Shown: piece after piece, positions 1 to 64,000 of the stretch
Position numbering within the stretch: position 1 is the stretch's first letter
Layout of the letters: the number at the start of each line of letters is the position of its first letter
DNA from: Devosia indica
GTDB lineage: Bacteria > Pseudomonadota > Alphaproteobacteria > Rhizobiales > Devosiaceae
Direction of reading: 5' to 3'
NCBI RefSeq assembly: GCF_003056405.1
Contig: NZ_PYVZ01000001.1
Coordinates: forward strand, 1-64,000
Length of the DNA stretch: 64,000 bases
Position numbers and translations under genes: made by a program
The notes under the pieces: model-generated
Database searches by the model: none
What the model was told of the DNA's origin: nothing
Seen by the model: the letters and a program-made list of their open reading frames with translations, nothing else

Positions 1-276
1 TCAGAAAACGTGCACCCATCGAAGTCTTTTACAACCAGTCAGGAATTGCTTCCAAACCAGTTCGCAAGAACCTCGCCGTCCACGTTTCTCTTTCTTCTAT
101 TCTTCACAATGTCAAAGAGCTGACCCAATGTCCGCAAGGACTAAAGCGTCGGTGAGAGTTTACACTCTCCATTATTCCGTCAGGGAACAGCATTTCCTGT
201 CCGGCGAACCGGCAGCAACTCTGCCCTTTGAGGATCGTTGTCAGTGGAAGCGCCGGAGGCACTTGCGTCGTCAACG
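1..276 (-). other. rRNA operon leader with boxA; 16S gene expected left of the window
   Basis: On the minus strand this stretch contains GCTCTTTGACA (110-120), which matches the boxA antitermination element of rRNA leaders. It is followed by GTGAAGAATAGAAGAAAGAG and AACGTGGACGGCG, wording that recurs in alphaproteobacterial rrn leaders before 16S. A hairpin with GAGAGT/ACTCTC arms lies near 153-170, upstream of boxA. There is no credible protein in either strand. Inference: the transcript reads out of the window into a 16S rRNA gene a short distance beyond base 1. It could also be a boxA-bearing spacer before 23S, but the promoter at 283-311 argues for the operon start. Confidence 0.65.
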
Positions 277-282
277 AGCGGG

Positions 283-311
283 GTTATAGGGGAGCCCCAT
301 CTGGCCGTCAA
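283..311 (-). promoter_or_regulatory. rRNA operon promoter (leftward)
   Basis: Read on the minus strand there is a -35 box TTGACG (306-311), an exact 17-base spacer and a -10 box TATAAC (283-288) followed by CCCGCTCG. This is a near-consensus sigma-70 promoter of the form typical of alphaproteobacterial rRNA operons, where a CCCGCTC-like discriminator follows the -10 box. It drives transcription leftward, into the leader described next. The assignment to rrn rests on the downstream leader, because the 16S gene is not in the window. Confidence 0.72.
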
Positions 312-527
312 CACCCCTCGTGAAAGAAAGATGACATTTCTTCAAACGGCGGTGCGGGCCTTGTGCATAAGTGAATTCAAGCCCCCGCATTTTCAGGGCT
401 TTTTGCACCTCGGCGATCTTTCTGCATTGCTTTGCGTTGTCATTGCATCCGGTCCGACCTGCATCTTTCCACTCGCCGTTCCGCGCTCGGTCCAAACTGC
501 AGGTCCTGGCCAGACAGGAATGGACAC

Positions 528-552
528 AGGGAGACGGCAAGGCCGTCCCCCT
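528..552. repeat. Hairpin between the rrn promoter and the broken small gene
   Basis: Arms of 11 bases (528-538 and 542-552) pair with one mismatch around a three-base loop; the core is ACGGC-AAG-GCCGT. It lies just past the 3' end of the leftward small gene and could help end its transcript, though no T-run follows. The core resembles part of the dispersed hairpin element described elsewhere in this window (ACGGCCTTGCC), but the similarity is too short to call it a copy. The rest of 312-560 holds nothing I can support as a gene. Confidence 0.4.
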
Positions 553-560
553 TATGAGCA

Positions 561-809
561 TCACCGCACCAGTGCGATGGTATCGGGATCGAAGAACTTG
601 AAACTCGAGTGGCCCTGATCGTCGACGACAGTGGCAACGATCAGCTCACCCCATTCTTACACATCGGTCACGTTGAAACCCTGGGCGGTGATGTCCTGCC
701 GCACACAGGCCCCTGTGTAGTCAAAGATGATGTCTGGCGCGGCAAAAGCCGGGGCGCCGGCCGCAAGAGTGAAGACAGCCAGGGTGGCAGGGATGATGAA
801 CTTGTTCAT
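561..809 (-). pseudogene. Small exported protein gene interrupted by one in-frame stop
   Basis: From ATG at 809, preceded by GGAG in a GAGGAGCTCCTCCC stretch, the frame encodes a clear signal peptide (MNKFIIPATLAVFTLAAG, then APAFA as the cleavage box) and a mature part with one cysteine. A TAA stop at 657-659 ends it after 50 residues. Immediately after the stop the same frame continues for 32 more sensible codons (EWGELIVATVVDDQGHSSFK and on) to a TGA at 561. Without the stop the product would be an 82-residue secreted protein. The break looks like a single CAA-to-TAA change or a sequencing error. The family is not recognised. Either a recent pseudogene or a 50-residue truncated product. 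Confidence 0.6.
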
Positions 810-1097
810 GGGAGGAGCTCCTCGGTTGAAAGAACGAGTGCACCATGCCTGGCCCGACATTGCCCCAATAAGGCTGCGGGATGAACGCGTGGAAAATTAC
901 CAAGGTGTATTCAATTCAAAAGGTTAGGTCGAAGATGGGGGCAGCCTTGCTCAAGCTGGACCACGATGCTGCCTGCCTCTGCAATATTGGGAGAATTTGG
1001 CGCCGACCGTAAGGGGCGGGAAAAATTCATGGCCCTGGGGGATTAGCCCCCTTGCGATGGGCGTAAATTTGTTCCGAATACCGCCAGCAACAGGTCG

Positions 1098-2144
1098 ATG
1101 GGCAGCAAGATGGACGTTCGCGCAGAAAAGGTTCGCAAGGAATTCGACCGGTTTCCGGCGCTGCACGATGTGTCGCTGGATATCCATTCGGGCGAACTGA
1201 TCGCGTTGCTCGGCCCATCCGGATCGGGCAAGACCACCTTGTTGCGCCTCATTGCTGGCCTGGAACGGCCAACCAGCGGTCGTATCCTGTTCGGCGACGA
1301 GGACGCCTCGGACAAGAGCGTGCAGGAGCGCAATATCGGCTTTGTGTTCCAGCACTATGCCCTGTTCCGGCATATGAACATCCTGGAGAACGTGTCCTTC
1401 GGCCTCAAGGTGCGCCCCCGGGCCACGCGCCCCGCTGCCGCCGAAATCCGCCGCCGGGCGATGGAATTGCTCGATCTGGTGCAGCTTTCCGGCCTTGAGA
1501 AGCGCTTTCCCAGCCAGCTTTCGGGCGGGCAGCGCCAGCGGGTGGCGCTGGCCCGCGCTCTGGCCATTGAGCCGCGCGTGCTGCTGCTCGATGAACCTTT
1601 TGGCGCGCTCGACGCGCAGGTGCGGCGCGAATTGCGCAAATGGCTGCGGGAAATCCATGACCGGACGGGGCACACCACCGTGTTTGTAACGCATGACCAG
1701 GAAGAAGCTCTGGAGCTCGCCGACAGGCTGTGCGTGATGAGCCAGGGCCGGATCGAACAGGTGGGAACCCCCGACGCAATCTACGACACGCCGGCCTCTC
1801 CCTTTGTGTTCGGATTTATCGGGGAGTCGAGCCGGTTGCCTGTCACTGTTGAGAATGGCAGCGTCCAGCTCGCGGGACAGACGCTGGACCTTGCCGCGCC
1901 GGGCGCCACAGGCGCGGGTCAATTGTTCTTCCGTCCGCATGATGTGGAGCTGGTAGATGGTGATACGGCCCTTGGTGGCGCGGTCGTTGCCAGCCGCCGG
2001 GTTGGCGGGACGCGGCGCCTGGAAGTCGAGCTGTCACACTCGTCGCACCGGGTCGAGATCGACCTGCCCTTTGATCACCCGGCCGCAGAGCGATCCCGGA
2101 TCGGCTTCCGCCCCCGGCGCTGGCGATTGTTTCCAGCCGGCTGA
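1098..2144 (+). CDS. cysA: Sulfate/thiosulfate ABC transporter ATP-binding protein
   Basis: A 348-residue ATPase with Walker A GPSGSGKTT (about residues 39-47), signature LSGGQRQR, Walker B VLLLDEPFGALD and the switch His in FVTHDQEE, followed by a C-terminal TOBE-like region. It is expected to power import of sulfate or thiosulfate at the inner membrane. Length and the RxVAL...EP pattern match CysA rather than UgpC-type ATPases. Normally cysA ends a cysPTWA operon, but no cysT, cysW or binding protein is adjacent here, so its partners must be elsewhere. The start is either ATG 1098 or ATG 1110; neither has a strong ribosome-binding site. Its 3' end overlaps the convergent glycosyltransferase gene by 70 bases. 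Confidence 0.85.
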   Translation: MGSKMDVRAEKVRKEFDRFPALHDVSLDIHSGELIALLGPSGSGKTTLLRLIAGLERPTSGRILFGDEDASDKSVQERNIGFVFQHYALFRHMNILENVSFGLKVRPRATRPAAAEIRRRAMELLDLVQLSGLEKRFPSQLSGGQRQRVALARALAIEPRVLLLDEPFGALDAQVRRELRKWLREIHDRTGHTTVFVTHDQEEALELADRLCVMSQGRIEQVGTPDAIYDTPASPFVFGFIGESSRLPVTVENGSVQLAGQTLDLAAPGATGAGQLFFRPHDVELVDGDTALGGAVVASRRVGGTRRLEVELSHSSHRVEIDLPFDHPAAERSRIGFRPRRWRLFPAG

Positions 2145-3991
2145 CTTACGGGCATATCCCGTCTCTCAGCTCCGCCCTTTGCCGAATGGGCTGATACCGC
2201 GCTCGCCTGATGCGGCGACTTGAACCAGTGGAATGGCCTTTGGGTGAATTCACGCAGGGCCAGCACGGTAGAGAACGCAATCAAGGCCCAGTAGGCGGGC
2301 ACCAGGGCCTGCCACCACATCACCTCCGCCTGTCCGCTGCGCACCAATCCCACCAGATTGGTCGCAATCGCCACCGCGCTGCCCAGCAACAGCACCGCAA
2401 GACAGGCCAGTGGCCAGGGATGGAATACCGGTCCAGCCAAATGGCCGGAAAAATAGAGTATGGGCAGGGAAAGCAGAAAGCCGGCATGCAGCAACGGGGT
2501 CAGCACCATGCCGAGCAGAACAAGTTGAACTCCGGCCATGCCGCGCCAACCCAGGTCTGCCAGCAGGTCCCCGGGATAGCGATTATGCACCGCATAGGTC
2601 TGCATCCAGCCTTTCATCCAGCGGGTCCGCTGGCCGACCCAGGGTCTGAGCTGGACCGGAGCGGCTTCGAAGGTGCGGGCGGTGCTGGTGGCGCAGCGCA
2701 ATCTGCGGCGCGCCAGGCGCACGCCCAGATCAGCATCCTCGGTGACGTTGAACGCGTCCCAGCCGCCCAAACGGCGCAGCGTCTCCAGGCGGAAATGGTT
2801 GGAGGTACCGCCCAGCGGCATCACCAGGCCCCAGCGCGCCAGCGCCGGCAACAGGACAGCGAAGAGCCCGGCATATTCTCCGGCAAAGAGCGCGGCCAAC
2901 CAGCCTTCGTCAGCATTGTCGATGACGAGCCGGGCTTGAATACACTCCAGTTCGGGCTGCCGGCGAAACTGGTCCACGATACGCCGAAGCTGGTCGGGCT
3001 CGGGGCGATCTTCGGCGTCATAGACCACGACGAATTCTCCGCGGCACAATGGCAGGGCGAAATCGAGCGCCTTGGGTTTGGTGCGCGGCAGGGCATCGGG
3101 CACGATCCGAACCGCAAAGCGCGGATCGCGCAGGTGTCGATGGAGCGCCTGAATGGTGCCGGGGGAGCGACTTTCCACCACAAAGACGATGTCGAGTTTT
3201 TCCCCCGGATAGTCGAGTCGCCGCAGCGTCCGGCATAGCTGAGGCACCATATTGGCCTCGTCGCGGAGGGGAACCAAAATAGAATAGACCGGCAAGTCCG
3301 CACTATCCACCCGGTGAAGCGTCCGGTGCTCTCTCTGCCGCGGCACGGCCAGCGCACACAGCCGCAGCAGGGTTGGCAGCATGACAAGGGCAAACCAGAT
3401 GGGTGCCAGGACGGCCGGCCCGACCAGAGGCAGGCACAGGATCGCCAGGGGCGCCAGCACCAGGATTGCGGCAAACCCGTGCCGGACTGGCGCGGTCAGT
3501 TCCAGTTGCGCGGCAGCACGCGGCCAGTAACGCGCCATGTTCTGCCGTGCTGCATCGATCAGGGCCGGGCCAGCCTGATGCACCAGAAAGGTGCGCAGGG
3601 CGGGTTCTGGCACAAGGAAGATCGTGCGGCACAGATCCGGTCGCTCCTGCCGGAGCCGGGCCAGGCGCAGTACGCCCGGGAAATCTGGTGCGGCAAAGGC
3701 TATCTCTCGGTCATGCAGGCGTGTCCGGAACAAACGGACCTCGCCCAGCGCGTCGATACGGCTGGGTTCCAGGCGGGCCTCACCCTGTCTTGGTACGGTA
3801 TCTACAAAGCTCAGCCCAGCCCAACCGGCCGCCCGCGCCATGATCTCTGCCGCGGGCAGTTCGAGATGAACGGCGCACCAATGCAATGGATCTACTTCCG
3901 CCGCCAGCGCCTGATCCAAGGTCGCCCGCGCCCGATCCACCGAAGCTTGCGGGCCAAGAATTGTCTGCACAAGGGCGACAGCCTGGGACAT
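2075..3991 (-). CDS. Membrane-bound processive glycosyltransferase, family 2
   Basis: A 638-residue protein. Residues 1 to about 170 form a soluble N-terminal region, two hydrophobic helices follow (about 173-212), then a GT2 catalytic domain: YDAEDRPEP (DxD-type), TEDADLGVRL (base Asp) and the QRTRW motif of processive enzymes such as cellulose and hyaluronan synthases. Three to four further membrane helices and a basic tail end the protein. It should polymerise and export an exopolysaccharide, product unknown. It starts 13 bases after the luxI stop on the same strand with no visible terminator, so it is probably co-transcribed with luxR-luxI-type genes and coupled to quorum sensing. Its 3' end runs 70 bases into cysA on the opposite strand. 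Confidence 0.8.
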   Translation of the reverse strand: MSQAVALVQTILGPQASVDRARATLDQALAAEVDPLHWCAVHLELPAAEIMARAAGWAGLSFVDTVPRQGEARLEPSRIDALGEVRLFRTRLHDREIAFAAPDFPGVLRLARLRQERPDLCRTIFLVPEPALRTFLVHQAGPALIDAARQNMARYWPRAAAQLELTAPVRHGFAAILVLAPLAILCLPLVGPAVLAPIWFALVMLPTLLRLCALAVPRQREHRTLHRVDSADLPVYSILVPLRDEANMVPQLCRTLRRLDYPGEKLDIVFVVESRSPGTIQALHRHLRDPRFAVRIVPDALPRTKPKALDFALPLCRGEFVVVYDAEDRPEPDQLRRIVDQFRRQPELECIQARLVIDNADEGWLAALFAGEYAGLFAVLLPALARWGLVMPLGGTSNHFRLETLRRLGGWDAFNVTEDADLGVRLARRRLRCATSTARTFEAAPVQLRPWVGQRTRWMKGWMQTYAVHNRYPGDLLADLGWRGMAGVQLVLLGMVLTPLLHAGFLLSLPILYFSGHLAGPVFHPWPLACLAVLLLGSAVAIATNLVGLVRSGQAEVMWWQALVPAYWALIAFSTVLALREFTQRPFHWFKSPHQASAVSAHSAKGGAERRDMPVSQPAGNNRQRRGRKPIRDRSAAG

Positions 3992-4004
3992 GCCAAAAAG
4001 TCCG

Positions 4005-4655
4005 TCAGGCCGGCTGGGGTCCGTCAGGCCACATGGGGGCTGGCGAAGAAAAAACCGGGACGAGCGGCTTGCTCATCCCGGTGGTCCGTCGCACATTCTG
4101 CAAGGCCTGTTCGGATACTTCGATCCAGGCCGCTACGATGGGCTTGCCATCGCTGAAGACAGGATCCCCCAGCGGGGTTATGCGCCACCCCACCGCGGTG
4201 CCATGCTCAAGCATGGAGATGGAAGAGACAAAGGTGATGAAGCTATAGCCCTGCGACAGGGCATATTCCATCACCGCGCAGAAAAGGGCTGCAGACTCGG
4301 GAGCGCGCCGCCGGCCTTCGCGTCGATCGGGATGCACGTAAAAACGTGTCCAATCGGCCCCAAGCGAAGGGTGGGCGGGGAGGTCTCCTTGCACTAACCC
4401 GTTAAAGACAGTCTGCAGCAAGTTCGGCCGATTCAGTGGGGTGAGGCGGGACCCGCCTACCACCACGCCGGAATCGGAAAGCAAAATATGGGTGGCATCG
4501 TCATTGTCGAAGGCGTCCACATCGCGCGCATCGTCACGGCGCAAGGCGCTCCAGCCTGCCATTTCGACAAAGATCCTGTGGCGCAGACGAAAGCTCTGTT
4601 CCAACAGGTCACGGCCTTGCCGGTCCGCAGGACTGCGGACGATGTGCAATTTCAT
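4005..4655 (-). CDS. Acyl-homoserine-lactone synthase, LuxI family
   Basis: A 216-residue LuxI-type enzyme that would join an acyl chain from acyl-ACP to S-adenosylmethionine to make an AHL signal. The invariant N-terminal residues are present: R25 and F29 in RLRHRIFVE, W35, the acidic pair in DVDAFD, and R70 in GGSRL; a later TRFYV corresponds to the conserved S/T-RF block. The usual Glu ahead of that block is not obvious. It lies 178 bases downstream of the luxR gene, same strand. In that gap I see the imperfect palindrome CCCCTGATTGCGGGT (about 4781-4795), a possible but unproven LuxR site. Acyl length cannot be read from the sequence. Confidence 0.88.
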   Translation of the reverse strand: MKLHIVRSPADRQGRDLLEQSFRLRHRIFVEMAGWSALRRDDARDVDAFDNDDATHILLSDSGVVVGGSRLTPLNRPNLLQTVFNGLVQGDLPAHPSLGADWTRFYVHPDRREGRRRAPESAALFCAVMEYALSQGYSFITFVSSISMLEHGTAVGWRITPLGDPVFSDGKPIVAAWIEVSEQALQNVRRTTGMSKPLVPVFSSPAPMWPDGPQPA

Positions 4656-4833
4656 CGGTCTGCCCCCAAGACACCGGCATCCAAAGCCGTATTAGGCACA
4701 GGCGAACAGCGAAACGAAATTGGTAAAAATCACAGGTTTTCGCAAAATTTTCCGAGGGCGCGACGGATCGCGCAAAGGACTGACCCGCAATCAGGGGAAA
4801 TGAACCAACATCCCAGCGCGGCTGCGGGCCGAT

Positions 4834-5553
4834 CTAGAGTGTAATCAGCTTGTGGCGGATGGCCTCGACCACCGTGTGCAGGCGGTTGCTGGTGCCCATG
4901 CGCTTCTGGGCATTCTCGCAATGCTGATTGATGGTGCGTGGGGTCAGCCCGGTGATTTCGGCGATCTCGGCGGCCGTTTTGCCAGCCGCCGCCCATTTGA
5001 GGATCTCCGCCTCACGGGGGGTAATGACACGGCGGCCACGCGGGCGCCCGGCCGGGCCATTGAGGTAGCGCAATCGCCCATGAGCATAAAGAGAGAGCAT
5101 ATGCAGCTCGAAACGCCCCTTTTCGTCGAGATGGCCTGGATTGCCAACAAGAGACACAACGCCCTGCATGCCCCCTTCCATATGGACAGGCACACAGAAG
5201 CCCTCGTCCATGCCGAAGTCGCGGGCTTCATCCATAACGCGTCGGGCAGGTACGTCATTTTCCCGGTCATAGGGCGCTTCGGACCAGTCGAAAGGCAATG
5301 TGGTCGAGAAGCAGTGCCGCGCGACCGGATCGAGATGGACGTAGCCCAGCCCAGTATAACGCTCATACCACTCGTCCTTCCAGCCCGAGAGCAGCACGAA
5401 GGGGCGCACATCCATGCCCGGATCGGGAAGGCCGGAAATGATGAAGCGCTCGAAACCATAATTGCCTATGGCGCGATACATGATGTCGAGAATGGCGCTG
5501 ACGGTCGTCTGGTGCTGGATGTCCTCGATCGTGGACATCAGATCGGCATTCAT
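4834..5553 (-). CDS. LuxR-family quorum-sensing transcription factor
   Basis: A 239-residue protein with an N-terminal autoinducer-binding domain (about 20-165) and a C-terminal LuxR helix-turn-helix (about 175-236; ITPREAEILKWAAAGKTAAE). All six residues that are near-invariant in AHL-binding LuxR proteins are present with TraR spacing: W62, Y66, D75, P76, W90 and G118. It should therefore bind an AHL, presumably the one made by the adjacent synthase. It is transcribed toward luxI and the glycosyltransferase. A 10-base inverted repeat lies 73-102 bases upstream of the start. Confidence 0.9.
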   Translation of the reverse strand: MNADLMSTIEDIQHQTTVSAILDIMYRAIGNYGFERFIISGLPDPGMDVRPFVLLSGWKDEWYERYTGLGYVHLDPVARHCFSTTLPFDWSEAPYDRENDVPARRVMDEARDFGMDEGFCVPVHMEGGMQGVVSLVGNPGHLDEKGRFELHMLSLYAHGRLRYLNGPAGRPRGRRVITPREAEILKWAAAGKTAAEIAEITGLTPRTINQHCENAQKRMGTSNRLHTVVEAIRHKLITL

Positions 5554-5625
5554 CCCGGCATTCCCCCTTCAGCCGTTTGAATGCGGGAACATTGACCCTG
5601 TTCTTTTTGGAAGGCAAGTAGAATG

Positions 5626-5655
5626 AGGTTGGCATCTCAAGGAAAATGCCAACCT
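5626..5655. promoter_or_regulatory. Perfect 10-base inverted repeat upstream of luxR
   Basis: Arms AGGTTGGCAT (5626-5635) and ATGCCAACCT (5646-5655) are separated by 10 bases. The site sits between the hslO stop codon and the luxR start. It can be a factor-independent-like hairpin for hslO, but no T-run follows on the minus strand, so a regulator-binding site for luxR is equally possible. It does not match the classic 20-base lux box. Confidence 0.5.
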
Positions 5656-5664
5656 GACAATGCG

Positions 5665-6684
5665 TTAACTTTCCGAATGGAAGTGGTGGGGATTGAACCG
5701 GTAAGCAGTCGAGCAGAATTCGCACACCACTTCGATTTCACCATCCACCGCCATGTCCCGCCGCTCCTCGTCAGAGAAACTATTGGCCAGCATGTCTTCT
5801 ATGCGATCAGCAGAACAGGTGCAGCGTTCCTCAAGATCCTGAGGCGGAAATACGCGAACACCCGTCTCATGAAAGAGGCGGAACAGCAGACGCTCTGGCG
5901 ACAGGTCCGGGTCGGATAATTCCAGATCACCAACCGTGCCCAACAGGGCCTTGGCCTCGGACCAGCCATCGGCCTCGACAAAATCGGGGTCGACCATGTC
6001 GGGGTTGTCGAAATCGCCATCGCCGGGCAGATCGGCCATGGCCGACAGGCCATTGGGCGGCAGATGCTGGATCAGCATGCCGCCAGCGCGCCAACGCGGT
6101 CGATGGTCGCCCCTGGTCGACATCTGCGCCACGGCAAGCCGAACCTGGGTGGGGATCTGCTCGGACTGCATGAAGTAAGTGTGTGCCACCTCTTCAAGCG
6201 AGTTGCCGTCAAGCGCCACGATGCCCTGATAGCGCTCGGTGTGCTGGCCCTGATCGATAGTCATGGCCAGATGCCCCTTGCCCAGCAGGTCGGCGGGGCT
6301 GGTCTTGCCGGCCTCGGCAGCCTTGAGCAAGGCCTCGTGGTCAAAGCGCGCATAGCCGCGCATGCCATCGGGCGCATCAAAGTCAACCACGATGAGATTG
6401 ACCGGACCATCGGTCTGAGTCTGCAGGATGAAGCGACCTTCGAACTTGAGCGAGGAACCGATCAGTGCGGACAATACCACCGCCTCACCCAATAGCCGGG
6501 CGACCGGCAATGGATAGTCGTGGCGGCTCAGGATGGTATCGAGCGCGGCCCCGAGGCGCACCACACGACCGCGGGTATCGAGCCTGTCGAGGGTGAAGGG
6601 CACCACGGCGTCGTCACCGGTCTCGGGGCGATCAAGGCCCAGGCTGGAGAGCAGGTTGTCAGTCATGGTCTGTTCCGTGGTCAT
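5665..6684 (-). CDS. hslO: Redox-regulated chaperone Hsp33
   Basis: A 339-residue Hsp33. The N-terminal domain has the family core (ALDTILSRHDYP, LLGEAVVLSALIGSSLKFEG, GYARFDHEAL) and the C-terminal redox switch has the zinc cysteines CTC and CEFC, separated by about 35 residues. Under oxidative stress the cysteines disulfide-bond and release zinc, activating the cytoplasmic holdase. The protein is a little longer than the E. coli form because of an acidic insert (DGDFDNPDMVDPDF) typical of alphaproteobacterial members. The start ATG 6684 follows GGAAAGACAAG. It is upstream of luxR on the same strand, with about 110 bases and an inverted repeat between them. Confidence 0.93.
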   Translation of the reverse strand: MTTEQTMTDNLLSSLGLDRPETGDDAVVPFTLDRLDTRGRVVRLGAALDTILSRHDYPLPVARLLGEAVVLSALIGSSLKFEGRFILQTQTDGPVNLIVVDFDAPDGMRGYARFDHEALLKAAEAGKTSPADLLGKGHLAMTIDQGQHTERYQGIVALDGNSLEEVAHTYFMQSEQIPTQVRLAVAQMSTRGDHRPRWRAGGMLIQHLPPNGLSAMADLPGDGDFDNPDMVDPDFVEADGWSEAKALLGTVGDLELSDPDLSPERLLFRLFHETGVRVFPPQDLEERCTCSADRIEDMLANSFSDEERRDMAVDGEIEVVCEFCSTAYRFNPHHFHSES

Positions 6685-6790
6685 TATTCACTTGTCTTTC
6701 CAAAGGCTACGCCTTGAAGGCCAAACGCGCTACCCAACCCCTGGCATGGCAGCAAGACGCCGGCACGCGCCCTGCCCGCTCAAACAGACG

Positions 6791-6808
6791 CCCCCGCTCG
6801 CGCGGGGG
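6791..6808 (-). terminator. Hairpin downstream of argF
   Basis: CCCCCGC (6791-6797) pairs with GCGGGGG (6802-6808) around a four-base loop, 42 bases beyond the argF stop in its direction of transcription, and is followed on the minus strand by a mildly T-rich CGTCTGTTTG. A second hairpin, GACGGG/CCCGTC at 6833-6850, overlaps the argF stop codon. Together they probably end the argD-argF transcript. Confidence 0.6.
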
Positions 6809-6849
6809 TGAAAGCTTTGATGGTTCAGCATCGACGGGCGAGAACCCGT

Positions 6850-7782
6850 CTAGTTCGTTTCGACCCCGAAGGCCCAGCACAAAACGGCTTTCTGGGCATG
6901 GAGGCGGTTTTCGGCCTCGTCAAACACCACCGACTGGGGACCATCGATCACCTCATCGGTTACCTCGTCGCCGCGATGGGCGGGCAGGCAGTGCATGAAC
7001 AGGGCGTCCTTGTTCGCCAAGGCCATTAGATTGGTGTTGACCTGATAGGGTTTCAAGATGCGGCGCCGCTCGGCGGCATCGGTGTCGCCCATCGACACCC
7101 AGGTGTCGGTGATGACCAGATCCGCCCCCTGGACGGCTTCGCGCGGATCCTCGACCATGCGCACGGCAGAGCCAGCCCGCTTGATGTCTTCCTTGAGATC
7201 CTTTTCAGGGCTGTATTCCTCGGGCACCGAGATGGTCAGCTCGCAGCCAAACAGCTCGGCCGCATTGACCCAGGAATGCAGGACATTGTTGCTGTCGCCC
7301 ACCCAGGTCACCTTGGCACCCCTGATATTGCCCCGATGCTCTTCGAACGTCATCAGATCGGCCATGATCTGGCATGGATGCGCGCGGCGCGTCAGGCCAT
7401 TGATGACCGGCACCGTGGCGGCCTCGGCCAGCTCAAGCAGATCGGCGTGGCTGAGGATGCGGATCATGATCGCGTCGACATAGCGGCTCATCACCTGGGC
7501 GGTATCGGCCAGGGTTTCCTCGCGGGAGAGTTGCATTTCCTGACCCGACAGCATGATCGTCTGCCCCCCGAGCTGGCGCATGCCAACATCGAAGCTGACC
7601 CGGGTGCGGGTGGACTGGCGTTCGAATATCATGGCCAGCACCTTGTCTTTTAGGAGCTGGGGCCGATCGCCTTCCCTGAGACGCGCCTTGAGCGCACCGG
7701 CCTGGTTGAGCATGCCGCGCAGTTCGGCATAGGAAAAATCATCGATGGAGAGAAAATGTCTTTGGGTACCGGTCGAGTTCAT
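6850..7782 (-). CDS. argF: Ornithine carbamoyltransferase
   Basis: A 310-residue enzyme transferring the carbamoyl group from carbamoyl phosphate to ornithine to give citrulline in arginine synthesis. The carbamoyl-phosphate motif STRTR (residues 57-61), the HPCQ motif, the ornithine loop (DSNN and SMG) and the catalytic [10 protein letters not shown] are all intact. It follows argD on the same strand with a 131-base gap that holds no gene, the usual argD-argF order in Hyphomicrobiales. Confidence 0.95.
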
Positions 7783-7913
7783 GGGCCGGGGTCCTTTTGT
7801 GACGCTTGAATGGAATTGGACGAAAAGCGGTCCGCGACGGGCAGGCGGCCCGCCGGACAGGGGTCAGGCAGCGCCTCGGCGTCGTCCAAAATGATAGAAG
7901 ATCAGCATGACGA

Positions 7914-9113
7914 TCAGCCCGCCGCTGCCGTGGCGGCGGTTTCGGCCTCAATGGCGTCGAAAGCAGCACCAATCCGGCTCATGGCGTCCTCGATATCGGC
8001 CTCGGTAACGATGAGCGGCGGCAAGAGCCGCAACACATTGTCGCCTGCGCCGATAGCCAGGAGCTGATGGTCGTCACGCAGGCGCGCCACGAAATCGCGC
8101 ACCGGCGGCGCAATCTTGATGCCAGCAAGCAGGCCCTTGCCGCGCAGTTCGAGCACGTAGTCGGGATATTTCTGCGCGAGCTGCTGCAAATGCCAGGCCA
8201 AGCGCTGGCCCATCTGCGCGACGTGATCCATGAAACCGGGCGCCTGGATGCGGTCAAGCACAGCATTGCCTATGGCGCAGCCCAGCGGGTTGCCGCCATA
8301 GGTGGAACCATGTGTGCCCGGCACCATGGAAGCGGAAGCCGCCTCAGTGGCGAGGCATGCGCCCAATGGGAAACCGCCGCCAATGGCCTTGGCCACGGCC
8401 ACGATGTCGGGTGTGATGCCGGCCCATTCGAAGGCAAAAAACCGGCCGGTCCGGCCGAAACCGCACTGCACCTCATCGAAAATGAGCAGCAGGCCATGCT
8501 CGTCACAGATCTGGCGCAAGCCTTGCAGGAACTCGCTGCTCATGGCTGTGACGCCGCCCTCACCCTGCACCGGCTCGATCAGGATAGCGCAGGTCTGCGG
8601 GCCAACCAGCGCCTTGACGGCCTCGAGATCGCCGGGTGCGGCGTGTTTGAAGCCGGGCATTGGCGGGCCGAAGCCTTCGAGATAGCTGGGATTGCCGCCG
8701 GCGGCGATGGTGCCCAGGGTCCGGCCATGGAACGAGCCGGTAAAGGCAATCACTTCGTAACGATCAGGCTCGCCCTTGGAATAGAAGTAGTGCCGGGCCG
8801 TCTTGATGGCGCATTCGAGCGCCTCGGCGCCAGAATTGGTGAAAAAGACCTTGTCGGCAAATGTGCTGTCGACCAGCCTCTGGCCCAGCCGTTCCTGCTC
8901 GGGAATGGTGAACACATTGGAGGTGTGCCAAACCTTGTCGGCCGCAGCCTTGAGCGCGGCCACCAGATGGGGATCAGCATGGCCCAGGGCGTTGACGGCG
9001 ATGCCGGAATGGAAGTCGAGAAATTCCCGGCCGTGCTGGTCGTACAGGCGCATGCCCTCGCCCCGCTCGAAGGCGAGATCGGACCGGGCATAGGTGCCGT
9101 AGAGCGCAGACAT
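7914..9113 (-). CDS. argD: Acetylornithine aminotransferase
   Basis: A 399-residue class III PLP aminotransferase for acetylornithine in arginine synthesis, possibly also succinyldiaminopimelate. Visible are FTNSGAEALECAIK, the SFHGRTLGT phosphate-binding segment, the IFDEVQCGFGRTG block with the PLP-ring Asp, and the Schiff-base Lys in AVAKAIGGG. The frame stays open upstream to 9203, but ATG 9113 is chosen because AAGGGAAATTCATC precedes it and MSALYGTYARSDLAFERGEG is the usual start of the family. argF follows. Confidence 0.93.
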   Translation of the reverse strand: MSALYGTYARSDLAFERGEGMRLYDQHGREFLDFHSGIAVNALGHADPHLVAALKAAADKVWHTSNVFTIPEQERLGQRLVDSTFADKVFFTNSGAEALECAIKTARHYFYSKGEPDRYEVIAFTGSFHGRTLGTIAAGGNPSYLEGFGPPMPGFKHAAPGDLEAVKALVGPQTCAILIEPVQGEGGVTAMSSEFLQGLRQICDEHGLLLIFDEVQCGFGRTGRFFAFEWAGITPDIVAVAKAIGGGFPLGACLATEAASASMVPGTHGSTYGGNPLGCAIGNAVLDRIQAPGFMDHVAQMGQRLAWHLQQLAQKYPDYVLELRGKGLLAGIKIAPPVRDFVARLRDDHQLLAIGAGDNVLRLLPPLIVTEADIEDAMSRIGAAFDAIEAETAATAAAG

Positions 9114-9269
9114 GATGAATTTCCCTTTTGGCTGAAGACTGGCTGGTGACAAGCGTGGCAAAGCTGCCACACAAACCAAAAACGCGCCCTCTCGGCCGCG
9201 CATCTGGGCCCGAGAATTAGGCGAAATGGAGCCACAAAGTCAATCTGCAACCCGCCAAGTGCCTGATTT

Positions 9270-9467
9270 GACTCAAGGATCGTTAGGGCAATTTTAACCA
9301 ATGAATAAACGGGGAAAATCGGGCCCGACTCTTGATCCTGATTCCGCCGATGGCGTAATCTCCATGGCGTTGGGGACACGATATCTCGTGTGGCGGACCC
9401 GCTCAACATACGAGCTGTAGAGTCGATATGGCAGCCAGCGCCACTCTGGCTGCACAATGAAGGATTC
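9270..9467. promoter_or_regulatory. Cluster of five GANTC (CcrM) sites in the gcrA upstream region
   Basis: The 385-base divergent gap between argD and gcrA has no gene. Five GANTC sequences fall within 198 bases: 9270-9274, 9327-9331, 9340-9344, 9420-9424 and 9463-9467; fewer than one is expected by chance for a four-specified-base motif in that length. GANTC is the target of the cell-cycle adenine methylase CcrM, and GcrA acts at methylated GANTC promoters. A palindrome with ACACGA/TCGTGT arms lies at 9376-9391. Inference: gcrA expression is methylation-sensitive and possibly autoregulated. Confidence 0.55.
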
Positions 9468-9498
9468 TGTTTTGACGATGGTTTCAGGAGCGCAACCG

Positions 9499-10038
9499 AT
9501 GGGCTGGACGGACGAGCGCGTCGAACTTTTGAAAAAGCTCTGGATGGAAGGCCTCAGTGCCAGCCAGATTGCCGCGGAGCTGGGCGAAGGGGTGACCCGC
9601 AATGCCGTGATCGGCAAGGTCCATCGCCTCAAGCTCTCGGCCCGGGCCAAGCCCACCAATACCGCGCCGCGGTCGCGTCCGGCAGCACGACCCTCGGCGC
9701 CGCGTCGACCCTCAACCAGTTCGTCGAGCACCAGCACGATGAGTGCCAAGCCCCGTGTGTCCATGTCCCGTCCACAGGTCATGGGGGCAACGGCACTAGC
9801 CGCCAGCCCGGAAATGGATACCGAGCTCTATGTGGCACCGGCCGCCGCTGAACTCTTCATTCCCGAGGACAAGCGTCTCAACCTGCTGCAGCTGAGCGAA
9901 AGCACCTGCAAGTGGCCGATCGGCGATCCGCTGACCAAAGATTTCTACTTCTGCGGCCAGCACAGCCTGGAAAGTGGTCCTTATTGCGAGTTCCATTCGC
10001 GCCGGGCCTATCACCAGCTCGACAAGAAAAAGCGCTGA
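9499..10038 (+). CDS. gcrA: Cell-cycle regulator GcrA
   Basis: A 179-residue GcrA. The N-terminal DNA-binding domain begins MGWTDERVELLKKLWMEGLS and continues with ASQIAAELG and TRNAVIGKVHRL; a proline/serine-rich linker follows; the C-terminal sigma-70-interacting domain carries the conserved CKWPIGDP, FCG and YCEFHSRRAY. GcrA recruits RNA polymerase to CcrM-methylated promoters in alphaproteobacteria. The frame opens at 9457, but ATG 9499 is preferred since AGGAG sits eight bases upstream and family members start with WTDERVE. A strong terminator follows. Confidence 0.95.
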   Translation: MGWTDERVELLKKLWMEGLSASQIAAELGEGVTRNAVIGKVHRLKLSARAKPTNTAPRSRPAARPSAPRRPSTSSSSTSTMSAKPRVSMSRPQVMGATALAASPEMDTELYVAPAAAELFIPEDKRLNLLQLSESTCKWPIGDPLTKDFYFCGQHSLESGPYCEFHSRRAYHQLDKKKR

Positions 10039-10060
10039 GGCGCTGACAGGCTTGTACAAG

Positions 10061-10084
10061 AAGGCGCCACGGGGCGCCTTTTTT
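10061..10084 (+). terminator. Rho-independent terminator after gcrA
   Basis: AAGGCGCC and GGCGCCTT form an eight-base stem with a four-base loop, followed directly by a T-run (TTTTTT overlapping the arm). It lies 22 bases after the gcrA stop. Confidence 0.85.
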
Positions 10085-10190
10085 GTGTGCCACTAATGAT
10101 GGACATGGTCGGTTCCCCGCTGAATTCTCACCGCCATAGCCTAGCATCTGTCCGCACCTGCGGGGACAAGATGGGCCGTGCAGCCGGGTA

Positions 10191-11483
10191 TCAGGGCAAC
10201 AGAACCTCGACGCGCAAACCCTCGCCGGGCTTGGAGCGGATACTCATCTGACCGCGATGACGCTGAATGATGTGCTTGACGATGGCCAGGCCCAGACCGG
10301 TACCCTTCTTTTTCCGGCTGGCTTCGGCGTCGATGCGGTAGAAGCGCTCTGTCATGCGCGGCACGTGTTCGGGCTCAACGCCGGGACCATGGTCGGTGAC
10401 GCTGACCAAATGCTTGAGGCCTGAGCGGTCGATGTCGATCAGTTCAACTTCGACCGTCTTGCCGTCGGCGCCGTATTTGATGGCGTTGTCGATCAGGTTC
10501 TCGAAAACTTCGTAGAGCTGCCCGCGATCCCCGGTGACGGTGACCGGCGCCTGGGGCACGGTCAGAATCACGTCGATCTGGGCGGCTTTGGCCTGGGTCT
10601 GCAGGCCCTCGCGCACTTCGCGCAACAAGGCCGTCAGATCCACCGAACCGGTCGGTCGCACATGCTGATGCATTTCAATGCGCGAGAGGCTGAGAAGATC
10701 ATCGATCAGCCGGCTCATGCGCTCGGCCTGCGTACGCATGATGCCAAGAAACTTTTCCCGCGCCGCCGCATCGCGGGCCGCGGGGCCGAGCAAAGTATCG
10801 ATAAAGCCGACCAGGGACGCAAGCGGGGTGCGCATCTCGTGGCTGGCATTGGCGATGAAATCGGTGCGCAAGGCGTCAACGCGCTTGAGTTCGGTCAGGC
10901 TCTGGAATGTAACCAGCAATTGCCGGTTTTCATCGGCAAACCAATCCCGGTCCGGGCGACGGATCGGCGCGACCACGACCCGGTCCCAGGTTTCCGAGGG
11001 CACAGTTTCATGCAGCTCGAAGCTGCGTGGTTCGCCGGTTCGCTGCGAGCCCTCTATGGCTGCAACCAGATCGGGATTGCGCATGACCAGGGTCATCACC
11101 CGGCCCAGTTGCAGGCTGGGATATTGCCGCGCTGCTGCGCCATTGCGATGCAACACGGCGCCACGGCCATCGAGCACCAGGCCCGGATCGCCCAGGGCCT
11201 CGACGAAGGCAGGCAGCATGTCCTGCTCGACAACGGGCTGGACCGGCGCAGGGGCCGGCACCTCAAGGGTGCGCGTGACTGTGACAACCGGCTGGGGCAG
11301 CATGGCGAGGAATCCGACCAGCACAAGATAGCCGATCAGGGCCAGATCGATGCGCAATCCGCCAAAGACCACAAAGGCAATGATCAAGCCCGCCAGACCG
11401 AGCAGCAGCGGCACCTGCCCGGCGAGGCGCACCAAGGCGTTGGCGGGCCTGCGTGTCAGATGTGTGGTTCTCAGGTCGTCCAT
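10191..11483 (-). CDS. phoR: Phosphate-regulon sensor histidine kinase PhoR
   Basis: About 430 residues: two N-terminal membrane helices (about 18-62), a PAS-like sensing segment, then DHp with FIANASHEMRTPLASLVGF (phospho-His) and a HATPase domain with NLIDNAIKYG, DHGPGV and GTGLGLAIVKH. The sequence and architecture are those of alphaproteobacterial PhoR, which senses phosphate limitation through the Pst system and phosphorylates PhoB. No phoB or pst gene is in view. The frame is open far upstream; ATG 11483 is chosen because it precedes the first membrane helix by a normal distance, but no good ribosome-binding site is seen, so the start is uncertain. It diverges from ppk2. Confidence 0.82.
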   Translation of the reverse strand: MDDLRTTHLTRRPANALVRLAGQVPLLLGLAGLIIAFVVFGGLRIDLALIGYLVLVGFLAMLPQPVVTVTRTLEVPAPAPVQPVVEQDMLPAFVEALGDPGLVLDGRGAVLHRNGAAARQYPSLQLGRVMTLVMRNPDLVAAIEGSQRTGEPRSFELHETVPSETWDRVVVAPIRRPDRDWFADENRQLLVTFQSLTELKRVDALRTDFIANASHEMRTPLASLVGFIDTLLGPAARDAAAREKFLGIMRTQAERMSRLIDDLLSLSRIEMHQHVRPTGSVDLTALLREVREGLQTQAKAAQIDVILTVPQAPVTVTGDRGQLYEVFENLIDNAIKYGADGKTVEVELIDIDRSGLKHLVSVTDHGPGVEPEHVPRMTERFYRIDAEASRKKKGTGLGLAIVKHIIQRHRGQMSIRSKPGEGLRVEVLLP

Positions 11484-11570
11484 GTCGGGAGGTCGAATCA
11501 ATGCAATGAGCCCGCCTCTTGCGCGGGAGCCGGGTTCATAGCACGGTCTATGTGACAACGGAGAGACAGC

Positions 11571-12425
11571 GTGACCGATCCCATTGACGGCTTTGATATC
11601 AACGACCCGGACCTGCCCAAATCCATCAAGAAGGCAGCCTTCGGATCGGGAGCCTACCCTTATGAGGACAAACTCGACAAAGACGATTATGACACGCAGT
11701 TCCACAAGCTGCAAAAGCAGTTGGTGCTGCACCAGGCGCATATGGCCAAGGCCGGTACGCGCACGATCATCGTCTTCGAGGGCCGGGACGCCGCCGGCAA
11801 GGGCGGGACGATCAAGCGGTTCCTGGAGAACCTCAACCCCCGCTACAATGTCATCGCGGCCCTGCCCAAGCCCAATGATCGGGAACGCACGCAATGGTAT
11901 TTCCAGCGCTATGTCGACTGGCTGCCGGCGGCCGGGGAAATGGTGCTGTTCGACCGCTCCTGGTACAACCGGGCGGTGGTCGAACCGGTGATGGGGTTCT
12001 GCACGCCGGAGGAAACGACGCGCTTTCTTGAAGAGGCGCCGGACTTTGAAAAGCAGTTGACCAGGGACGGTATCACGATCTTCAAGCTGTGGCTCTCCAT
12101 TGGCCGGGAAATGCAGTTGAAGCGTTTCCATGACCGGGCCCATGACCCGCTCAAGACCTGGAAGCTCTCACCGGTGGATCTTAAGGCCCTCACCAAGTGG
12201 GAGGATTACTCTGTCGCCCGGGACAGGATGTTGCGCGAAACCGACAGCGCGCATGCGCCATGGACGGTGATCCGGGCCAATGACAAGAAGCGCCTGAGGC
12301 TCAACGCCATCCGCACCGTGCTGCATGGCCTAGACTATGAGGGCAAGGACGAAAAGGAAATCGGCGAAATCGACCGCAAGCTGGTGCTGAGCGCCGAGGA
12401 ATTCCTGGAGTTGAAGGGGGAGTAA
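11571..12425 (+). CDS. ppk2: Polyphosphate kinase 2
   Basis: A 284-residue class I PPK2, which moves phosphate between polyphosphate and nucleoside diphosphates. Walker A is GRDAAGKGG (about residues 72-80), the second catalytic Asp is in FDRSWYNRA, and lid residues lie in the RAHDPLKTWK segment. The start is GTG 11571 with GGAGAG seven bases upstream. It diverges from phoR across only 87 bases, so both promoters share that gap; the pairing suggests phosphate-responsive expression, though I could not make out a convincing PHO box. Confidence 0.92.
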   Translation: MTDPIDGFDINDPDLPKSIKKAAFGSGAYPYEDKLDKDDYDTQFHKLQKQLVLHQAHMAKAGTRTIIVFEGRDAAGKGGTIKRFLENLNPRYNVIAALPKPNDRERTQWYFQRYVDWLPAAGEMVLFDRSWYNRAVVEPVMGFCTPEETTRFLEEAPDFEKQLTRDGITIFKLWLSIGREMQLKRFHDRAHDPLKTWKLSPVDLKALTKWEDYSVARDRMLRETDSAHAPWTVIRANDKKRLRLNAIRTVLHGLDYEGKDEKEIGEIDRKLVLSAEEFLELKGE

Positions 12426-12446
12426 TCTCCCCCTTCAAAAGGTCAA

Positions 12447-13697
12447 TCAGAACGCCCATTCGCCCTTGCGCATGACGGGCTCGGTGGAGCCGTCGGCGTG
12501 GACGCCGTCGATATCGACCTGGTCGGAGCCGATCATCCAGTCGATATGGATCAGGGACTTGTTGCCGCCCTGGGCGAAGATCTGGTCCGAGGTCAAATCC
12601 TTGCCGCCTTCGAAGCAATCGGCATAGCACTGGCCCATGGCGATGTGGCAGCTCGCGTTCTCGTCGTAGAGCGTGTTGTAGAACAGGATGCCCGAGGCCG
12701 AAATCGGCGAGGAGTGGGGCACCAAAGCCACTTCGCCCAGGCGCCGGGCGCCTTCATCGGTGTCGAGCACCTTGTTGAAGACATTCTCGCCCTTGGTGGC
12801 CTTGAGCTCGACCATGCGGCCTTCCTCGAACCGGGCCTGAATGTTCTCGATCAGCGTGCCATTGTGCGAGAGCGGCTTGGTGGCCGACACCGTGCCCTCA
12901 ACGCGCAGGCGATGGGGGGTGGTGAACACTTCCTCAGTGGGAATATTGGGGTTACAGGTGACCCCGTTCTTGGCTTCGGAGGCGCCGCCCTTCCAGCGAT
13001 GGCCATCGGCGAGACCGACGGTCAGGTCGGTGCCGGGGCCGGTATATTTGAGCGCGGAAAACTTCTTGCCATTGAGCCAGGTCCAGCGGGCCTGGAGATT
13101 GGCATTGTGCGCTTTCCAGGCGGCAATGGGATCGGGCTGATCGACCCGGCTTGCCTTGAAAATGGCGTCGGCCAATTTTGCGATGGCCACGTCCTCTGGA
13201 TCGTTGGGGAAGACCAGCTTGGCCCAGTTGGGCGTGGGGTAGGAAACAATGTTCCAGTTGATGTCAAAGCCGGTGATCAGCTCCAGCGCCGGACGATAGG
13301 CGGCCGAATTGGCGCGGTTGGCGCGACTGACCTTTTCGGGGTCTTCATTGGCCAGCATCATCGGGTTGTCGCCGGAGATGGCGAGGCGCGCCGCGTTGTT
13401 CTTGTAGGCCTCGGCCATGCCGGCATAGAGCCAGCCGGCGGCGCGGTCGAAACTGGCGTCCCTGGCGTGGCGGAAGCGGGACAGGGTCGCTTCCTCGTCG
13501 GAATAGATGGTGGTCACCAGACCCGCGCCGGCCTTGTAGGCATGTTCGGTGATGCGGCGCACCAGGGGCGCGGCGGTCATCGGGGCGGTGATGATCAGAT
13601 CCTGACCCTCGGCCAGTTGCAGGCCGACCTTGATGGCGACTTCGCCGAGCTTGTCGAGCTTGACCGGATCGATGGGGGACGTGCTGGAATTGCTCAC
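12447..13697 (-). CDS. M29-family aminopeptidase
   Basis: A 416-residue metallo-aminopeptidase of the M29 (thermophilic AmpS/AmpT) family, which releases N-terminal residues from peptides in the cytoplasm. The C-terminal metal and catalytic region is intact: EVALVPHSSPIS, LFYNTLYDENASCHIAMG and the H-x-D of LIHIDWMIG. Start GTG 13697 is chosen because AAGAAGG precedes it and the resulting length matches the family; the frame is open further upstream without homology. It is convergent with ppk2, 21 bases apart. Confidence 0.85.
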   Translation of the reverse strand: MSNSSTSPIDPVKLDKLGEVAIKVGLQLAEGQDLIITAPMTAAPLVRRITEHAYKAGAGLVTTIYSDEEATLSRFRHARDASFDRAAGWLYAGMAEAYKNNAARLAISGDNPMMLANEDPEKVSRANRANSAAYRPALELITGFDINWNIVSYPTPNWAKLVFPNDPEDVAIAKLADAIFKASRVDQPDPIAAWKAHNANLQARWTWLNGKKFSALKYTGPGTDLTVGLADGHRWKGGASEAKNGVTCNPNIPTEEVFTTPHRLRVEGTVSATKPLSHNGTLIENIQARFEEGRMVELKATKGENVFNKVLDTDEGARRLGEVALVPHSSPISASGILFYNTLYDENASCHIAMGQCYADCFEGGKDLTSDQIFAQGGNKSLIHIDWMIGSDQVDIDGVHADGSTEPVMRKGEWAF

Positions 13698-13856
13698 GGG
13701 GCTGATGCCTTCTTGCTCTTGAATCGATTGGCACGAGCCTATCGTCCCCTCGCGCGCCGCGCCACCCGGGAAAATTCGGCAAATTTGTTGATCCTGATCA
13801 AGCCGGCGACGCCGAGCGGGTGGGAAATGAAAGCCATCCGAATTTGGAGGTTTCCG

Positions 13857-13985
13857 ATGTCGACCAGCACCATTCTTGTTATTGCAGCCGTCCTTTGCAT
13901 CTTTGGTGTCTTTGCGCTGGCCGTGGCCTATGCCCAAATCCAGACCAAGGGCATGATCGCACCCGGAGCGCGCCAGATCGACTGA
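13857..13985 (+). CDS. Small single-pass membrane protein
   Basis: A 42-residue peptide starting MSTSTILVIAAVLCIFGVFA, so almost the whole N-terminal half is one membrane helix (about 6-26), followed by a short tail. The ribosome-binding site TTGGAGG lies six bases before ATG 13857, which is why I accept so short a gene. Similar tiny membrane proteins are common in Hyphomicrobiales; the function is unknown. Confidence 0.65.
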   Translation: MSTSTILVIAAVLCIFGVFALAVAYAQIQTKGMIAPGARQID

Positions 13986-14043
13986 GCGCGCGACGGCGCG
14001 CCGCCCGGCCCATTGGCGTCGCGGTTGTGAGAGCAGAGCGGAG

Positions 14044-14097
14044 TCCCGAGACGGCCTCAGTCTCGAAAATAATAATGAGACGAAAACCGTCTCGGGA
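14044..14097. repeat. Nested inverted repeat (hairpin within a hairpin)
   Basis: Outer arms TCCCGAGACGG (14044-14054) and CCGTCTCGGGA (14087-14097) are perfect 11-mers. Inside them a second perfect pair, GTCTC (14060-14064) and GAGAC (14077-14081), brackets the AT-rich loop GAAAATAATAAT. A short T-rich stretch (GGGTTTTCTCG) follows. It lies 59 bases after the small membrane protein gene and may end its transcript, or be a small structured RNA or protein-binding site. Confidence 0.6.
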
Positions 14098-14246
14098 TGC
14101 CGGGTTTTCTCGTTAGCGGGTAACTTGGCAAGGTCTATCCTGGGGACGACATCGCAATGTGCCGCCCATGAAACCAGGCTATCAACCGCCGACCCGCAGA
14201 CCGTGTGAGCACGCGACTGCCCCACGCCCGGCTGTCCCTCCTCGGC

Positions 14247-14310
14247 CATTCGCGCACAGCGCTTATGGCCTTCTTGCCTAAAACCTCCCCACTGGGGAGG
14301 TTTTGCCTGC
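14247..14310 (+). repeat. Dispersed two-hairpin element, copy 1
   Basis: Reading on the plus strand: CATTC, hairpin A (GCGC-ACA-GCGC, 14252-14262), the shared core TTATGGCCTTCTTGCCT, then hairpin B with perfect 11-base arms AAAACCTCCCC (14280-14290) and GGGGAGGTTTT (14294-14304) around ACT. Four further copies exist in this window (21.6, 37.3 and twice at 41.8 kb). The stems change sequence between copies but keep pairing. In this copy hairpin B ends in TTTT and could act as a terminator. The surrounding 14.1-14.57 kb has no gene that I can support. Confidence 0.7.
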
Positions 14311-14575
14311 GGCACAGCCCGAAGCTGGTCGCTGCAGGCCGCCCTGACGCGAGAGGAATGGGCGAGAGTATGGGGCAGGATTTGGGGCCGGAGATTACTT
14401 TGTAAATAGCCTGTCTCCTCAATGCGTTGAGAGCCCGAGACCCCGAAGCAGGACCGGCCGTCTGTTGCCGGCCTGCATCACCAAGGGCCCTGATCACATT
14501 TATGGCATTGGCAAGGGCGAACGGTTTGGCTACAAAACGTTCGCCGCTTCAATTTTGAACCTAGGGAGGCGTTGC

Positions 14576-14623
14576 ATGACAGCAGTGATGTACTCTCCCC
14601 TCGCGGGCAAGCGCCGAATTTAG
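14576..14623 (+). CDS. Putative 15-residue leader peptide
   Basis: ATG 14576 is preceded at seven bases by AGGGAGG (14563-14569), one of the strongest ribosome-binding sites in the window, and opens a 15-codon frame, MTAVMYSPLAGKRRI, ended by TAG. A terminator-like hairpin begins 14 bases after the stop and an ABC exporter gene follows at 14790. This layout is that of a translational leader controlling attenuation. The peptide ends in Lys-Arg-Arg, which fits the plus-X-plus pattern known to arrest ribosomes in the presence of macrolides; that parallel is only suggestive. Confidence 0.5.
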   Translation: MTAVMYSPLAGKRRI

Positions 14624-14636
14624 GTCCTTGCTCCCC

Positions 14637-14673
14637 GTGGTCCGCCCTTCCGGCCTGACCACACGCGGTTTTT
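14637..14673 (+). terminator. Terminator-like hairpin between leader peptide and ABC exporter
   Basis: GTGGTC (14637-14642) pairs with GACCAC (14657-14662), with a weaker inner CG-rich pairing, and a run of five T follows at 14669-14673. It lies between the 15-codon frame and the exporter gene, so it may be an attenuator. Confidence 0.45.
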
Positions 14674-14789
14674 CCGTCCTTTCCAGCAGTTGAGCCAGCC
14701 TTCGGGCGTCATCCGTTCAGGCCCAAACTGCGCTCTATTCTTCCCTTTTTGAGGAACCGGTTGCTGGAGAACGGCACCGGAGACAGCAA

Positions 14790-16586
14790 ATGAGTCGCAA
14801 GAAGCTCGATTTCCGTGCCGATGCCTTTCGCAACGTGCTCGGCTTTACCTTTCGTCACTGGCAGGGCCAGCCCTGGCGTGTGGCCGCCATTGCCCTTCTG
14901 GTGCTGTTGGCCACGCTGGCCGAAGCCCTGAGCCCGCTTTATGCCGGGCAGCTGGTCGACGCGATTGCCGGCGACAGCAATGACGCGCTGACGGCGGCGC
15001 TGACTGCCTTCATCACCATGTCGGTGCTCTATCTGGCATCGGTGGTGCTGCGCCAGTTCGTGTTTCTCAACATCATTGCGCTGACGCTCAAGATGATGGG
15101 GGAAATTGCCGCCAGCGCCTTTCACCGGGTGCAGCGGTTTTCGACCGACTGGCATGCCAATGCCTTTGCCGGCTCGACGGTGCGCAAGATCACGCGCGGC
15201 ATGTGGGCGCTCGACCTGTTGAACGATACCCTGCTGGTGGCGCTGCTGCCCTCGACCATCATGCTGGTGGGGGCAACGCTGATCCTGGGGTCCTACTGGC
15301 CGGTGATGGGCTTGTTGGTGGGCGTTGGTTCGCTGGTCTATATCGGGGTGACCGTGGCGCTTTCGACCGGCTATGTGGCGCCGGCCGCCACGCTGGCTAA
15401 CGCCTGGGATACCCGCATGGGCGGGGCGCTGGCCGATGCGGTAAGCTGCAACAATGTGGTCAAGGCCTTTGGCGCCGAGACGCGCGAGGAACAGCGCCTG
15501 CATCAGGTGATCGGCAAATGGGACCACCGGACCCGCCGCACCTGGAAGCGCGGCACGCTGTCGGGCGGTGTGCAGGGCATCATGATGGCCAGCATGCAGA
15601 CGGCCATTCTGGGGCTGGTGCTGTGGCTGTGGACGCAAGGCCAGGCAACGCCGGGCGACATCGCCTTTGTCCTAACCATGTTCTTCCTGCTTTCAGGGCA
15701 TCTGCGCGACGTGGGGATGCATATCCGCAATCTGCAGCGCTCGGTGAACGACATGGAAGAACTGGTGGCGCTCTATGCCCATCCGCTGGGGATCGATGAC
15801 AAGGCCGGGGCCACGCCGATCGCCATTGGTGAAGGCGGGATCAAGTTCGATAACGTGACCTTCCAGTATGGCGCGCATCCGACCCCGCTTTATCGCGACT
15901 TCTCGGTCGAGATAAAGCCTGGCGAGCGGGTCGGGCTGGTGGGGCATTCGGGCTCGGGCAAGACGACCTTCGTCAAGCTGATCCAGCGGCTCTATGACGT
16001 CAATGACGGGGCGATCACCATTGATGGCCAGAACATTGCCGAGCACCAGCAAAGCTCGTTGCGCGGCCAGCTCGCCATTGTGCAGCAGGAGCCGATCCTG
16101 TTTCACCGGACGCTGGCGGAGAACATCTCCTATGGCCGCCCGGGCGCCAGCCGTGGCGAGATCATCGAGGCGGCCAAACAGGCCAATGCGCATGATTTCA
16201 TCATGGACCTGCCCAAGGCCTATGAGACGCTGGTGGGTGAGCGTGGTGTGAAACTCTCGGGTGGCGAGCGGCAGCGCGTGGCCATTGCCCGGGCGTTCCT
16301 GGCCGATGCGCCGATCCTGATCCTGGACGAGGCAACATCGAGCCTGGACAGCGAGAGCGAAGTGATGATCCAGCAGGCCATGGAACGGCTGATGGAAGGC
16401 CGCACCACGCTGGTGATTGCGCACCGTCTCTCGACCGTCAGGGCGCTCGACCGGCTGCTGGTGTTCGACAAGGGCAAAATTGTCGAGGAAGGCAATCACG
16501 AGCAGCTTATCCGTCTCAATGGCGGAATCTATCGCCGCCTGTTCGAGCGCCAGGCGCTGGAGCTGACCAAGGGCCTGGTGGCCTAA
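14790..16586 (+). CDS. ABC exporter, fused permease and ATPase (MsbA/multidrug type)
   Basis: A 598-residue half-transporter: six membrane helices (about 25-330) and an ATPase domain with Walker A GHSGSGKTT, Q-loop VQQEP, signature LSGGERQR, Walker B LILDEATSSLDSE with the catalytic Glu, and H-loop IAHRLST. All catalytic elements are intact, so it can work as a homodimer exporting a lipid or drug-like substrate; the substrate cannot be told from sequence. Start ATG 14790 has GGAGA upstream. It has its own leader region (leader peptide and hairpin) and a strong terminator behind it. Confidence 0.88.
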   Translation: MSRKKLDFRADAFRNVLGFTFRHWQGQPWRVAAIALLVLLATLAEALSPLYAGQLVDAIAGDSNDALTAALTAFITMSVLYLASVVLRQFVFLNIIALTLKMMGEIAASAFHRVQRFSTDWHANAFAGSTVRKITRGMWALDLLNDTLLVALLPSTIMLVGATLILGSYWPVMGLLVGVGSLVYIGVTVALSTGYVAPAATLANAWDTRMGGALADAVSCNNVVKAFGAETREEQRLHQVIGKWDHRTRRTWKRGTLSGGVQGIMMASMQTAILGLVLWLWTQGQATPGDIAFVLTMFFLLSGHLRDVGMHIRNLQRSVNDMEELVALYAHPLGIDDKAGATPIAIGEGGIKFDNVTFQYGAHPTPLYRDFSVEIKPGERVGLVGHSGSGKTTFVKLIQRLYDVNDGAITIDGQNIAEHQQSSLRGQLAIVQQEPILFHRTLAENISYGRPGASRGEIIEAAKQANAHDFIMDLPKAYETLVGERGVKLSGGERQRVAIARAFLADAPILILDEATSSLDSESEVMIQQAMERLMEGRTTLVIAHRLSTVRALDRLLVFDKGKIVEEGNHEQLIRLNGGIYRRLFERQALELTKGLVA

Positions 16587-16593
16587 GACACGA

Positions 16594-16620
16594 AAGGGGC
16601 GATGGGATGCATCGCCCCTT
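16594..16620. terminator. Bidirectional terminator between converging genes
   Basis: Perfect 11-base arms AAGGGGCGATG and CATCGCCCCTT around a five-base loop, placed seven bases after the exporter stop and two bases after the stop of the opposing small gene. Confidence 0.8.
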
Positions 16621-16622
16621 CT

Positions 16623-16802
16623 CTATTCAGGCTCGTTCTTGTCCTGCTTTTCATAGCCGCGTCTGGTTTCCACCTCGGTGGTGATTTTTTCGGACAGGGT
16701 TCGATCGCGATTGCGGCGCATGCCATAGGCCATGGCGACACCAAGCACGATGACGCCAATGGTCAGGACGATGAGCCAAAGGGCGGGTCCGGCGATATCC
16801 AT
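16623..16802 (-). CDS. Small single-pass membrane protein with charged tail
   Basis: A 59-residue protein. ATG 16802 is preceded by AGGAGAG. One membrane helix (about residues 7-27, ALWLIVLTIGVIVLGVAMAY) is followed by a highly charged cytoplasmic tail (MRRNRDRTLSEKITTEV). Such proteins are common in Devosia-like genomes; no function is known. It may be co-transcribed with the DUF924 gene upstream of it, 62 bases away. Confidence 0.7.
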   Translation of the reverse strand: MDIAGPALWLIVLTIGVIVLGVAMAYGMRRNRDRTLSEKITTEVETRRGYEKQDKNEPE

Positions 16803-16864
16803 GGGGTCTCTCCTTTGGAAAGACCAACGCAAGGGACAAGGATGCGTTTCGCCTTGCCGGGGGG

Positions 16865-17410
16865 TCAGAAAACCCGGTCGCCCATTTCATTCATATAGGC
16901 CAGCTCCTCGGCCGTGCTGTCCCGCCCCAGGGCCTTGTTGCGGAAGGGGAAGCGGCCGAAGCGGGCGATGGTATCGCGGTGCTTGACCATGAAATCGAGA
17001 TTGTTCTCGTTGCCATAGGCTTCGAACAGCTTCACGCCCTCATTCTGGATGACCAGGGATTCGGCGTGCATATAGGGCATGTAAAAGAACATGGCCCATT
17101 CGTGCGCGACGGCCATGTCGTGCCCGCCGGCAACGGCCTCCTGGGCCAGCGCAAGCGCCATTTTGTCCTGGGCAAAAGCTTCGGCACTGTCGCGATGGAG
17201 TTGACGCGAAAACTGATCGAGCACGATGATCTCGGCAAGACGCCCCTCTGGTGATTCACGCCAGGCCCAGGCTTCGCCGCGCGCCACCTGCGGGTGCAGA
17301 TCGGCGAAGCGATCCATAAGGGCGGTGTCGAACTCCGGCTTGCCGCCAAACCAGTCATCAGGCCCGTGTTCGACGAACCAGAAATCGATGACGTCCTGAA
17401 GAGATTGCAT
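16865..17410 (-). CDS. DUF924-family protein
   Basis: A 181-residue DUF924 protein, recognised by the opening DVIDFWFVEHGPDDWFGG, the LAEIIVLDQFSRQLHRDS block, EWAMFFYMPYMHAES and FGRFPFRNKALGR. The family is all-alpha and tetratricopeptide-like; its cellular role is unknown. ATG 17410 has AGGAGC upstream; the open frame continues further but is not conserved-looking. Confidence 0.88.
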   Translation of the reverse strand: MQSLQDVIDFWFVEHGPDDWFGGKPEFDTALMDRFADLHPQVARGEAWAWRESPEGRLAEIIVLDQFSRQLHRDSAEAFAQDKMALALAQEAVAGGHDMAVAHEWAMFFYMPYMHAESLVIQNEGVKLFEAYGNENNLDFMVKHRDTIARFGRFPFRNKALGRDSTAEELAYMNEMGDRVF

Positions 17411-17517
17411 GCTCGGCTCCTGTGGTCGGGTGGGTGACCCATCACCCATGCCCTGGATTGCAGGGGCAGCACCCCGGGTCAAGTCCGGGGGTGGGCAGAT
17501 GACCGTGGCGTGCCGGA

Positions 17518-18441
17518 TCACGCCGCCAGTTCGAGCCGGATGCGATTGCCGAACGGGTCGCGGGTTTCGACGTCGTTGCCCACGACTTCGAGCGGGGCGC
17601 CGGCCTGTTCCAGCCGCGTTTTGAGGGCGGCGAGGCTCTCGGCATCGGGCAGCACAATGGTAAACCAGCGCAGGCCCGCGCTGCCGGCCGGCGGCAAGGC
17701 GGCGTTAGGTCCGGACCAGACATTGAAGGCCAGGGTATGGGGCATGTAGTCGAGCCCGACATCGCCCATGCCGAAGGACTGGATCAGAAGGAAGCCGGCA
17801 AAGCCGATGACGTCGCGATAAAAATCCATGCCCGAATGCAGGTCGTTCACATGCAGATGGACATGGCCGACGCGGGTTCCCGCCGGCATGCGGGGCGCAA
17901 GGACCGGATCGGGACCGAGTTCGGCCAAAAGTCCATCGAGGTCGATGGGGTCGCGGCCCGAATGGGGCTTGCCCTCGGCGGTCACGGCATAGGTCTGGCC
18001 CTTGTCCGGATCGCCCAGCGTACCGCGCCAGGGGGTTTCGAAGGTGATCTCAATGCCGTTGCCGTCCAAATCCCAGAGATAGATGGCTTCGGAAACCAGA
18101 TGGTCGGTAGGGGAAATGCGCACATTGCGCTTGAGCGCCCGCACGGCCATTTGCGCCAGATCGGCACGCGCCGGCACATGGATGGCGACGTGATAAAGGC
18201 CGATGGTGCGCGGGGCGACCGGGCGGGTGGCGCCGGTTTCGAGCACGATCAGGACCTTGCCGCCGGCGCCCATGGAAAGGGCATTGCCGTTTTCGGCGAC
18301 AAGATCAAGGCCGACGACATCCTGCCAGATCGCCAGCGCCTTCTGCCGGTCGGTCACTGCAAGGTGGACCGGCCCGAGCGTGGTGCTGAGCGGCAGGATG
18401 GGTTTGGAGCGAACATTGGTCTGGATGGATGTGTCGATCAT
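17518..18441 (-). CDS. VOC-family ring-cleavage dioxygenase-like protein
   Basis: A 307-residue protein with two vicinal-oxygen-chelate domains, like CatE-type catechol 2,3-dioxygenases. The N-terminal half has GPVHLAVTDRQKALAIW and YHVAIHVPARAD; the C-terminal half has VGHVHLHVNDLHSGMDFY with the first metal His, and a terminal DPFGNRIRLEL with the metal Glu. It probably cleaves or binds an aromatic diol, but substrates of this subfamily are diverse. ATG 18441 follows AGGAGGTCGAA, an excellent ribosome-binding site. It diverges from the glycosylase gene. Confidence 0.8.
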   Translation of the reverse strand: MIDTSIQTNVRSKPILPLSTTLGPVHLAVTDRQKALAIWQDVVGLDLVAENGNALSMGAGGKVLIVLETGATRPVAPRTIGLYHVAIHVPARADLAQMAVRALKRNVRISPTDHLVSEAIYLWDLDGNGIEITFETPWRGTLGDPDKGQTYAVTAEGKPHSGRDPIDLDGLLAELGPDPVLAPRMPAGTRVGHVHLHVNDLHSGMDFYRDVIGFAGFLLIQSFGMGDVGLDYMPHTLAFNVWSGPNAALPPAGSAGLRWFTIVLPDAESLAALKTRLEQAGAPLEVVGNDVETRDPFGNRIRLELAA

Positions 18442-18612
18442 TTCGACCTCCTGAAAACGTTGTGACCCCAGAAATAGCGCGCGCAGGCGTTTCGACAAAG
18501 AGAACCACGGCGAAGGCATTGTTCGTCAAACCGCGCCAATGGGCTGGTCTTGGCGACAGGGCAGTCGCGTGGTCTAAGTCCGGCATTGCAGGGAGGCGAG
18601 GCGGCAGAGGCG

Positions 18613-19179
18613 ATGCTGGAGAAGAGCTTTTTCGACCGGCCGGTGCTGGACGTGGCGCAGGAGATTCTCGGCGCGACACTGCTGTTCGATGGCATTGGCG
18701 GGGTCATTGTCGAGGTGGAAGCCTATGACGAGACGGACCCGGCCTCACATAGTTTTCGGGGGCCCACGCCGCGCAATCGGGTGATGTTCGGGCCGCCGGG
18801 GCATGCCTATGTCTATAAGATCTACGGCATTCACCATTGCCTCAATTTCGTCTGCCGGCCGGGCAGCGCGGTGCTGATCCGGGCGCTGGAGCCGGTGCAG
18901 GGGCTTGCGGCCATGCGGGAACGACGGGGTGGATTGTCGGACCGGCAATTGTGCTCGGGGCCGGGCAAGCTGGCACAGGCGCTCGGCATTGATTTGCAGC
19001 ATGACGGGCTGGGGCTGGATGGGCCGCCATTTGCGCTCAAAGCCGCCACAGCGACGCATAAGATTGCCACTGGTCCGCGCATCGGGATCACCAAGGGTGC
19101 TGAAACGCCGTGGCGCTTTGTGCAGGCCGGGTCGCGCTATCTCAGCCGGCCCCTGCCGAAGGCGCAGCCGGTTTTGTGA
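18613..19179 (+). CDS. DNA-3-methyladenine glycosylase (AAG/MPG family)
   Basis: A 188-residue base-excision enzyme of the mammalian-type AAG family that removes alkylated purines. Family blocks present are VIVEVEAYDETDPASHSF (catalytic Glu), GPPGHAYVYKIYGIHHCLNF, AVLIRALEP, and the GPGKLAQALGI block. The frame is open from 18550 but ATG 18613 is taken because MLEKSFFDRPVLDVAQEILG is the normal start of the family and GAGG lies just upstream. Confidence 0.88.
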   Translation: MLEKSFFDRPVLDVAQEILGATLLFDGIGGVIVEVEAYDETDPASHSFRGPTPRNRVMFGPPGHAYVYKIYGIHHCLNFVCRPGSAVLIRALEPVQGLAAMRERRGGLSDRQLCSGPGKLAQALGIDLQHDGLGLDGPPFALKAATATHKIATGPRIGITKGAETPWRFVQAGSRYLSRPLPKAQPVL

Positions 19180-19364
19180 TCGGCGGCGGGGCAACTGCCT
19201 GCTCGTGACCCCGTTGAGGACACAGGCCGGCGCGCGTCAACCGGACACGGCGGCATAGGGCCTTTGATACGGTTTTTTCCGGTTTCCCGCATCAGTCAGT
19301 TCAAGCTGACACAGGCCTTTGTCCCGCCCGCGCCAGCCAGCGAACACAAACGCAGGAGGCCATC

Positions 19365-19682
19365 ATGCCCCGAGGTGACAAGAGCGCCTATACCGACAAG
19401 CAGAAGCGCAAGGCCGAACATATCGAAAAAGGCTACGAGGAGCGCGGCGTTTCCCACGAGGAAGCCGAGCGGCGGGCCTGGGCCACCGTCAACAAGGATG
19501 ATGGCGGCGGTAACAAGTCCGGCTCCGGCCGCGGCACGCATACCGACAATCCGGCCGCGCACAAGGGCGGCAGGAAGGGCGGCGAGGCCTCGGCCAATCG
19601 TCCGGCCGCAGAACGATCCGCATCGGCCAAGAAGGCAGCCGAGACGCGCAAGCGCCACGAAGAAGAGCGGGCGCAACACTAA
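19365..19682 (+). CDS. Small hydrophilic, Lys/Gly/Arg-rich protein
   Basis: A 105-residue, strongly charged protein with no membrane segment or cysteine. The first half (MPRGDKSAYTDKQKRKAEHI, then GYEERGVSHEEAERRAWATV) looks like a short helical domain also seen in rhizobial proteins annotated loosely as plasmid stabilisation proteins; the second half has the KGGRKGGEAS motif of KGG-type stress-associated proteins. I infer a stress or nucleic-acid-associated role without firm evidence. CAGGAGG lies just before ATG 19365. Confidence 0.75.
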   Translation: MPRGDKSAYTDKQKRKAEHIEKGYEERGVSHEEAERRAWATVNKDDGGGNKSGSGRGTHTDNPAAHKGGRKGGEASANRPAAERSASAKKAAETRKRHEEERAQH

Positions 19683-19741
19683 GCACTGCATTATCGGCCT
19701 CGCCGGTTGCCCTGCCCGCGACCGCGTGATTCAAGAGACGT

Positions 19742-21589
19742 GTGGAAGCCATTGAGTCTATCGACCTGTTCTCGCCCCAGCGCCATGAGCGGCCCAGCCC
19801 GCTTGCGGTGCTGCGCGATATTTTCGGGCACAAGGCGTTTCGCGGGCAGCAGGCCGATGTGATCGAACATGTGGCCGAGGGCGGCGACGCAGTCGTGCTG
19901 TTTCCGACCGGCGCCGGCAAGTCGATGTGCTACCAGATCCCGGCGATTTGCCGGCCGGGCGTGGGCATCGTTGTTTCGCCGCTGATCGCCTTGATGCGCG
20001 ACCAGGTGGAGGCGCTGGAACAGGCCGGCGTGGCCGCAGCGGCGCTCAATTCCTCGCTGACCCAGGAGGAAGCGAGCGAGGTGCGCCGGAAGCTGCGACG
20101 CGGGGAACTGGACCTTCTCTATGTGGCGCCCGAGCGGGTGGCGACGCCGGGCTTTGCCAATATGCTGGCCGATACGCAGATCGCGCTGTTTGCCATTGAT
20201 GAGGCTCATTGCGTGAGCCAATGGGGGCATGATTTCCGCCCTGAATATCGCGAACTGATCCACCTGGTGGAGCTGTTTCCCGGCGTACCGCGCATTGCGC
20301 TGACGGCCACGGCCGACCCGACGACGCGCGAAGACATTATCGAGCGGCTGGGGCTGGAACAGGCCGAGGTGTTCACCACCAGTTTCGACCGGCCCAACAT
20401 CTCCTATTCCATTGTTGAGCGGGACAAGCCGCGCGAGCAGCTCCTCGACTTCCTTGGCGGGCACAAGGGCGAGAGCGGCATCGTCTATTGCCTCTCCAGG
20501 GCCAAGGTCGAAGATGTCGCCGACTGGCTCTCGGGCAAGGGCATTCGCGCCCTGCCCTATCATGCCGGAATGAGCGCCGAGCTGCGCAGCGCCAATCAGG
20601 ACGCCTTCCTCAAGGAGGAGGGCCTTTGCCTGGTTGCTACGGTGGCCTTCGGCATGGGAATCGACAAGCCGGATGTGCGCTATGTGGCGCATATGGATCT
20701 GCCGGCTTCCATTGAGGCCTATTACCAGGAGACCGGACGCGCTGGGCGCGACGGGCAGCCTGCCGATGCCTGGATGAGCTATGGCATGGCCGATGTGGTG
20801 CAGCGCCGCCGCATGATCGATGAGGGCAATGCGCCTGACGAGGTCAAGCGTGTCGAGCATGGCAAGCTCAACGCGCTGCTGGGCGTCTGCGAGACGGCCT
20901 CGTGCCGGCGTCAGGCAATCCTGGCGCATTTCGGCGAGGTCTATCCGCACGCCTGCGGCAATTGCGACACGTGCCGCTCGCCGGTGGAGAGCTGGGACGG
21001 CACGGACGCCGCGATCAAGGCGATGGCTGCAATCTACCGCACCGGCATGCGCTTTGGCGCGGCCCATGTCATTGATGTGCTGGTGGGCAAGGAAACCGAA
21101 AAGGTCACCCGCTTCGGCCACCAGCACCAAAAGGTGTTCGGGCAGGGCAAGGAGCTGGATACACGGGCCTGGCAATCGGTGCTGCGGCAATTGACGGCGA
21201 TGGGGCTGATCGTGGTCGACCATGCCAATCATGGCGCGCTGACGCTGAGCGAAGCGGCCCATTCGGTGTTCAAGCGCGAGCGCAATGTCACGCTGCGCAA
21301 GGACCGGCCAAAGAAATCGGTCGAGGTTCGTCGCTCGCTGGCCCGGTCGGTGGATGTGCCCGAGCATGCCAAGCCGCTGTTTGAAGCGCTGCGCGAGGAG
21401 CGTTTGCGGCTGGCCAAGGCCCAGGGTGTGCCGCCTTATGTGATCTTCCACGATGCGACACTGAAAGCCATGGCTCTGGCAGAGCCGAAACACCCGCATG
21501 ATCTGCTGAACCTGCCTGGTGTCGGACAGGGGAAGCTGGACAGGTATGGGGATGCGTTTCTGGCGGTGGTGCGGGGGTTTGAGGGGTAA
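19742..21589 (+). CDS. recQ: ATP-dependent DNA helicase RecQ
   Basis: A 615-residue RecQ. Helicase motifs run in order: motif 0/[10 protein letters not shown] and [17 protein letters not shown] box in [46 protein letters not shown], and [11 protein letters not shown] zinc-binding RQC cysteine set ([12 protein letters not shown] ... CGNCDTC) and a winged helix follow, and the C-terminus is an HRDC domain. It unwinds DNA in recombination repair. The start is GTG 19742. Confidence 0.95.
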
Positions 21590-21612
21590 GATGGTTTGGG
21601 CAGCGCGCTTAC

Positions 21613-21670
21613 CATTCGGGCGCAGCCCTCAAGGCCTTCTCTTCTCAGATTGCTCTACTGGAGCAACCTG
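21613..21670 (+). repeat. Dispersed two-hairpin element, copy 2
   Basis: CATTC, hairpin A GGGC-GCA-GCCC, shared core TCAAGGCCTTCTCTTCTCAG, then hairpin B TTGCTCT-ACT-GGAGCAA (one T-G pair). Both stems differ from copy 1 at several positions with matching changes on the other arm. It sits directly before another, unrelated repeat in the recQ to DUF1624 gap. Confidence 0.65.
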
Positions 21671-21690
21671 CTCTTCGGGCTGGCTTTGCG

Positions 21691-21818
21691 CCCCCTCATC
21701 CGGCGCTGCGCGCCACCTTCTCCCCGAGAGGGAGAAGACCAAGAGCGTACACGATGCTGTTTCCTCTCCCTCTCGGGGAGAGGTGGCCGAAGCGAAGCGT
21801 AGGTCGGTGAGGGGGATG
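21691..21818. repeat. Long inverted repeat of the rhizobial intergenic type
   Basis: Starts CCCCTCATCCGGCGC and ends TAGGTCGGTGAGGGG. Internal arms of about 24 bases, 21713-21737 and 21763-21786, pair almost perfectly (CCACCTTCTCCCC against GGGGAGAGGTGG and the adjacent GAGAGGGAGA blocks). Elements with this wording are common between genes in Hyphomicrobiales. Its last bases, GGTGAGGGGG, act as the likely ribosome-binding site of the next gene. Confidence 0.75.
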
Positions 21819-21820
21819 AG

Positions 21821-22801
21821 TTGAGCGATACCTTCACTGTGAAGCGCCCCCGCCTGCCGGTCATCGACATCGCCCGCGGCGTCGCGATCATCGCGATGGT
21901 GTTTTACCATTTGTGCTGGGATCTGGCGTTCTACCGCTTCATTTCCGTCGATGTCGGGTTCGACCCCGGCTGGGTGTTTTTCGCACGCACGATCCTGTTT
22001 GCTTTCATGTTCCTGGTGGGCGCTGGCCTGGTGCTGGGGCATGGGGATGGCATGCGCTGGCGCAGCTTCTGGCGGCGCTGGCTGTTCGTCGTGGGTGGCG
22101 CGGGGTTGATCACCATCGGCACCTGGTTCGCCTTCCCCGACAGCTTTGTCTATTTCGGGGTGCTGCATGCCATTGCGCTGACGAGCCTGATCGCCCTGCC
22201 CTTTCTGTTCACGCCGCTCTGGCTGACGGGTGCCGTCGCGGCGCTGGTGATCGGACTGCATTTCGGCTTTGCCGATCCGCTCTACAACCAGAAGGTGTTT
22301 TCCTGGATCGGGTTCTGGGTGGTGCCGCCGCCCACCAATGACCTGGTGCCGGTGTTTCCATGGTTCGGGGTGGTGCTGTTGGGCGTTCTGGCCATGCGGC
22401 TGGTGCGGGGCAGCGGTGTTGAGCGGCGGATGGCCGCGATCGAACCGCGCCACGTGCCGGCACGGGTGTTTGGCTGGATGGGGCGTTGGAGCCTGGTCAT
22501 TTACCTGGTGCATCAACCGCTGCTATTGGCGGTGATCATGCCGCTCTCCATGGCCATGGGGACGCAGGAGGCCAATCGCGAGCTGGACTTTCTCAATTCC
22601 TGCCAGATGAGTTGCGAGGAGAGCGGCGCCACGGCGGCGCAGTGCGCGATCTATTGCCAATGCGGGCTTGAAGGTGTGGAGCGGGATGATCTGTGGGAGC
22701 CGGTGTTTAGCGGACTGGTGTCTGCGGAAGATCAGGCCAAACTCGATGCCAATAACCGGCAATGTTCGGCGCTGATCTATCCGGAGCTGGAGGCGGAATA
22801 A
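21821..22801 (+). CDS. DUF1624 / heparan-alpha-glucosaminide acetyltransferase-like membrane protein
   Basis: A 326-residue protein with seven to eight membrane helices. The opening RLPVIDIARGVAIIAMVFYH, followed by WDLAFY and a later HAIALTSLI, is the pattern of the DUF1624 / HGSNAT-like acyltransferase superfamily, which moves acyl groups across membranes. A C-terminal extension carries six cysteines (NSCQMSC ... QCAIYCQCG), unusual for the family. The start is TTG 21821, whose ribosome-binding site GAGGGGG is supplied by the end of the upstream repeat. It ends just before a short hairpin and a convergent ABC gene. Confidence 0.75.
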   Translation: MSDTFTVKRPRLPVIDIARGVAIIAMVFYHLCWDLAFYRFISVDVGFDPGWVFFARTILFAFMFLVGAGLVLGHGDGMRWRSFWRRWLFVVGGAGLITIGTWFAFPDSFVYFGVLHAIALTSLIALPFLFTPLWLTGAVAALVIGLHFGFADPLYNQKVFSWIGFWVVPPPTNDLVPVFPWFGVVLLGVLAMRLVRGSGVERRMAAIEPRHVPARVFGWMGRWSLVIYLVHQPLLLAVIMPLSMAMGTQEANRELDFLNSCQMSCEESGATAAQCAIYCQCGLEGVERDDLWEPVFSGLVSAEDQAKLDANNRQCSALIYPELEAE

Positions 22802-22835
22802 GGGGGTCGCCAACTCCCTCTCAATTCCTTCGCCT

Positions 22836-22856
22836 CCCTCCCCCTTGAGGGGAGGG
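22836..22856. terminator. Hairpin between converging genes
   Basis: CCCTCCCC and GGGGAGGG arms with a five-base loop, between the DUF1624 stop and the ABC exporter stop. The same arms recur at 47174-47194, again after a gene, with a downstream GCCGGGT in common, so it belongs to a small repeat family. Confidence 0.55.
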
Positions 22857-22919
22857 TGCGCAGGAGCCGAGGCGCCGGGTGGTAACGATCAACCACAGAT
22901 CAAGGCGCAATGGTGCCGC

Positions 22920-24815
22920 TCAGGTGCTCGATTCCCTGGCGTTGGTACCGGCGACCATTTCGTCGGGAATATCATCGAAGCTGGCGTAGTTCATGTTGTA
23001 GAGTTTTGAATAAAGCCCGCCCAGTTCCATGAGCTGGTCGTGATTGCCCTCTTCGATCTTTTCGCCGTTTTGCAGAACGATGATGCGGTCTGCGCCGCGA
23101 ATGGTGGCGAGGCGATGGGCGATAACCATGCCGGTGCGGCCCTTGAGCAGGATTTCCAGCGCCTTCTGGATCTGCCGTTCGGTATAGCTGTCGATATTTG
23201 CGGTGGCCTCGTCGAGCACCAGGATCTTGGCGTCGGCCACCAATGCCCGCGCGAAGCTGAGGAGCTGGCGCTGGCCGAGCGAAAGGTTGGACCCGCGCTG
23301 CTCGAGCATGGTGTCATAGCCATTGGCGAAACGATCGATGAATTCATGCGCGCCCACGGCCTTGGCGGCGGCGATCACATCCTCGCGGGTGGCCGAGGCC
23401 TTGTTGTAGCGAATATTCTCAAAGATCGTGCCGGTGAACAGGAATGGTTCCTGGAGCACCATGGCCACCTGTTCGCCTAAGGATTCCTGGGTGACATCGC
23501 GCACATCGTGGCCACCGACGATGACCGCGCCGTCCTGGACTTCATAGAAGCGGTGGACGAGCGCCATGGCGCTGGTCTTGCCCGAACCGGTGGGGCCGAT
23601 GACCGCAACGGTCTCGCCGGGATTGACCTTGAAGGACACGTTCTTCAGCACCGGGCGCTTCGGATCGTAGCCGAACACGACGTTTCTGAACTCGACCGAG
23701 CCATCCATCTCGCCGGTCAGCACCTTGGCGTCGGATTTGTCCTCGATCACGGTGGGCAGATCGAGCACTTCGGTGATGCGGCGGCCCGAGGTCATGGCGC
23801 GCTGCATGATGGAATATTGCATGGTGAGCGAGCGGATCGGGTCGAAGAAGCGCTGCACATAAAACAGGAACGCCACGACGACGCCGACCTGCAGCGCGCC
23901 ATTGAGCACCATGGCGCCACCGACGACCACGACCGTGGCCATGGATATGCCAGTGAGCGTATCGACGATGGGCACCATGACCTGGGCATATTTGGAGCCT
24001 GTGAGCTGGATGCGCAGGTTCTGATAGGCCTTGTCGTCATAAAGGTCGAAATTGACCTTCTGACGATCCAGGTTCTGCACCGTGCGCACGCCATTGATGC
24101 CTTCGGCCATGGCCCCGGCTGTCAACGAATTGGTTTCGTGCGCGGCCCAGAAGGCGCGCTTGGCCGGGGGTAGCCAGAAGATGCGGATGATGAACAGCAC
24201 CGGCATGGTGATAAGGGTCACCAGCCCCAGCCATGGGTCGAGGCTCAGCAGCACGGCAACAATGCCGAACAGCAGGACCAGATCGCCGACCGAAATCACC
24301 GAGGTTTCGAGAAATTCCTGCATGGCACTGACATCGCCCTGCAGGCGGCTCATCAGGCGGCCAACTTCGGTGCGGTCCATATAGCTGAGCGAGACGCGCT
24401 GGAGCTGGGCGAACATGGCGCGGCGCATGTCGAACAGCACGTGTTCGGCGACCTGCCCGACCTGGGTTTCCTGCACCCAGGAGGCGCCGAAATTGAGCAA
24501 TACCGCGATGGCGAAGGCGCCCACGGCCCAGAGCAGATTGTTCGGATCACCGCCGGCAACCAGTGCGGTGTCGATGGCATTGCCGATGATGAGCGGAATG
24601 GCCAATTGCGTGCCGGTAAAGATCAGCACCGCCGCGACAGCGAGATAGATCTTGAGGCGGTAGGGCTTCACATAGGCCCAGATGCGCCGGACCGTCTTGG
24701 GGTCATAGGCCTTGCCGAAAACTTCTTCCTCAATGCGGTGGCTGCCCACCGAGGCGCGGGGCGGACGCTGGCCGGGGAAGGCGGCGACTTCGCTTTCGTC
24801 ATCAACGACGCTCAT
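22920..24815 (-). CDS. Heterodimeric ABC exporter, catalytically competent half
   Basis: A 631-residue half-transporter with a cytoplasmic N-terminal extension of about 50 residues, six membrane helices and an ATPase domain: Walker A GPTGSGKTS, signature LSLGQRQL, Walker B ILVLDEATANID with the catalytic Glu, H-loop IAHRLAT. The signature departs from LSGGQ. Its start overlaps the stop of the partner gene by four bases (ATGA), so the two are translationally coupled and surely form a heterodimer. Substrate unknown; multidrug or lipid export is typical. Confidence 0.88.
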   Translation of the reverse strand: MSVVDDESEVAAFPGQRPPRASVGSHRIEEEVFGKAYDPKTVRRIWAYVKPYRLKIYLAVAAVLIFTGTQLAIPLIIGNAIDTALVAGGDPNNLLWAVGAFAIAVLLNFGASWVQETQVGQVAEHVLFDMRRAMFAQLQRVSLSYMDRTEVGRLMSRLQGDVSAMQEFLETSVISVGDLVLLFGIVAVLLSLDPWLGLVTLITMPVLFIIRIFWLPPAKRAFWAAHETNSLTAGAMAEGINGVRTVQNLDRQKVNFDLYDDKAYQNLRIQLTGSKYAQVMVPIVDTLTGISMATVVVVGGAMVLNGALQVGVVVAFLFYVQRFFDPIRSLTMQYSIMQRAMTSGRRITEVLDLPTVIEDKSDAKVLTGEMDGSVEFRNVVFGYDPKRPVLKNVSFKVNPGETVAVIGPTGSGKTSAMALVHRFYEVQDGAVIVGGHDVRDVTQESLGEQVAMVLQEPFLFTGTIFENIRYNKASATREDVIAAAKAVGAHEFIDRFANGYDTMLEQRGSNLSLGQRQLLSFARALVADAKILVLDEATANIDSYTERQIQKALEILLKGRTGMVIAHRLATIRGADRIIVLQNGEKIEEGNHDQLMELGGLYSKLYNMNYASFDDIPDEMVAGTNARESST

Positions 24816-26578
24816 TGGGCTGCCTCCAGATCGTCGGTTGGTCGCGTTTGCAGGTCATAGAGTGCGCGATAGCGGCCACCTTGGGCGAGCAGGTCTTCAT
24901 GGGTACCGCGCTCGACGATCCTGCCATCTTCGAGGAACAGGATCAGGTCGGCATGCATCAGCGAAGAGAGGCGATGGGCGATGATCATGGTGATCCGGTC
25001 GCTGGCGAAGCGGCGAATGGCCGAGCGGATACGATGCTCGGTGCCAGCGTCGATGGCGGCGGTCGAATCGTCGAACACCATGACGGCGGGCTTGAGCACC
25101 AGGGAGCGCGCGATGGAGAGGCGCTGGCGCTGACCACCGGAGAGCGAGACGCCGCGCTCGCCCACCACGGTGTCGTAGTCGGCCGGCAAGCCCATGATGT
25201 AATTGTGCAATTGGGCGCTTTCGGCGGCGCGCTCGATCTTGCGCTCCTTGGCCCAGGGATCGCCATAGGCGATGTTGTTCTCGATGGTGGTGGTGAACAG
25301 GAACGTGTCCTGCTGCACCACGGCGACGGAACGCCTGAGGCTTTGCAGCGTCACGTCGCGCACCTCCTGCCCATCGAGCGTGATGCGGCCGGAGGTGATG
25401 TCGTAAAAGCGCGGAATGAGATGGGCGAGCGTGGATTTGCCGCTGCCCGGGGCGCCGACAATGCCGATGGTCTGGCCGGCCTTTGCCTCGAAGCTGATGC
25501 CGTTGAGGGTGGGCACGGTGGAGCCAGGATAGGTGAAGTGAACATCCTCAAAGCGCAGCACGCCATTGCTGATCTTGAGCGGGGTGGCGCCGGGCTTGTC
25601 CTCGATTTCAACAGGGGCATCGAGGAAAGCATAGAAGCGCTCGCCGCAGGTGGAAGCGCGGGCATAGGAGTTGACCATCAGTCCGAGCTGGCGCACCGGC
25701 ATCTGCAGGATGGTCATGAAGGTGAGAAAGCTGGCCAGCGTGCCCACGGTCATCTCGCCGGCGATGACCTTGTTGCCGCCCACCCAGAGCACCAGGCCCA
25801 TGGCGGCGAAAAAGGAAAAGGTCATCATCGAGGTGTTCTTGACGCGCACCCGGACGCGGCGATGCGCCAGCTCCAGCGCGGCCTTGGAGGCAGTGTCGAA
25901 CTTGTCGAGCTCGTGCTTCTGGCCCGAAAAGGCGCGCACGACGCGGATGCCGCCGAGATTTTCTTCCATGACCCGGGTCAGCACGGAGAGTTTTTGCTGC
26001 AGGATCAGCCAGGTGGCGCGCAGCGTGAGCTGGGCCACTGATGAGCGCCAGGCGACGAAGGGCACAAAGCTCAGGGCCAGAAGGCCGAGCAGCACATCGG
26101 TCGAAAGCAGCATCCAGGCGCCGACCCCGATGAGCACCACGAGCAGAATGGTGCGGACCAGACCGGTGGAAAAGAACATGCGCAACCCGTCCAGATCGAG
26201 CAGGCCGATGGTGATCAGATCGCCCGAATGCACCCGGTCGTGGTAGGAATAGGAGAGGCGCTGGACCTTGTCATAAAAGGCCAGGCGCAGCTCGTAGCCC
26301 ACATGGTGGCCGACGCTTTCCGAAAAATAGTTCTGCACCAGGGTGAAGAGACCGCGCGCGACGGATGCGGCGAGCAGGGTCAGAGCTGTCCAGAGCAGCG
26401 CCTCCTGCGCGCCGTCGCCGGCGACGCTGAGCACGTTATGCGCCTGGTCGATGGCCTGCCCCAGCAAGCGGGGAATGGTCAGTTGCAGGATGGCCGCAAT
26501 GATGGTGGCACCAACCGCCAGGATTGCCTGAAACGGGTGGCGAAGGGAAAACAGGGTAATGCGCGTCAATGGCGCCAT
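24812..26578 (-). CDS. Heterodimeric ABC exporter, degenerate half
   Basis: A 588-residue half-transporter with six membrane helices and an ATPase domain: Walker A GAPGSGKST, signature LSGGQRQR, Walker B VMVFDDSTAAID and H-loop IAHRLSS. The catalytic Glu after Walker B is replaced by Asp (DD instead of DE), the hallmark of the inactive site in heterodimeric exporters such as TM287/288 and BmrCD. ATG 26578 is taken as start because the first membrane helix follows at a normal distance; the frame opens earlier with TTG 26659. First gene of a two-gene operon. Confidence 0.87.
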   Translation of the reverse strand: MAPLTRITLFSLRHPFQAILAVGATIIAAILQLTIPRLLGQAIDQAHNVLSVAGDGAQEALLWTALTLLAASVARGLFTLVQNYFSESVGHHVGYELRLAFYDKVQRLSYSYHDRVHSGDLITIGLLDLDGLRMFFSTGLVRTILLVVLIGVGAWMLLSTDVLLGLLALSFVPFVAWRSSVAQLTLRATWLILQQKLSVLTRVMEENLGGIRVVRAFSGQKHELDKFDTASKAALELAHRRVRVRVKNTSMMTFSFFAAMGLVLWVGGNKVIAGEMTVGTLASFLTFMTILQMPVRQLGLMVNSYARASTCGERFYAFLDAPVEIEDKPGATPLKISNGVLRFEDVHFTYPGSTVPTLNGISFEAKAGQTIGIVGAPGSGKSTLAHLIPRFYDITSGRITLDGQEVRDVTLQSLRRSVAVVQQDTFLFTTTIENNIAYGDPWAKERKIERAAESAQLHNYIMGLPADYDTVVGERGVSLSGGQRQRLSIARSLVLKPAVMVFDDSTAAIDAGTEHRIRSAIRRFASDRITMIIAHRLSSLMHADLILFLEDGRIVERGTHEDLLAQGGRYRALYDLQTRPTDDLEAAQ

Positions 26579-26827
26579 GCCTTTACCGGCATGGGCTGCT
26601 GCAACATGGTCCCGAGCATCGCCGCGCGAACGCTCGCGGCCAGCCTTGAGGGTTATCAAGGAAGTATCCAGACGTCAGTTAAAGTGGAGCCCGAAAGGGA
26701 GAGGCGGGAGGACCGTCGACCAGCAATCGGGCAAATCAAAAAACTCGCCTGCCTATAAAAAGCGCATTGCGTCTTCCATTCAAGGTGCAATTTGCGCAAA
26801 AAATGCAACGATGCAGCGAAAATGACA

Positions 26828-26847
26828 TCGGCATGACCCCATGCCGA
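26828..26847. promoter_or_regulatory. Inverted repeat in the divergent ABC / permease gap
   Basis: Perfect arms TCGGCATG (26828-26835) and CATGCCGA (26840-26847) with a four-base spacer, 59 bases before the TauE/SafE-type permease start. The rest of the 327-base gap (26579-26905) shows no gene. It may be an operator for the permease. Confidence 0.4.
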
Positions 26848-26905
26848 AGCGTTGATGGTACCCCGCTGCGGGCTCGGGCAGTTAGACCCATGAAGGGAAC
26901 TGCCC

Positions 26906-27652
26906 ATGATTTCCGGTTTGACGGCTGCGCTGATTGCCGCCGTATTTGTCACCTCAACGATTTCCGGCATTTTCGGCATGGCCGGCGGCATGCTGCTGCT
27001 GGCCGGTCTGCTGACCATATTGCCCGTGGCCACCGCGATTGCCCTGCAGGGCGCCATCCAGATCGTGGCCAATGGATCGCGGGCCTGGTTCTCGCGGAGC
27101 TTTATCGACTGGCGCATTATCGCAACCATGGTGGGGGGACTGGCCCTGGCGGCCTTGCTGCTGTTCCTGTTGCGCTATCAGCCGGACTTGGCGACAGTGT
27201 GCATCGCGGTAGGGCTGATGCCGATCCTGGTCTGGCTGCCCAAGAGCTGGTTGCAGCTTGATGCCAGCCGGCCGGTACACGGGTTCTTCTGCGGCTTTGC
27301 CAGTGGCGGGCTGAACCTGGCGGTGGGCGTGGCCGGGCCAAGCATCGATATCTTCTTCATTCGCACCCAGATGGACCGGCGCAAGGTGATTGCCACCAAG
27401 GCCTGCATGCAGGTGATCTCGCATGGCGCCAAGGTGGTGTTCTACGGCGCGACGGCGGCGGCCATGGCTGCAGGCGACTGGATACTGGTGGCCATTGCGG
27501 CACCCTTTGCCATTGCCGGGACCCATATGGGCTATGGCATCCTGCAGCGCCTGTCCGATGACGGGTTCCGGCGCTGGACCCGCTGGATCGTCACCATGCT
27601 GGGCGTGTTCTATCTGGTGCGCGGCATTTTGCTGCTCGCGGGCTCCTGGTGA
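26906..27652 (+). CDS. TauE/SafE (TSUP) family membrane transporter
   Basis: A 248-residue protein with about eight membrane helices in two similar halves, opening ALIAAVFVTSTISGIFGMAG with the family's glycine-rich first half-motif and GFFCGFASGGLNLAVGVAGP in the second half. TSUP proteins move sulfite, sulfoacetate, taurine-derived anions or related small organic anions. ATG 26906 has GAAGGGAA upstream. A LysR regulator follows in the same direction after a repeat; its target may be this permease. Confidence 0.85.
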   Translation: MISGLTAALIAAVFVTSTISGIFGMAGGMLLLAGLLTILPVATAIALQGAIQIVANGSRAWFSRSFIDWRIIATMVGGLALAALLLFLLRYQPDLATVCIAVGLMPILVWLPKSWLQLDASRPVHGFFCGFASGGLNLAVGVAGPSIDIFFIRTQMDRRKVIATKACMQVISHGAKVVFYGATAAAMAAGDWILVAIAAPFAIAGTHMGYGILQRLSDDGFRRWTRWIVTMLGVFYLVRGILLLAGSW

Positions 27653-27666
27653 ATCTTCCTGTTGAC

Positions 27667-27712
27667 GCATCGCTTTAAGCCGAAAACCGGTTCCCACTTT
27701 TCGGCGCGATGC
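27667..27712. repeat. Hyphomicrobiales palindromic repeat
   Basis: Two-part arms, GCATCGC + GCCGAAAA and TTTTCGGC + GCGATGC, fold into one stem with a five-base bulge around CCGGTTCCCAC. The AAAACCGGTTCCCACTTTTC wording is that of a palindrome found hundreds of times between genes in rhizobia. It is placed between the permease and LysR genes. Confidence 0.75.
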
Positions 27713-27736
27713 TCTATGTTGGGAGCGGGAGACGAC

Positions 27737-28648
27737 ATGGCACCATTCGATAGCGTAACCGCACGCCTTATCCTGCTTCTGGCCGAGACCGGCTCAATCG
27801 GCCGCGCGGCGGAACGGGAGGGCATAGCCTCCTCGGCGGTCAGCCGGCGGGTTTCCGATCTGGAAGGACGGCTGGGCGTGGTCCTGTTCGATCGCTCGGC
27901 GCATGGGGTGAAGCTGACCAAGGCGGGCGAGGCCTATGCCGAGGGGTGCCGCACCGTGTTGCGCTCCATTGCCGATCTCGACGCCATCATGGATGATTTC
28001 AGCTCCGGTCAGCGGGGGAGCCTCAGGCTGGCCTGCACCAGCTCGGCGCTGACCGGGCGCCTGCCCGAGCTTTTGGCCAAGTTCGCGGGCAAATATCCCG
28101 GCATTGAGATTGCCATTTCAGAGATGGGCGCGGCCAAGGCGCTGCTCTCTCTCGATGAGGGCCAGGCCGACATCGCCATCGTCTCGGACAATTACGATTT
28201 CACACGCTTCGAAATCCGGCCCTTCGAGGATGAACGGGTGTGGGTGCTGGTGCCGCCCGAGCATGAATTGGCCGCGAGCATCGAGCCGAGAAAATCGGTC
28301 AATTTCGATGCGGTCATTCCGCATTCCATCGTCGGCATCCACCATGCCGGCTCGCTCGACAGGCTGCTCAGCGAAGCGGCCGAGAAGCTGGGGCATCCGC
28401 TGAAGGAAGCGCTGCGTGTCGAGAGCTTTCCGGCACTGGTGCGCATGGTGGAGGCCGGATTCGGCATCGGCTTTCTGCGCTCGACCAGCCTACATCTGCT
28501 GGCCGGCACGGATCTGGTCTGCGCGCCGCTTTCGGAGCCCTGGGCGATGCGCAAATTGCTCGTGGCGCGGCGCAAGTCGAGCCCGCTATCGGCGGCGATG
28601 AAGAGTTTCGTCTCGCTGGCCGCGGAAACCTATCTTCCCTCCGTGTGA
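27737..28648 (+). CDS. LysR-family transcriptional regulator
   Basis: A 303-residue LysR regulator: N-terminal winged helix (LLLAETGSIGRAAEREGIAS, VSRRVSDLEGRLGVVLFDRS) and a periplasmic-binding-fold effector domain from about residue 90. The effector is unknown. ATG 27737 follows GGGAG and starts the family at the usual distance from the helix-turn-helix; the frame opens earlier inside the palindromic repeat. Neighbouring targets could be the TauE/SafE-type permease before it or, less likely, the iron operon after it, which has its own RirA-type site. Confidence 0.88.
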   Translation: MAPFDSVTARLILLLAETGSIGRAAEREGIASSAVSRRVSDLEGRLGVVLFDRSAHGVKLTKAGEAYAEGCRTVLRSIADLDAIMDDFSSGQRGSLRLACTSSALTGRLPELLAKFAGKYPGIEIAISEMGAAKALLSLDEGQADIAIVSDNYDFTRFEIRPFEDERVWVLVPPEHELAASIEPRKSVNFDAVIPHSIVGIHHAGSLDRLLSEAAEKLGHPLKEALRVESFPALVRMVEAGFGIGFLRSTSLHLLAGTDLVCAPLSEPWAMRKLLVARRKSSPLSAAMKSFVSLAAETYLPSV

Positions 28649-28656
28649 CAAAATTT

Positions 28657-28675
28657 CCTGATAAAAGATATCAGG
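28657..28675 (+). promoter_or_regulatory. RirA-type iron-responsive operator (IRO box)
   Basis: CCTGATA-AAAGA-TATCAGG is a perfect seven-base inverted repeat; it contains TGA-N9-TCA (28659-28673), the IRO-box pattern bound by the iron-sulfur repressor RirA in rhizobia. A plausible promoter follows, TTGACA at 28682-28687 and TATTGA 17 bases on. It precedes the four-gene iron-chelate uptake operon, so repression by iron is expected. Confidence 0.7.
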
Positions 28676-28771
28676 ATTGTTTTGACACGCCCCCATCTCG
28701 CCGATATTGAAGCTGACCAGCGCAGTCAGGTTTGCGCAGAGCTTTATTCATTTCAAATCGGAAGTACCGAG

Positions 28772-29674
28772 ATGACCATTCGCCGTACCGCCACCGCGCT
28801 TCTTGCCGGTTTCGTTGCCCTCAGCACTCCCGTTGTGGCGCAGGAAATCACCGTCACCCACGCTCAGGGTGAAACCACCCTGCCGGGCGTTCCCGAGAAA
28901 GTCGTCAGCTTCGACTTTGCGGCAATCGAGACGCTTGAGGCCATCGGCGTTGACGTGGCGGGCCTGCCCGGTTCGAACCTGCCGGCGCATCTGGAGAAAT
29001 ATGCCAGCGACGACTATGCCAAGGTCGGTTCGCTGTTCGAGCCCGACTACGAAGCCCTGGCCGCTCTCGAGCCGGACCTGATTATCGTCGCAGGCCGGTC
29101 CTCGGGCGCCTATGAAGAACTGGCCAAGATCGCTCCGACGGTCGACCTGTCCAATGACTGGGCCGATTTCTATGACTCGATCCAGGCCAATGCCGACATT
29201 GTCGGCCAGCTTTTCGACAAGGAAGCCGAGATCGACGCCCTCAAGGCCGAGACCGACGCCAAGGTGGAGGCCGCCAAGGCTGCCGCCGCCGATGCCGGCA
29301 AGGGCCTGATCGTGTTGACCAGCGGCGCGGAAGTGTCGGCCTATGGCCCGGGATCGCGTTTCGGCTTCATCCACGACACGCTCGGCGTCACCCCTGTGAT
29401 CGAGGACGTGGAGGCGGCCACCCATGGCGACGCCATTTCGTTCGAGTTCATCCTCGAAGCCAATCCCGACATGCTGTTCGTGATCGACCGCGATGCCGCC
29501 ACCGGTTCGGGCGCCGCTGCCGCCATTCTCGACAATGAATTGGTGGCCGAAACCACTGCCTGGAAGAATGGCGACGTCGTCTATATCGACCCGGTGCGCG
29601 CCTATATCGTCAATGGTGGCCTGATTTCGTTCGGCATCATGGCAGACCAGGTCGCTGAAGCGCTGAGCCAGTAA
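28772..29674 (+). CDS. Iron-siderophore ABC transporter substrate-binding protein (FatB/CeuA-like)
   Basis: A 300-residue periplasmic protein: signal peptide MTIRRTATALLAGFVALSTP then VVAQ, followed by a TroA-like two-lobed fold (EKVVSFDFAAIETLEAIGV, LEPDLIIVAGRSS, ISFEFILEANPDMLFVIDRD). It most resembles the FatB/YclQ/CeuA group, which bind catecholate chelates such as petrobactin or enterobactin fragments. ATG 28772 is preferred over the earlier in-frame start since GGAAG precedes it and the signal peptide begins there. First gene of the iron operon, behind the IRO box. Confidence 0.9.
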   Translation: MTIRRTATALLAGFVALSTPVVAQEITVTHAQGETTLPGVPEKVVSFDFAAIETLEAIGVDVAGLPGSNLPAHLEKYASDDYAKVGSLFEPDYEALAALEPDLIIVAGRSSGAYEELAKIAPTVDLSNDWADFYDSIQANADIVGQLFDKEAEIDALKAETDAKVEAAKAAAADAGKGLIVLTSGAEVSAYGPGSRFGFIHDTLGVTPVIEDVEAATHGDAISFEFILEANPDMLFVIDRDAATGSGAAAAILDNELVAETTAWKNGDVVYIDPVRAYIVNGGLISFGIMADQVAEALSQ

Positions 29675-29692
29675 GCGAGACCGCTCATTTCG

Positions 29693-29714
29693 CCCTCGCC
29701 CGTTCGGGCGGGGG
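29693..29714 (+). terminator. Hairpin between binding-protein and permease genes
   Basis: Ten-base arms CCCTCGCCCG (29693-29702) and CGGGCGGGGG (29705-29714), one G-T pair, followed by a T-rich stretch. It probably lowers expression of the permease and ATPase relative to the binding protein. The right arm overlaps the likely ribosome-binding site of the next gene, so it could also mask its translation. Confidence 0.55.
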
Positions 29715-29719
29715 CATAT

Positions 29720-30709
29720 TTGCTTTTCAGGCATTTTTTCGGCCCCATGCCCAAGCTGCTATTCGGCGTTCTCGCCATTCTCGTCCTGGCCGTCATCAGC
29801 CTCTTCATCGGCGTGAGCGATGTGACGCCGATGAGCCTGATCTCCTCATCGCCCGAAGACCGGCCGATGCAGGTCTTGCTGATCAGCCGCGTGCCGCGCA
29901 CGCTGGCCCTGATGCTGTCCGGCTCGGCCCTGGCGGTAGCGGGCCTGCTCATGCAGATGCTGGCGCGCAACCGCTTTGTCGAGCCGGGCACGGCCGGCAC
30001 GGTGGAGAGCGCCGTTTTCGGCATTCTTGTCATCACCATTTTCTGGCCCGGCAGTCCGCTGATCGCCAAGATGCTGGCGGCGACGGTGACCGCGCTGATG
30101 GGCACGGCGCTGTTCATGCAGATCCTGAGGCGTATTCCCCTGCGCTCGACGCTGATGGTGCCGCTGGTGGGCATCATGCTGGGCGGCGTCATCTCCTCGA
30201 TCACCGCCTTTTTCGCCTATCGCTACGATCTGCTGCAGACGCTGGGCACCTGGACCATGGGCGATTTTTCCGGTGTGCTGCGGGGGCGTTACGAACTGCT
30301 CTATATTAGCGCCGGGCTGGTGGGCATCGCCTGGATCGCCGCCGACCGGTTTACCGTTGCGGGGTTGGGCCAGGACTTCACCACCAATCTGGGGCTCAAT
30401 TACCGGCGCGTGCTGACGCTGGGGCTGACCATTGTTTCCATGGTGACCGCCGTGGTCGTTGTCTCGGTCGGATCGATCCCGTTTCTGGGGCTGATCGTGC
30501 CCAATCTTGTGTCCATGGCGGTGGGCGACAATGCGCGCCGGGCCATTCCCTGGATCGTGTTGATGGGCGCAGGGTTCGTTCTGACCTGTGACATTATCGG
30601 CCGGGTTATCCGCTTCCCCTATGAAATCCCGATCGGCACGGTGTTCGGGGTGATCGGCTCGGCCCTGTTCCTCTATCTGCTACTCAGAAGGCGCCCTGCC
30701 AATGGCTGA
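29720..30709 (+). CDS. Iron-siderophore ABC permease (FatD/CeuB-like)
   Basis: A 329-residue FecCD-family permease with eight to ten membrane helices; the family blocks SRVPRTLALMLSGSALAVAG, LGQDFTTNLGLNYRR and GSIPFLGLIVPNLVSMAVG (coupling helix) are visible. It forms the membrane channel with the next gene product. Start is uncertain: TTG 29720 has GGGGG five bases upstream, ATG 29747 lacks a ribosome-binding site but gives a more usual N-terminus. The next gene overlaps it by eight bases. Confidence 0.88.
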   Translation: MLFRHFFGPMPKLLFGVLAILVLAVISLFIGVSDVTPMSLISSSPEDRPMQVLLISRVPRTLALMLSGSALAVAGLLMQMLARNRFVEPGTAGTVESAVFGILVITIFWPGSPLIAKMLAATVTALMGTALFMQILRRIPLRSTLMVPLVGIMLGGVISSITAFFAYRYDLLQTLGTWTMGDFSGVLRGRYELLYISAGLVGIAWIAADRFTVAGLGQDFTTNLGLNYRRVLTLGLTIVSMVTAVVVVSVGSIPFLGLIVPNLVSMAVGDNARRAIPWIVLMGAGFVLTCDIIGRVIRFPYEIPIGTVFGVIGSALFLYLLLRRRPANG

Positions 30710-31682
30710 TATCCGCGCCCAGGCCACGCCCGTGATCTCGCCGCGTCAGGTTCTGATCATACTTGCAGCCCTCGCCGCCGTCTCCATCGTCGCCTTCATG
30801 GTGATCGGCGCAAAGGGGAACTGGAGCTTCATCCTGCCGTTCCGTGGCGCCAAGATCTGGTCCATGGCCACGATCGGCACAGCCATTGCCATAGCCACGG
30901 TGCTGTTCCAGACCATCACGGCCAACCGCATTCTCACCCCGTCGATCATGGGGTTCGACGCGCTGTTTGCGCTGGTGCGGACCGTGCAGGTGTTTTTCCT
31001 CGGGGGGCTGAGCTATGCCATGCTGCCCGACCAGTTGCAGTTCACCTATGAAACCGCGGTGATGGTTGGGCTTTCAACCCTGTTGTTCCGCTGGCTGTTC
31101 GGCCGCGCCTCGCGCGATCTCTATCTGCTGGTGCTGGTGGGCATTGTGTTTGGCGTCTTGTTCCGCTCGCTGGGCGGGCTGATGCAGCGGCTGATCAATC
31201 CCAATGATTTCGCGGTGCTGCAGGACAGCCTGTTTGCCAGCTTCAACACCACGGACCAGACCCTGCTCGGGATCAGCACGATTGCCATTGCCGGCGTGGG
31301 CATCTGGGTGTGGCGGCTGCTACCGGCGCTGGACGTGCTTAATCTGGGACGCGACACGGCCATCAATCTGGGCGTCAATTACAACCATACCGTCTCGCAA
31401 GTGCTGGTGATCGTGGCCATACTGGTATCAGTCTCGACAGCTCTGGTGGGGCCGGTGACCTTCTTTGGCCTGCTGGTGGCCAATCTGGCTTATCTGGTCA
31501 TCCGCAGCCATCGACACATCCTGATCCTGCCCGCGGCCATCCTGATCTCGATCATCACGCTGGTGGGCGGACAGGTCGTGCTGGAGCGGGTGTTCGGCTA
31601 TGACACGGCTCTGGCCATCATCATCGAATTTGTTGGCGGGGTCGTGTTCATCGCCATGCTCTTGAGGGGAAGCCGCACATGA
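30702..31682 (+). CDS. Iron-siderophore ABC permease (FatC/CeuC-like)
   Basis: A 326-residue FecCD-family permease, second half of the channel, with about nine membrane helices. Family blocks are FQTITANRILTPSIMGFDAL and LVGPVTFFGLLVANLAYLV. It overlaps the first permease by eight bases and the ATPase gene by four, so the three are translated as a unit. Confidence 0.9.
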   Translation: MADIRAQATPVISPRQVLIILAALAAVSIVAFMVIGAKGNWSFILPFRGAKIWSMATIGTAIAIATVLFQTITANRILTPSIMGFDALFALVRTVQVFFLGGLSYAMLPDQLQFTYETAVMVGLSTLLFRWLFGRASRDLYLLVLVGIVFGVLFRSLGGLMQRLINPNDFAVLQDSLFASFNTTDQTLLGISTIAIAGVGIWVWRLLPALDVLNLGRDTAINLGVNYNHTVSQVLVIVAILVSVSTALVGPVTFFGLLVANLAYLVIRSHRHILILPAAILISIITLVGGQVVLERVFGYDTALAIIIEFVGGVVFIAMLLRGSRT

Positions 31683-32437
31683 TCCGCACCCAATCGGTTT
31701 CACGCAGCTATGGCGACAACCTGGTGGTCGATAATGTCACGCTGGACATTCCGGCGCGCGGTGTCACCTCGATCATCGGGCCCAATGGGGCGGGCAAATC
31801 GACCCTTCTCTCCATGGTCAGCCGCCTGCTCGACATGAGCGCGGGCAGCGTCACTATCGATGGCATGGATGTCACCAAGACGCCCAGCGACGTGCTGGCA
31901 CGGCGGCTGTCGATCCTTCGGCAGGACAACCATATTTCGGCCCGCATCACCGTGCGTGACCTGATCGGGTTTGGCCGTTATCCGCATTCGAAAGGGCGGC
32001 TGACGGTCGAGGACAGGAGCCATATCGACAAGGCCATCGACTATCTCGATCTCGGCGCCCTCAGCGACCGGTTTCTCGACGAGCTCTCGGGCGGGCAGCG
32101 ACAGCGGGCCTTCGTGGCCATGGTGCTGGCGCAGGACACCGACTATGTGCTGCTGGACGAACCGCTCAACAATCTCGACATGAAGCATGCCATGGGCATG
32201 ATGAAATTGATGCGCCAGGCCGCGTCCGAACTGGGCAAGACGGTGGTCTTGGTGCTGCACGACATCAATTTCGCATCCTGGTATTCGGACTATATCGTGG
32301 CCATGAAGGATGGGAAGGTGGCCGCGCAGGGCCCGGGGCCGGAGATGATCCGGCCCGAAGTGCTGTCCGAAATCTACGAAATGGACATCAAGGTGCACGA
32401 AATTGGCGGGCAGTTGATTTCGGTCTATTACGGCTAG
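31679..32437 (+). CDS. Iron-siderophore ABC ATPase (FatE/CeuD-like)
   Basis: A 252-residue ATPase: Walker A GPNGAGKST, Q-loop RQDN, signature [11 protein letters not shown], Walker B YVLLDEPLNNLD and H-loop VLHDINFAS, the sequence set of FepC/FatE-type iron importers. It powers the two preceding permeases. The stop lies ten bases before the convergent TIM-barrel gene; no clear terminator is seen between them. Confidence 0.93.
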   Translation: MIRTQSVSRSYGDNLVVDNVTLDIPARGVTSIIGPNGAGKSTLLSMVSRLLDMSAGSVTIDGMDVTKTPSDVLARRLSILRQDNHISARITVRDLIGFGRYPHSKGRLTVEDRSHIDKAIDYLDLGALSDRFLDELSGGQRQRAFVAMVLAQDTDYVLLDEPLNNLDMKHAMGMMKLMRQAASELGKTVVLVLHDINFASWYSDYIVAMKDGKVAAQGPGPEMIRPEVLSEIYEMDIKVHEIGGQLISVYYG

Positions 32438-32447
32438 GCGAACGTCC

Positions 32448-33275
32448 CTAGAGACGCGCGAGGATGAAGTCGCGCTCCTCGGCCAGACCAGCCCATTCAG
32501 CGGGGTGGTCGGCATCGAAGATCAGGGTGTAGGGGCCGGCATAGCCGGCTTCCTCGGCCGCCTGGACACAGAGCCCGTAATCGGCCTCATCCATGAGGCC
32601 GTCATGGAACCCGGCCTTGGCGTGGCAGAGCTCGGCACGCGGGAAGATGGATCTGAGGCCTTCATATTTGTCCGGCCCGGTCCAATTGCCGAAATCGGCC
32701 AGGAGGCCGACCTGGCCATCCAGGCGATCGAGCAGCTCATGGACCGCCTGGGGCGTGGACAGCAGGTCGAACCAGTTTTCGGTAAACAGCCGCAGGGGTG
32801 AACCGGCATTGGCGGCAAGCAGTTCCTTGAAGCCGGCGACCGAGCGGGACATGGCGTCTTGGGTCGGCTTCTGCTTACCGGCAATGATGCGGGCGTTTTC
32901 GGCGCCCAGCATATTGGCGACATCGACCCAGCCGGCGATCCAGCGGGTATCGCGCGCGCCATGCACAGGGTCGGTCATGTCACCGGCATCAATCAGCAGG
33001 GTCTGCAGGGTGACGCCGGAAACATTGAGCTGGTCGCGCAATTCGCCCAGATAGACCGGATCGCGGCTGCGCAGGTGGAAGGAGACGATCTCAAGCCGAT
33101 GATAGCCGTGATTGGCCAAGACCGATGGCAGGCCGAGCAGCGATTCTTCGCCTTCGCCGTAGGTTTCCTGCATGTCGCCGACAGCATCGGTGGTCAGATC
33201 ATGCGGGAAAGTGGTGCCCAGCAAGCGGTGCAGCGACCAGGTGGAAACGGCAATGCGATGGTTCGGGTCGGCCAA
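32448..33275 (-). CDS. Sugar-phosphate-isomerase-like TIM-barrel protein
   Basis: A 275-residue xylose-isomerase-like TIM barrel (AP-endonuclease-2 fold): STWSLHRLLG near the N-terminus, YHRLEIVSFHL, TLLIDAGDMTDP, FTENWFDL, GLLADFGNW, ELCHAKAGFHDG, and YTLIFDADHP contribute the usual metal-binding acids and histidines. These enzymes isomerise or epimerise sugars or polyols. The start is TTG 33275, chosen for AGGAG seven bases before it; there is no ATG that keeps the conserved N-terminus. Last gene of the RidA operon. Confidence 0.78.
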   Translation of the reverse strand: MADPNHRIAVSTWSLHRLLGTTFPHDLTTDAVGDMQETYGEGEESLLGLPSVLANHGYHRLEIVSFHLRSRDPVYLGELRDQLNVSGVTLQTLLIDAGDMTDPVHGARDTRWIAGWVDVANMLGAENARIIAGKQKPTQDAMSRSVAGFKELLAANAGSPLRLFTENWFDLLSTPQAVHELLDRLDGQVGLLADFGNWTGPDKYEGLRSIFPRAELCHAKAGFHDGLMDEADYGLCVQAAEEAGYAGPYTLIFDADHPAEWAGLAEERDFILARL

Positions 33276-33336
33276 TTGGGTTCTCCTCTTTTTGGGCGCA
33301 AGAGTTTCATGGCCGGGGGCGCCGCGCAAGGTGAGC

Positions 33337-34401
33337 CTAACCCACCCTGCCCCGCGCTGCGACGTCCATGGTCTGGATCAGTTCGCCATTGCGGATCAGG
33401 TGAACCTGATCGAACAGATTGGTCACCGGGCAGCAGTGATTGGGGATGATGCGGATGACATCGCCGATTTTCGGCTTGCTGGCGCAGGCGGAGACATCGA
33501 GCGTGCCGTGCTCTTCGCTGAGGCCGGTGATTTTGGCGTCGGGGAAATCGACGACATGGCCGTGCCCAACAAGGCCCAACAGGTCGCTGGTGAGCGCCTT
33601 GGAGCCGGCATCGATGATCGCGCGATTTTCGGTGGGGCGGGACACCACCGTGGCCAGAACGGTCAAGGCGCACTCGTCAAAGCTGGCGGCGCCGGCGGCG
33701 ACTTGGGAGCGGTCCATATAGATATAGGTGCCGGGCCGGTATTCGGTGGCGACGCGCGCGGCCTCATCCATATGCCAGATGTCGGGGGTGCCGCCGGTGG
33801 TGATGGCGGGAAGGTCGAGGCCTGCGGTGGAAAAGACATTGCGGGCGTCGGCAAGCCATTGGGCGGCTTCACGGTATTTGCCGGCGGCGGGATAGGTCAT
33901 CAGGCCGGCAAAGTCGAGGCCCGGCGCAGCGATGATCTGGCGGGCGAGGTCAAGTGCTGCAGTGGGCGATTGGACGCCACAGCGTCCCATGCCGGTGTCG
34001 CATTCGACAAGGACGCCGAGGCGATGGCCGGCATTGGTGAAGACCTGCGCCAGCCCGGTGACACAATCGGGGCTGTCGGCGACGGTGCGGATGGTGACGC
34101 GGTCATGCAGGGCCTGCAGGCGTTTGAGCTTGGCGGCACCGATGATGTTGAAGGTGAGCAGCAGGTCGGTCAGACCGGCATCGGCCATGACCTCGGCCTC
34201 GCCCAGTTTCTGCACGGTGATGCCGACCGCGCCCAGCTCGACCTGTTTTTTGGCGAAGAAGGGCAGTTTGTGGGTTTTGATGTGGGGGCGCAAGGCAATG
34301 CCGGCCTTGTCGGCCATAGCCTGCGCCTTGTTCATATTGGCCTCGGCCCGGTCAAGATCGATGAGGACGGCGGGCGTGTCGAGTTCGGAGAAATGGGTCA
34401 T
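33337..34401 (-). CDS. D-threonine aldolase / D-serine dehydratase-like PLP enzyme
   Basis: A 354-residue protein of the alanine-racemase-fold group. The N-terminal barrel has the PLP lysine in RPHIKTHK; the C-terminal beta-domain has GHGHVVD, EEHG and PNHCCP, which match the zinc-binding His and Cys of DSD1-type D-serine dehydratases and the metal site of D-threonine aldolases. It should cleave or deaminate a D-beta-hydroxy amino acid. Its start overlaps the dehydrogenase stop by four bases. Confidence 0.82.
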   Translation of the reverse strand: MTHFSELDTPAVLIDLDRAEANMNKAQAMADKAGIALRPHIKTHKLPFFAKKQVELGAVGITVQKLGEAEVMADAGLTDLLLTFNIIGAAKLKRLQALHDRVTIRTVADSPDCVTGLAQVFTNAGHRLGVLVECDTGMGRCGVQSPTAALDLARQIIAAPGLDFAGLMTYPAAGKYREAAQWLADARNVFSTAGLDLPAITTGGTPDIWHMDEAARVATEYRPGTYIYMDRSQVAAGAASFDECALTVLATVVSRPTENRAIIDAGSKALTSDLLGLVGHGHVVDFPDAKITGLSEEHGTLDVSACASKPKIGDVIRIIPNHCCPVTNLFDQVHLIRNGELIQTMDVAARGRVG

Positions 34402-35174
34402 TGGGCCCTCAGGACTTCATTAACGAAGCGCAGATTGCCGGCGGTGAGGCCGGCATCAACGGGGATGGTAACGCCGGTGATCCCCGAAGCGGCGTCGGAG
34501 GCCAGGAACAGGGCGGCATTGGCAACCTCCTGCGGCGAGACCATGCGGCCCAGCGGATAATGCGGCAGCACCTTGTCGAGCAGTCCAGGGTCGGCCGCCA
34601 GCCGGTGATCCCAGGCGGGCGTACGGACCGAGCCCGGCGCTACGAGATTGGCGCGCACACCCTCGCCGCCGCGTTCCACCGCAATGGCCCGGGCATAGGC
34701 GATCAATCCGGCCTTGGCGGCTGAATAGGCGGGGTTACCGAAATGCTGGAGGGCATTGACCGAGGAGATGAACACCACATTGCCCGCGCCGCGCGTGGCC
34801 ATGGCATGGGTGATCGGATCGACCAGGGCATAGGCGCCATTGAGATTGATGGCCATTTCGCTGGCCCAGACATCGTCATCGAGATGGCCAAGATGTTCGG
34901 CGCGGGTGAAGCCAGCATTGGCAATGACGGCGTCCACCACGCCATGGGCGGCGATATCGGCCTGGACAGCGGCGCGGGTAGATTTGGCGTCGGCCTGGTC
35001 GAAGAGGACACTGCGCGCCAGCGGCAAGCCTTCGAGCATATCGGCCTGGCGATCGGCACCGACGATGGTCGCGCCCGCCGCATGGAAGGTTTCGACCAGG
35101 GCGCGGCCAATGCCACCCCCGGCGCCGGAGATGAGAACGGTCTTACCGTCGAGACGGAAGGGGGATGCGTTCAT
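34398..35174 (-). CDS. Short-chain dehydrogenase/reductase
   Basis: A 258-residue SDR: cofactor motif GAGGGIG near residue 17, NAG in VIANAGFTR, catalytic Ser in FISSVNAL and YSAAK. An Asp at the end of beta-2 (GADRQ) favours NAD over NADP. In this operon it likely oxidises the hydroxyl of a hydroxy-acid or sugar intermediate produced around the aldolase. Coupled by a four-base overlap to the next gene. Confidence 0.88.
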   Translation of the reverse strand: MNASPFRLDGKTVLISGAGGGIGRALVETFHAAGATIVGADRQADMLEGLPLARSVLFDQADAKSTRAAVQADIAAHGVVDAVIANAGFTRAEHLGHLDDDVWASEMAINLNGAYALVDPITHAMATRGAGNVVFISSVNALQHFGNPAYSAAKAGLIAYARAIAVERGGEGVRANLVAPGSVRTPAWDHRLAADPGLLDKVLPHYPLGRMVSPQEVANAALFLASDAASGITGVTIPVDAGLTAGNLRFVNEVLRAQ

Positions 35175-35198
35175 TCTGTGCTCCTCAATGCAGGGGAT

Positions 35199-35231
35199 AC
35201 CCCCACCTAACCTCCCCCTGATAGGGGGAGG
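35199..35231. repeat. Dispersed repeat with hairpin (ACCCCCACCTAACCT type)
   Basis: ACCCCCACCTAACCT (35199-35213) leads into a hairpin with arms CCTCCCCCT (35211-35219) and AGGGGGAGG (35223-35231). The same 15-mer occurs at 39595-39609 and, inverted, at 39698-39712. It lies between ridA-like and SDR genes of one operon. Confidence 0.6.
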
Positions 35232-35284
35232 GACTGACCGATTGCGTTTGTGACGCCATGGTCCAGTGGGCTCTTTAACCGTCG

Positions 35285-35668
35285 TTACGGCCCCTTATAG
35301 GCCACGCAGTCGATCTCGACCTTGCAGTCGACCATCATGGTGGACTGCACGCAGGCGCGGGCGGGGGGATGTTCGCCGAAATAGGATTTGTAGACAGCGT
35401 TGAAGCTCCAGAAATCGCGCGGATCATCGAGCCAGACGCCACAGCGCACAACATGCTCGAGCCCATAGCCAGCTTCTTCGAGAATGGCGATGACGTTCTT
35501 AATGGTCAGATGGGTCTGTTCGATGATGCCTGTGCCGACAATCTCGCCATCCTTCATGGCAACCTGGCCCGAGACATAGAGCCAGCCACCGGCCTCGACG
35601 GCGCGGGCGAAGGGCAGGTTCTGTCCACCGGCGCCGGATTTGTCTGCACCATAGCGTTTGATCGGCAT
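35285..35668 (-). CDS. RidA/YjgF-family enamine/imine deaminase
   Basis: A 127-residue RidA-family protein: YVSGQVA, QTHLTIKNVIAILEEAG, and the ligand-binding Arg in PPARACVQ are present. RidA proteins hydrolyse reactive enamines and imines released by PLP enzymes, which fits its place ahead of a PLP aldolase/dehydratase gene. It is the first gene of the leftward operon and has a palindrome 25 bases upstream. Confidence 0.9.
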   Translation of the reverse strand: MPIKRYGADKSGAGGQNLPFARAVEAGGWLYVSGQVAMKDGEIVGTGIIEQTHLTIKNVIAILEEAGYGLEHVVRCGVWLDDPRDFWSFNAVYKSYFGEHPPARACVQSTMMVDCKVEIDCVAYKGP

Positions 35669-35692
35669 GGGAATGTCCTTTCCGTGCTTTTT

Positions 35693-35776
35693 GAAACTCA
35701 GTTTCGCTTGATACCAGTTTTATAGCCATAATCAGCAGGAAGATGCGAGAGTCACGACAAGAAATGTAAATTTCTT
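35693..35776. promoter_or_regulatory. Two GAAA/TTTC palindromes in the divergent promoter region
   Basis: GAAACTCAGTTTC (35693-35705) is a perfect palindrome around its centre, and AAGAAAT-GTAA-ATTTCTT (35759-35776) is a second one with the same GAAA...TTTC core. They sit in the 191-base gap between the leftward RidA operon and the rightward M81 gene. Many RpiR-family regulators bind GAAA-N-TTTC sites; the RpiR gene at 39.7 kb or one elsewhere could act here. The regulator assignment is inference. Confidence 0.5.
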
Positions 35777-35859
35777 ACGTGAATCGTCTCGCAGCTTGGT
35801 GTAGCGTGGGTTCCATACCGTGATCAGCATCGACGCCATTTTCATCTCACGAGCTTCCC

Positions 35860-37329
35860 TTGCGCCTTTTCACCGCAGCCCTGGCCACCGAGACCAATAC
35901 GTTCTCCCCGATTGCCATCGACAAGCGCGCCTTCGAGGCGTCGCTGCATGCCAAGCCGGGCCAGCACCCGCCGACCCCGACGCTGTGTACTGCGCCGATC
36001 ACGGTGGGCCGCGAAGTCTGCGCACGGGAAGGATGGACGCTGATTGAGGGCACGGCAAGCTGGGCGGACCCGGCCGGCCTGGTGGCCCAGGCGACCTATG
36101 AGGAATTGCGCGACGAGATTATCGGCCAGTTGCACGCCGCCATGCCAGTGGATGGCGTGGTGCTGGGGCTGCATGGCGCCATGGTGGCCCAGGGCTATGA
36201 CGACCCCGAGGGTGATCTGCTGACCCGCATCCGCGCCATTGTCGGCCCCGATGTGCTGGTTTGCGCCGAGCTTGACCCGCACAGCCATCTGACCGCCAAG
36301 CGGGCGGAAGCGGCTGACTTCTTTGTCTACTTCAAGGAGTTCCCGCATACCGACTTCGTCGATCGGGCGCGCGATCTCTGGGACATCGCGGTGCGGACCC
36401 TCAAGAAACAAATCAAGCCGGTGATGAGCGTTTTCGATTGCCGGATGATTGACGTATTCCCCACTTCGAAACAGCCCATGCGAGGCTTTGTCGACTCTTT
36501 GCTGGCGCTGGAAAAGTCCGAGCCGGGCCTGCTTTCGCTCTCGGTCGTCCATGGCTTCATGGCGGGCGACGTGCCCGAAATGGGCACCAAGCTGGTGGCC
36601 ATCACCGACAACCAGCCCGACAAGGGCGCGGCATTGGCCGAGACGCTCGGACGCGAACTTTATGCCATGCGCGGCACCTTCATGGTCGCCCAGGTGGATG
36701 AAAAGACCGCCGTGGACGCCGCGCTGGCCGCACCGCATGGCCCGGTGGTGATTGCCGATGTGTGGGACAATCCCGGCGGCGGCACGGCTGGCGATGCGAC
36801 CGTCATCTTGGCCGAGATGATTGCCCGCGGCGTGACCGATGTCGCCGTGGGCACAATCTGGGACCCGATTGCGGTGCAGATCTGTTTTGCGGCGGGGGAG
36901 GGCGCGATCATTCCGCTGCGCTTCGGGGCCAAGTCGGCGCCCTTTACCGGGCAGCCGATCGATGCGCAGGTGAGCGTAAGAAAGCTCGTGCGCAATGCCG
37001 AAATGAAGTTCGGCGACAGTTTCGCGCCCTTTGGCGACGCGGCCTGGGTGCATTTTGACGGGATCGATGTGATCCTCAATTCGACGCGCGCACAGAGCTT
37101 TGATCCGAGCCTGTTTTCGGCGCTGGGCATTGACCCAAAATCGCGCAAAATCCTGCTGATCAAGTCGACCAACCACTTCTATGACTCATTCTCCAGGATC
37201 GCCTCGGAGATTGTCTATTGCTCGGCTGGCAAGCCCTATCCCAACCGGCCTGCGGAGACGGACTACCGCAAAGCGCGCAAGGATATCTGGCCGATGGTGG
37301 AGGATCCTTGGCTTGACGTTGTCCCGTAG
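35860..37329 (+). CDS. M81-family metallopeptidase (MlrC-like), copy 1
   Basis: A 489-residue protein of the M81 family, whose founder MlrC degrades linearised microcystin peptides. The opening RLFTAALATETNTFSP, GVVLGLHGAMVAQGYDDPEG and AELDPHSHLT supply the N-terminal zinc ligands; VIADVWDNPGGGTAGDAT and the C-terminal domain are also typical. The real substrate in soil bacteria is unknown. The start is TTG 35860, the only start codon after an upstream stop in frame, with a weak ribosome-binding site. It diverges from the RidA operon, implying a joint role in using a peptide-like or D-amino-acid-containing compound. Confidence 0.85.
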   Translation: MRLFTAALATETNTFSPIAIDKRAFEASLHAKPGQHPPTPTLCTAPITVGREVCAREGWTLIEGTASWADPAGLVAQATYEELRDEIIGQLHAAMPVDGVVLGLHGAMVAQGYDDPEGDLLTRIRAIVGPDVLVCAELDPHSHLTAKRAEAADFFVYFKEFPHTDFVDRARDLWDIAVRTLKKQIKPVMSVFDCRMIDVFPTSKQPMRGFVDSLLALEKSEPGLLSLSVVHGFMAGDVPEMGTKLVAITDNQPDKGAALAETLGRELYAMRGTFMVAQVDEKTAVDAALAAPHGPVVIADVWDNPGGGTAGDATVILAEMIARGVTDVAVGTIWDPIAVQICFAAGEGAIIPLRFGAKSAPFTGQPIDAQVSVRKLVRNAEMKFGDSFAPFGDAAWVHFDGIDVILNSTRAQSFDPSLFSALGIDPKSRKILLIKSTNHFYDSFSRIASEIVYCSAGKPYPNRPAETDYRKARKDIWPMVEDPWLDVVP

Positions 37330-37331
37330 GG

Positions 37332-37391
37332 AAAATCTCTCCAGTGGAGAGATTTGAAACGGCAAGGCCGTGAGAGTTGTGCTCGAATGGC
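37332..37391 (-). repeat. Dispersed two-hairpin element, copy 3
   Basis: On the minus strand: CATTC, hairpin A region GAGCACAACTC, core TCACGGCCTTGCCG, then hairpin B with perfect ten-base arms AAATCTCTCC and GGAGAGATTT around ACT. It follows the M81 stop by two bases. The remainder of the gap to 37552 holds only G/C-rich hairpins (for example CCCCTCCCCC/GGGGGAGG near 37513-37535). Confidence 0.65.
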
Positions 37392-37552
37392 GGGCAGCCG
37401 ATCACCTCACCCTAGCTCTGCTACGGTCCTGAGGGTCCCAGCGCCCTCCCTCCCCCTCTAGGAGAGGAAGGGCATCGTGGGCGTGGCTTCCCCTCCACCG
37501 CCTATTGGCCGTCCCCCTCCCCCGCGAAGGGGGAGGAATTAGTGCGTTGCGC

Positions 37553-39559
37553 CTACTCGGCAGACCAGTGCCCATACATGATCGGCATCAGGCCAACCAT
37601 GGACTTGAAGCGCTCCCAGCTCTTGCGTTCGGGCAGGGTCCAGCCGGCTTCGGCGATTGCCGAGATACGGGGGAAGACCAGGCGATCGAATATGGCGCGG
37701 TCGGTCATGCTTTCGGACCAGATGCAGCTCTGCACGCCAATAAGGTGTTTCAGGCCCTCCTCGGAGAAACCTTCACGGGCTTCGAACTCGTAGGTTTCCT
37801 GCGGGCCGGACCAGCCGGCCCAGCCGGCGCCAGGCTCGGCCCAGCTCACGCCATTGGCCATGTCGAGATAATAGCGCTGGCCGGGCGAAACGACGATATC
37901 GTAGCCGCGTTCGGCCAGTTCGGCATTGATCTCCACATTGCGCCAGCCGATGACATAGGACTTGTCCTTGGCCACCGCATCGCCATGGGCCGCCTCTTCC
38001 CAGCCGCCGGTGATGGCGCCCTTCCCGGCGATATATTTGTGCACGCGCTTGATGAACTCGGCCTGGATGATCGCGGTGGGCGAACCCTCGATCTCATCGG
38101 CGCCATGGGCATTGCCGAGCTGGTTGAACTGGGCTTCGTGTTTCTTGCGCATGGCGGGACCCGCCATCTGCTCGATCATGTCGAGGGCCAGCGGCGAGCC
38201 GGACCAGGCGGCCAGCGGCACTTCGTCGGCGCCAAGATGGAAGACGCCGGCGGGGAACAGCTCAAGCACTTCATCGACGATGGTTTCAACGAAGCGGTAG
38301 ACCGGCTCGTGCGCGGGATTGAGGCTGTTATTGGGGAAACCCTGTACCGACTGGTATTCGCCCTTTTCATTGGGGTCGCGCAGTTCGGGCAGCGCCTGCA
38401 GGGCGGCGTAGAAATGGCCCGGCATGTCGATCTCGGGGATGACATCCATGGCCAGGTCATCGGCCAGGGCGACAATCTCGCGCACGGTCTTTTTGGAGTA
38501 GTAGCCCCCGGTCGGCTGCGGACCCGAGCCAAGCAAGGGCGGCAGCGCCTTGCCGTGACCGCGCCAGGCGGCAATCTCGGTGAGCTGCGGATAGGCGTCG
38601 ATTTCCAGCCGCCAGGCTTCGTCCTCAGTCAGGTGCCAGTGGAACTTGTTCATCTTGTTCCAGGCCATGAGACGAATGAGGCGGCTGACTTCGGCGGCGG
38701 TGTAGAACTGGCGCGCCACGTCGAGATGGCCGCCACGGAAGCCAAAGCCCGGCTCGTCACTGATAGTCCCCGCCGTGGGAAAGCTGAAAGTGGCCGGATA
38801 TTGCCTGGCGCCGCGCAGCATGTGACCCAGGGTCACCAGGCCGTAAAACATGCCCTGGCGGGTGGTGGCGGACACGGTCGCGCTATTGTCGGCGAAGGCG
38901 ATTTCGTAGGCTTCGGCACCCAGACCGGCTTTTTCAACGACATGGACCGGCATGCCGGCTTCCGCAGCGGGGCGGACAATGGCTTCCACCGGGAACAATT
39001 CGGCGGTGAGGTCGGCAAAGGCCGCGGCGGCGCGGCCGGCCAGATCGCCAACGGGTTTCAGATCATAGCCCGGCGGCGCGATGCGATTGCCGGTGGCGGC
39101 AACATGGTTGGGCCAGGGAATGATCGAGAACGGCGCCGGGGCCTTGGCCGGGACCGGGAATTTGACCGCGCCCTTGAGCAGGGGCGAATTGTGGCCCTTG
39201 CCCTGGGTCGGCGCGGTGGGGATGGCGACGACCTCGCCACCTTCAAGCACCAGATAGGCCGAATTGGCCCCATCGCTCCAATGGCGCAGACCGTAGGACA
39301 GGCCTCGTGCCGTCGAGGTCCAGGTGGCGCCGGGCTCGAGCACATAGCCATCGGGCGGGGCGATCAGGGTGTGGTTGGAAAGGCGCTTGAGGAGCTTGCC
39401 GTTTTCCAGGGTGGCCTGCGGGTCGATGCGGGCGGGCCCCGAAAAGCCGAGCTGGAAATTGGCAATCGGCGTATCGCCATTATTGGTCAGCTCGATGCCA
39501 TAGCCGAGGGGTTCGGTAGCCGTGGCGGGAGACCAGGTGGTGACGAGGGAAAAAGACAT
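37553..39559 (-). CDS. Beta-N-acetylhexosaminidase, GH20
   Basis: A 668-residue family 20 glycoside hydrolase. A beta-rich N-terminal domain and GH20b-like domain (to about 290) precede the catalytic barrel, with RGGHLDVARQFY, KMNKFHWHLTEDEAWRLE, IPEIDMPGH and the catalytic Asp-Glu pair in FHLGADEVPL. It removes terminal GlcNAc or GalNAc by substrate assistance. There is no signal peptide, so it should act in the cytoplasm on imported oligosaccharides such as chitobiose, which fits the ABC importer upstream. A 179-base gap with an inverted repeat separates it from the RpiR gene. Confidence 0.9.
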   Translation of the reverse strand: MSFSLVTTWSPATATEPLGYGIELTNNGDTPIANFQLGFSGPARIDPQATLENGKLLKRLSNHTLIAPPDGYVLEPGATWTSTARGLSYGLRHWSDGANSAYLVLEGGEVVAIPTAPTQGKGHNSPLLKGAVKFPVPAKAPAPFSIIPWPNHVAATGNRIAPPGYDLKPVGDLAGRAAAAFADLTAELFPVEAIVRPAAEAGMPVHVVEKAGLGAEAYEIAFADNSATVSATTRQGMFYGLVTLGHMLRGARQYPATFSFPTAGTISDEPGFGFRGGHLDVARQFYTAAEVSRLIRLMAWNKMNKFHWHLTEDEAWRLEIDAYPQLTEIAAWRGHGKALPPLLGSGPQPTGGYYSKKTVREIVALADDLAMDVIPEIDMPGHFYAALQALPELRDPNEKGEYQSVQGFPNNSLNPAHEPVYRFVETIVDEVLELFPAGVFHLGADEVPLAAWSGSPLALDMIEQMAGPAMRKKHEAQFNQLGNAHGADEIEGSPTAIIQAEFIKRVHKYIAGKGAITGGWEEAAHGDAVAKDKSYVIGWRNVEINAELAERGYDIVVSPGQRYYLDMANGVSWAEPGAGWAGWSGPQETYEFEAREGFSEEGLKHLIGVQSCIWSESMTDRAIFDRLVFPRISAIAEAGWTLPERKSWERFKSMVGLMPIMYGHWSAE

Positions 39560-39594
39560 GATGGGGTCCAGTATTGTGTCGTGGTGGTCGAGTT

Positions 39595-39712
39595 ACCCCC
39601 ACCTAACCTCTCCCTGAAGGAGGGGGAGGGATTGATCGCGTGCTGGGCGGGATTGCCGGCGCCAGCATCAAGACCGTCCCTCCCCCTGGACAAGGGAAGG
39701 CTAGGTGGGGGT
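39595..39712. repeat. Inverted repeat between hexosaminidase and rpiR-like genes
   Basis: ACCCCCACCTAACCT (39595-39609) and its inverse (39698-39712, one mismatch) bracket about 90 bases that also contain CCCTGAAGGAGGGGGAGGG and CCTCCCCCTGG. The same 15-mer appears at 35199-35213. Confidence 0.6.
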
Positions 39713-39738
39713 GGCTTGCGTTGGTGCGCGCGGAGGCA

Positions 39739-40605
39739 TCAATCCCCCAGCGGCTGGGCGTCGTCGCCGTCGCGATTGACGACGAGCTGGTGCTTGATGC
39801 GGCGCATGCTGGCAACTGCGGTGGGGCCGAGGCGCGCAGCAATGGTCTGGGAGAGAATGTCGACCGTGGCGAGGAAGGCATAGCGGCCCGGGGTGGGTCG
39901 CAGGATGTCCTGATTTTCGCGCCAGTGCACAGGCAGTAGAATATCGGCCTGTTCGGCCATCACCGAACCGGGCCGCGAGACGACGACACGGGTCAGGCCA
40001 TATTCGCCGGCCACCGCGAGCGCCTTGACCAGCGGCACATTATTGCCAGAGAGCGAATAGGCAATTATCACCGCGCCCGAAGGGGCAGAGGCGGCGCGCA
40101 TCATCTGCACCTGATGATCGATGGATGCGGCGACCTTGAGCCCGAGCCGGAACAGGCGCGCCTCGGTTTCCACCGCCATCATCGAGGAGGCACCGCCCGA
40201 GCCGAAGCTGAGGACGAAGTTGGATTTGACGATGGACTCGGCGGCCCGCTCGATGGCGTCGAAATCGAGCGTGTCGAAAGTGTCGTAGATGGTGGACTGA
40301 ATGCCGTTGACAATGCCCTGAGCGATTTCGTGAACGCTCAGGGGACCCGATGCGGGAGCGAAATAACGCTGACCGACGAAGCGGGACTGGGCCAGCCGCA
40401 CCTTGAAATCGGCATAGCTGTCGCAGCCAAGCCGCCGGCAGAAGCGTGTGACGGTGGGCGGGGACACATCGGCCTCGGCCGCCAGATCGACAATGCTCAT
40501 CTTGAGCACGCTATCGACATCAGCCAGGACGATCTCGGTCAGGGCGCGTTCCGAGCGCGTGAAAGCGTCTTTCTCGGTCTGCAGCAGCCCCACTATGTCC
40601 AGCAT
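39739..40605 (-). CDS. RpiR/MurR-family transcriptional regulator
   Basis: A 288-residue regulator with an N-terminal RpiR helix-turn-helix (about 35-75; VDLAAEADVSPPTVTRFCRR) and a C-terminal SIS sugar-phosphate-binding domain (FVLSFGSGGASSMMAVETE, AYSLSGNNVPLVKA). RpiR proteins respond to sugar phosphates, often amino-sugar phosphates. It lies inside the oligosaccharide locus, 31 bases after the ATPase gene, and is its probable local regulator. Confidence 0.88.
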   Translation of the reverse strand: MLDIVGLLQTEKDAFTRSERALTEIVLADVDSVLKMSIVDLAAEADVSPPTVTRFCRRLGCDSYADFKVRLAQSRFVGQRYFAPASGPLSVHEIAQGIVNGIQSTIYDTFDTLDFDAIERAAESIVKSNFVLSFGSGGASSMMAVETEARLFRLGLKVAASIDHQVQMMRAASAPSGAVIIAYSLSGNNVPLVKALAVAGEYGLTRVVVSRPGSVMAEQADILLPVHWRENQDILRPTPGRYAFLATVDILSQTIAARLGPTAVASMRRIKHQLVVNRDGDDAQPLGD

Positions 40606-40636
40606 CGTGCGTCCCCTCTTGCCGGCCGATGCCGCC

Positions 40637-41713
<1,077 letters not shown>

Positions 41714-41790
41714 GGTTCGCGTCTCCGGACACGGGGATTTCTTGGATGGAGCGCCGCCACCCGAGGCGGCGGCGCCAGATCGGTTGATGC

Positions 41791-41939
41791 CACTCGAGCA
41801 TAGCTCTCATGGCCTTCTTGCCTCAGATCGATCCACCGGATCGATCTGCCCACAGGGACGGCCTTGCCATTCGAGCATAGCTCTCATGGCCTTCTCGCCT
41901 CAGATCGATCCACCGGATCGATCTGCCCACAGGGACGGC
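41791..41939 (+). repeat. Dispersed two-hairpin element, copies 4 and 5 in tandem
   Basis: Two nearly identical units (41791-41867 and 41868-41939, 77-base period) lie between the sugar-binding-protein and ATPase genes. Each has hairpin A GAGC-ATA-GCTC, the core TCATGGCCTTCT, and hairpin B with perfect ten-base arms AGATCGATCC and GGATCGATCT around ACC (41825-41847 in the first unit), then CACAGGGACGG. They differ by only a few bases, so the duplication is recent. They may stabilise the 3' end of the binding-protein mRNA or partly stop transcription. Confidence 0.75.
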
Positions 41940-41945
41940 TCGAAG

Positions 41946-43166
41946 TTACTTGTAGAGCTCGAGCTCGCCGGCGGCCTTGGTCAGGGCGTCAGCAGGTTCG
42001 GCAGCGCCGGTGACAACCGACTGGACCATTTCGATCATGGTGTTCTGCAGACCGATATAATCGGTGAACAGCGGCTCGGGACCACCGAACTCGATGCCGT
42101 CCAGGAACGGCTTCCAGTAGGGCTTTTCGGCAACCAGTTCCGAGGTCTGCGGCTCAAGCGGACGCAGCGGGGTCAGGCCCTGGGCCATTTCGGCAGCCCA
42201 CTGACGCTCGGGAGCAGTGATGAACTTGGCCAGGCTGATGGCCTGCTCTTCAACACCGGTGCCCTTGAAGACGGCCAGCGAGTCGGTGATCAGCAGCGTG
42301 CCGGGACCCTTGGCGTCCGGACCCAGAGGAAGCGGAGCAACGCCCCAGTTCATGCCGGCTTCTTCCGCGCGGAGGGCAGCACCGACCGAAGCTTCGATCA
42401 TGGCAACGCCACCATCGAGCCAGATGGCACGGACTTCGTTCTGCTCGTAAGCGGTCGGGCCTTCCTCGGAATAGGGGATGATTTCATCCAGGGCGGTCAG
42501 GGCCGCCAGAACCTGCGGCGAGTCGGCAACGATGTTGCCATCGGCGTCGATGATCAGGCCGTCATTGGTGTAAACCCAATGCAGGAACTGGTGCATGGTG
42601 TTGTCAAAGGTCTTGGCAACGGCACCATAGCCGGCAGCATCGGTGTTCTCGGTGATCTGCTTGGCGAAAGCGATCTTTTCTTCCCAGGTCGCGGGCGGCA
42701 CTTCAGGATCGAGACCGGCTTCTTCGAACAGATCCTTGTTCCAGAACAGGGCCTTGGTCGAGAAGGCAACCGGAACGCCCCACTGGGTTCCGTCGAAGGT
42801 GACGGTATCGGGCACGTAGTTGTAATAGGATGCCTTTTCCTCGTCCGTCATCGGCACGGGAACGATCAGGTCGTTGATGGCGAACTGCTTGAGGGTACGC
42901 GAGCCGACATAGGCCAGCGCGACCGGGGTGCCGGCAGCGGCCAGCGTGGTCACCTTGTCCTGGCACTGGCCCCAGCCCACGATCTCGGGGACAACCTTGA
43001 AACCGGGATTCTCGGCTTCCCACTCGGCGAAGTAGTCGGCATAGCCAGCGGTCAGCTCGTCACCGCAGTTGATGAAGGCGATCTCCTGATCCTGGGCATA
43101 GGCCGCCGGGGCGGCACCGGCCAGAGCCAGCATGGACACGGTTACCAAACCGATTGTCTTTTTCAC
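41946..43166 (-). CDS. Sugar ABC transporter substrate-binding protein
   Basis: A 406-residue family 1 extracellular solute-binding protein. It has a signal peptide (KKTIGLVTVSMLALAGAAPA then AYAQ) and typical sugar-binder segments: FWNKDLFEEAGLDPEVPPAT, GGVAMIEASVG, TDSLAVFKGTG. The context (GH20, ROK kinase nearby, RpiR) suggests an amino-sugar di- or oligosaccharide as ligand. Start GTG 43166 is chosen because AAGGGAG precedes it and the signal peptide starts there; the frame opens earlier. Confidence 0.9.
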   Translation of the reverse strand: MKKTIGLVTVSMLALAGAAPAAYAQDQEIAFINCGDELTAGYADYFAEWEAENPGFKVVPEIVGWGQCQDKVTTLAAAGTPVALAYVGSRTLKQFAINDLIVPVPMTDEEKASYYNYVPDTVTFDGTQWGVPVAFSTKALFWNKDLFEEAGLDPEVPPATWEEKIAFAKQITENTDAAGYGAVAKTFDNTMHQFLHWVYTNDGLIIDADGNIVADSPQVLAALTALDEIIPYSEEGPTAYEQNEVRAIWLDGGVAMIEASVGAALRAEEAGMNWGVAPLPLGPDAKGPGTLLITDSLAVFKGTGVEEQAISLAKFITAPERQWAAEMAQGLTPLRPLEPQTSELVAEKPYWKPFLDGIEFGGPEPLFTDYIGLQNTMIEMVQSVVTGAAEPADALTKAAGELELYK

Positions 43167-43295
43167 TTGGTAGTCTCCCTTGATTGCGGGCCCCTCGGCC
43201 CTCTCGGAGCCGTTCAGCATTGGCTGTTGAACGATCTCCAAACCTTGATTGGTGCGGCACCGGCCCGGACCAGGTCCGGATTGGCGCCGCGCCAG

Positions 43296-44243
43296 TTATT
43301 GCTTCACGGCACCGGCGGTAAGACCGGCGACGAGATAGCGCTGCAGGAACACGATGACGATCATGACCGGCAGGATTCCGACGAAGGACGCCGCCATCAG
43401 CTCGTTCCAGATCACTTCCTGCTTGCCGAAGAAGGCGAAGAGCCCGACCGGCAGCGGCATGAATTCTGTCTTGGAGTTGAAGGTCAGCGCGAAGATGAAC
43501 TGCTGGGCGTAGGCACCGATGAAGGTCATGATGGCGACCACGACGACGCCCGGCATGGCCAGCGGCAGGATGACCCGGCGCAGGGTGTAGAGGCGGCTGG
43601 CGCCATCGACCCAGGCGGCTTCGTCCAGCTCGCGCGGGATGCGCATCATATAGGTGCGCAGGAGCCAGACGGACGAGGGAATGAGGAAGGCCGCGCCCGG
43701 CACGATCATGGCCCAATAGGTGTTGAGCAGCCCCAGCGTGCGCATCAGGCGGAACAGCGGGATCAGCAGCACCGCGCCCGAGAACATGTTGACTGCCAGG
43801 AACCCGGCCAGGAGCAGGCCGGCACCGGTGAAGTTGAAGCGGGCAAAGGCGTAGGCGGCGGGCACCACGATGGCGACCACGATGGCCGTGACCACGGTGG
43901 AGATGAAGAAGGAATTGAAGATGTGCATGCCCAGGGCAGGCACGGATTCCCACATGGAGAAATAGGCCGCAAAGGAGCCGTTTTCGGGGATGAAGCTGTA
44001 GGGCGTCGAGAAGAGCTGGGCCAATGGCTTCAATGACACCAGGAACCCTTCGATGAACGGGGCCAGCACGAAGAACAGGAACAGCGCGATGCCGGCATAG
44101 AGCCCGACCACCTCGAGCAGGCTGTAGCGATCGATCATCGGGCGGCTGGCCGACCAGAGACCGCGACGGGCCTTGGCCTGAGGCTGGACACTGGCCTTGG
44201 AATCGGCGGCCGCGACCTCTGTGGAACGGGCAACGTCGCTCAT
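43296..44243 (-). CDS. Sugar ABC transporter permease (MalG type)
   Basis: A 315-residue permease with a 40-residue cytoplasmic N-terminus and six membrane helices. The EAA motif, which docks the ATPase, reads DEAAWVDGASRLYTLRRVIL. It pairs with the MalF-type permease, whose stop it overlaps by four bases. Confidence 0.92.
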   Translation of the reverse strand: MSDVARSTEVAAADSKASVQPQAKARRGLWSASRPMIDRYSLLEVVGLYAGIALFLFFVLAPFIEGFLVSLKPLAQLFSTPYSFIPENGSFAAYFSMWESVPALGMHIFNSFFISTVVTAIVVAIVVPAAYAFARFNFTGAGLLLAGFLAVNMFSGAVLLIPLFRLMRTLGLLNTYWAMIVPGAAFLIPSSVWLLRTYMMRIPRELDEAAWVDGASRLYTLRRVILPLAMPGVVVVAIMTFIGAYAQQFIFALTFNSKTEFMPLPVGLFAFFGKQEVIWNELMAASFVGILPVMIVIVFLQRYLVAGLTAGAVKQ

Positions 44244-45127
44244 TTGGCTTCTCCCTGCTGGAGCTTGCGGACGGCGCGGAAGTAAACAATGCAGAAGGCG
44301 GTCACGAAGAGCGAGATGACCACGGCACGCGCCGCGCCCTCGCCATATCGGCGCGACCCCATGGCGGTCTTGTAGGTGTCGATGATCATCGTGGTGGTCG
44401 AGCCGGACGGGCCGCCCTGGGTCAGGATCCAGATGATGTCGAAGGAATTGAAGGTGGCGATGAGCGAAAGCAGGCTCATGGTGATGATGGCAGGCACCAT
44501 CAACGGCACGGTAATGCGGCGGAAGCGATAAAAGCGGCCCGCGCCGTCGGTCCAGGCGGCTTCATGCAGATCGCGCGGGATCGACTGCATGGCGGCCAGG
44601 AAATAGATGGTGACCATGGGCACGCCAATCCACACATCGGTGATGATCGTGGCCCAGAATGCGGTCTCGCCATAGGCCAGCCAGGCAATGGGGCCATCGG
44701 TGATGCCGAAATTCTGCAGCAGGCCCGAGATCATGCCGAACTGGCCATTATACATCCAGCCCCACATGAAGATGCCGATGGCCATGGGCACGATCCAGGG
44801 CGGCATGGTGAGGATGCGGAACAGGGCCTGGCCGGGAATGGCGGCATTGAGCAGCACGGCGCCCAGCATGCCGATGATCATTTTCAGGCTGACCGAAAAG
44901 AAGGTCCACACAAAGGTGCGGATGATCACCTCGGTGAAATTGCCGGCGCCGAAAATGCGCTCGTAATTGGCCCAGCCGATGAAATCATAGCCAGGACGCA
45001 GCGAGGCATTGGTGAAGCTGAGAATGATCGTATCGACCAGCGGGTAGGCCACGATGGTCAGGATATAGAGCAATGCCGGAGCCAGCAGGGCGAGGGCGAA
45101 GAGGGTGGCGCTTCTTGTGCTGGTCAT
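44240..45127 (-). CDS. Sugar ABC transporter permease (MalF type)
   Basis: A 295-residue permease with six membrane helices and the EAA motif HEAAWTDGAGRFYRFRRI. Typical MalF-like segments are FTNASL and ILTQGGPSGSTTTMIIDTY. It lies 11 bases after the oxidoreductase gene and overlaps the MalG-type gene by four. Confidence 0.92.
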   Translation of the reverse strand: MTSTRSATLFALALLAPALLYILTIVAYPLVDTIILSFTNASLRPGYDFIGWANYERIFGAGNFTEVIIRTFVWTFFSVSLKMIIGMLGAVLLNAAIPGQALFRILTMPPWIVPMAIGIFMWGWMYNGQFGMISGLLQNFGITDGPIAWLAYGETAFWATIITDVWIGVPMVTIYFLAAMQSIPRDLHEAAWTDGAGRFYRFRRITVPLMVPAIITMSLLSLIATFNSFDIIWILTQGGPSGSTTTMIIDTYKTAMGSRRYGEGAARAVVISLFVTAFCIVYFRAVRKLQQGEAK

Positions 45128-45138
45128 CGGCTTTCTCC

Positions 45139-46320
45139 TCAGTTCCCTTTGCCCAGGGCAGCGTCGAAGCGCTGCCAGATCGGGGCCATGTCGACGACAG
45201 ACTTGTTGCGCATCGCCTCATCCATGGACAGCGCCAGAAGGCCTGCTTCAAGCGCGTCGGTGACCGAGACAGGCAGGGGCACACCGTCGATCATATGCAG
45301 AAGAATATCCTCGGCCATCTGCTCGTCGGCGCCGTAATGCTGGCTCAGCTCGGAGGTCTGGTAGGTCTTGTCCTCAAGCCGCTCGGAGGTGCGGCTGTCG
45401 GTGACCTTGAAGTAGTTGCGAATAAAGTCGCCTTCCGCCATGCCTTTGGCACCGATCACCGCGAAACGGCGGAAATCGTCGGGCACGTTCATATTGGTGT
45501 GGAAGGTCAGAGCCGCGCCGTTCTCATACTGCACGATGGCGGTCTGGAAGTCGATGATATCGCCATCACTATCGAACACCTTGTCCGAGCCCTGCCAGCC
45601 CGACGGCTTGCGGTGATAGACGTTGAGATCGTTGACGCCGGCACCCTGAGGCGCGTTTTCGGGCGTGAAGCTCTTGCGCCCACCGAAGCTGGCCACATAG
45701 CGCGGGCGACAGCCCATCACGCCATTATAGAGATCAAGGTCGTGGCAGCATTTCTCAAGCATGAAGCTGCCCGAATATTGCTGGTAACGCCGCCAGTCGC
45801 GCATGAAAAAGGCGCCGTGATAGGGCGGGATGGTTTCGGACGCCTCGATGGAGGTGACATCGCCCAGCTTGCCCTCGGCCTGCGCCTTGCGCAGGTCGAC
45901 ATAAAGCGGTGCATAGCGCAGCACCAGACCCACCATGACATTGTCCGAGCCGTACTGACCAATCAATTCGGCCAGCGCCATGGTATCCTCAACCGAGGTC
46001 ACCACCGGCTTTTCGGCGAACAGCTTCATGCCGCGCTCAAGACCAATGCGAATGTGATCGAGATGCATATGGTTGGGCGAGCCGACCATGAGCAGATCGA
46101 GATTGGCCTCGTCGATCAACTGCTCGAGGCTGTCATATTGCTGACCAACGGAGACGCCATGCTCCTGGGTATAAGGCAGACCGGCCGGTGCCGGATCGAC
46201 ATAGCCGACAATCTCGAAATCGTCCCGCGCTGCGGAAAACACCCGCGCCAGATAACCCAGACGATAGCCGAGACCGATAATGCCTACCCGCATACCTTGC
46301 CGTTCCCTGTTTTGTTCCAT
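45139..46320 (-). CDS. Gfo/Idh/MocA-family oxidoreductase
   Basis: A 393-residue NAD(P)-dependent oxidoreductase: Rossmann motif MRVGIIGLGYRLGYLARVF, the EKPV motif (FAEKPVVTS) with the catalytic Lys, and a C-terminal sheet domain with CCHDLDLYNGV. These enzymes oxidise or reduce sugars and related polyols. It is the first gene of the oligosaccharide locus, so it may process the imported sugar or a monosaccharide product. Start 46320 has AGAGGT upstream; ATG 46293 is an alternative that begins at the Rossmann motif. Confidence 0.88.
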   Translation of the reverse strand: MEQNRERQGMRVGIIGLGYRLGYLARVFSAARDDFEIVGYVDPAPAGLPYTQEHGVSVGQQYDSLEQLIDEANLDLLMVGSPNHMHLDHIRIGLERGMKLFAEKPVVTSVEDTMALAELIGQYGSDNVMVGLVLRYAPLYVDLRKAQAEGKLGDVTSIEASETIPPYHGAFFMRDWRRYQQYSGSFMLEKCCHDLDLYNGVMGCRPRYVASFGGRKSFTPENAPQGAGVNDLNVYHRKPSGWQGSDKVFDSDGDIIDFQTAIVQYENGAALTFHTNMNVPDDFRRFAVIGAKGMAEGDFIRNYFKVTDSRTSERLEDKTYQTSELSQHYGADEQMAEDILLHMIDGVPLPVSVTDALEAGLLALSMDEAMRNKSVVDMAPIWQRFDAALGKGN

Positions 46321-46343
46321 TCCCGACCTCTTGCGGATCGGTG

Positions 46344-46359
46344 TCGTTTGTGTAAACGA
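46344..46359. promoter_or_regulatory. Palindromic operator before the oligosaccharide locus
   Basis: TCGTTT-GTGT-AAACGA, perfect six-base arms, 24 bases upstream of the oxidoreductase start. LacI and DeoR-type regulators bind similar sites. The rest of the 341-base divergent gap (46321-46661) shows no gene, only an A/C-rich stretch around 46375-46430. Confidence 0.5.
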
Positions 46360-46661
46360 TTTTCAAGACTAGGCGCCTTGCCAACACAATGTCAACACAC
46401 ATTCGACGCCAATACAATACCAATTTAAGCCACCTCGGATTCTTGCTCAATCGCGCGCCGTTTTGCTGATTTTCTGGGCATATGCGAGGTGTTTGGCGGG
46501 ATGCAGGGTGTGGACAAATGTGCTTTCTCGGCGCACCATGTCGCAATTGGTATCCATGTGGCCTCTTTCACGAGGCGACAAACACATGACGTATGTGAAA
46601 ATTTGAAACAGAACTGGTGGACGTGCCTCAGCGCGTCACCGCGCAGGCAAGAGATGCGAAA

Positions 46662-47150
46662 ATGAGCCTATCGACCAATCCCTTCCCCAATGATGCAGAC
46701 CGTTCGGCGATCTGGACCATGCTGGTGCCACGCGACATCAAGGCTTTCGTGAATGCCGACTGGTCGATGGTGGAGGGCGACTTCATTGCCGATGATTTCA
46801 TGGGCATCAACGGCAACAAAAACGACAATCCCGATGGCTGGACCATCAGCTATCCCACCCTCGCGCAATATCGCGATGAGTGGCTGCGCCAGGCCCATGA
46901 GGGCCAGAAGGTGGTGTATGCCGAAGACCAGGAAGCCGGGATCCACCGGGCAACCAGCCTGACCGAAATCGAGATTACCGGCGAGCGCGCCATTGCCCAC
47001 AAGAAATTCAAGGGCGAGATCGCCTTGGCGGATGGCGGCAAGGACGTGCTGAACTGGCAGACCCTCTACTTCTGCCGCAAGGTGGACGGCCAGTGGAAGC
47101 TGACCGGATTTGTCGGCTACCTGCCCTATCCGATGCCCAACCGGGGCTAA
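46662..47150 (+). CDS. NTF2-like (SnoaL-type fold) protein
   Basis: A 162-residue protein: RDIKAFVNADWSMVEGDFIA, FMGINGNKNDNPDGW, YRDEWLRQA and TLYFCRKVDGQWKLTGFVGY follow the helix-then-curved-sheet order of NTF2-like proteins; the terminal DGQWKLTGFVGYLPY is characteristic. Function unknown; many bind small hydrophobic molecules or act as isomerases. ATG 46662 is taken since the frame's earlier start lacks a ribosome-binding site and AAGAGA precedes this one. It precedes an MFS transporter and an M81 peptidase. Confidence 0.75.
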   Translation: MSLSTNPFPNDADRSAIWTMLVPRDIKAFVNADWSMVEGDFIADDFMGINGNKNDNPDGWTISYPTLAQYRDEWLRQAHEGQKVVYAEDQEAGIHRATSLTEIEITGERAIAHKKFKGEIALADGGKDVLNWQTLYFCRKVDGQWKLTGFVGYLPYPMPNRG

Positions 47151-47173
47151 GCCTGGCGCCGGCCCCACCCCAG

Positions 47174-47194
47174 CCCTCCCCATCAAGGGGAGGG
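47174..47194. terminator. Hairpin after the NTF2-like gene
   Basis: CCCTCCCC and GGGGAGGG arms around ATCAA, 24 bases after the stop. Same arms as the hairpin at 22836-22856, with GCCGGGT downstream in both. Confidence 0.5.
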
Positions 47195-47246
47195 AGCCGC
47201 GTCGCGCTGCCGGGTAGGCCGGTGGCCATCACAATTGAGCAGCTCC

Positions 47247-48440
47247 ATGTCCTTCCTCACACCCCAGCGCCTTGTCATGCTGGTCTTCTTTCTCCAGCCC
47301 ATTGCCTTTGGCTCCTGGCTGCCGCGCATTCCCGAGATCCAGTCAGCCATGGGGCTAGGCTCGGCGGCGCTGGCCATTGCGCTGCTCGGCATGCCGGTGG
47401 GCACGCTCTTGACCCTGCCCTTTGCCGGGCCGCTGGTGGGCAGGATCGGCGCCCGCATGGCGATCCTGATCGGCTTTGTGTTCTATTCGCTTGCCGCCTG
47501 CCTGCCGGTGCTCGCGCCGGACCCGATCCTGCTGTTCATTGCGCTGATGCTGGCGGGTTCGTCCATCTCGTTTGTCGAACTGGGGCTGAATGTCGAAGCC
47601 GACCTGGTGGAGAAATCCACCGGCAAGCTGATCATGAACACCTCGCATGGCTGCTGGTCGCTGGGCATCATGGTGGGCAGCCTGATCGGCTCGGGTTTTG
47701 TCGCTGCCGGCGTTGCGCCCGGTATCGCGTTGCCGCTGCTGGCCCTGGCCATCCTGCCCATCGCCTTGCTGGCCGGGTGGGCCCTGCCCGCTCTGGACGA
47801 CAGGACCGAAAACGAGACGGGTGCGCCGAAACGTTCAGCATGGTCGCTGCCCAGTCCCGCACTGGTCGGGGTATGCCTGTTCGTCTTCGGCATCACCATG
47901 ACAGAAGGCGCGATGGCCGACTGGTCGGCCATATTCCTGCGCGATGCGCTCAATGCCGAGGGCGGGCTGGTGGGCCTGGGCTATTCGGTATTTGCCTTCA
48001 TGGTGGCGGCCGGCCGGTTCGGCGGCGACTTCCTCAAGCGCCGGCTGGGTAGCGTCAACACGGCCCGCTTGTGTGGCACGCTGGCGGTGCTCGGTGCGGC
48101 CCTGCTGTTCCTGGCGCCGAGTGTCGAACTCGCGCTGATCGGCTTTGGCACTATCGGCATTGGCGTTTCAGTCGGCTTCCCCCTGGCCGTCACGGCCGCT
48201 GCCGGCATTGGCGACCGGGCCGCCTCGGCCAATGTGGCCGTGCTCTCCTTTGTGGCGCTGACCGGCTTCCTGATTGGCCCGCCGCTGATCGGCTTTGTGG
48301 CCGAGCACAGCGATATCCGGTTCGGGGTCGCCTGCGTCATCCCCATGCTGGTGGTGAGCCTGTTCCTCACCGGGCGGCTGACGCCGCGCCGGGCCCAGCC
48401 TGCCCATAATCCTGAAGCCCAAGTTCCTGGAGTTCTCTAG
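47247..48440 (+). CDS. MFS transporter
   Basis: A 397-residue major facilitator with 12 membrane helices. The N-terminal half has FFLQPIAFGSWLPRIPEIQ and the loop PLVGRIGARMAI; the pattern is that of the group containing sugar and drug efflux MFS proteins related to YbjJ and FucP-like members. Substrate unknown. ATG 47247 is used; TTG 47235 is possible. Its stop overlaps the following M81 gene start by one base, so a shared substrate or product is likely. Confidence 0.85.
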   Translation: MSFLTPQRLVMLVFFLQPIAFGSWLPRIPEIQSAMGLGSAALAIALLGMPVGTLLTLPFAGPLVGRIGARMAILIGFVFYSLAACLPVLAPDPILLFIALMLAGSSISFVELGLNVEADLVEKSTGKLIMNTSHGCWSLGIMVGSLIGSGFVAAGVAPGIALPLLALAILPIALLAGWALPALDDRTENETGAPKRSAWSLPSPALVGVCLFVFGITMTEGAMADWSAIFLRDALNAEGGLVGLGYSVFAFMVAAGRFGGDFLKRRLGSVNTARLCGTLAVLGAALLFLAPSVELALIGFGTIGIGVSVGFPLAVTAAAGIGDRAASANVAVLSFVALTGFLIGPPLIGFVAEHSDIRFGVACVIPMLVVSLFLTGRLTPRRAQPAHNPEAQVPGVL

Positions 48441-49873
48441 TGAAGATTGCCGTTGCCGGCCTGCACACTGAATGCAGCACCTATAACCCCGTCCTGGCGC
48501 GCGAAGCCGATTTTCGCGTGCTGCGTGGTCCGTCCATGCTCAAGGATCAATATTTCGATTTCCTGACGCATTTCCCGGCCGAGTTCATCACCATCCTGCA
48601 TGCCCGGGCCATTGCCGGCGGACCGGTGGAGCGGGCGCTCTATGATCGCTGGAAATGTGAGATTCTTGATGGCCTGAAAGCCGCCATGCCGCTCGACGGT
48701 GTCTATCTGGCCATGCATGGCGCCATGCATGTCGAAGGCATGTTCGATGCAGAGGGCGACTTTATCACCGCAGTGCGAGAGGTGGTAGGCCCCGATGTGC
48801 TGATTTCGGCCAGCTATGACCTGCACGGCAATATCAGCCAGCGCATTATCGACGGGCTGGACATGTTCTCGACCTATCGCACCGCGCCACATATTGACGT
48901 GCCCGACACCATGCGCCGTGCCGTGACCATGCTGGTGCGGGCGCTCAAGACCGGCGTAAAGCCGATGTTGGCCTGGGCACCGGTGCCGGTGCTGCTGCCG
49001 GGCGAACGCACCTCGACCCAGGACGAGCCGGCGCGCACATTCTACACGCAGATCCATCAGGTCGAGGAGCCCAGCGGGATCTGGGATGCCTCCTTCCAGG
49101 TGGGCTATGTCTGGGCCGACGAGCCGCGCGCCACTGCCTGCGCCGTGGTCACCGGCACCGACCGGGCGGCCATCGAAAAGGCAGCGATCCATCTGGCGCA
49201 GGACTATTGGGATATCCGCGAGGGCTTTGTCTTCGGCATGGAGACCGGCTCAATCGAAGAATGCGTAGACCGGGCGGTGAGCAGCCCGACCCATCCCGTG
49301 GTGCTGGCCGAATCGGGAGACAATCCGACCGGCGGCGGCGTGGGCGACCGGGCCGAAGTGCTGGCGGCGCTGATGGCCAAGGATGCGCAGGGCGTGATTT
49401 TTGCCGGCATTGCCGACAAGGCGGCGACCGACGCGGCCTATGCTGCGGGTGTGGGCGCCAGGCTGCCGCTCCATATCGGGGCGAGCCTTGATCCCTCGAG
49501 CACGCCGGTCAATACCGAAGCCGAGGTGGTATTCCTGGCCGAAACCGAAAACGCCCATCTGCGCGAAGCGGTGGTGCGGATTGGCGGCATCGATCTGGTG
49601 CTGACCGCGCGCCGCCGGCCGTTCCACAATATTGCGGATTTCACCCGGCTCGGGCTGGATCCACACGCGGCTAATATCATCGCGGTGAAATCGGGCTATC
49701 TCTCGCCAGAGCTGGGACCCATTGCCAATCCAGGCATCATGGCGCTGTCGCCGGGTGTGGTTGACCAGTTCGTCGAGCGCACCGAGCGTAAGCACACGCC
49801 ACGCCCGAGCTATCCGTTCGACACGGATTTTGGGTTTGTGCCAGTGGTGAAGTGGTCGAAGCGGGCGGGGTGA
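48440..49873 (+). CDS. M81-family metallopeptidase (MlrC-like), copy 2
   Basis: A 477-residue M81 protein, starting at GTG 48440 inside the MFS stop codon. KIAVAGLHTECSTYNP, GVYLAMHGAMHVEGMFDAEG and SASYDLHGNIS give the N-terminal zinc-site residues; VLAESGDNPTGGGVGDRAEV is the counterpart of the second conserved block. It shares the family fold with the copy at 35.9 kb but differs widely in sequence, so it is a separate subgroup rather than a recent duplicate. Confidence 0.85.
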   Translation: MKIAVAGLHTECSTYNPVLAREADFRVLRGPSMLKDQYFDFLTHFPAEFITILHARAIAGGPVERALYDRWKCEILDGLKAAMPLDGVYLAMHGAMHVEGMFDAEGDFITAVREVVGPDVLISASYDLHGNISQRIIDGLDMFSTYRTAPHIDVPDTMRRAVTMLVRALKTGVKPMLAWAPVPVLLPGERTSTQDEPARTFYTQIHQVEEPSGIWDASFQVGYVWADEPRATACAVVTGTDRAAIEKAAIHLAQDYWDIREGFVFGMETGSIEECVDRAVSSPTHPVVLAESGDNPTGGGVGDRAEVLAALMAKDAQGVIFAGIADKAATDAAYAAGVGARLPLHIGASLDPSSTPVNTEAEVVFLAETENAHLREAVVRIGGIDLVLTARRRPFHNIADFTRLGLDPHAANIIAVKSGYLSPELGPIANPGIMALSPGVVDQFVERTERKHTPRPSYPFDTDFGFVPVVKWSKRAG

Positions 49874-49956
49874 CTGGCGGCCTTGTTCTCTTCTCTTGAT
49901 GGGGCGGGAATGATGGTGGGGCTGACTTCTCTGCCACCGCACCTTCCCCCTTCCCT

Positions 49957-49985
49957 CCCTTTCGTTTAGTTACAAAACGAAAGGG
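49957..49985. promoter_or_regulatory. Perfect 11-base inverted repeat before the glpR-like gene
   Basis: CCCTTTCGTTT (49957-49967) and AAACGAAAGGG (49975-49985) with a seven-base spacer, ending 11 bases before the start codon. TTTCGTTT...AAACGAAA matches the half-sites described for GlpR/DeoR-type repressors, so this is probably the autoregulatory operator; the right arm also contains the ribosome-binding site AAAGGGAG, so bound repressor or the RNA hairpin would block translation. Confidence 0.65.
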
Positions 49986-49996
49986 AGCGCACCACT

Positions 49997-50764
49997 ATGA
50001 CCCCATCAATGCGGCAGGCGAAAATCGTCGAGCTGGCGCGCCAGCAGGGCGAGGTGAGCGTCGAGGAACTGGTTGCCGCTTTCGAGGTGACGCCGCAGAC
50101 GATCCGCAAGGACCTCAATATCCTCTGTGACCGGGGGGCGCTGAAACGCACCCATGGCGGGGCGATGCACCCCTCGGGGGTCGAGAATGTCGAGTATGAA
50201 GCGCGTCGACAGATTGCGCCGGCGGAGAAGCGCGCCATCGGCAAGGCGGCCGCGGCGTTGATCCCCGACCATGCATCGCTGTTCATCAATATCGGCACCA
50301 CCACCGAAGCGGTCAGCCAGGCGCTGAGCGAGCATCGCGGGCTGATGGTGATCACCAACAATATCAATGTGGCCAATCATTTGCGCGTGGTGCCCAGCAC
50401 GGAAGTGGTGATTGCCGGCGGGGTGGTGCGGCCCAGCGATGGCGGTATTGTGGGCGAGGCGGCAGTGGATTTCATACGTCAGTTCAAGGTGGATTTTGCC
50501 GTCATCGGCGTCTCCGCCATCGACCCGGACGGGGCGCTGCTGGATTTCGATTTCCGCGAGGTGAAAGTGGCCCAGGCGATCATCGCCAATGCCCGTCATG
50601 TGATCGTTGTGGCCGACCAGACCAAATTCACCCGCACCGCCCCGGTGCGGATCGGGCATCTGAGCCAGGCGCACAGTTTCATTACGGACATCTGCCCAGT
50701 GGACTCCATCCGGCAGGTCTGCACAGATGCCGGCATTGCCCTGATCGAGACCGGGGAACTCTAA
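49997..50764 (+). CDS. DeoR/GlpR-family transcriptional regulator
   Basis: A 255-residue DeoR-type repressor: N-terminal helix-turn-helix (RQAKIVELARQQGEVSVEEL, TPQTIRKDLNILCDRGALKR, THGGA) and a DeoR sensor domain (FINIGTTTEAVSQAL, TNNINVA, GGVVRPSDGGIVG, ADQTKF), which binds a sugar or glycerol phosphate. It resembles GlpR, but no glycerol genes are adjacent; the neighbours are an M81 gene upstream and the convergent fuconate dehydratase. Confidence 0.88.
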   Translation: MTPSMRQAKIVELARQQGEVSVEELVAAFEVTPQTIRKDLNILCDRGALKRTHGGAMHPSGVENVEYEARRQIAPAEKRAIGKAAAALIPDHASLFINIGTTTEAVSQALSEHRGLMVITNNINVANHLRVVPSTEVVIAGGVVRPSDGGIVGEAAVDFIRQFKVDFAVIGVSAIDPDGALLDFDFREVKVAQAIIANARHVIVVADQTKFTRTAPVRIGHLSQAHSFITDICPVDSIRQVCTDAGIALIETGEL

Positions 50765-52039
50765 TCAGCCGGCGAAGGCGTTCTCCGAAATCGAACTCGG
50801 CTTCATCTCGATCGAAAAGCCGGGACGCTCGGGCGGCATATAGGCTGCGCCCCGGATCACGCAGGGATCAAGGAAATGCTCGTGCAGGTGATCGACATAT
50901 TCGATGACCCTGCCCTGCTTGTCGCCCGAAACGGCGATGTAGTCGATCATGGAAAGGTGCTGGACATATTCGCACAGGCCCACGCCACCGGCATGGGGCC
51001 AGACCGGCTTGCCGTATTTGGCGGCCATAAGCAGTACGGAGAGCACTTCATTGAGGCCACCAATGCGGCAGGCATCGATCTGGACGATATCGATGGCGTC
51101 GCGGGTGATGAATTGCTTGAACAGGATCCGGTTCTGGCACATCTCGCCGGTGGCGACCTTCACCGGGGCAATGGCTTCGCGGATCTTGCGGTGGCCTTCG
51201 ACATCGTCGGGGCTGGTCGGCTCCTCGATGAAGAAGGGGTTGAAGCGCTTGAGCGCATTGACCCAGTCGATGGCCTCACTGACCTCCCAGACCTGGTTGG
51301 CATCGATCATCAGAAAACGATCCGGCCCCATGATCGAACGGACGATTTCGAGGCGGCGCATATCGTCGTCACGGTCGCGCCCGACCTTCATCTTAATATG
51401 GGTGAAGCCAGCCTCGACTGCCTCGGTGGCCAGACGGGTCAGCTTTTCGTTGGAATAGCCGAGCCAGCCAGCCGAAGTGGTGTAGCAAGGGTAGCCTTCC
51501 TCCCGCAGCCGGGCGATGCGTTCGGCCTTGCCGGGTTCGGCGGCACGGAAAATCTCCAGCGCCTCGTCTGGCGTGATGGCATCGGTCAGATAGCGGAAGT
51601 CGATGATGGAGACGAGCTGTTCGGGGCTCATTTCGCTCACATAGAGCCAGACGGGCTTATTGGCCCGCTTGGCCAGCAGGTCCCAGACCGCATTGACCAC
51701 GGCGCCGGTCGCCAGATGCATGGCGCCCTTGTCCGGCCCGATCCAGCGCAATTGGCTGTCGCCGGTGACATGCCGCCAGAAGCGGCCGGGGGCCTCTTCG
51801 ATCCAGTCGAGATCAAGGCCGACAACACGATCATGGAGGGCCTTGATGGCCGCCACCACCACCTCATTGCCCCGGCCGATGGTGAAGGTGAGGCCATGGC
51901 CTTCCAAATCGCCATCGGTGCCGAGCACGACATAGGCGGCGGAGTAGTCCGGATCGGGGTTCATCGCGTCCGAACCGTCCAGCGATGCCGAGGTGGGGAA
52001 GCGCAAATCGTGCGTGGTGAGGGAAGTGATCTTGATCAT
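50765..52039 (-). CDS. L-fuconate dehydratase
   Basis: A 424-residue enolase-superfamily acid-sugar dehydratase. The N-terminal capping domain has DLRFPTS and [20 protein letters not shown], wording specific to L-fuconate dehydratases (FucD/ENOSF1). The barrel has the catalytic HIKMKVG lysines, metal acids in MIDANQ, FIEEPT and TGEMC, and the HAGGVG histidine. It converts L-fuconate to 2-keto-3-deoxy-L-fuconate in the non-phosphorylating L-fucose pathway. It lies five bases after the SDR gene. Confidence 0.88.
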
Positions 52040-52044
52040 GGCAA

Positions 52045-52776
52045 TCAGGCCGTCCAGCCGCCGTCGATGATGTGGACCTGTCCGGTGGTATAGGTGGCGC
52101 CGGCGAGATAGACGGCGAGGTCTGCCACCTCGTCGGGCCGGGCTATGCGGCCAATGGGCTGGCGGGCGATAAAGGCTCTTTTTGCGCCCTCGAAATCGCC
52201 GGTGGCCTCCCAGCGCTGGTGCAGGCTGGGACTGTCCACCGTGCCGGGGCAGATGGCGTTCACGCGGATACCCTGAGTGGTGTAGTCGGCGGCAATGGAC
52301 TTGGTGAGACCCACCACGGCCGCCTTGGAAATGGTATAGGCCGCGCGATTTGGAACGCCTTTGATCGAGGAGGCCACCGTCGCCATGTTGATGATGGCGC
52401 CGTCCCGGCGTTCCAGCATCTGCGGCAGCACGGCCTTGATTGTCCTGATCTGCGCCTTGACGTTGAGATCGAGTGCAAAGTCAAGATCGGCGTCGCTCAT
52501 CTCAAGGACGGTGCCGTTGTGGACGACGCCGGCGCAGTTAAAGAGCACGTCGATATGGCCGATCTCGGCGATGGCCTGGTTGACCGCTTCGCCGGAGAGC
52601 ACATCGAGCACTCGCGTGGTCACATTGGGGATCGCCTCGAGCTCGGCGAGGAGGGTGGCATTGATATCGGTGGCGACCACCTTTGCCCCGGCCCGCGCAA
52701 ACGCTTCGGCCGAGGCCCTGCCGATGCCTTGAGCCGCGGCGGTGATCAGAACGGTTTTTCCGGTGAGGTCGGCCAA
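52045..52776 (-). CDS. 2-keto-3-deoxy-L-fuconate dehydrogenase-like SDR
   Basis: A 243-residue SDR with [10 protein letters not shown], Asp in ATDIN (NAD preference), [13 protein letters not shown] and catalytic Tyr-Lys in YTISK. The [12 protein letters not shown] block and IIDGGWTA end are those of the DHRS6/BDH2-like subgroup, whose bacterial members oxidise 2-keto-3-deoxy-L-fuconate. This is the next pathway step after the dehydratase encoded by the following gene. Start is TTG 52776 with AAGGGG upstream. Confidence 0.82.
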
Positions 52777-53015
52777 TTCTTGCCCCTTAGTTCGTGGTGG
52801 TCAGAAACCCAAGCTTGACCCCTTGCCAGGATGCGCAAGGACCGAGCGCAGAGTGGTGGGACGGATGCCGAGACTGCGCATGTCGGCCAGCGGCACGGCG
52901 TATCGCAGCACCGAATGTCGAACCCTCCATTGGCCAGCCTCCCCAGGCCGCCCGGTCTGGTGCCAGGCTCCCGATGCCGGCCATGAGCTAATGGCAAGTT
53001 GGTCGAGCTGTCAAG

Positions 53016-53052
53016 TGGTCAGACCAGTAGACAGAGTGGTCCCATCTGTCTA
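53016..53052. promoter_or_regulatory. Two adjacent palindromes in the fuconate / GntR divergent promoter
   Basis: TGGTCAGACCA (53016-53026) is an 11-base perfect palindrome of the FadR/GntR operator type (TGGTCxGACCA). Directly after it, TAGACAGA (53028-53035) and TCTGTCTA (53045-53052) form a second perfect inverted repeat with a nine-base spacer that itself contains another TGGTC half-site. The 297-base gap has no gene. Confidence 0.65.
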
Positions 53053-53073
53053 TGTGTTGGCGAGGGGAGAGCC

Positions 53074-53766
53074 ATGAAGCTGCAAGCCGTTTCCAACCGC
53101 AAACTTTATATCCAGATCGCCGACCAGATCCGCGACCAGATCAAGGCCGGGGCAGCTAAGCCCGGCCGGCAATTGCCCTCCGAGCGAGAGCTGGCGCTGA
53201 GCCTGGGCGTTTCGCGGCCCACGGTACGCGAGGCATTGATCGCCCTTGAAGTGGCAGGGCTGGTGGAAGTGCGGGTGGGGGTTGGCGCCTTTGTGCGCCA
53301 GCGCGACGATTCCAGCCTCGGTCTGCCGGAGCTGAACGCCTCGCCGCTTGAAGTGATGGCCGTGCGGCGCCTGCTCGAGCCTGAGGCCGCTGCATTGGCC
53401 AGCCAGACTATTTCGCCCGAAGGCACTGCGCGGCTGCGCGAAACGCTCAAGATCATGCGTGCCGAGGCCGCGCAAGACCAATGGCGCCCCGAAAGCGACC
53501 AGATGCTGCATATGACGCTGGCCGATGCATGCAACAATGCCGTGCTGCGCGAAACCATCGAAGCACTCTGGAACGCCCGCCATGGCGCGGTCGACAAGCG
53601 CTTCCACCAGCATCTGGCCGATATCCGGGCAATCCGCGACCATATCCTGGCCGATCACGAGGCCATTGTGGCCGGCGTGGTCAGCGGCAATGCCGAAGGC
53701 GCCCGCAAAGCCATGGCGGAGCACCTCGATTTTGTCGCCAACGCCATGCTCGAAACCTGGGAGTAA
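53074..53766 (+). CDS. FadR-subfamily GntR transcriptional regulator
   Basis: A 230-residue regulator: GntR winged helix (YIQIADQIRDQIKAGAAKPG, LPSERELALSLGVSRPTVRE, VEVRVGVGAFV) and an FCD effector domain with the metal-site residues Asp in DQMLHMTLADA, and His in RDHILADHEAI and AEHLDF. It faces the fuconate genes and the TGGTC palindromes, so it is their likely regulator. ATG 53074 has GAGGGGA upstream. Confidence 0.9.
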   Translation: MKLQAVSNRKLYIQIADQIRDQIKAGAAKPGRQLPSERELALSLGVSRPTVREALIALEVAGLVEVRVGVGAFVRQRDDSSLGLPELNASPLEVMAVRRLLEPEAAALASQTISPEGTARLRETLKIMRAEAAQDQWRPESDQMLHMTLADACNNAVLRETIEALWNARHGAVDKRFHQHLADIRAIRDHILADHEAIVAGVVSGNAEGARKAMAEHLDFVANAMLETWE

Positions 53767-53894
53767 GGCTTGCTTTGCCGGGGCACGCCTTGGGCGAAAT
53801 ATTCTGCATTCGGAACGGAAATTGGTTCCCCAGTCTTCGATTTTCGGGACGCTCTTGTGTAGGTTTGCGGCAAAACAGACTTTGGAGTTTCCCC

Positions 53895-54797
53895 ATGCGC
53901 CTTTCCACCTTTGCCACCGCCGCCGTGCTGGCCGTGACCCCGATTGCCGTCCAGGCGCAGGATGTCACCCCGCTGGTGAGCGCGGAATGGCTGAAAGCCC
54001 ATGCCGGTGACGAAAACCTCGTCATTCTCGACATTCGCGCCGACATCGAAAACACGGATCTGGGCGAATTGCCCTACATCGCCAATGCCGTTGTTGCCCC
54101 GTACAACACCGCCGGCTGGCGCACCGAAATCGAGGGCGTGCCGGGCCAGATCCCGCCTGCCGAGCAGGTCGCCGAGCTCATCGGCAGCCTGGGCATCGAT
54201 GGCGACGACCATGTGGTGATCGTGCCCTGGGGGACCGACAGTTCCGAATTCGGGGGCGCCACCCGCGTTTACTGGACCTTCAAATATCTCGGCCATGACG
54301 AGGTTTCGATCCTCGATGGCGGCTGGCGCCAGTATGACGCCCAGGGCGGCGAGCGCGTGGCCGAGGCCGCCGTGCCGGAGCCAACCACCTTCCCCTTTGA
54401 AGTGCGTGACGAATTGCGCGCCACCACAGCCGATGTGGAAGCGGCCCTTGCTGCCGGCACCAAGCTGATCGACGGGCGGCCGCATGCCCAGTTCGTGGGC
54501 GAAGCCAAGAGCCCGGTGGTGCGCATCGAAGGCACCATTCCCGGCTCGCTGAACCTGGAAAACTCCAAGCTCTACAGCTCGGAATATGCCAGCTTCGCGC
54601 AGCCTGAGACCATTGCCGCGCTGGCCGAGGGCCTCGGGCTGGCGGCTGACGAAGAGAACATCGTGTTCTGCAATACCGGGCACTGGGCTTCGGTGGTGTG
54701 GTTTGCGCTGCACGAAGTGGGCGGCAACACCAATACGGCCATGTATGACGGCTCGATGGCCGAATGGGCTGCCGATCCGGCCCGTCCGATCCAGTAA
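53895..54797 (+). CDS. Exported two-domain rhodanese (sulfurtransferase)
   Basis: A 300-residue protein with a signal peptide (MRLSTFATAAVLAVTPIAVQ, cleavage after AQA) and two rhodanese domains. In the C-terminal domain the active-site loop is FCNTGHWAS, with the sulfur-carrying Cys; in the N-terminal domain the equivalent loop (VPWGTDSS) lacks Cys, as in thiosulfate:cyanide sulfurtransferases. It should carry sulfane sulfur in the periplasm. It heads a putative four-gene operon whose next member is a YeeE/YedE permease. Confidence 0.9.
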   Translation: MRLSTFATAAVLAVTPIAVQAQDVTPLVSAEWLKAHAGDENLVILDIRADIENTDLGELPYIANAVVAPYNTAGWRTEIEGVPGQIPPAEQVAELIGSLGIDGDDHVVIVPWGTDSSEFGGATRVYWTFKYLGHDEVSILDGGWRQYDAQGGERVAEAAVPEPTTFPFEVRDELRATTADVEAALAAGTKLIDGRPHAQFVGEAKSPVVRIEGTIPGSLNLENSKLYSSEYASFAQPETIAALAEGLGLAADEENIVFCNTGHWASVVWFALHEVGGNTNTAMYDGSMAEWAADPARPIQ

Positions 54798-54827
54798 GCC
54801 AGACAGGCCCGACGGACCGGCGAATTA

Positions 54828-54860
54828 TTGGATGTTGCGCCCAGCCGGCGCAGCATCCAA
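54828..54860 (+). repeat. Interrupted hairpin between rhodanese and permease genes
   Basis: TTGGATG + GCGCC pair with GGCGC + CATCCAA, interrupted only by a symmetrical two-base internal loop, around a five-base loop. A T-run follows at 54879-54884 (18 bases later). It may be a processing or attenuation site giving more rhodanese than permease. Confidence 0.5.
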
Positions 54861-54894
54861 AACGTCTTGAGCGCACGATTTTTTGCAGGGCACC

Positions 54895-56109
54895 ATGAGC
54901 GACATTTCCGCATCCACCCCCAAATTCCTGCCTCCGGTCACGTCTGACCGCTGGCCCCTCATTGTTGCCGCGACCGCGCTGGTCCTGGGCTTTTTGCTCA
55001 TCACCAGCCTGGTCGATCTGCGACAGGGCGCGCTGTTCCTGATCGGCGGCGCGCTGGGCGCCGCCCTGTTCCATGGCAGTTTCGGCTTTACCGGCGGCTG
55101 GCGCCGCATGGTGGTGGAAAAGCGCGGCCGCTCGATGCGGGCGCAGATGCTGATGATCGGGGTGGCCGCGATTGCAATGATCCCGCTGGTTGCGGCCGGA
55201 TCAATCGGTGGACAGGCCATTGTCGGGGCTGCTGCCCCGGTGGGCGTCTCGGTGCTGCTGGGGGCGGCCATGTTCGGCCTGGGCATGCAGTTGGGCGGCG
55301 GCTGCGGCTCGGGCACGCTGTTCACCGTCGGGGGCGGCTCGGCCCGCATGCTGGTGACGCTGGCATTCTTCATCATCGGGGCGCTGATCGGCACGGCGCA
55401 CCTGCCCTTCTGGCTGGAGCAGCCCTCGCTGGGCACGTTCAGCCTGGGGGCGGAGATCGGCATAGCCGGCGCCCTGGCCGTGACCATTGCCGCCCTGGCG
55501 CTGGTGGCCCTTGTCACCGCGCTGATCGAGCGCCGCGCGCATGGCAATCTTGAAACCGAACCTGTGCCGGCCCGTCCGGGCTGGAGCTGGTTGTGGCTTG
55601 GCCCCTGGCCGCTGGTCGGCGCCGGGCTCGCCCTGGCGCTGCTCAATATCGCCACCCTGCTGACCGCCGGACATCCCTGGTCGATCACCTATGGCTTTGG
55701 CCTGTGGGGCGCGAAAATCGCGCAAGGCGTGGGCATTGATGTGGCAAGCTGGGAGTTCTGGACCTGGCCGGCGCAGGCCCAGGCGCTGCAATCCTCGGTG
55801 CTGGCTGATACAGTGTCAGTGATGGATTTTGGCCTGGTACTAGGTGCCGCGATTGCTGCTTCGGTCGCAGGTAAGTTCGCGCCAAAGGCCAAGCTGCCGC
55901 TGGGATCGCTATTGGCCGCCATTATCGGCGGCCTGTTGATGGGCTATGGCGCCCGCCTCTCCTTCGGCTGCAATATCGGCGCGCTGTTTTCGGGCATCGC
56001 CACGGGGAGCCTGCATGGCTGGCTGTGGTTCGCGGCAGCCTTTGCCGGCTCCTATGCCGGGGTCTGGGCGCGCCCACTGTTTGGCCTTGATGGATTGAGC
56101 CGCAAATGA
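54895..56109 (+). CDS. YeeE/YedE (TsuA-like) thiosulfate/sulfur transporter
   Basis: A 404-residue membrane protein with about ten helices. It has the duplicated half-motif of the family with its essential cysteines: QLGGGCGSGTLFTVGGGS and SFGCNIGALFSGIATGS, plus FHGSFGFTGGWRR. TsuA moves thiosulfate through a cysteine relay. With an exported rhodanese in front, import of thiosulfate or sulfane sulfur is the likely role. ATG 54895 follows GCAGGG; TTG 54883 is possible. The next gene overlaps by four bases. Confidence 0.88.
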   Translation: MSDISASTPKFLPPVTSDRWPLIVAATALVLGFLLITSLVDLRQGALFLIGGALGAALFHGSFGFTGGWRRMVVEKRGRSMRAQMLMIGVAAIAMIPLVAAGSIGGQAIVGAAAPVGVSVLLGAAMFGLGMQLGGGCGSGTLFTVGGGSARMLVTLAFFIIGALIGTAHLPFWLEQPSLGTFSLGAEIGIAGALAVTIAALALVALVTALIERRAHGNLETEPVPARPGWSWLWLGPWPLVGAGLALALLNIATLLTAGHPWSITYGFGLWGAKIAQGVGIDVASWEFWTWPAQAQALQSSVLADTVSVMDFGLVLGAAIAASVAGKFAPKAKLPLGSLLAAIIGGLLMGYGARLSFGCNIGALFSGIATGSLHGWLWFAAAFAGSYAGVWARPLFGLDGLSRK

Positions 56110-56537
56110 GTTCACGCAACACACTTCTGTTTGGTGCCGCGCTGGCCGTGTCGACCGCTGCCATCGCCTATGACCATGTGAACAATCCGGTGCCGCCGCG
56201 TCCGACGGCGGACACCAGCGTGAGCGCGGGCGCTTCGCCCTGCTCTGCGGGCGCCGCCCCGTGTGCAGCCGGGGCACCCTGCGCCGCTGGCGCGCCCGCC
56301 AAGGCCGCGCCACCGCCGCCGCCAGCTGTTGCCCCTTGTGCTGCCGGCGCCCCGGCCAAGGCCGCGCCGCCGCCTCCCCCGGCCACACCGCCCGCCACGA
56401 CACAGAAGGCCCCTCCGCCCCCGCCACCGGCCACGCCTCCCGCTGCAACGGCGCCGCAATTGGCGCCGCCACCCCCGGCCCCGAAGCCGCTTCCGGACGG
56501 GGCAGACGAAGCGCCGGATCTGGTGGTCTCTGGCTGA
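56106..56537 (+). CDS. Exported cysteine/alanine/proline repeat protein
   Basis: A 143-residue low-complexity protein. An N-terminal hydrophobic segment (about 7-21) acts as anchor or signal. Then come four PC(S/A)AGA units with cysteines at about 46, 53, 59 and 78, and two copies of CAAGAPAKAAPPPPP, followed by proline-rich runs to the end. I do not recognise a family. It overlaps the permease gene by four bases and the next gene by one, so it is part of the sulfur operon. Regularly spaced periplasmic cysteines suggest a metal- or persulfide-carrying tether; this is inference. Repeat-driven expansion is likely. Confidence 0.7.
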   Translation: MSSRNTLLFGAALAVSTAAIAYDHVNNPVPPRPTADTSVSAGASPCSAGAAPCAAGAPCAAGAPAKAAPPPPPAVAPCAAGAPAKAAPPPPPATPPATTQKAPPPPPPATPPAATAPQLAPPPPAPKPLPDGADEAPDLVVSG

Positions 56538-57118
56538 TGAGCGACGCCCAGGACCAGGCCCACGCGGAAATCGCCTTTTGCGAGGCTATCCTCGCCAAGG
56601 GCGGTCTTAACGTGCTGAGCGAAACCTTTGCGGGCATCACCGACATTGCCGCCTGGAAGCATTATCCGCCGGGCGACGTGTTCGACCCCGCCAGCAATGC
56701 GCAATGGTTCTATCATTGCCATCCGGCCGAAGAGGGATCGGAGGAGCATGGGCATTTCCATTGCTTCCTTCGCCCCGGTGGACCGGAGGGCCCGATCCAT
56801 CACCTCTGCGCGGTGGGCGTTGATGCCCATGGGCGGCTGTTGCGGCTTTTCACCGTCAATCAATGGGTGGTTGGCGATGACTGGGCGGATGCGGCAACGA
56901 CCGTTCCCCTGCTCGCGCGCTTCGACATGCAGATGCCGCGGCCATCCTACCTCGTCAATCGCTGGCTGACGGCGGTGCTGGTGGCCTATGAGGACGAGAT
57001 TGCGGCGTTGATCCGCCGGCGCGACGCGGTGCTTGCGGCGCATCAGCCGCCAGAGGGCGTCGCGGCCCACGATGACCGGGCGCTTGAGGTGACTTCGGAA
57101 CTTCTAGTGGACCGCTAA
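56537..57118 (+). CDS. Uncharacterised His/Cys-containing protein (DUF6969-like)
   Basis: A 193-residue cytoplasmic protein with no signal peptide, starting at ATG 56537 inside the previous TGA. Its middle has FYHCHPAEEGSEEHGHFHCF and IHHLCAVGVD, a dense His/Cys/Glu cluster that looks like a metal site; the later part (NQWVVGDDW, LARFDMQMPRPSYLVNRWL) is helical. It resembles proteins labelled DUF6969, whose function is unknown. Fourth gene of the rhodanese/YeeE cluster; its end overlaps the convergent cutC by 15 bases. Confidence 0.75.
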   Translation: MSDAQDQAHAEIAFCEAILAKGGLNVLSETFAGITDIAAWKHYPPGDVFDPASNAQWFYHCHPAEEGSEEHGHFHCFLRPGGPEGPIHHLCAVGVDAHGRLLRLFTVNQWVVGDDWADAATTVPLLARFDMQMPRPSYLVNRWLTAVLVAYEDEIAALIRRRDAVLAAHQPPEGVAAHDDRALEVTSELLVDR

Positions 57119-57823
57119 GGCGGCCTTGAGGGCAGCAACCTTGTCGGGGCTGGTGGCGCGGCGCGTCGGGCTGACAAAGCCAAGGCGCTGCGCGACATCG
57201 CTATCGGGCGGCACCGGCTCGGAGCAGGAGCCATGCATGGCCGCCAAAGGGACGCGGCCAAGAATATGCGGCGCGGTGGCCGCATTGACGCCTGCCCCGG
57301 CCATGATGGCGATGCGCCCGTCGGCGACATTATGGGCAAGCTCGAGATCGGCAATGCCCTCCAGGGCACTGGATGCGCGGCCTGAGGTCAAAATGGTATC
57401 GAACCCCAGGGCAATGGCCTGCTCGACCGCTTCGGCAATGTCCGGCACCAGGTCTATGGCGCGGTGCAGGGTCTTCTGCATTTCGCCGGCTTCATCGACC
57501 AGGCGCTCCAGTTTCTCGATATCGAGCCGCCCGTCGGGCAGGCTGGCGCCCAGCACCACCCCGGCCAACCCCGCCTGACGCGCCGCCTCGACATCACCCA
57601 GCATGGCTTCGAGGTCGCCGGCCGTGAAAACGAAATCGCCGGCGCGGGGGCGGATCATGGCACGCACCGGCACGGGTGCCCTGCCCGCCAGCGCCATCAG
57701 CCCCGCATAGGGTGTCAGCCCCCCGAGTTCGAGTACCGAACAGAGTTCTACCCGGTCGGCGCCGCCGACAATGGCGGCGGCAAGGCCTTCGGCAGTGTCC
57801 ACGCAGACTTCGAGCAGGGTCAT
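57104..57823 (-). CDS. cutC: CutC-family protein
   Basis: A 239-residue TIM barrel of the CutC family: LLEVCVDTAEGLAAAIVGGA, RVELCSVLELGGLTPY, VRAMIRPRAGDFV, LHRAID, and IMAGAGVN are diagnostic. It was named for copper homeostasis in E. coli, but that role is disputed and the biochemical function is uncertain. It overlaps the ROK kinase gene by four bases, hinting at a role in sugar metabolism here. Confidence 0.9.
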   Translation of the reverse strand: MTLLEVCVDTAEGLAAAIVGGADRVELCSVLELGGLTPYAGLMALAGRAPVPVRAMIRPRAGDFVFTAGDLEAMLGDVEAARQAGLAGVVLGASLPDGRLDIEKLERLVDEAGEMQKTLHRAIDLVPDIAEAVEQAIALGFDTILTSGRASSALEGIADLELAHNVADGRIAIMAGAGVNAATAPHILGRVPLAAMHGSCSEPVPPDSDVAQRLGFVSPTRRATSPDKVAALKAALAVH

Positions 57824-58734
57824 GCCACTCCCTCCGAAAATGCCAGGCTCGCCGCGCCGATCAATCCGGCATCGACGGTCAATTGCGCGGGGACGACCAG
57901 CGGGCGATCGATGCTGCGCAGGATACGCCCGCGCACGGCTGCATCCAACCGGGCAACCAGGCCATGTGCATTGCCCAGCCCGCCGCCGACCGGGATGATG
58001 TCGGGCCCAACGATATTGACGGTCAACGCCAGGGGAAGGGAGACCAGCGCGACATAGAGATCGAGTGTTTGGCCGGCCTGCACATCACCACTTTCCCATT
58101 GTGTCACAATGTCCGTGCTTGGCAGATCGGCCCCGTGCAGGTGCTTGTGCAGCTTCTCTATGCCGCGGGCACCACCGACCGTATCGACGCAGCCCTGAAG
58201 GCCGCAACCGCAGGGCAGATGCGGCATGTCGAAGGGCGCGACACTGACGCGTGTGGCCACCGCCGTGCCATGTCCCCACTCGCCGGACAGGCCGCCGCCG
58301 CCCCGGAACAGGCGGCCATCGGCAACAATGCCGCCGCCCACCCCGGTGCCCAGAATGGCGCCGAAGACGACGCGGTGACCGCGCCCGGCGCCGGCAAAAG
58401 CCTCGGCCAGGGCAAAGCAATCGGCATCATTGGCGACCAGCACCTGGCAGCCGAGCCGCGCCCCCAGATCGCCGGCCAGATTGCGACCATCGATGCAGGG
58501 GATATTGGCCACCGTGGTCAGCCCCGTTTCGGGATCGACAACGCCGGTGACAGAAATGGAAATCGGGCTGCCAGTGGGGGCACCGCCCTGTTCGACGAGG
58601 CCGGCAATCGCGGCGGCAAAGGCATCGAAGTCATCGCGCGGGGTCGGCACGCGACCCAGCGCCACCAGGGCGTCGGGGCCGGTTGCGGTGGCCGCCTTGA
58701 TGGTGGTGCCGCCAATATCAAAACAGGTCATCAT
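57820..58734 (-). CDS. ROK-family sugar kinase (N-acetylglucosamine kinase-like)
   Basis: A 304-residue ROK kinase: phosphate-binding FDIGGTTIKAA, NDADCFALAEA (catalytic Asp), GTGVGGGIV, and the zinc motif H-x11-CGCGLQGC typical of NagK and glucokinase-type ROK proteins. It should phosphorylate a hexose or GlcNAc in the cytoplasm. It could finish the pathway begun by the GH20 hexosaminidase 18 kb away, but is not in that operon. Confidence 0.88.
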   Translation of the reverse strand: MMTCFDIGGTTIKAATATGPDALVALGRVPTPRDDFDAFAAAIAGLVEQGGAPTGSPISISVTGVVDPETGLTTVANIPCIDGRNLAGDLGARLGCQVLVANDADCFALAEAFAGAGRGHRVVFGAILGTGVGGGIVADGRLFRGGGGLSGEWGHGTAVATRVSVAPFDMPHLPCGCGLQGCVDTVGGARGIEKLHKHLHGADLPSTDIVTQWESGDVQAGQTLDLYVALVSLPLALTVNIVGPDIIPVGGGLGNAHGLVARLDAAVRGRILRSIDRPLVVPAQLTVDAGLIGAASLAFSEGVA

Positions 58735-58831
58735 ATGCCGGGGCCTTTTTGCCCGGCATTTAGTCCGGTTGCGCCCGCACGATCAAGCGCGGGCGTTCAA
58801 GAATAGCCGGGGCCCGCCCGGCGTGCACCTG

Positions 58832-60034
58832 CTAGACCCGTTCGAGACCGATGGCGATGCCCTGACCAACGCCGATGCACATGGTGGCCAGCGCCCGCCG
58901 CTTGCCGGAAAGGCTGAGTTCCAGCGCTGCCGTGCCGGTGATGCGGGCACCGCTCATGCCAAGCGGATGCCCGAGGGCAATAGCCCCGCCATTACGATTC
59001 ACGCGCGCATCGTCTTCGGCAATGCCGAGATCGCGCAAGACGGCGATGCCCTGGCTGGCAAAGGCCTCGTTGAGTTCGATGACATCGAAATCGGCCTGGG
59101 TGAGAGCAAGGCGCGCGAAGAGTTTTTTGCTGGCGGGTGCCGGGCCCATGCCCATGATGCGCGGCGGCACACCGGCGGTGGCGCCGCCCAGAATGCGCGC
59201 AATGGGGGTGAGGCCATGTTTCTTCGCGGCCGCTTCCGAAGCAATGATCAGCGCAGCCGCGCCGTCATTGACGCCCGAAGCATTGCCTGCGGTGACGGTG
59301 CCATTGGGGAACAGCGCCTTGAGCTTGGCAAGCGTTTCGATTGTTGTGCCGGCGCGTGGGTGCTCGTCGGTATCGACCACGACCGGGTCGCCCTTGCGCT
59401 GCGGGATAGTGACCGGGACGATTTCTTTTGCCAGCCGTCCGTTCTGCTGTGCGGCTACCGCCTTGTCCTGGCTGCGGACCGCGAATCCGTCCTGGGCCTC
59501 GCGGCTGACGCCAAATTCCTGCGCGACGTTCTCGCCGGTCTCGGGCATGGAATCGACGCCATATTGTGCCTTCATCAGCGGATTGACGAAGCGCCAGCCA
59601 ATGGTGGTGTCGTAGATTTCGGCATTGCGCGAAAAGGCAGAGGTGGCCTTGGGCATGACGAAGGGGGCCCGGCTCATGCTTTCGGTGCCGCCGGCGATGA
59701 TGAGATCCGCTTCACCCGACTTGATCGCCCGCGCCGCGGTGATGACGGCATCCATGCCGGAGCCGCAGAGGCGGTTCATGGTGGTGCCGGTGACGCCGAC
59801 CGGCAGGCCGGCCAGCAGGGCGCTCATGCGGGCGACATTGCGGTTTTCTTCGCCAGCGCCGTTGGCATTGCCGAAGATGACGTCGTCAACGGCTTCCCAA
59901 TCCACCGAAGCGTGCTCGGCCATCAGCGCCTTGAGGGGGATAGCGCCAAGATCGTCGGGACGAACAGCCGAGAGCGAACCGCCAAAGCGGCCGATGGCGG
60001 TGCGCTTATAGGCGCAGACAAAGGCGTCGGTCAT
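58832..60034 (-). CDS. pcaF: 3-oxoadipyl-CoA thiolase
   Basis: A 400-residue thiolase: active-site Cys in MNRLCGSGMDAV, GGTESMSRAPFV, NEAFASQG with the catalytic His region GGAIALGHPLGMSGAR, and CIGVGQGIA. It splits 3-oxoadipyl-CoA into succinyl-CoA and acetyl-CoA, the last step of the beta-ketoadipate pathway. One base separates it from pcaJ. The 97-base gap to the ROK gene has no visible terminator. Confidence 0.93.
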   Translation of the reverse strand: MTDAFVCAYKRTAIGRFGGSLSAVRPDDLGAIPLKALMAEHASVDWEAVDDVIFGNANGAGEENRNVARMSALLAGLPVGVTGTTMNRLCGSGMDAVITAARAIKSGEADLIIAGGTESMSRAPFVMPKATSAFSRNAEIYDTTIGWRFVNPLMKAQYGVDSMPETGENVAQEFGVSREAQDGFAVRSQDKAVAAQQNGRLAKEIVPVTIPQRKGDPVVVDTDEHPRAGTTIETLAKLKALFPNGTVTAGNASGVNDGAAALIIASEAAAKKHGLTPIARILGGATAGVPPRIMGMGPAPASKKLFARLALTQADFDVIELNEAFASQGIAVLRDLGIAEDDARVNRNGGAIALGHPLGMSGARITGTAALELSLSGKRRALATMCIGVGQGIAIGLERV

Positions 60035-60035
60035 C

Positions 60036-60707
60036 TCACAGCTCCGGGGCGACGAGGTCGCCGATCTGGTCGGGCAGCACCAGTTCGGCGCCGGTCACGG
60101 CCTGCAATTCTGCAACGCTCATTGTGGGCAGCTTTTCGCGCAGCACAAAGCGTTCATCTTCGATGTCCAGGACCGCCAGACTGGTATAGACGCGGGTGAC
60201 GCACCCCACCCCGGTCAGCGGCAGAGCACAGCGCTTGACCAGCTTGGGCCGTCCATCCTTGGTGACATGGTCGGTGATGACGGCGACGCGCTTGGCGCCA
60301 TGCACCAGGTCCATGGCCCCACCCACCGCCGGAACACCCCTGGGGCCGGTCGACCAATTGGCGAGGTCGCCGTTTTCGGCCACTTCATAGGTGCCCAGGA
60401 TAGCAACATCCAAATGCCCGCCGCGCACCATGCCGAAGCTGTCGGCGTGATGGAAGAAGGCCGCGCCGGGGCGCAGGGTGATGGCCTTCTTGCCGGCATT
60501 GATGAGGTCCCAGTCCTCTTCGCCCTCGACCGGGGCCTCGCCGAAATTGAGGACCCCGTTCTCGGTGTGGAAAATGGCCTGCTTGCCGGGCGGCTGGAAT
60601 TTGGCGACCATTTCGGGAAAGCCGATGCCAAGATTGACATAGGCGCCGTCCTCGATGTCCTGCGCGGCGCGCCAGGCGATCTGGGCGTTGGAGAGTTTCG
60701 TGCTCAT
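60036..60707 (-). CDS. pcaJ: 3-oxoadipate CoA-transferase subunit B
   Basis: A 223-residue beta subunit of a class I CoA-transferase; the catalytic Glu lies in FHTENGVLNFG, and GGHLDVAILGTYEV and VGGAMDLVHGAKRV are family blocks. With PcaI it moves CoA from succinyl-CoA to 3-oxoadipate. Start overlaps the pcaI stop by four bases. Confidence 0.93.
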   Translation of the reverse strand: MSTKLSNAQIAWRAAQDIEDGAYVNLGIGFPEMVAKFQPPGKQAIFHTENGVLNFGEAPVEGEEDWDLINAGKKAITLRPGAAFFHHADSFGMVRGGHLDVAILGTYEVAENGDLANWSTGPRGVPAVGGAMDLVHGAKRVAVITDHVTKDGRPKLVKRCALPLTGVGCVTRVYTSLAVLDIEDERFVLREKLPTMSVAELQAVTGAELVLPDQIGDLVAPEL

Positions 60708-61426
60708 GCGTAGGCCACTCCCGCGCGCATCAGCGCTTCTTCCTGTTTGGGGTCGCTGACCTCAACTATGGCGTCGACGAAAATGCCGGGGGTCACGACG
60801 TGCTCGGGATCGATCTCACCCGGCTGGACGATCTTGGTGGCCTGCACGATGGTCTTGGCGGCAGCGGCGGCCATCAGCGGCGAGAAATTGCGGGCCGCCT
60901 TGCGGTACGTCAGGTTGCCCAGCGTATCAGCCAGTTCGGCCTTGAGAATGGCGACGTCGGCCTTGAGCCAGCGCTCCTGCACATAATGCTTGCCGTCGAA
61001 CTCGGCCACCGGCTTGCCCTTGGCCACATCGGTCCCATAGCTGGCCGGCGTGTAAAAGGCCGGGATGCCGGCCCCGGCAGCGCGGATGCGCTCGGCCAAG
61101 GTGCCCTGCGGCACCAGTTCGAGTCCGATTTCGCCGGCCAGGTATTTCTCGGTGAACGCGCGCGGATCGGCGGAACGCGGGAAGGAGCAGATCATCTTGC
61201 CCACCATGCCTGCGTCGATCATGGCGGCAATACCAATGCGGCCATTGCCGGCATTGTTGTTGACCACGGTGAGGTTCTTGGGGCTGCCGGTGGCCTTGAA
61301 GCGGTCGATCAGCGCATGGATAAGCTCGATCGGCGCGCCGGAACCGCCGAAGCCGCCCACCATAACCACCATGCCGTCTTCAATGCCCGCCACGGCCGTG
61401 GCGAGATCGGGCACTGTCTTGTCCAT
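60704..61426 (-). CDS. pcaI: 3-oxoadipate CoA-transferase subunit A
   Basis: A 240-residue alpha subunit of a class I CoA-transferase; VMVGGFGGSGAPIELIHAL (CoA-binding glycine-rich stretch) and NNNAGNGRIGIAAMI are visible. ATG 61426 follows GGAAG; the frame is open earlier without conserved sequence. A 161-base gap with a TGGTC palindrome separates it from pcaB, so pcaIJF may have its own promoter. Confidence 0.93.
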   Translation of the reverse strand: MDKTVPDLATAVAGIEDGMVVMVGGFGGSGAPIELIHALIDRFKATGSPKNLTVVNNNAGNGRIGIAAMIDAGMVGKMICSFPRSADPRAFTEKYLAGEIGLELVPQGTLAERIRAAGAGIPAFYTPASYGTDVAKGKPVAEFDGKHYVQERWLKADVAILKAELADTLGNLTYRKAARNFSPLMAAAAAKTIVQATKIVQPGEIDPEHVVTPGIFVDAIVEVSDPKQEEALMRAGVAYA

Positions 61427-61526
61427 GAGCAATCTTCCTTTCCGGTCTCGGGCGCGACCTGTTTTGACAGCAATGACGGCGCAACAGAAATGAAATGCGC
61501 GATGCATTCCATATCTCTTGAGTTAT

Positions 61527-61536
61527 TGGTCGACCA
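61527..61536. promoter_or_regulatory. TGGTCGACCA palindrome upstream of pcaIJF
   Basis: A ten-base perfect palindrome of the FadR/GntR half-site type (TGGTC/GACCA), inside the pcaB-pcaI gap. CAATAAC and GTTATTG, an additional inverted pair, flank the region (61523-61529 and 61571-61579). It suggests separate control of pcaIJF by a GntR or another regulator. Confidence 0.45.
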
Positions 61537-61587
61537 CCATTGTGATCCGAACTCGTCCAAAACAGGTCGTTTCAATAACCTGAACGA

Positions 61588-62616
61588 TCAGGCGAGGTGT
61601 AGCTGCTGTTGCAATTTTCCGGCGAGCCTCAGGCTGGCGCCGGTGTTGACCAACATGGACGGCAGGGTCAGCCATTCCAGCGTCCAGGCGGCACCGGAGC
61701 GTTCGTTCTCATGCAGCTGGGCCTGCGCCAGCGTGCCGGACAGACCGGCATTGAAGCGCGCCAAAGCGACCAGCACCTCCGCATTGACCGGGTTGGACTT
61801 GTGCGCCATGGCCGAGGAGCCACCGCCGCCCTCAATACGCACCGCAGCAATTTCGTTCTGTGCCAGCAACGTCACATCGACGCCCAGCTTGCCAAGCGCG
61901 CCGGTGATCTGCGTGAGCAGGCTGCCCAATGCGATGATCGGGTCGCGCGTTGCCTGCCAGGGTGTGGCAAGGCCCAGGTCGAGGCGTTGCGCCACTTTGG
62001 CGGCGATGGCGTTGCCATGCTCGCCGAAGCTGGCCCGATCGCCCACCGGGCCGCCGAGCTGAATGACCAGCAGGCTGCGCCGCAGGCTGGTGATGGCCTG
62101 CAATTGGCGCCTGAGCGGCTCGGACCAACTGGCCAGCTTGGCGTCCCAGGTGGTGGGCAAGGCCACCTGCATGCGGGTATGGGCCATCAATTCGCGCTGC
62201 CCATGCTCTTTGGCCAGCGCATCGAAATGGTCGAGCAATGCGGTCAGGCGCGATTCAAACACGTCGAAGACCCGAGCCAGTTGCAGCATCAGGGCCGTGT
62301 CAGTGACGTCCTGGCTGGTGGCGCCCTTGTGCAGCGCGGCGCGATGGGGCTCGGGCAATTGCGCTCTTAATTGCTTCACCAGCGCGGGAACGACGACACC
62401 GTCCTGCGCCATGCCCGCTGCAAGCGCGGACCAATCCGGCTCGAACCCGTCAATCGCCTGGCCAATCGCGGTCGCGGCTGCTTCGCTGATCCAGCCGGTC
62501 TCAGCGCTTGCCTCGGCAAGAGCGCGCTCGAAGGCCAGCTTGGCGTCGAGCTGGGCAGCGTCGGAGAGCAGAGCTTCGACTTCAGGGTCGCCGGTGAGAG
62601 CGGAAAGGAGGGTCAT
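61588..62616 (-). CDS. pcaB: 3-carboxy-cis,cis-muconate cycloisomerase
   Basis: A 342-residue member of the fumarase/aspartase superfamily; the signature GGGGSSAMAHKSNPVNAE and ATSQDVTDTALMLQ are present, and the length fits PcaB. It lactonises 3-carboxy-cis,cis-muconate. ATG 62616 is chosen since GGAAA precedes it and MTLLSALTGDPEVEALLSD is the normal start; ATG 62646 is the alternative. Confidence 0.92.
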   Translation of the reverse strand: MTLLSALTGDPEVEALLSDAAQLDAKLAFERALAEASAETGWISEAAATAIGQAIDGFEPDWSALAAGMAQDGVVVPALVKQLRAQLPEPHRAALHKGATSQDVTDTALMLQLARVFDVFESRLTALLDHFDALAKEHGQRELMAHTRMQVALPTTWDAKLASWSEPLRRQLQAITSLRRSLLVIQLGGPVGDRASFGEHGNAIAAKVAQRLDLGLATPWQATRDPIIALGSLLTQITGALGKLGVDVTLLAQNEIAAVRIEGGGGSSAMAHKSNPVNAEVLVALARFNAGLSGTLAQAQLHENERSGAAWTLEWLTLPSMLVNTGASLRLAGKLQQQLHLA

Positions 62617-62649
62617 CGTATTTCCGTTGTCATGGAGCGCCAACATCGC

Positions 62650-63261
62650 TCACATATCGAAGAACACTGTTTCCCTGTCGCCCTGCAAGTGGATGTCGAG
62701 AGTGTAGGTGGCGCCGTCGCGTTTGGCGATCAGGGTTTCGCGGCGGCGCTTATCCATAATCTTGTTGAGTACAAAATCGGTCGCATTGGCCTCTGCCTCG
62801 TCCTCGAAATAGAGCCGGGTCTGGAGACCGATATTGATGCCGCGGGCCACGATCCAGAGCGCGATATGGGGCGCCATCAGCTTGCCATCGGGACCAGGCA
62901 CGCGGCCAGGCTTGATGGTTTCGAACGTGGCAGCACCCGCTTCACTCAGCGGCTGGCGGCCCCAGCCGGTGAAGGCGGGGACAGAATTGGAATTGGGGGC
63001 GGTTGGCCCAACGAAATTGCCGCTGGCATCGGCCTGCCAGATCTCGACCACGCCATCGAAAAGCGGCACACCGACGCCATCGAAGACGCGGACGGCCACA
63101 TTGATGCGTTCGCCTTCGACATCGCCATTGATCATGGTCTTGCCGAGATCCTGGGGAATGACACCGGTGATGTCGCAGAAATTCGGCGTCATGCCGATAT
63201 GGACATAGGGACCGGCGGTCTGGGACGGGGTTTCTTTCAGGATCGGGGTGGGGTGCAGCAT
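62650..63261 (-). CDS. pcaG: Protocatechuate 3,4-dioxygenase alpha subunit
   Basis: A 203-residue alpha subunit: KETPSQTAGPYVHIGMTP, NVAVRVFDGVGVPLFDGVVE, IEWQ-like EIWQADASGNFVG and ALWIVARGINIGLQTRLYFE are the typical blocks. It lacks the iron ligands, which belong to PcaH. ATG 63261 follows AGGGGAAC and lies one base after the pcaH stop. Confidence 0.93.
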   Translation of the reverse strand: MLHPTPILKETPSQTAGPYVHIGMTPNFCDITGVIPQDLGKTMINGDVEGERINVAVRVFDGVGVPLFDGVVEIWQADASGNFVGPTAPNSNSVPAFTGWGRQPLSEAGAATFETIKPGRVPGPDGKLMAPHIALWIVARGINIGLQTRLYFEDEAEANATDFVLNKIMDKRRRETLIAKRDGATYTLDIHLQGDRETVFFDM

Positions 63262-63262
63262 G

Positions 63263-64000
63263 TCAGTTCCCCTCTCTCTTGTTTTCAAACATGGTCGAGC
63301 GGCGGCCACGCAGCACAATGTCGAAGCGATAGCACAAGGCGTCCATGGGCGTGGTATTGAGGCGGTCAAGCCGCGCCGTCAATTGATCGATCGCCGCCTT
63401 GTCGTTGATGGTGGCGACGATGGGGCACTGCCAGATCATCGGGTCGCCCTCGAAATACATCTGGGTAATCAGGCGCTGCGCAAAGGCATGGCCGAAGACC
63501 GAGAAGTGAATGTGGGCAGGACGCCAGTCATTGCCGGTATTGGGCCAGGGATAGGCGCCGGGCTTGATGGTGCGGAAGTGATAAAAGCCGTTCTCGTCGG
63601 TGATCGAGCGGCCAAAGCCGCCGAAATTGGGGTCGAGCGCGGCAACATAGCCTTCCTTCTTGTGGCGGTAGCGGCCACCGGCATTGGCCTGCCAATATTC
63701 GACCAGCGTATTGGGCACGGGCCGCGCATTCTCGTCGAGCACCTGGCCATAGACGATCATGCGCTGGCCGATGGCGTCGGTGCCATCCTGGCTGAAATTG
63801 CGGATCAGGTCATTGTCGAGCTCGCCGAGCTTTTCGTGACCAAAGGTGGGGCCGGTCATTTCCGATTGGGTGGGGCCAAGCGAGAGCAGGCTGTGTTTGG
63901 GGGCACGGAAGGTGGTCGACTTGTATCCCGGCGTATCGGCCTTGGGATGCCAATCGCGATCGCGCTGGAACAACTGGCCGTCGGCTCCGGGTAGAATGAT
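63263..64000 (-). CDS. pcaH: Protocatechuate 3,4-dioxygenase beta subunit (5' end outside window)
   Basis: At least 245 residues of the beta subunit, which holds the ferric iron and cleaves the ring of protocatechuate. The iron ligands are visible: Tyr in DENGFYHFRT, Tyr in GAYPWPNTG and the two His of RPAHIHFSVFG. The frame stays open without a stop from the first possible start (TTG 63973) to the right edge, reading IILPGADGQLFQRDRDWHP, so the true start is very likely just beyond base 64000. First visible gene of pcaHGBIJF. Confidence 0.92.
   Translation of the reverse strand: MILPGADGQLFQRDRDWHPKADTPGYKSTTFRAPKHSLLSLGPTQSEMTGPTFGHEKLGELDNDLIRNFSQDGTDAIGQRMIVYGQVLDENARPVPNTLVEYWQANAGGRYRHKKEGYVAALDPNFGGFGRSITDENGFYHFRTIKPGAYPWPNTGNDWRPAHIHFSVFGHAFAQRLITQMYFEGDPMIWQCPIVATINDKAAIDQLTARLDRLNTTPMDALCYRFDIVLRGRRSTMFENKREGN

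Follow-up and report, generated by a model that had tools for sequence, protein, structure and literature searches.

Within the window, that is the whole stretch of 64,000 nucleotides of Devosia indica contig NZ_PYVZ01000001.1 that was analysed, four genes are located on the + strand at positions 53895-57118, encoding in this order an exported-looking rhodanese, a YeeE/YedE permease, a cysteine/proline-repeat protein and a protein of the family DUF6969 (PF22308) (Table 1). The original prediction had described four same-strand genes, of which the last three overlap by four and one bases, and the coordinates agree on both points, with the repeat gene (56106-56537) and the DUF6969 gene (56537-57118) sharing a single base. 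The rhodanese and permease genes are separated by 97 bp. The overlap of the permease and repeat genes is not due to chance, since its exact length is maintained in nearly all relatives. None of the NCBIfam profiles scored above its cut-off with the four proteins, and a scan for promoters and terminators gave nothing above chance. The four genes may be cotranscribed, with their products participating in sulfur transfer.

Table 1. Positions of the four genes and of their conserved features in the window
Feature	Position	Strand	Length	Characteristics
Two-domain rhodanese, exported-looking	53895..54797	+	300 aa	Pfam Rhodanese, two stretches, 74 bits
YeeE/YedE-family permease	54895..56109	+	404 aa	Sulf_transp (PF04143), 247.2 bits vs cut-off 27
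YeeE/repeat gene overlap (ATGA)	56106..56109	+	4 bp	Exactly 4 bp in 65/70 relatives
Cysteine-repeat protein	56106..56537	+	143 aa	Membrane segment at the N-terminus; four PC(S/A)AGA units; tail rich in proline
Conserved N-terminal segment of the repeat protein, RNTLLFGAALAVSTAAIAYDH	56115..56177	+	residues 4-24	71 anchored relatives
DUF6969 protein, histidine-rich	56537..57118	+	193 aa	PF22308, 236.6 bits vs gathering cut-off 27
DUF6969 histidine cluster H60, H62, E70, H71, H73, H75, H89	56714..56803	+		94-100% conserved in both sets (family and outside loci)

The rhodanese has a hydrophobic N-terminus as judged by hydropathy and a sole cysteine, C259, in its second domain, consistent with the exported single-cysteine rhodanese proposed earlier, and this residue is kept in 71/71 relatives with an anchored repeat gene. 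Its score with the 3-mercaptopyruvate sulfurtransferase profile (NF008557) is 91.4 against a cut-off of 250. The permease is a member of the Sulf_transp or YeeE/YedE family by its score and by its paired membrane cysteines C137 and C359, the only two that it contains, which correspond in the alignment to C91 and C293 of TsuA, as expected from the two cysteine motifs noted at the outset. At the position of the third TsuA cysteine, C22, which sits at the interface with YeeD (PMC11073785), the permease contains Gly64, and C137, C359 and G64 are each retained in 80/80 permease relatives. The permease, described at first as TsuA-like, thus lacks the third cysteine and is not a TsuA by the curated scores, far below which it falls (60 versus 400 for NF052577 and 49.9 versus 645 for NF041049). 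As compared to TsuA/YeeE with YeeD/TsuB in the consulted sections of PMC11073785, the Devosia unit has in addition the rhodanese, the repeat protein and DUF6969, and no TusA match is present on the window's contig. YeeE-like sulfur import in Alphaproteobacteria is further represented by SoxT1/SoxT2 and PmpAB, and a rhodanese-like protein, Rhd442, is encoded near soxT1A (PMC11582611, in part). However, SoxT contains three conserved cysteines and the Devosia permease two, while PmpAB has two, one per half, and sections 6 and 11 of the same paper include neither a cysteine-repeat protein nor DUF6969. A search for SoxY gave no match in the genome, although the same search matched in none of the control genomes either.

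All four genes occur in the same order in 58 of the best 80 permease relatives, which upholds the unit's conservation, and wherever the permease gene is immediately followed by the anchored repeat gene, as it is in 70 relatives, the rhodanese is present as well (70/70). Among 136 same-family genomes, 79 contain both the permease orthologue and DUF6969, one contains the permease alone, none contains DUF6969 alone and 56 contain neither (Fisher 8e-38, uncorrected for kinship); in the single permease-only genome, the contig ends just after the permease. DUF6969 was also found in 11/11 genomes chosen because the YeeE-repeat locus has no DUF6969 directly downstream or lies at a contig end, with the addition of L128, which has DUF6969; judged by match position, L061, L071 and L114 belong to genomes G020, G041 and G030, and this search covered the chosen genomes other than those of L070, L094 and L121. 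In three genomes DUF6969 is kept at a distance from the permease, with the repeat gene still following the permease. DUF6969 is still present in 4/8 genomes whose YeeE gene is without a repeat gene.

The repeat protein contains four cysteines (residues 46, 53, 59 and 78), each within a PC(S/A)AGA unit, precisely as claimed, and no Pfam family was found for it, which also agrees with the original prediction. Its most conserved part is the N-terminal membrane segment, by which the protein would be exported and anchored. The 71 anchored relatives were found using the first residues of this segment; the Asp following the hydrophobic stretch was not part of that search and is present in 71/71. A similar segment ending in DH is found in L158, L194 and L195. 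The proline-rich stretch described at first is present in the Devosia indica protein but is of local occurrence only, with several relatives carrying cysteine units up to the end.

The DUF6969 protein lacks a hydrophobic N-terminus by hydropathy and was originally assigned as a His/Cys cytoplasmic protein. Six histidines reach 94% conservation or more among 133 DUF6969 proteins, a level attained by no cysteine: C15 is found in 81/81 and C76 in 80/81 family loci, whereas outside the family C61 and C76 are found in 4/52 loci each, and L197 and L200, which have the same four-gene unit, carry Ser and Thr at the positions of C61 and C76. Because the histidines are conserved and the cysteines are not, DUF6969 resembles a metalloprotein in the service of the cysteine-repeat protein, as MNIO enzymes are in that of bufferins, rather than a sulfur acceptor. 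It matches no MNIO model, a Pfam search at E up to 10 revealed no credible relative, and a PDB search with the DUF6969 profile gave no match, leaving an enzymatic role unsupported by any relative in the PDB.

Outside the family, an exported-looking cysteine-repeat protein is encoded near DUF6969 in 41/52 loci, with repeat units as different as NPCAAK, CGAK, CCAAEG and CAAC. These loci were counted by reading the sequences, since a composition scan for cysteine-repeat blocks (75/81 family and 42/52 outside loci; 26.4 near versus 7.5 far per 100 kb) takes in false ORFs, as in L147, L148, L177 and L185, and misses true ones in L155, L196 and L200. Seven loci with a full DUF6969 away from contig ends have no cysteine-repeat neighbour (L141, L147, L148, L151, L156, L177 and L185), of which L141, L147, L148 and L151 have short sequence on one side. 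A YeeE-type permease is found nearby in 13/52 loci, and in 39/52 a Sulf_transp gene is absent up to a distance of 4 kb; for 26 of these 39, the sequence extends 4 kb in either direction. Thus, the supposition that the pair is specific to sulfur uptake is not supported, this being literally the observation named at the outset as refuting, though a broader link of DUF6969 with cysteine-repeat proteins appears. The pair also recurs with sulfur-transfer genes in other architectures. L191-193 combine a split PmpA/PmpB-type permease with the repeat protein, DUF6969 and rhodanese, and in L155, L157 and L198 a split permease is accompanied by DUF6969 and by a repeat joined to a sulfur-transferase-like domain of the BLH_phosphatase/TIGR01244 kind. 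Repeated recruitment of DUF6969 to sulfur loci was considered and dropped, since a single clade of the sulfur-context proteins is not rejected (AU test, p 0.34).

Bufferins with MNIO/DUF2063 resemble this pair in combining an exported cysteine-motif precursor with a dedicated cytoplasmic partner, and also in fusions to cytochrome c and FGE-sulfatase (PMC12452194, in part). However, the main text of that paper mentions neither 'DUF6969' nor 'NPC', and the only MNIO (PF05114) match in the Devosia genome is on contig C5 and not on the window's C1. In L189, the pair lies directly downstream of a bufferin-type operon; replacement of MNIO by DUF6969 there was discarded, because the MNIO operon is already provided with a DUF2282 (bufferin-type) precursor, located upstream.

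The reading that is tentatively preferred from these sequence comparisons, at somewhat less than even probability, is that the DUF6969 and cysteine-repeat pair was recruited in Devosia to a relay for sulfane-sulfur import. The core would be the pair itself. One member would be exported and is built of short cysteine units; the other, the histidine-rich and probably metal-binding DUF6969, would act in the cytoplasm, where it may modify, load with metal or protect the cysteines of the repeat protein ahead of its export, as in the case of MNIO and bufferins. In Devosia and relatives, the pair would be joined to a sulfane-sulfur importer. Here, the exported rhodanese would capture sulfane sulfur of thiosulfate or persulfides, and the membrane-anchored tether would receive this sulfur on its cysteine units and could in turn feed the permease, with sulfur moving inward past C359 and then C137. 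Support for such a relay comes from the conserved order and overlap, the 79/1/0/56 co-occurrence, the retention of DUF6969 in the three genomes where it is distant from the permease and in the 11/11 chosen genomes, the sulfur contexts, the conserved histidines, the repeat neighbours outside the family and the position of the L189 pair after a bufferin-type operon. Arguing against it are the majority of outside loci without a nearby sulfur permease, FGE-type genes in 12/52 of them, CopC/CopD at L157, the seven loci without a repeat neighbour, the presence of DUF6969 in half of the eight genomes without the repeat gene, the PDB search without a match and the AU result for the sulfur-context proteins. 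Of the relay as first proposed, unit conservation, permease cysteines and sulfur contexts are supported, sulfur-uptake specificity is not, and the role of DUF6969 as acceptor is weakened. A bolder and unlikely extension is that DUF6969 constitutes a new, non-MNIO class of cytoplasmic metalloenzymes, which modify the repeat cysteines of exported proteins prior to their secretion, in a RiPP-like system widespread in Pseudomonadota, with the modified Devosia cysteine string as the membrane-anchored, sulfur-carrying arm of the YeeE permease.

Copper handling is a serious rival to the sulfur relay, possible if somewhat less probable, with the repeat protein as a periplasmic Cu(I) sponge that DUF6969 matures or loads, and the rhodanese and permease protecting against or exploiting copper-sulfur chemistry. 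The FGE-type genes and the repeat proteins joined to cytochrome c (L180 and L182, with L184 and L153 by tblastn) parallel bufferin fusions of Buf1, Cytochrom_C and FGE-sulfatase, and the FGE-type domain is tied to copper in the bufferin work (PMC12452194, in part). Two loci point the same way: the L189 pair adjoins a bufferin operon, and the L157 pair is closely followed by the genes of CopC and CopD. However, L157 is the one case of copper genes that was noticed and checked, and in the family's genomes DUF6969 is accompanied by the sulfur permease in 79/79. That DUF6969 instead accepts sulfur from the permease as a stand-in for TusA/YeeD, as in the original relay, would fit the four-gene unit, the family-wide C15 and C76, the lack of a TusA match on the contig and a permease without the YeeD-contacting cysteine. 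It is nevertheless quite improbable and was set low, given the clade-specific cysteines and the occurrence of DUF6969 without such a permease nearby.

Conservation of the permease-gene overlap and of the anchor would be left unexplained if the repeat protein served as a general periplasmic thiol/redox buffer and carried neither sulfur nor metal as a specific cargo. This makes for an improbable account, even though the units vary widely and a thioredoxin-family gene (L264 and L231), together with a DsbD-like gene in L264, lies between the permease and DUF6969. Selenium uptake by a YedE/FdhT-type protein is hardly credible: selen_YedE_FdhT (NF033796) is the best NCBIfam match of the permease, but its 112.4 bits fall short of the cut-off, 350, and this reading was set low on such scores and because the genome's best match to SelD (selenophosphate synthetase) reaches 36.4 bits where 125 are required.

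The presence of DUF6969 beside exported-looking cysteine-repeat proteins in many other bacteria points to an unstudied two-part system by which sulfur or metal is handled on the outer side of the cell membrane, and provides this uncharacterised Pfam family with a candidate partner. Should DUF6969 mature repeat proteins, it would differ from the MNIOs as a maturation factor, and if the anchored repeat feeds the permease, this would bear on the periplasmic-to-cytoplasmic passage of sulfur via YeeE-type channels, described as poorly understood in the abstract of PMC11582611. Asn-Pro-Cys repeats are also found in CdeC, an exosporium protein of C. difficile with six NPC repeats (PMC7677010, in part), a self-assembling spore-coat protein likened here by the repeat motif alone.

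The four genes coding for a rhodanese, a YeeE/YedE permease, a cysteine-repeat protein and a DUF6969 (PF22308) protein were found where the original prediction had placed them, at 53895-57118 of the forward strand, and the unit they form is real, conserved and broader than this prediction had it. Pfam has no family for the repeat protein, a search of the four proteins against NCBIfam gave no model at or over the cut-off, and the nearest permease relative among the matches listed is that of Devosia marina (98%). The gap between the rhodanese and YeeE genes carries an inverted repeat at 54830-54858 with 12-bp arms including one G-T pair and a 5-base loop, which is without a T-run and absent from the terminator scan output.

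Coordinates and Pfam domains of the genes of the four-gene unit
Gene	Position	Pfam domain
Rhodanese	53895-54797	Rhodanese
YeeE permease	54895-56109	Sulf_transp
Cysteine-repeat	56106-56537	
DUF6969	56537-57118	DUF6969

Using the best 80 of 147 permease relatives from a scan of species genomes, the order rhodanese-permease-anchored repeat-DUF6969 was observed in 58 of the 80, and another 12 contain the first three genes without DUF6969 within 900 bp downstream, contig ends accounting for six of these (loci L070, L088, L094, L111, L114 and L122). An anchored repeat gene was not scored in ten, namely eight distant relatives with 48-61% identity (L130-L137, three of them with a rhodanese), L121 at a contig end, and L138, where the permease match is broken and the repeat gene and DUF6969 are nevertheless present. 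The overlap of YeeE and repeat genes is exactly 4 bp in 65/70 relatives, permease residues C137, C359 and G64 are identical in 80/80, and rhodanese C259 is kept in all 71 loci having the anchored repeat gene. Among 136 genomes of the same family, a close permease orthologue is present in 80 and DUF6969 in 79 (both 79, permease only 1, DUF6969 only 0, neither 56, kinship ignored), a permease count from which four weak matches with E 3e-20 or worse (genomes G019, G051, G001 and G135) were excluded after inspection of the list. In the permease-only genome, G108, the contig stops 24 bases past the permease match.

DUF6969 was also found in 41/297 genomes of an order sample and 20/398 of a phylum sample, which overlap, and all 133 places from the family, order and phylum samples were examined, 81 within the family and 52 outside. 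Within the family, 73/81 loci combine Sulf_transp no more than 4 kb away with a cysteine-repeat ORF of at least two units no more than 5 kb away, and the anchor motif is seen in 72. The exceptions are L002, whose repeat protein has no accompanying permease; L009 and L022, which sit at contig ends and still show cysteine units; L231 and L024, in which the anchored gene lies beyond a nearby permease, on its far side; and L232, L234 and L246, where DUF6969 is unlinked from the permease, which is still followed by an anchored repeat gene in all three genomes. Outside the family, manual reading of the sequences revealed an exported-looking cysteine-repeat protein near DUF6969 in 41/52 loci, its gene lying on the opposite strand in L178, L179 and L181 and having few units in L190, L196, L197 and L199. 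The 11 loci without such a neighbour comprise contig ends (L143, L183, L206), a partial gene (L209), and L141, L147, L148, L151, L156, L177 and L185. Very long cysteine-repeat proteins of 579-774 aa with 30-49 xPC motifs (L207:3401-5725, L145:5869-7968, L146:5953-7692) adjoin FGE-type and DUF6969 genes, and five of the loci beyond the family have YHS-domain genes close to DUF6969 (L204:408-962 by Pfam; L156, L201, L202 and L205 by tblastn).

The 71 anchored repeat relatives were retrieved with the first-residue motif RN..LF and variants, so that those positions are selected; unselected positions are also strongly conserved, with Asp just past the hydrophobic stretch in 71/71, followed by His in 65/71. 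Each relative has 0 to 18 cysteines, a range that includes members clipped at contig ends, and the units met most often are APCAAG, APCAAA and NPCAAG. The proline tail is a local feature. The N-terminal segment may stay in place as an anchor or be cleaved as a signal peptide, since in many members it also has an AxA-like end. PCGL-type units behind a similar DH-ending segment occur in three distant YeeE loci (L158, L194, L195).

In DUF6969, residues H60, H62, G72, H73, H75, H89, N108, W110, R162 and D163 are 98-100% conserved within and outside the family, and E70 and H71 are both 100% conserved within it and 94% outside. Among its cysteines, C15 is kept in 81/81 proteins within the family and 31/52 outside, C76 in 80/81 and 4/52, and C61 in 68/81 and 4/52. 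Searches of the PDB and Pfam gave no relative and no credible relative, respectively. In a quick tree of 97 rows, family DUF6969 except L002 clusters with L186, L196, L197, L199 and L200 with full support, and the other rhodanese-plus-permease rows (L158, L191-L195) are placed apart on long branches. A constraint uniting 20 sulfur-context rows (without L155, L157 and L198; L156, L185, L189, L190 and L209 omitted) was not rejected (p 0.34), and hence both a single and multiple origins of sulfur-context DUF6969 are possible.

The original prediction of a sulfane-sulfur relay, from the exported rhodanese through the repeat protein to a TsuA-like permease, is plausible for the Devosia clade; however, outside the family Sulf_transp is near DUF6969 in 13/52 loci (L155, L157, L158, L191-L200) and missing in 39, 26 of which have 4 kb of sequence on each side. 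In the TsuA-YeeD structure, C293, C91 and C22 lie along the path and C22 contacts the YeeD cysteine (PMC11073785). The permease here keeps the C293 and C91 equivalents with glycine at the C22 position, arguing for a TsuA-like outer path and a different inner hand-over; PmpAB is likewise reported to have two cysteines (PMC11582611). The likeliest outer sulfur donor to the permease would be the neighbouring repeat protein, charged by the rhodanese. In L191 the order is split permease (Sulf_transp C-half, N-half), repeat gene, DUF6969, rhodanese and ArsR-type regulator, and L192 and L193 resemble it by tblastn and gene order. These regulators (L191:11389-11733, assigned by Pfam; L192:11297-11614; L193:10565-10891) close the units, have several cysteines in common and may be sulfane-sulfur sensors. 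In L155 and L157, and by tblastn in L198, a split permease precedes a repeat protein continuing into a DSP/BLH_phosphatase domain, which in L157 scores 54 bits, under the cut-off of 85.85, against the TIGR01244 sulfur-transferase family; the Blh DUF442 domain transfers sulfur from thiosulfate in vitro (PMC5823870).

Copper handling as the general role of the repeat/DUF6969 pair is a serious competing explanation. It draws on CopC and CopD genes directly 3' of DUF6969 in L157 (10599-11808), where the split permease and the repeat/sulfur-transferase-like fusion also lie upstream, and on partners common to the pair and bufferins, for which fusions to cytochrome c and FGE-sulfatase are reported (PMC12452194). 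An FGE-type gene is near DUF6969 in 12/52 loci outside the family, and the repeat protein is fused to a SoxA/TsdA-type cytochrome c domain in L180 (29.9 bits) and L182 (39.4 bits; cut-off 27), with the SoxA model under its cut-off and with tblastn matches in L184 and L153. L189 has DUF2282 precursor, MNIO, DUF2063 and DoxX genes followed by a separate cysteine peptide and DUF6969.

The new question is what DUF6969 does. Its non-hydrophobic N-terminus, its company of exported-looking cysteine-repeat proteins in very different operons and its conserved histidines suggest that it acts on these proteins ahead of export. The term DUF6969 was not found in one literature collection, from which print at large may differ; matches to NPCAA were unrelated as judged by title, no NPC-repeat title among the matches listed concerned the repeat/DUF6969 pair, and a search for cysteine-rich repeat sulfur carriers yielded just a review.

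The Devosia indica genome itself contains a bufferin-type cluster (L267, C5:116500-125500, at 3569-5592) with a DUF2282 precursor (85.9 bits), MNIO PF05114 (349.8) and DUF2063 (86.6). Two genomes of the family, both with DUF6969 rearranged, carry a thioredoxin-family gene between permease and DUF6969 (L264:5207-6348, L231:1731-2177), accompanied in L264 by a DsbD-like gene.
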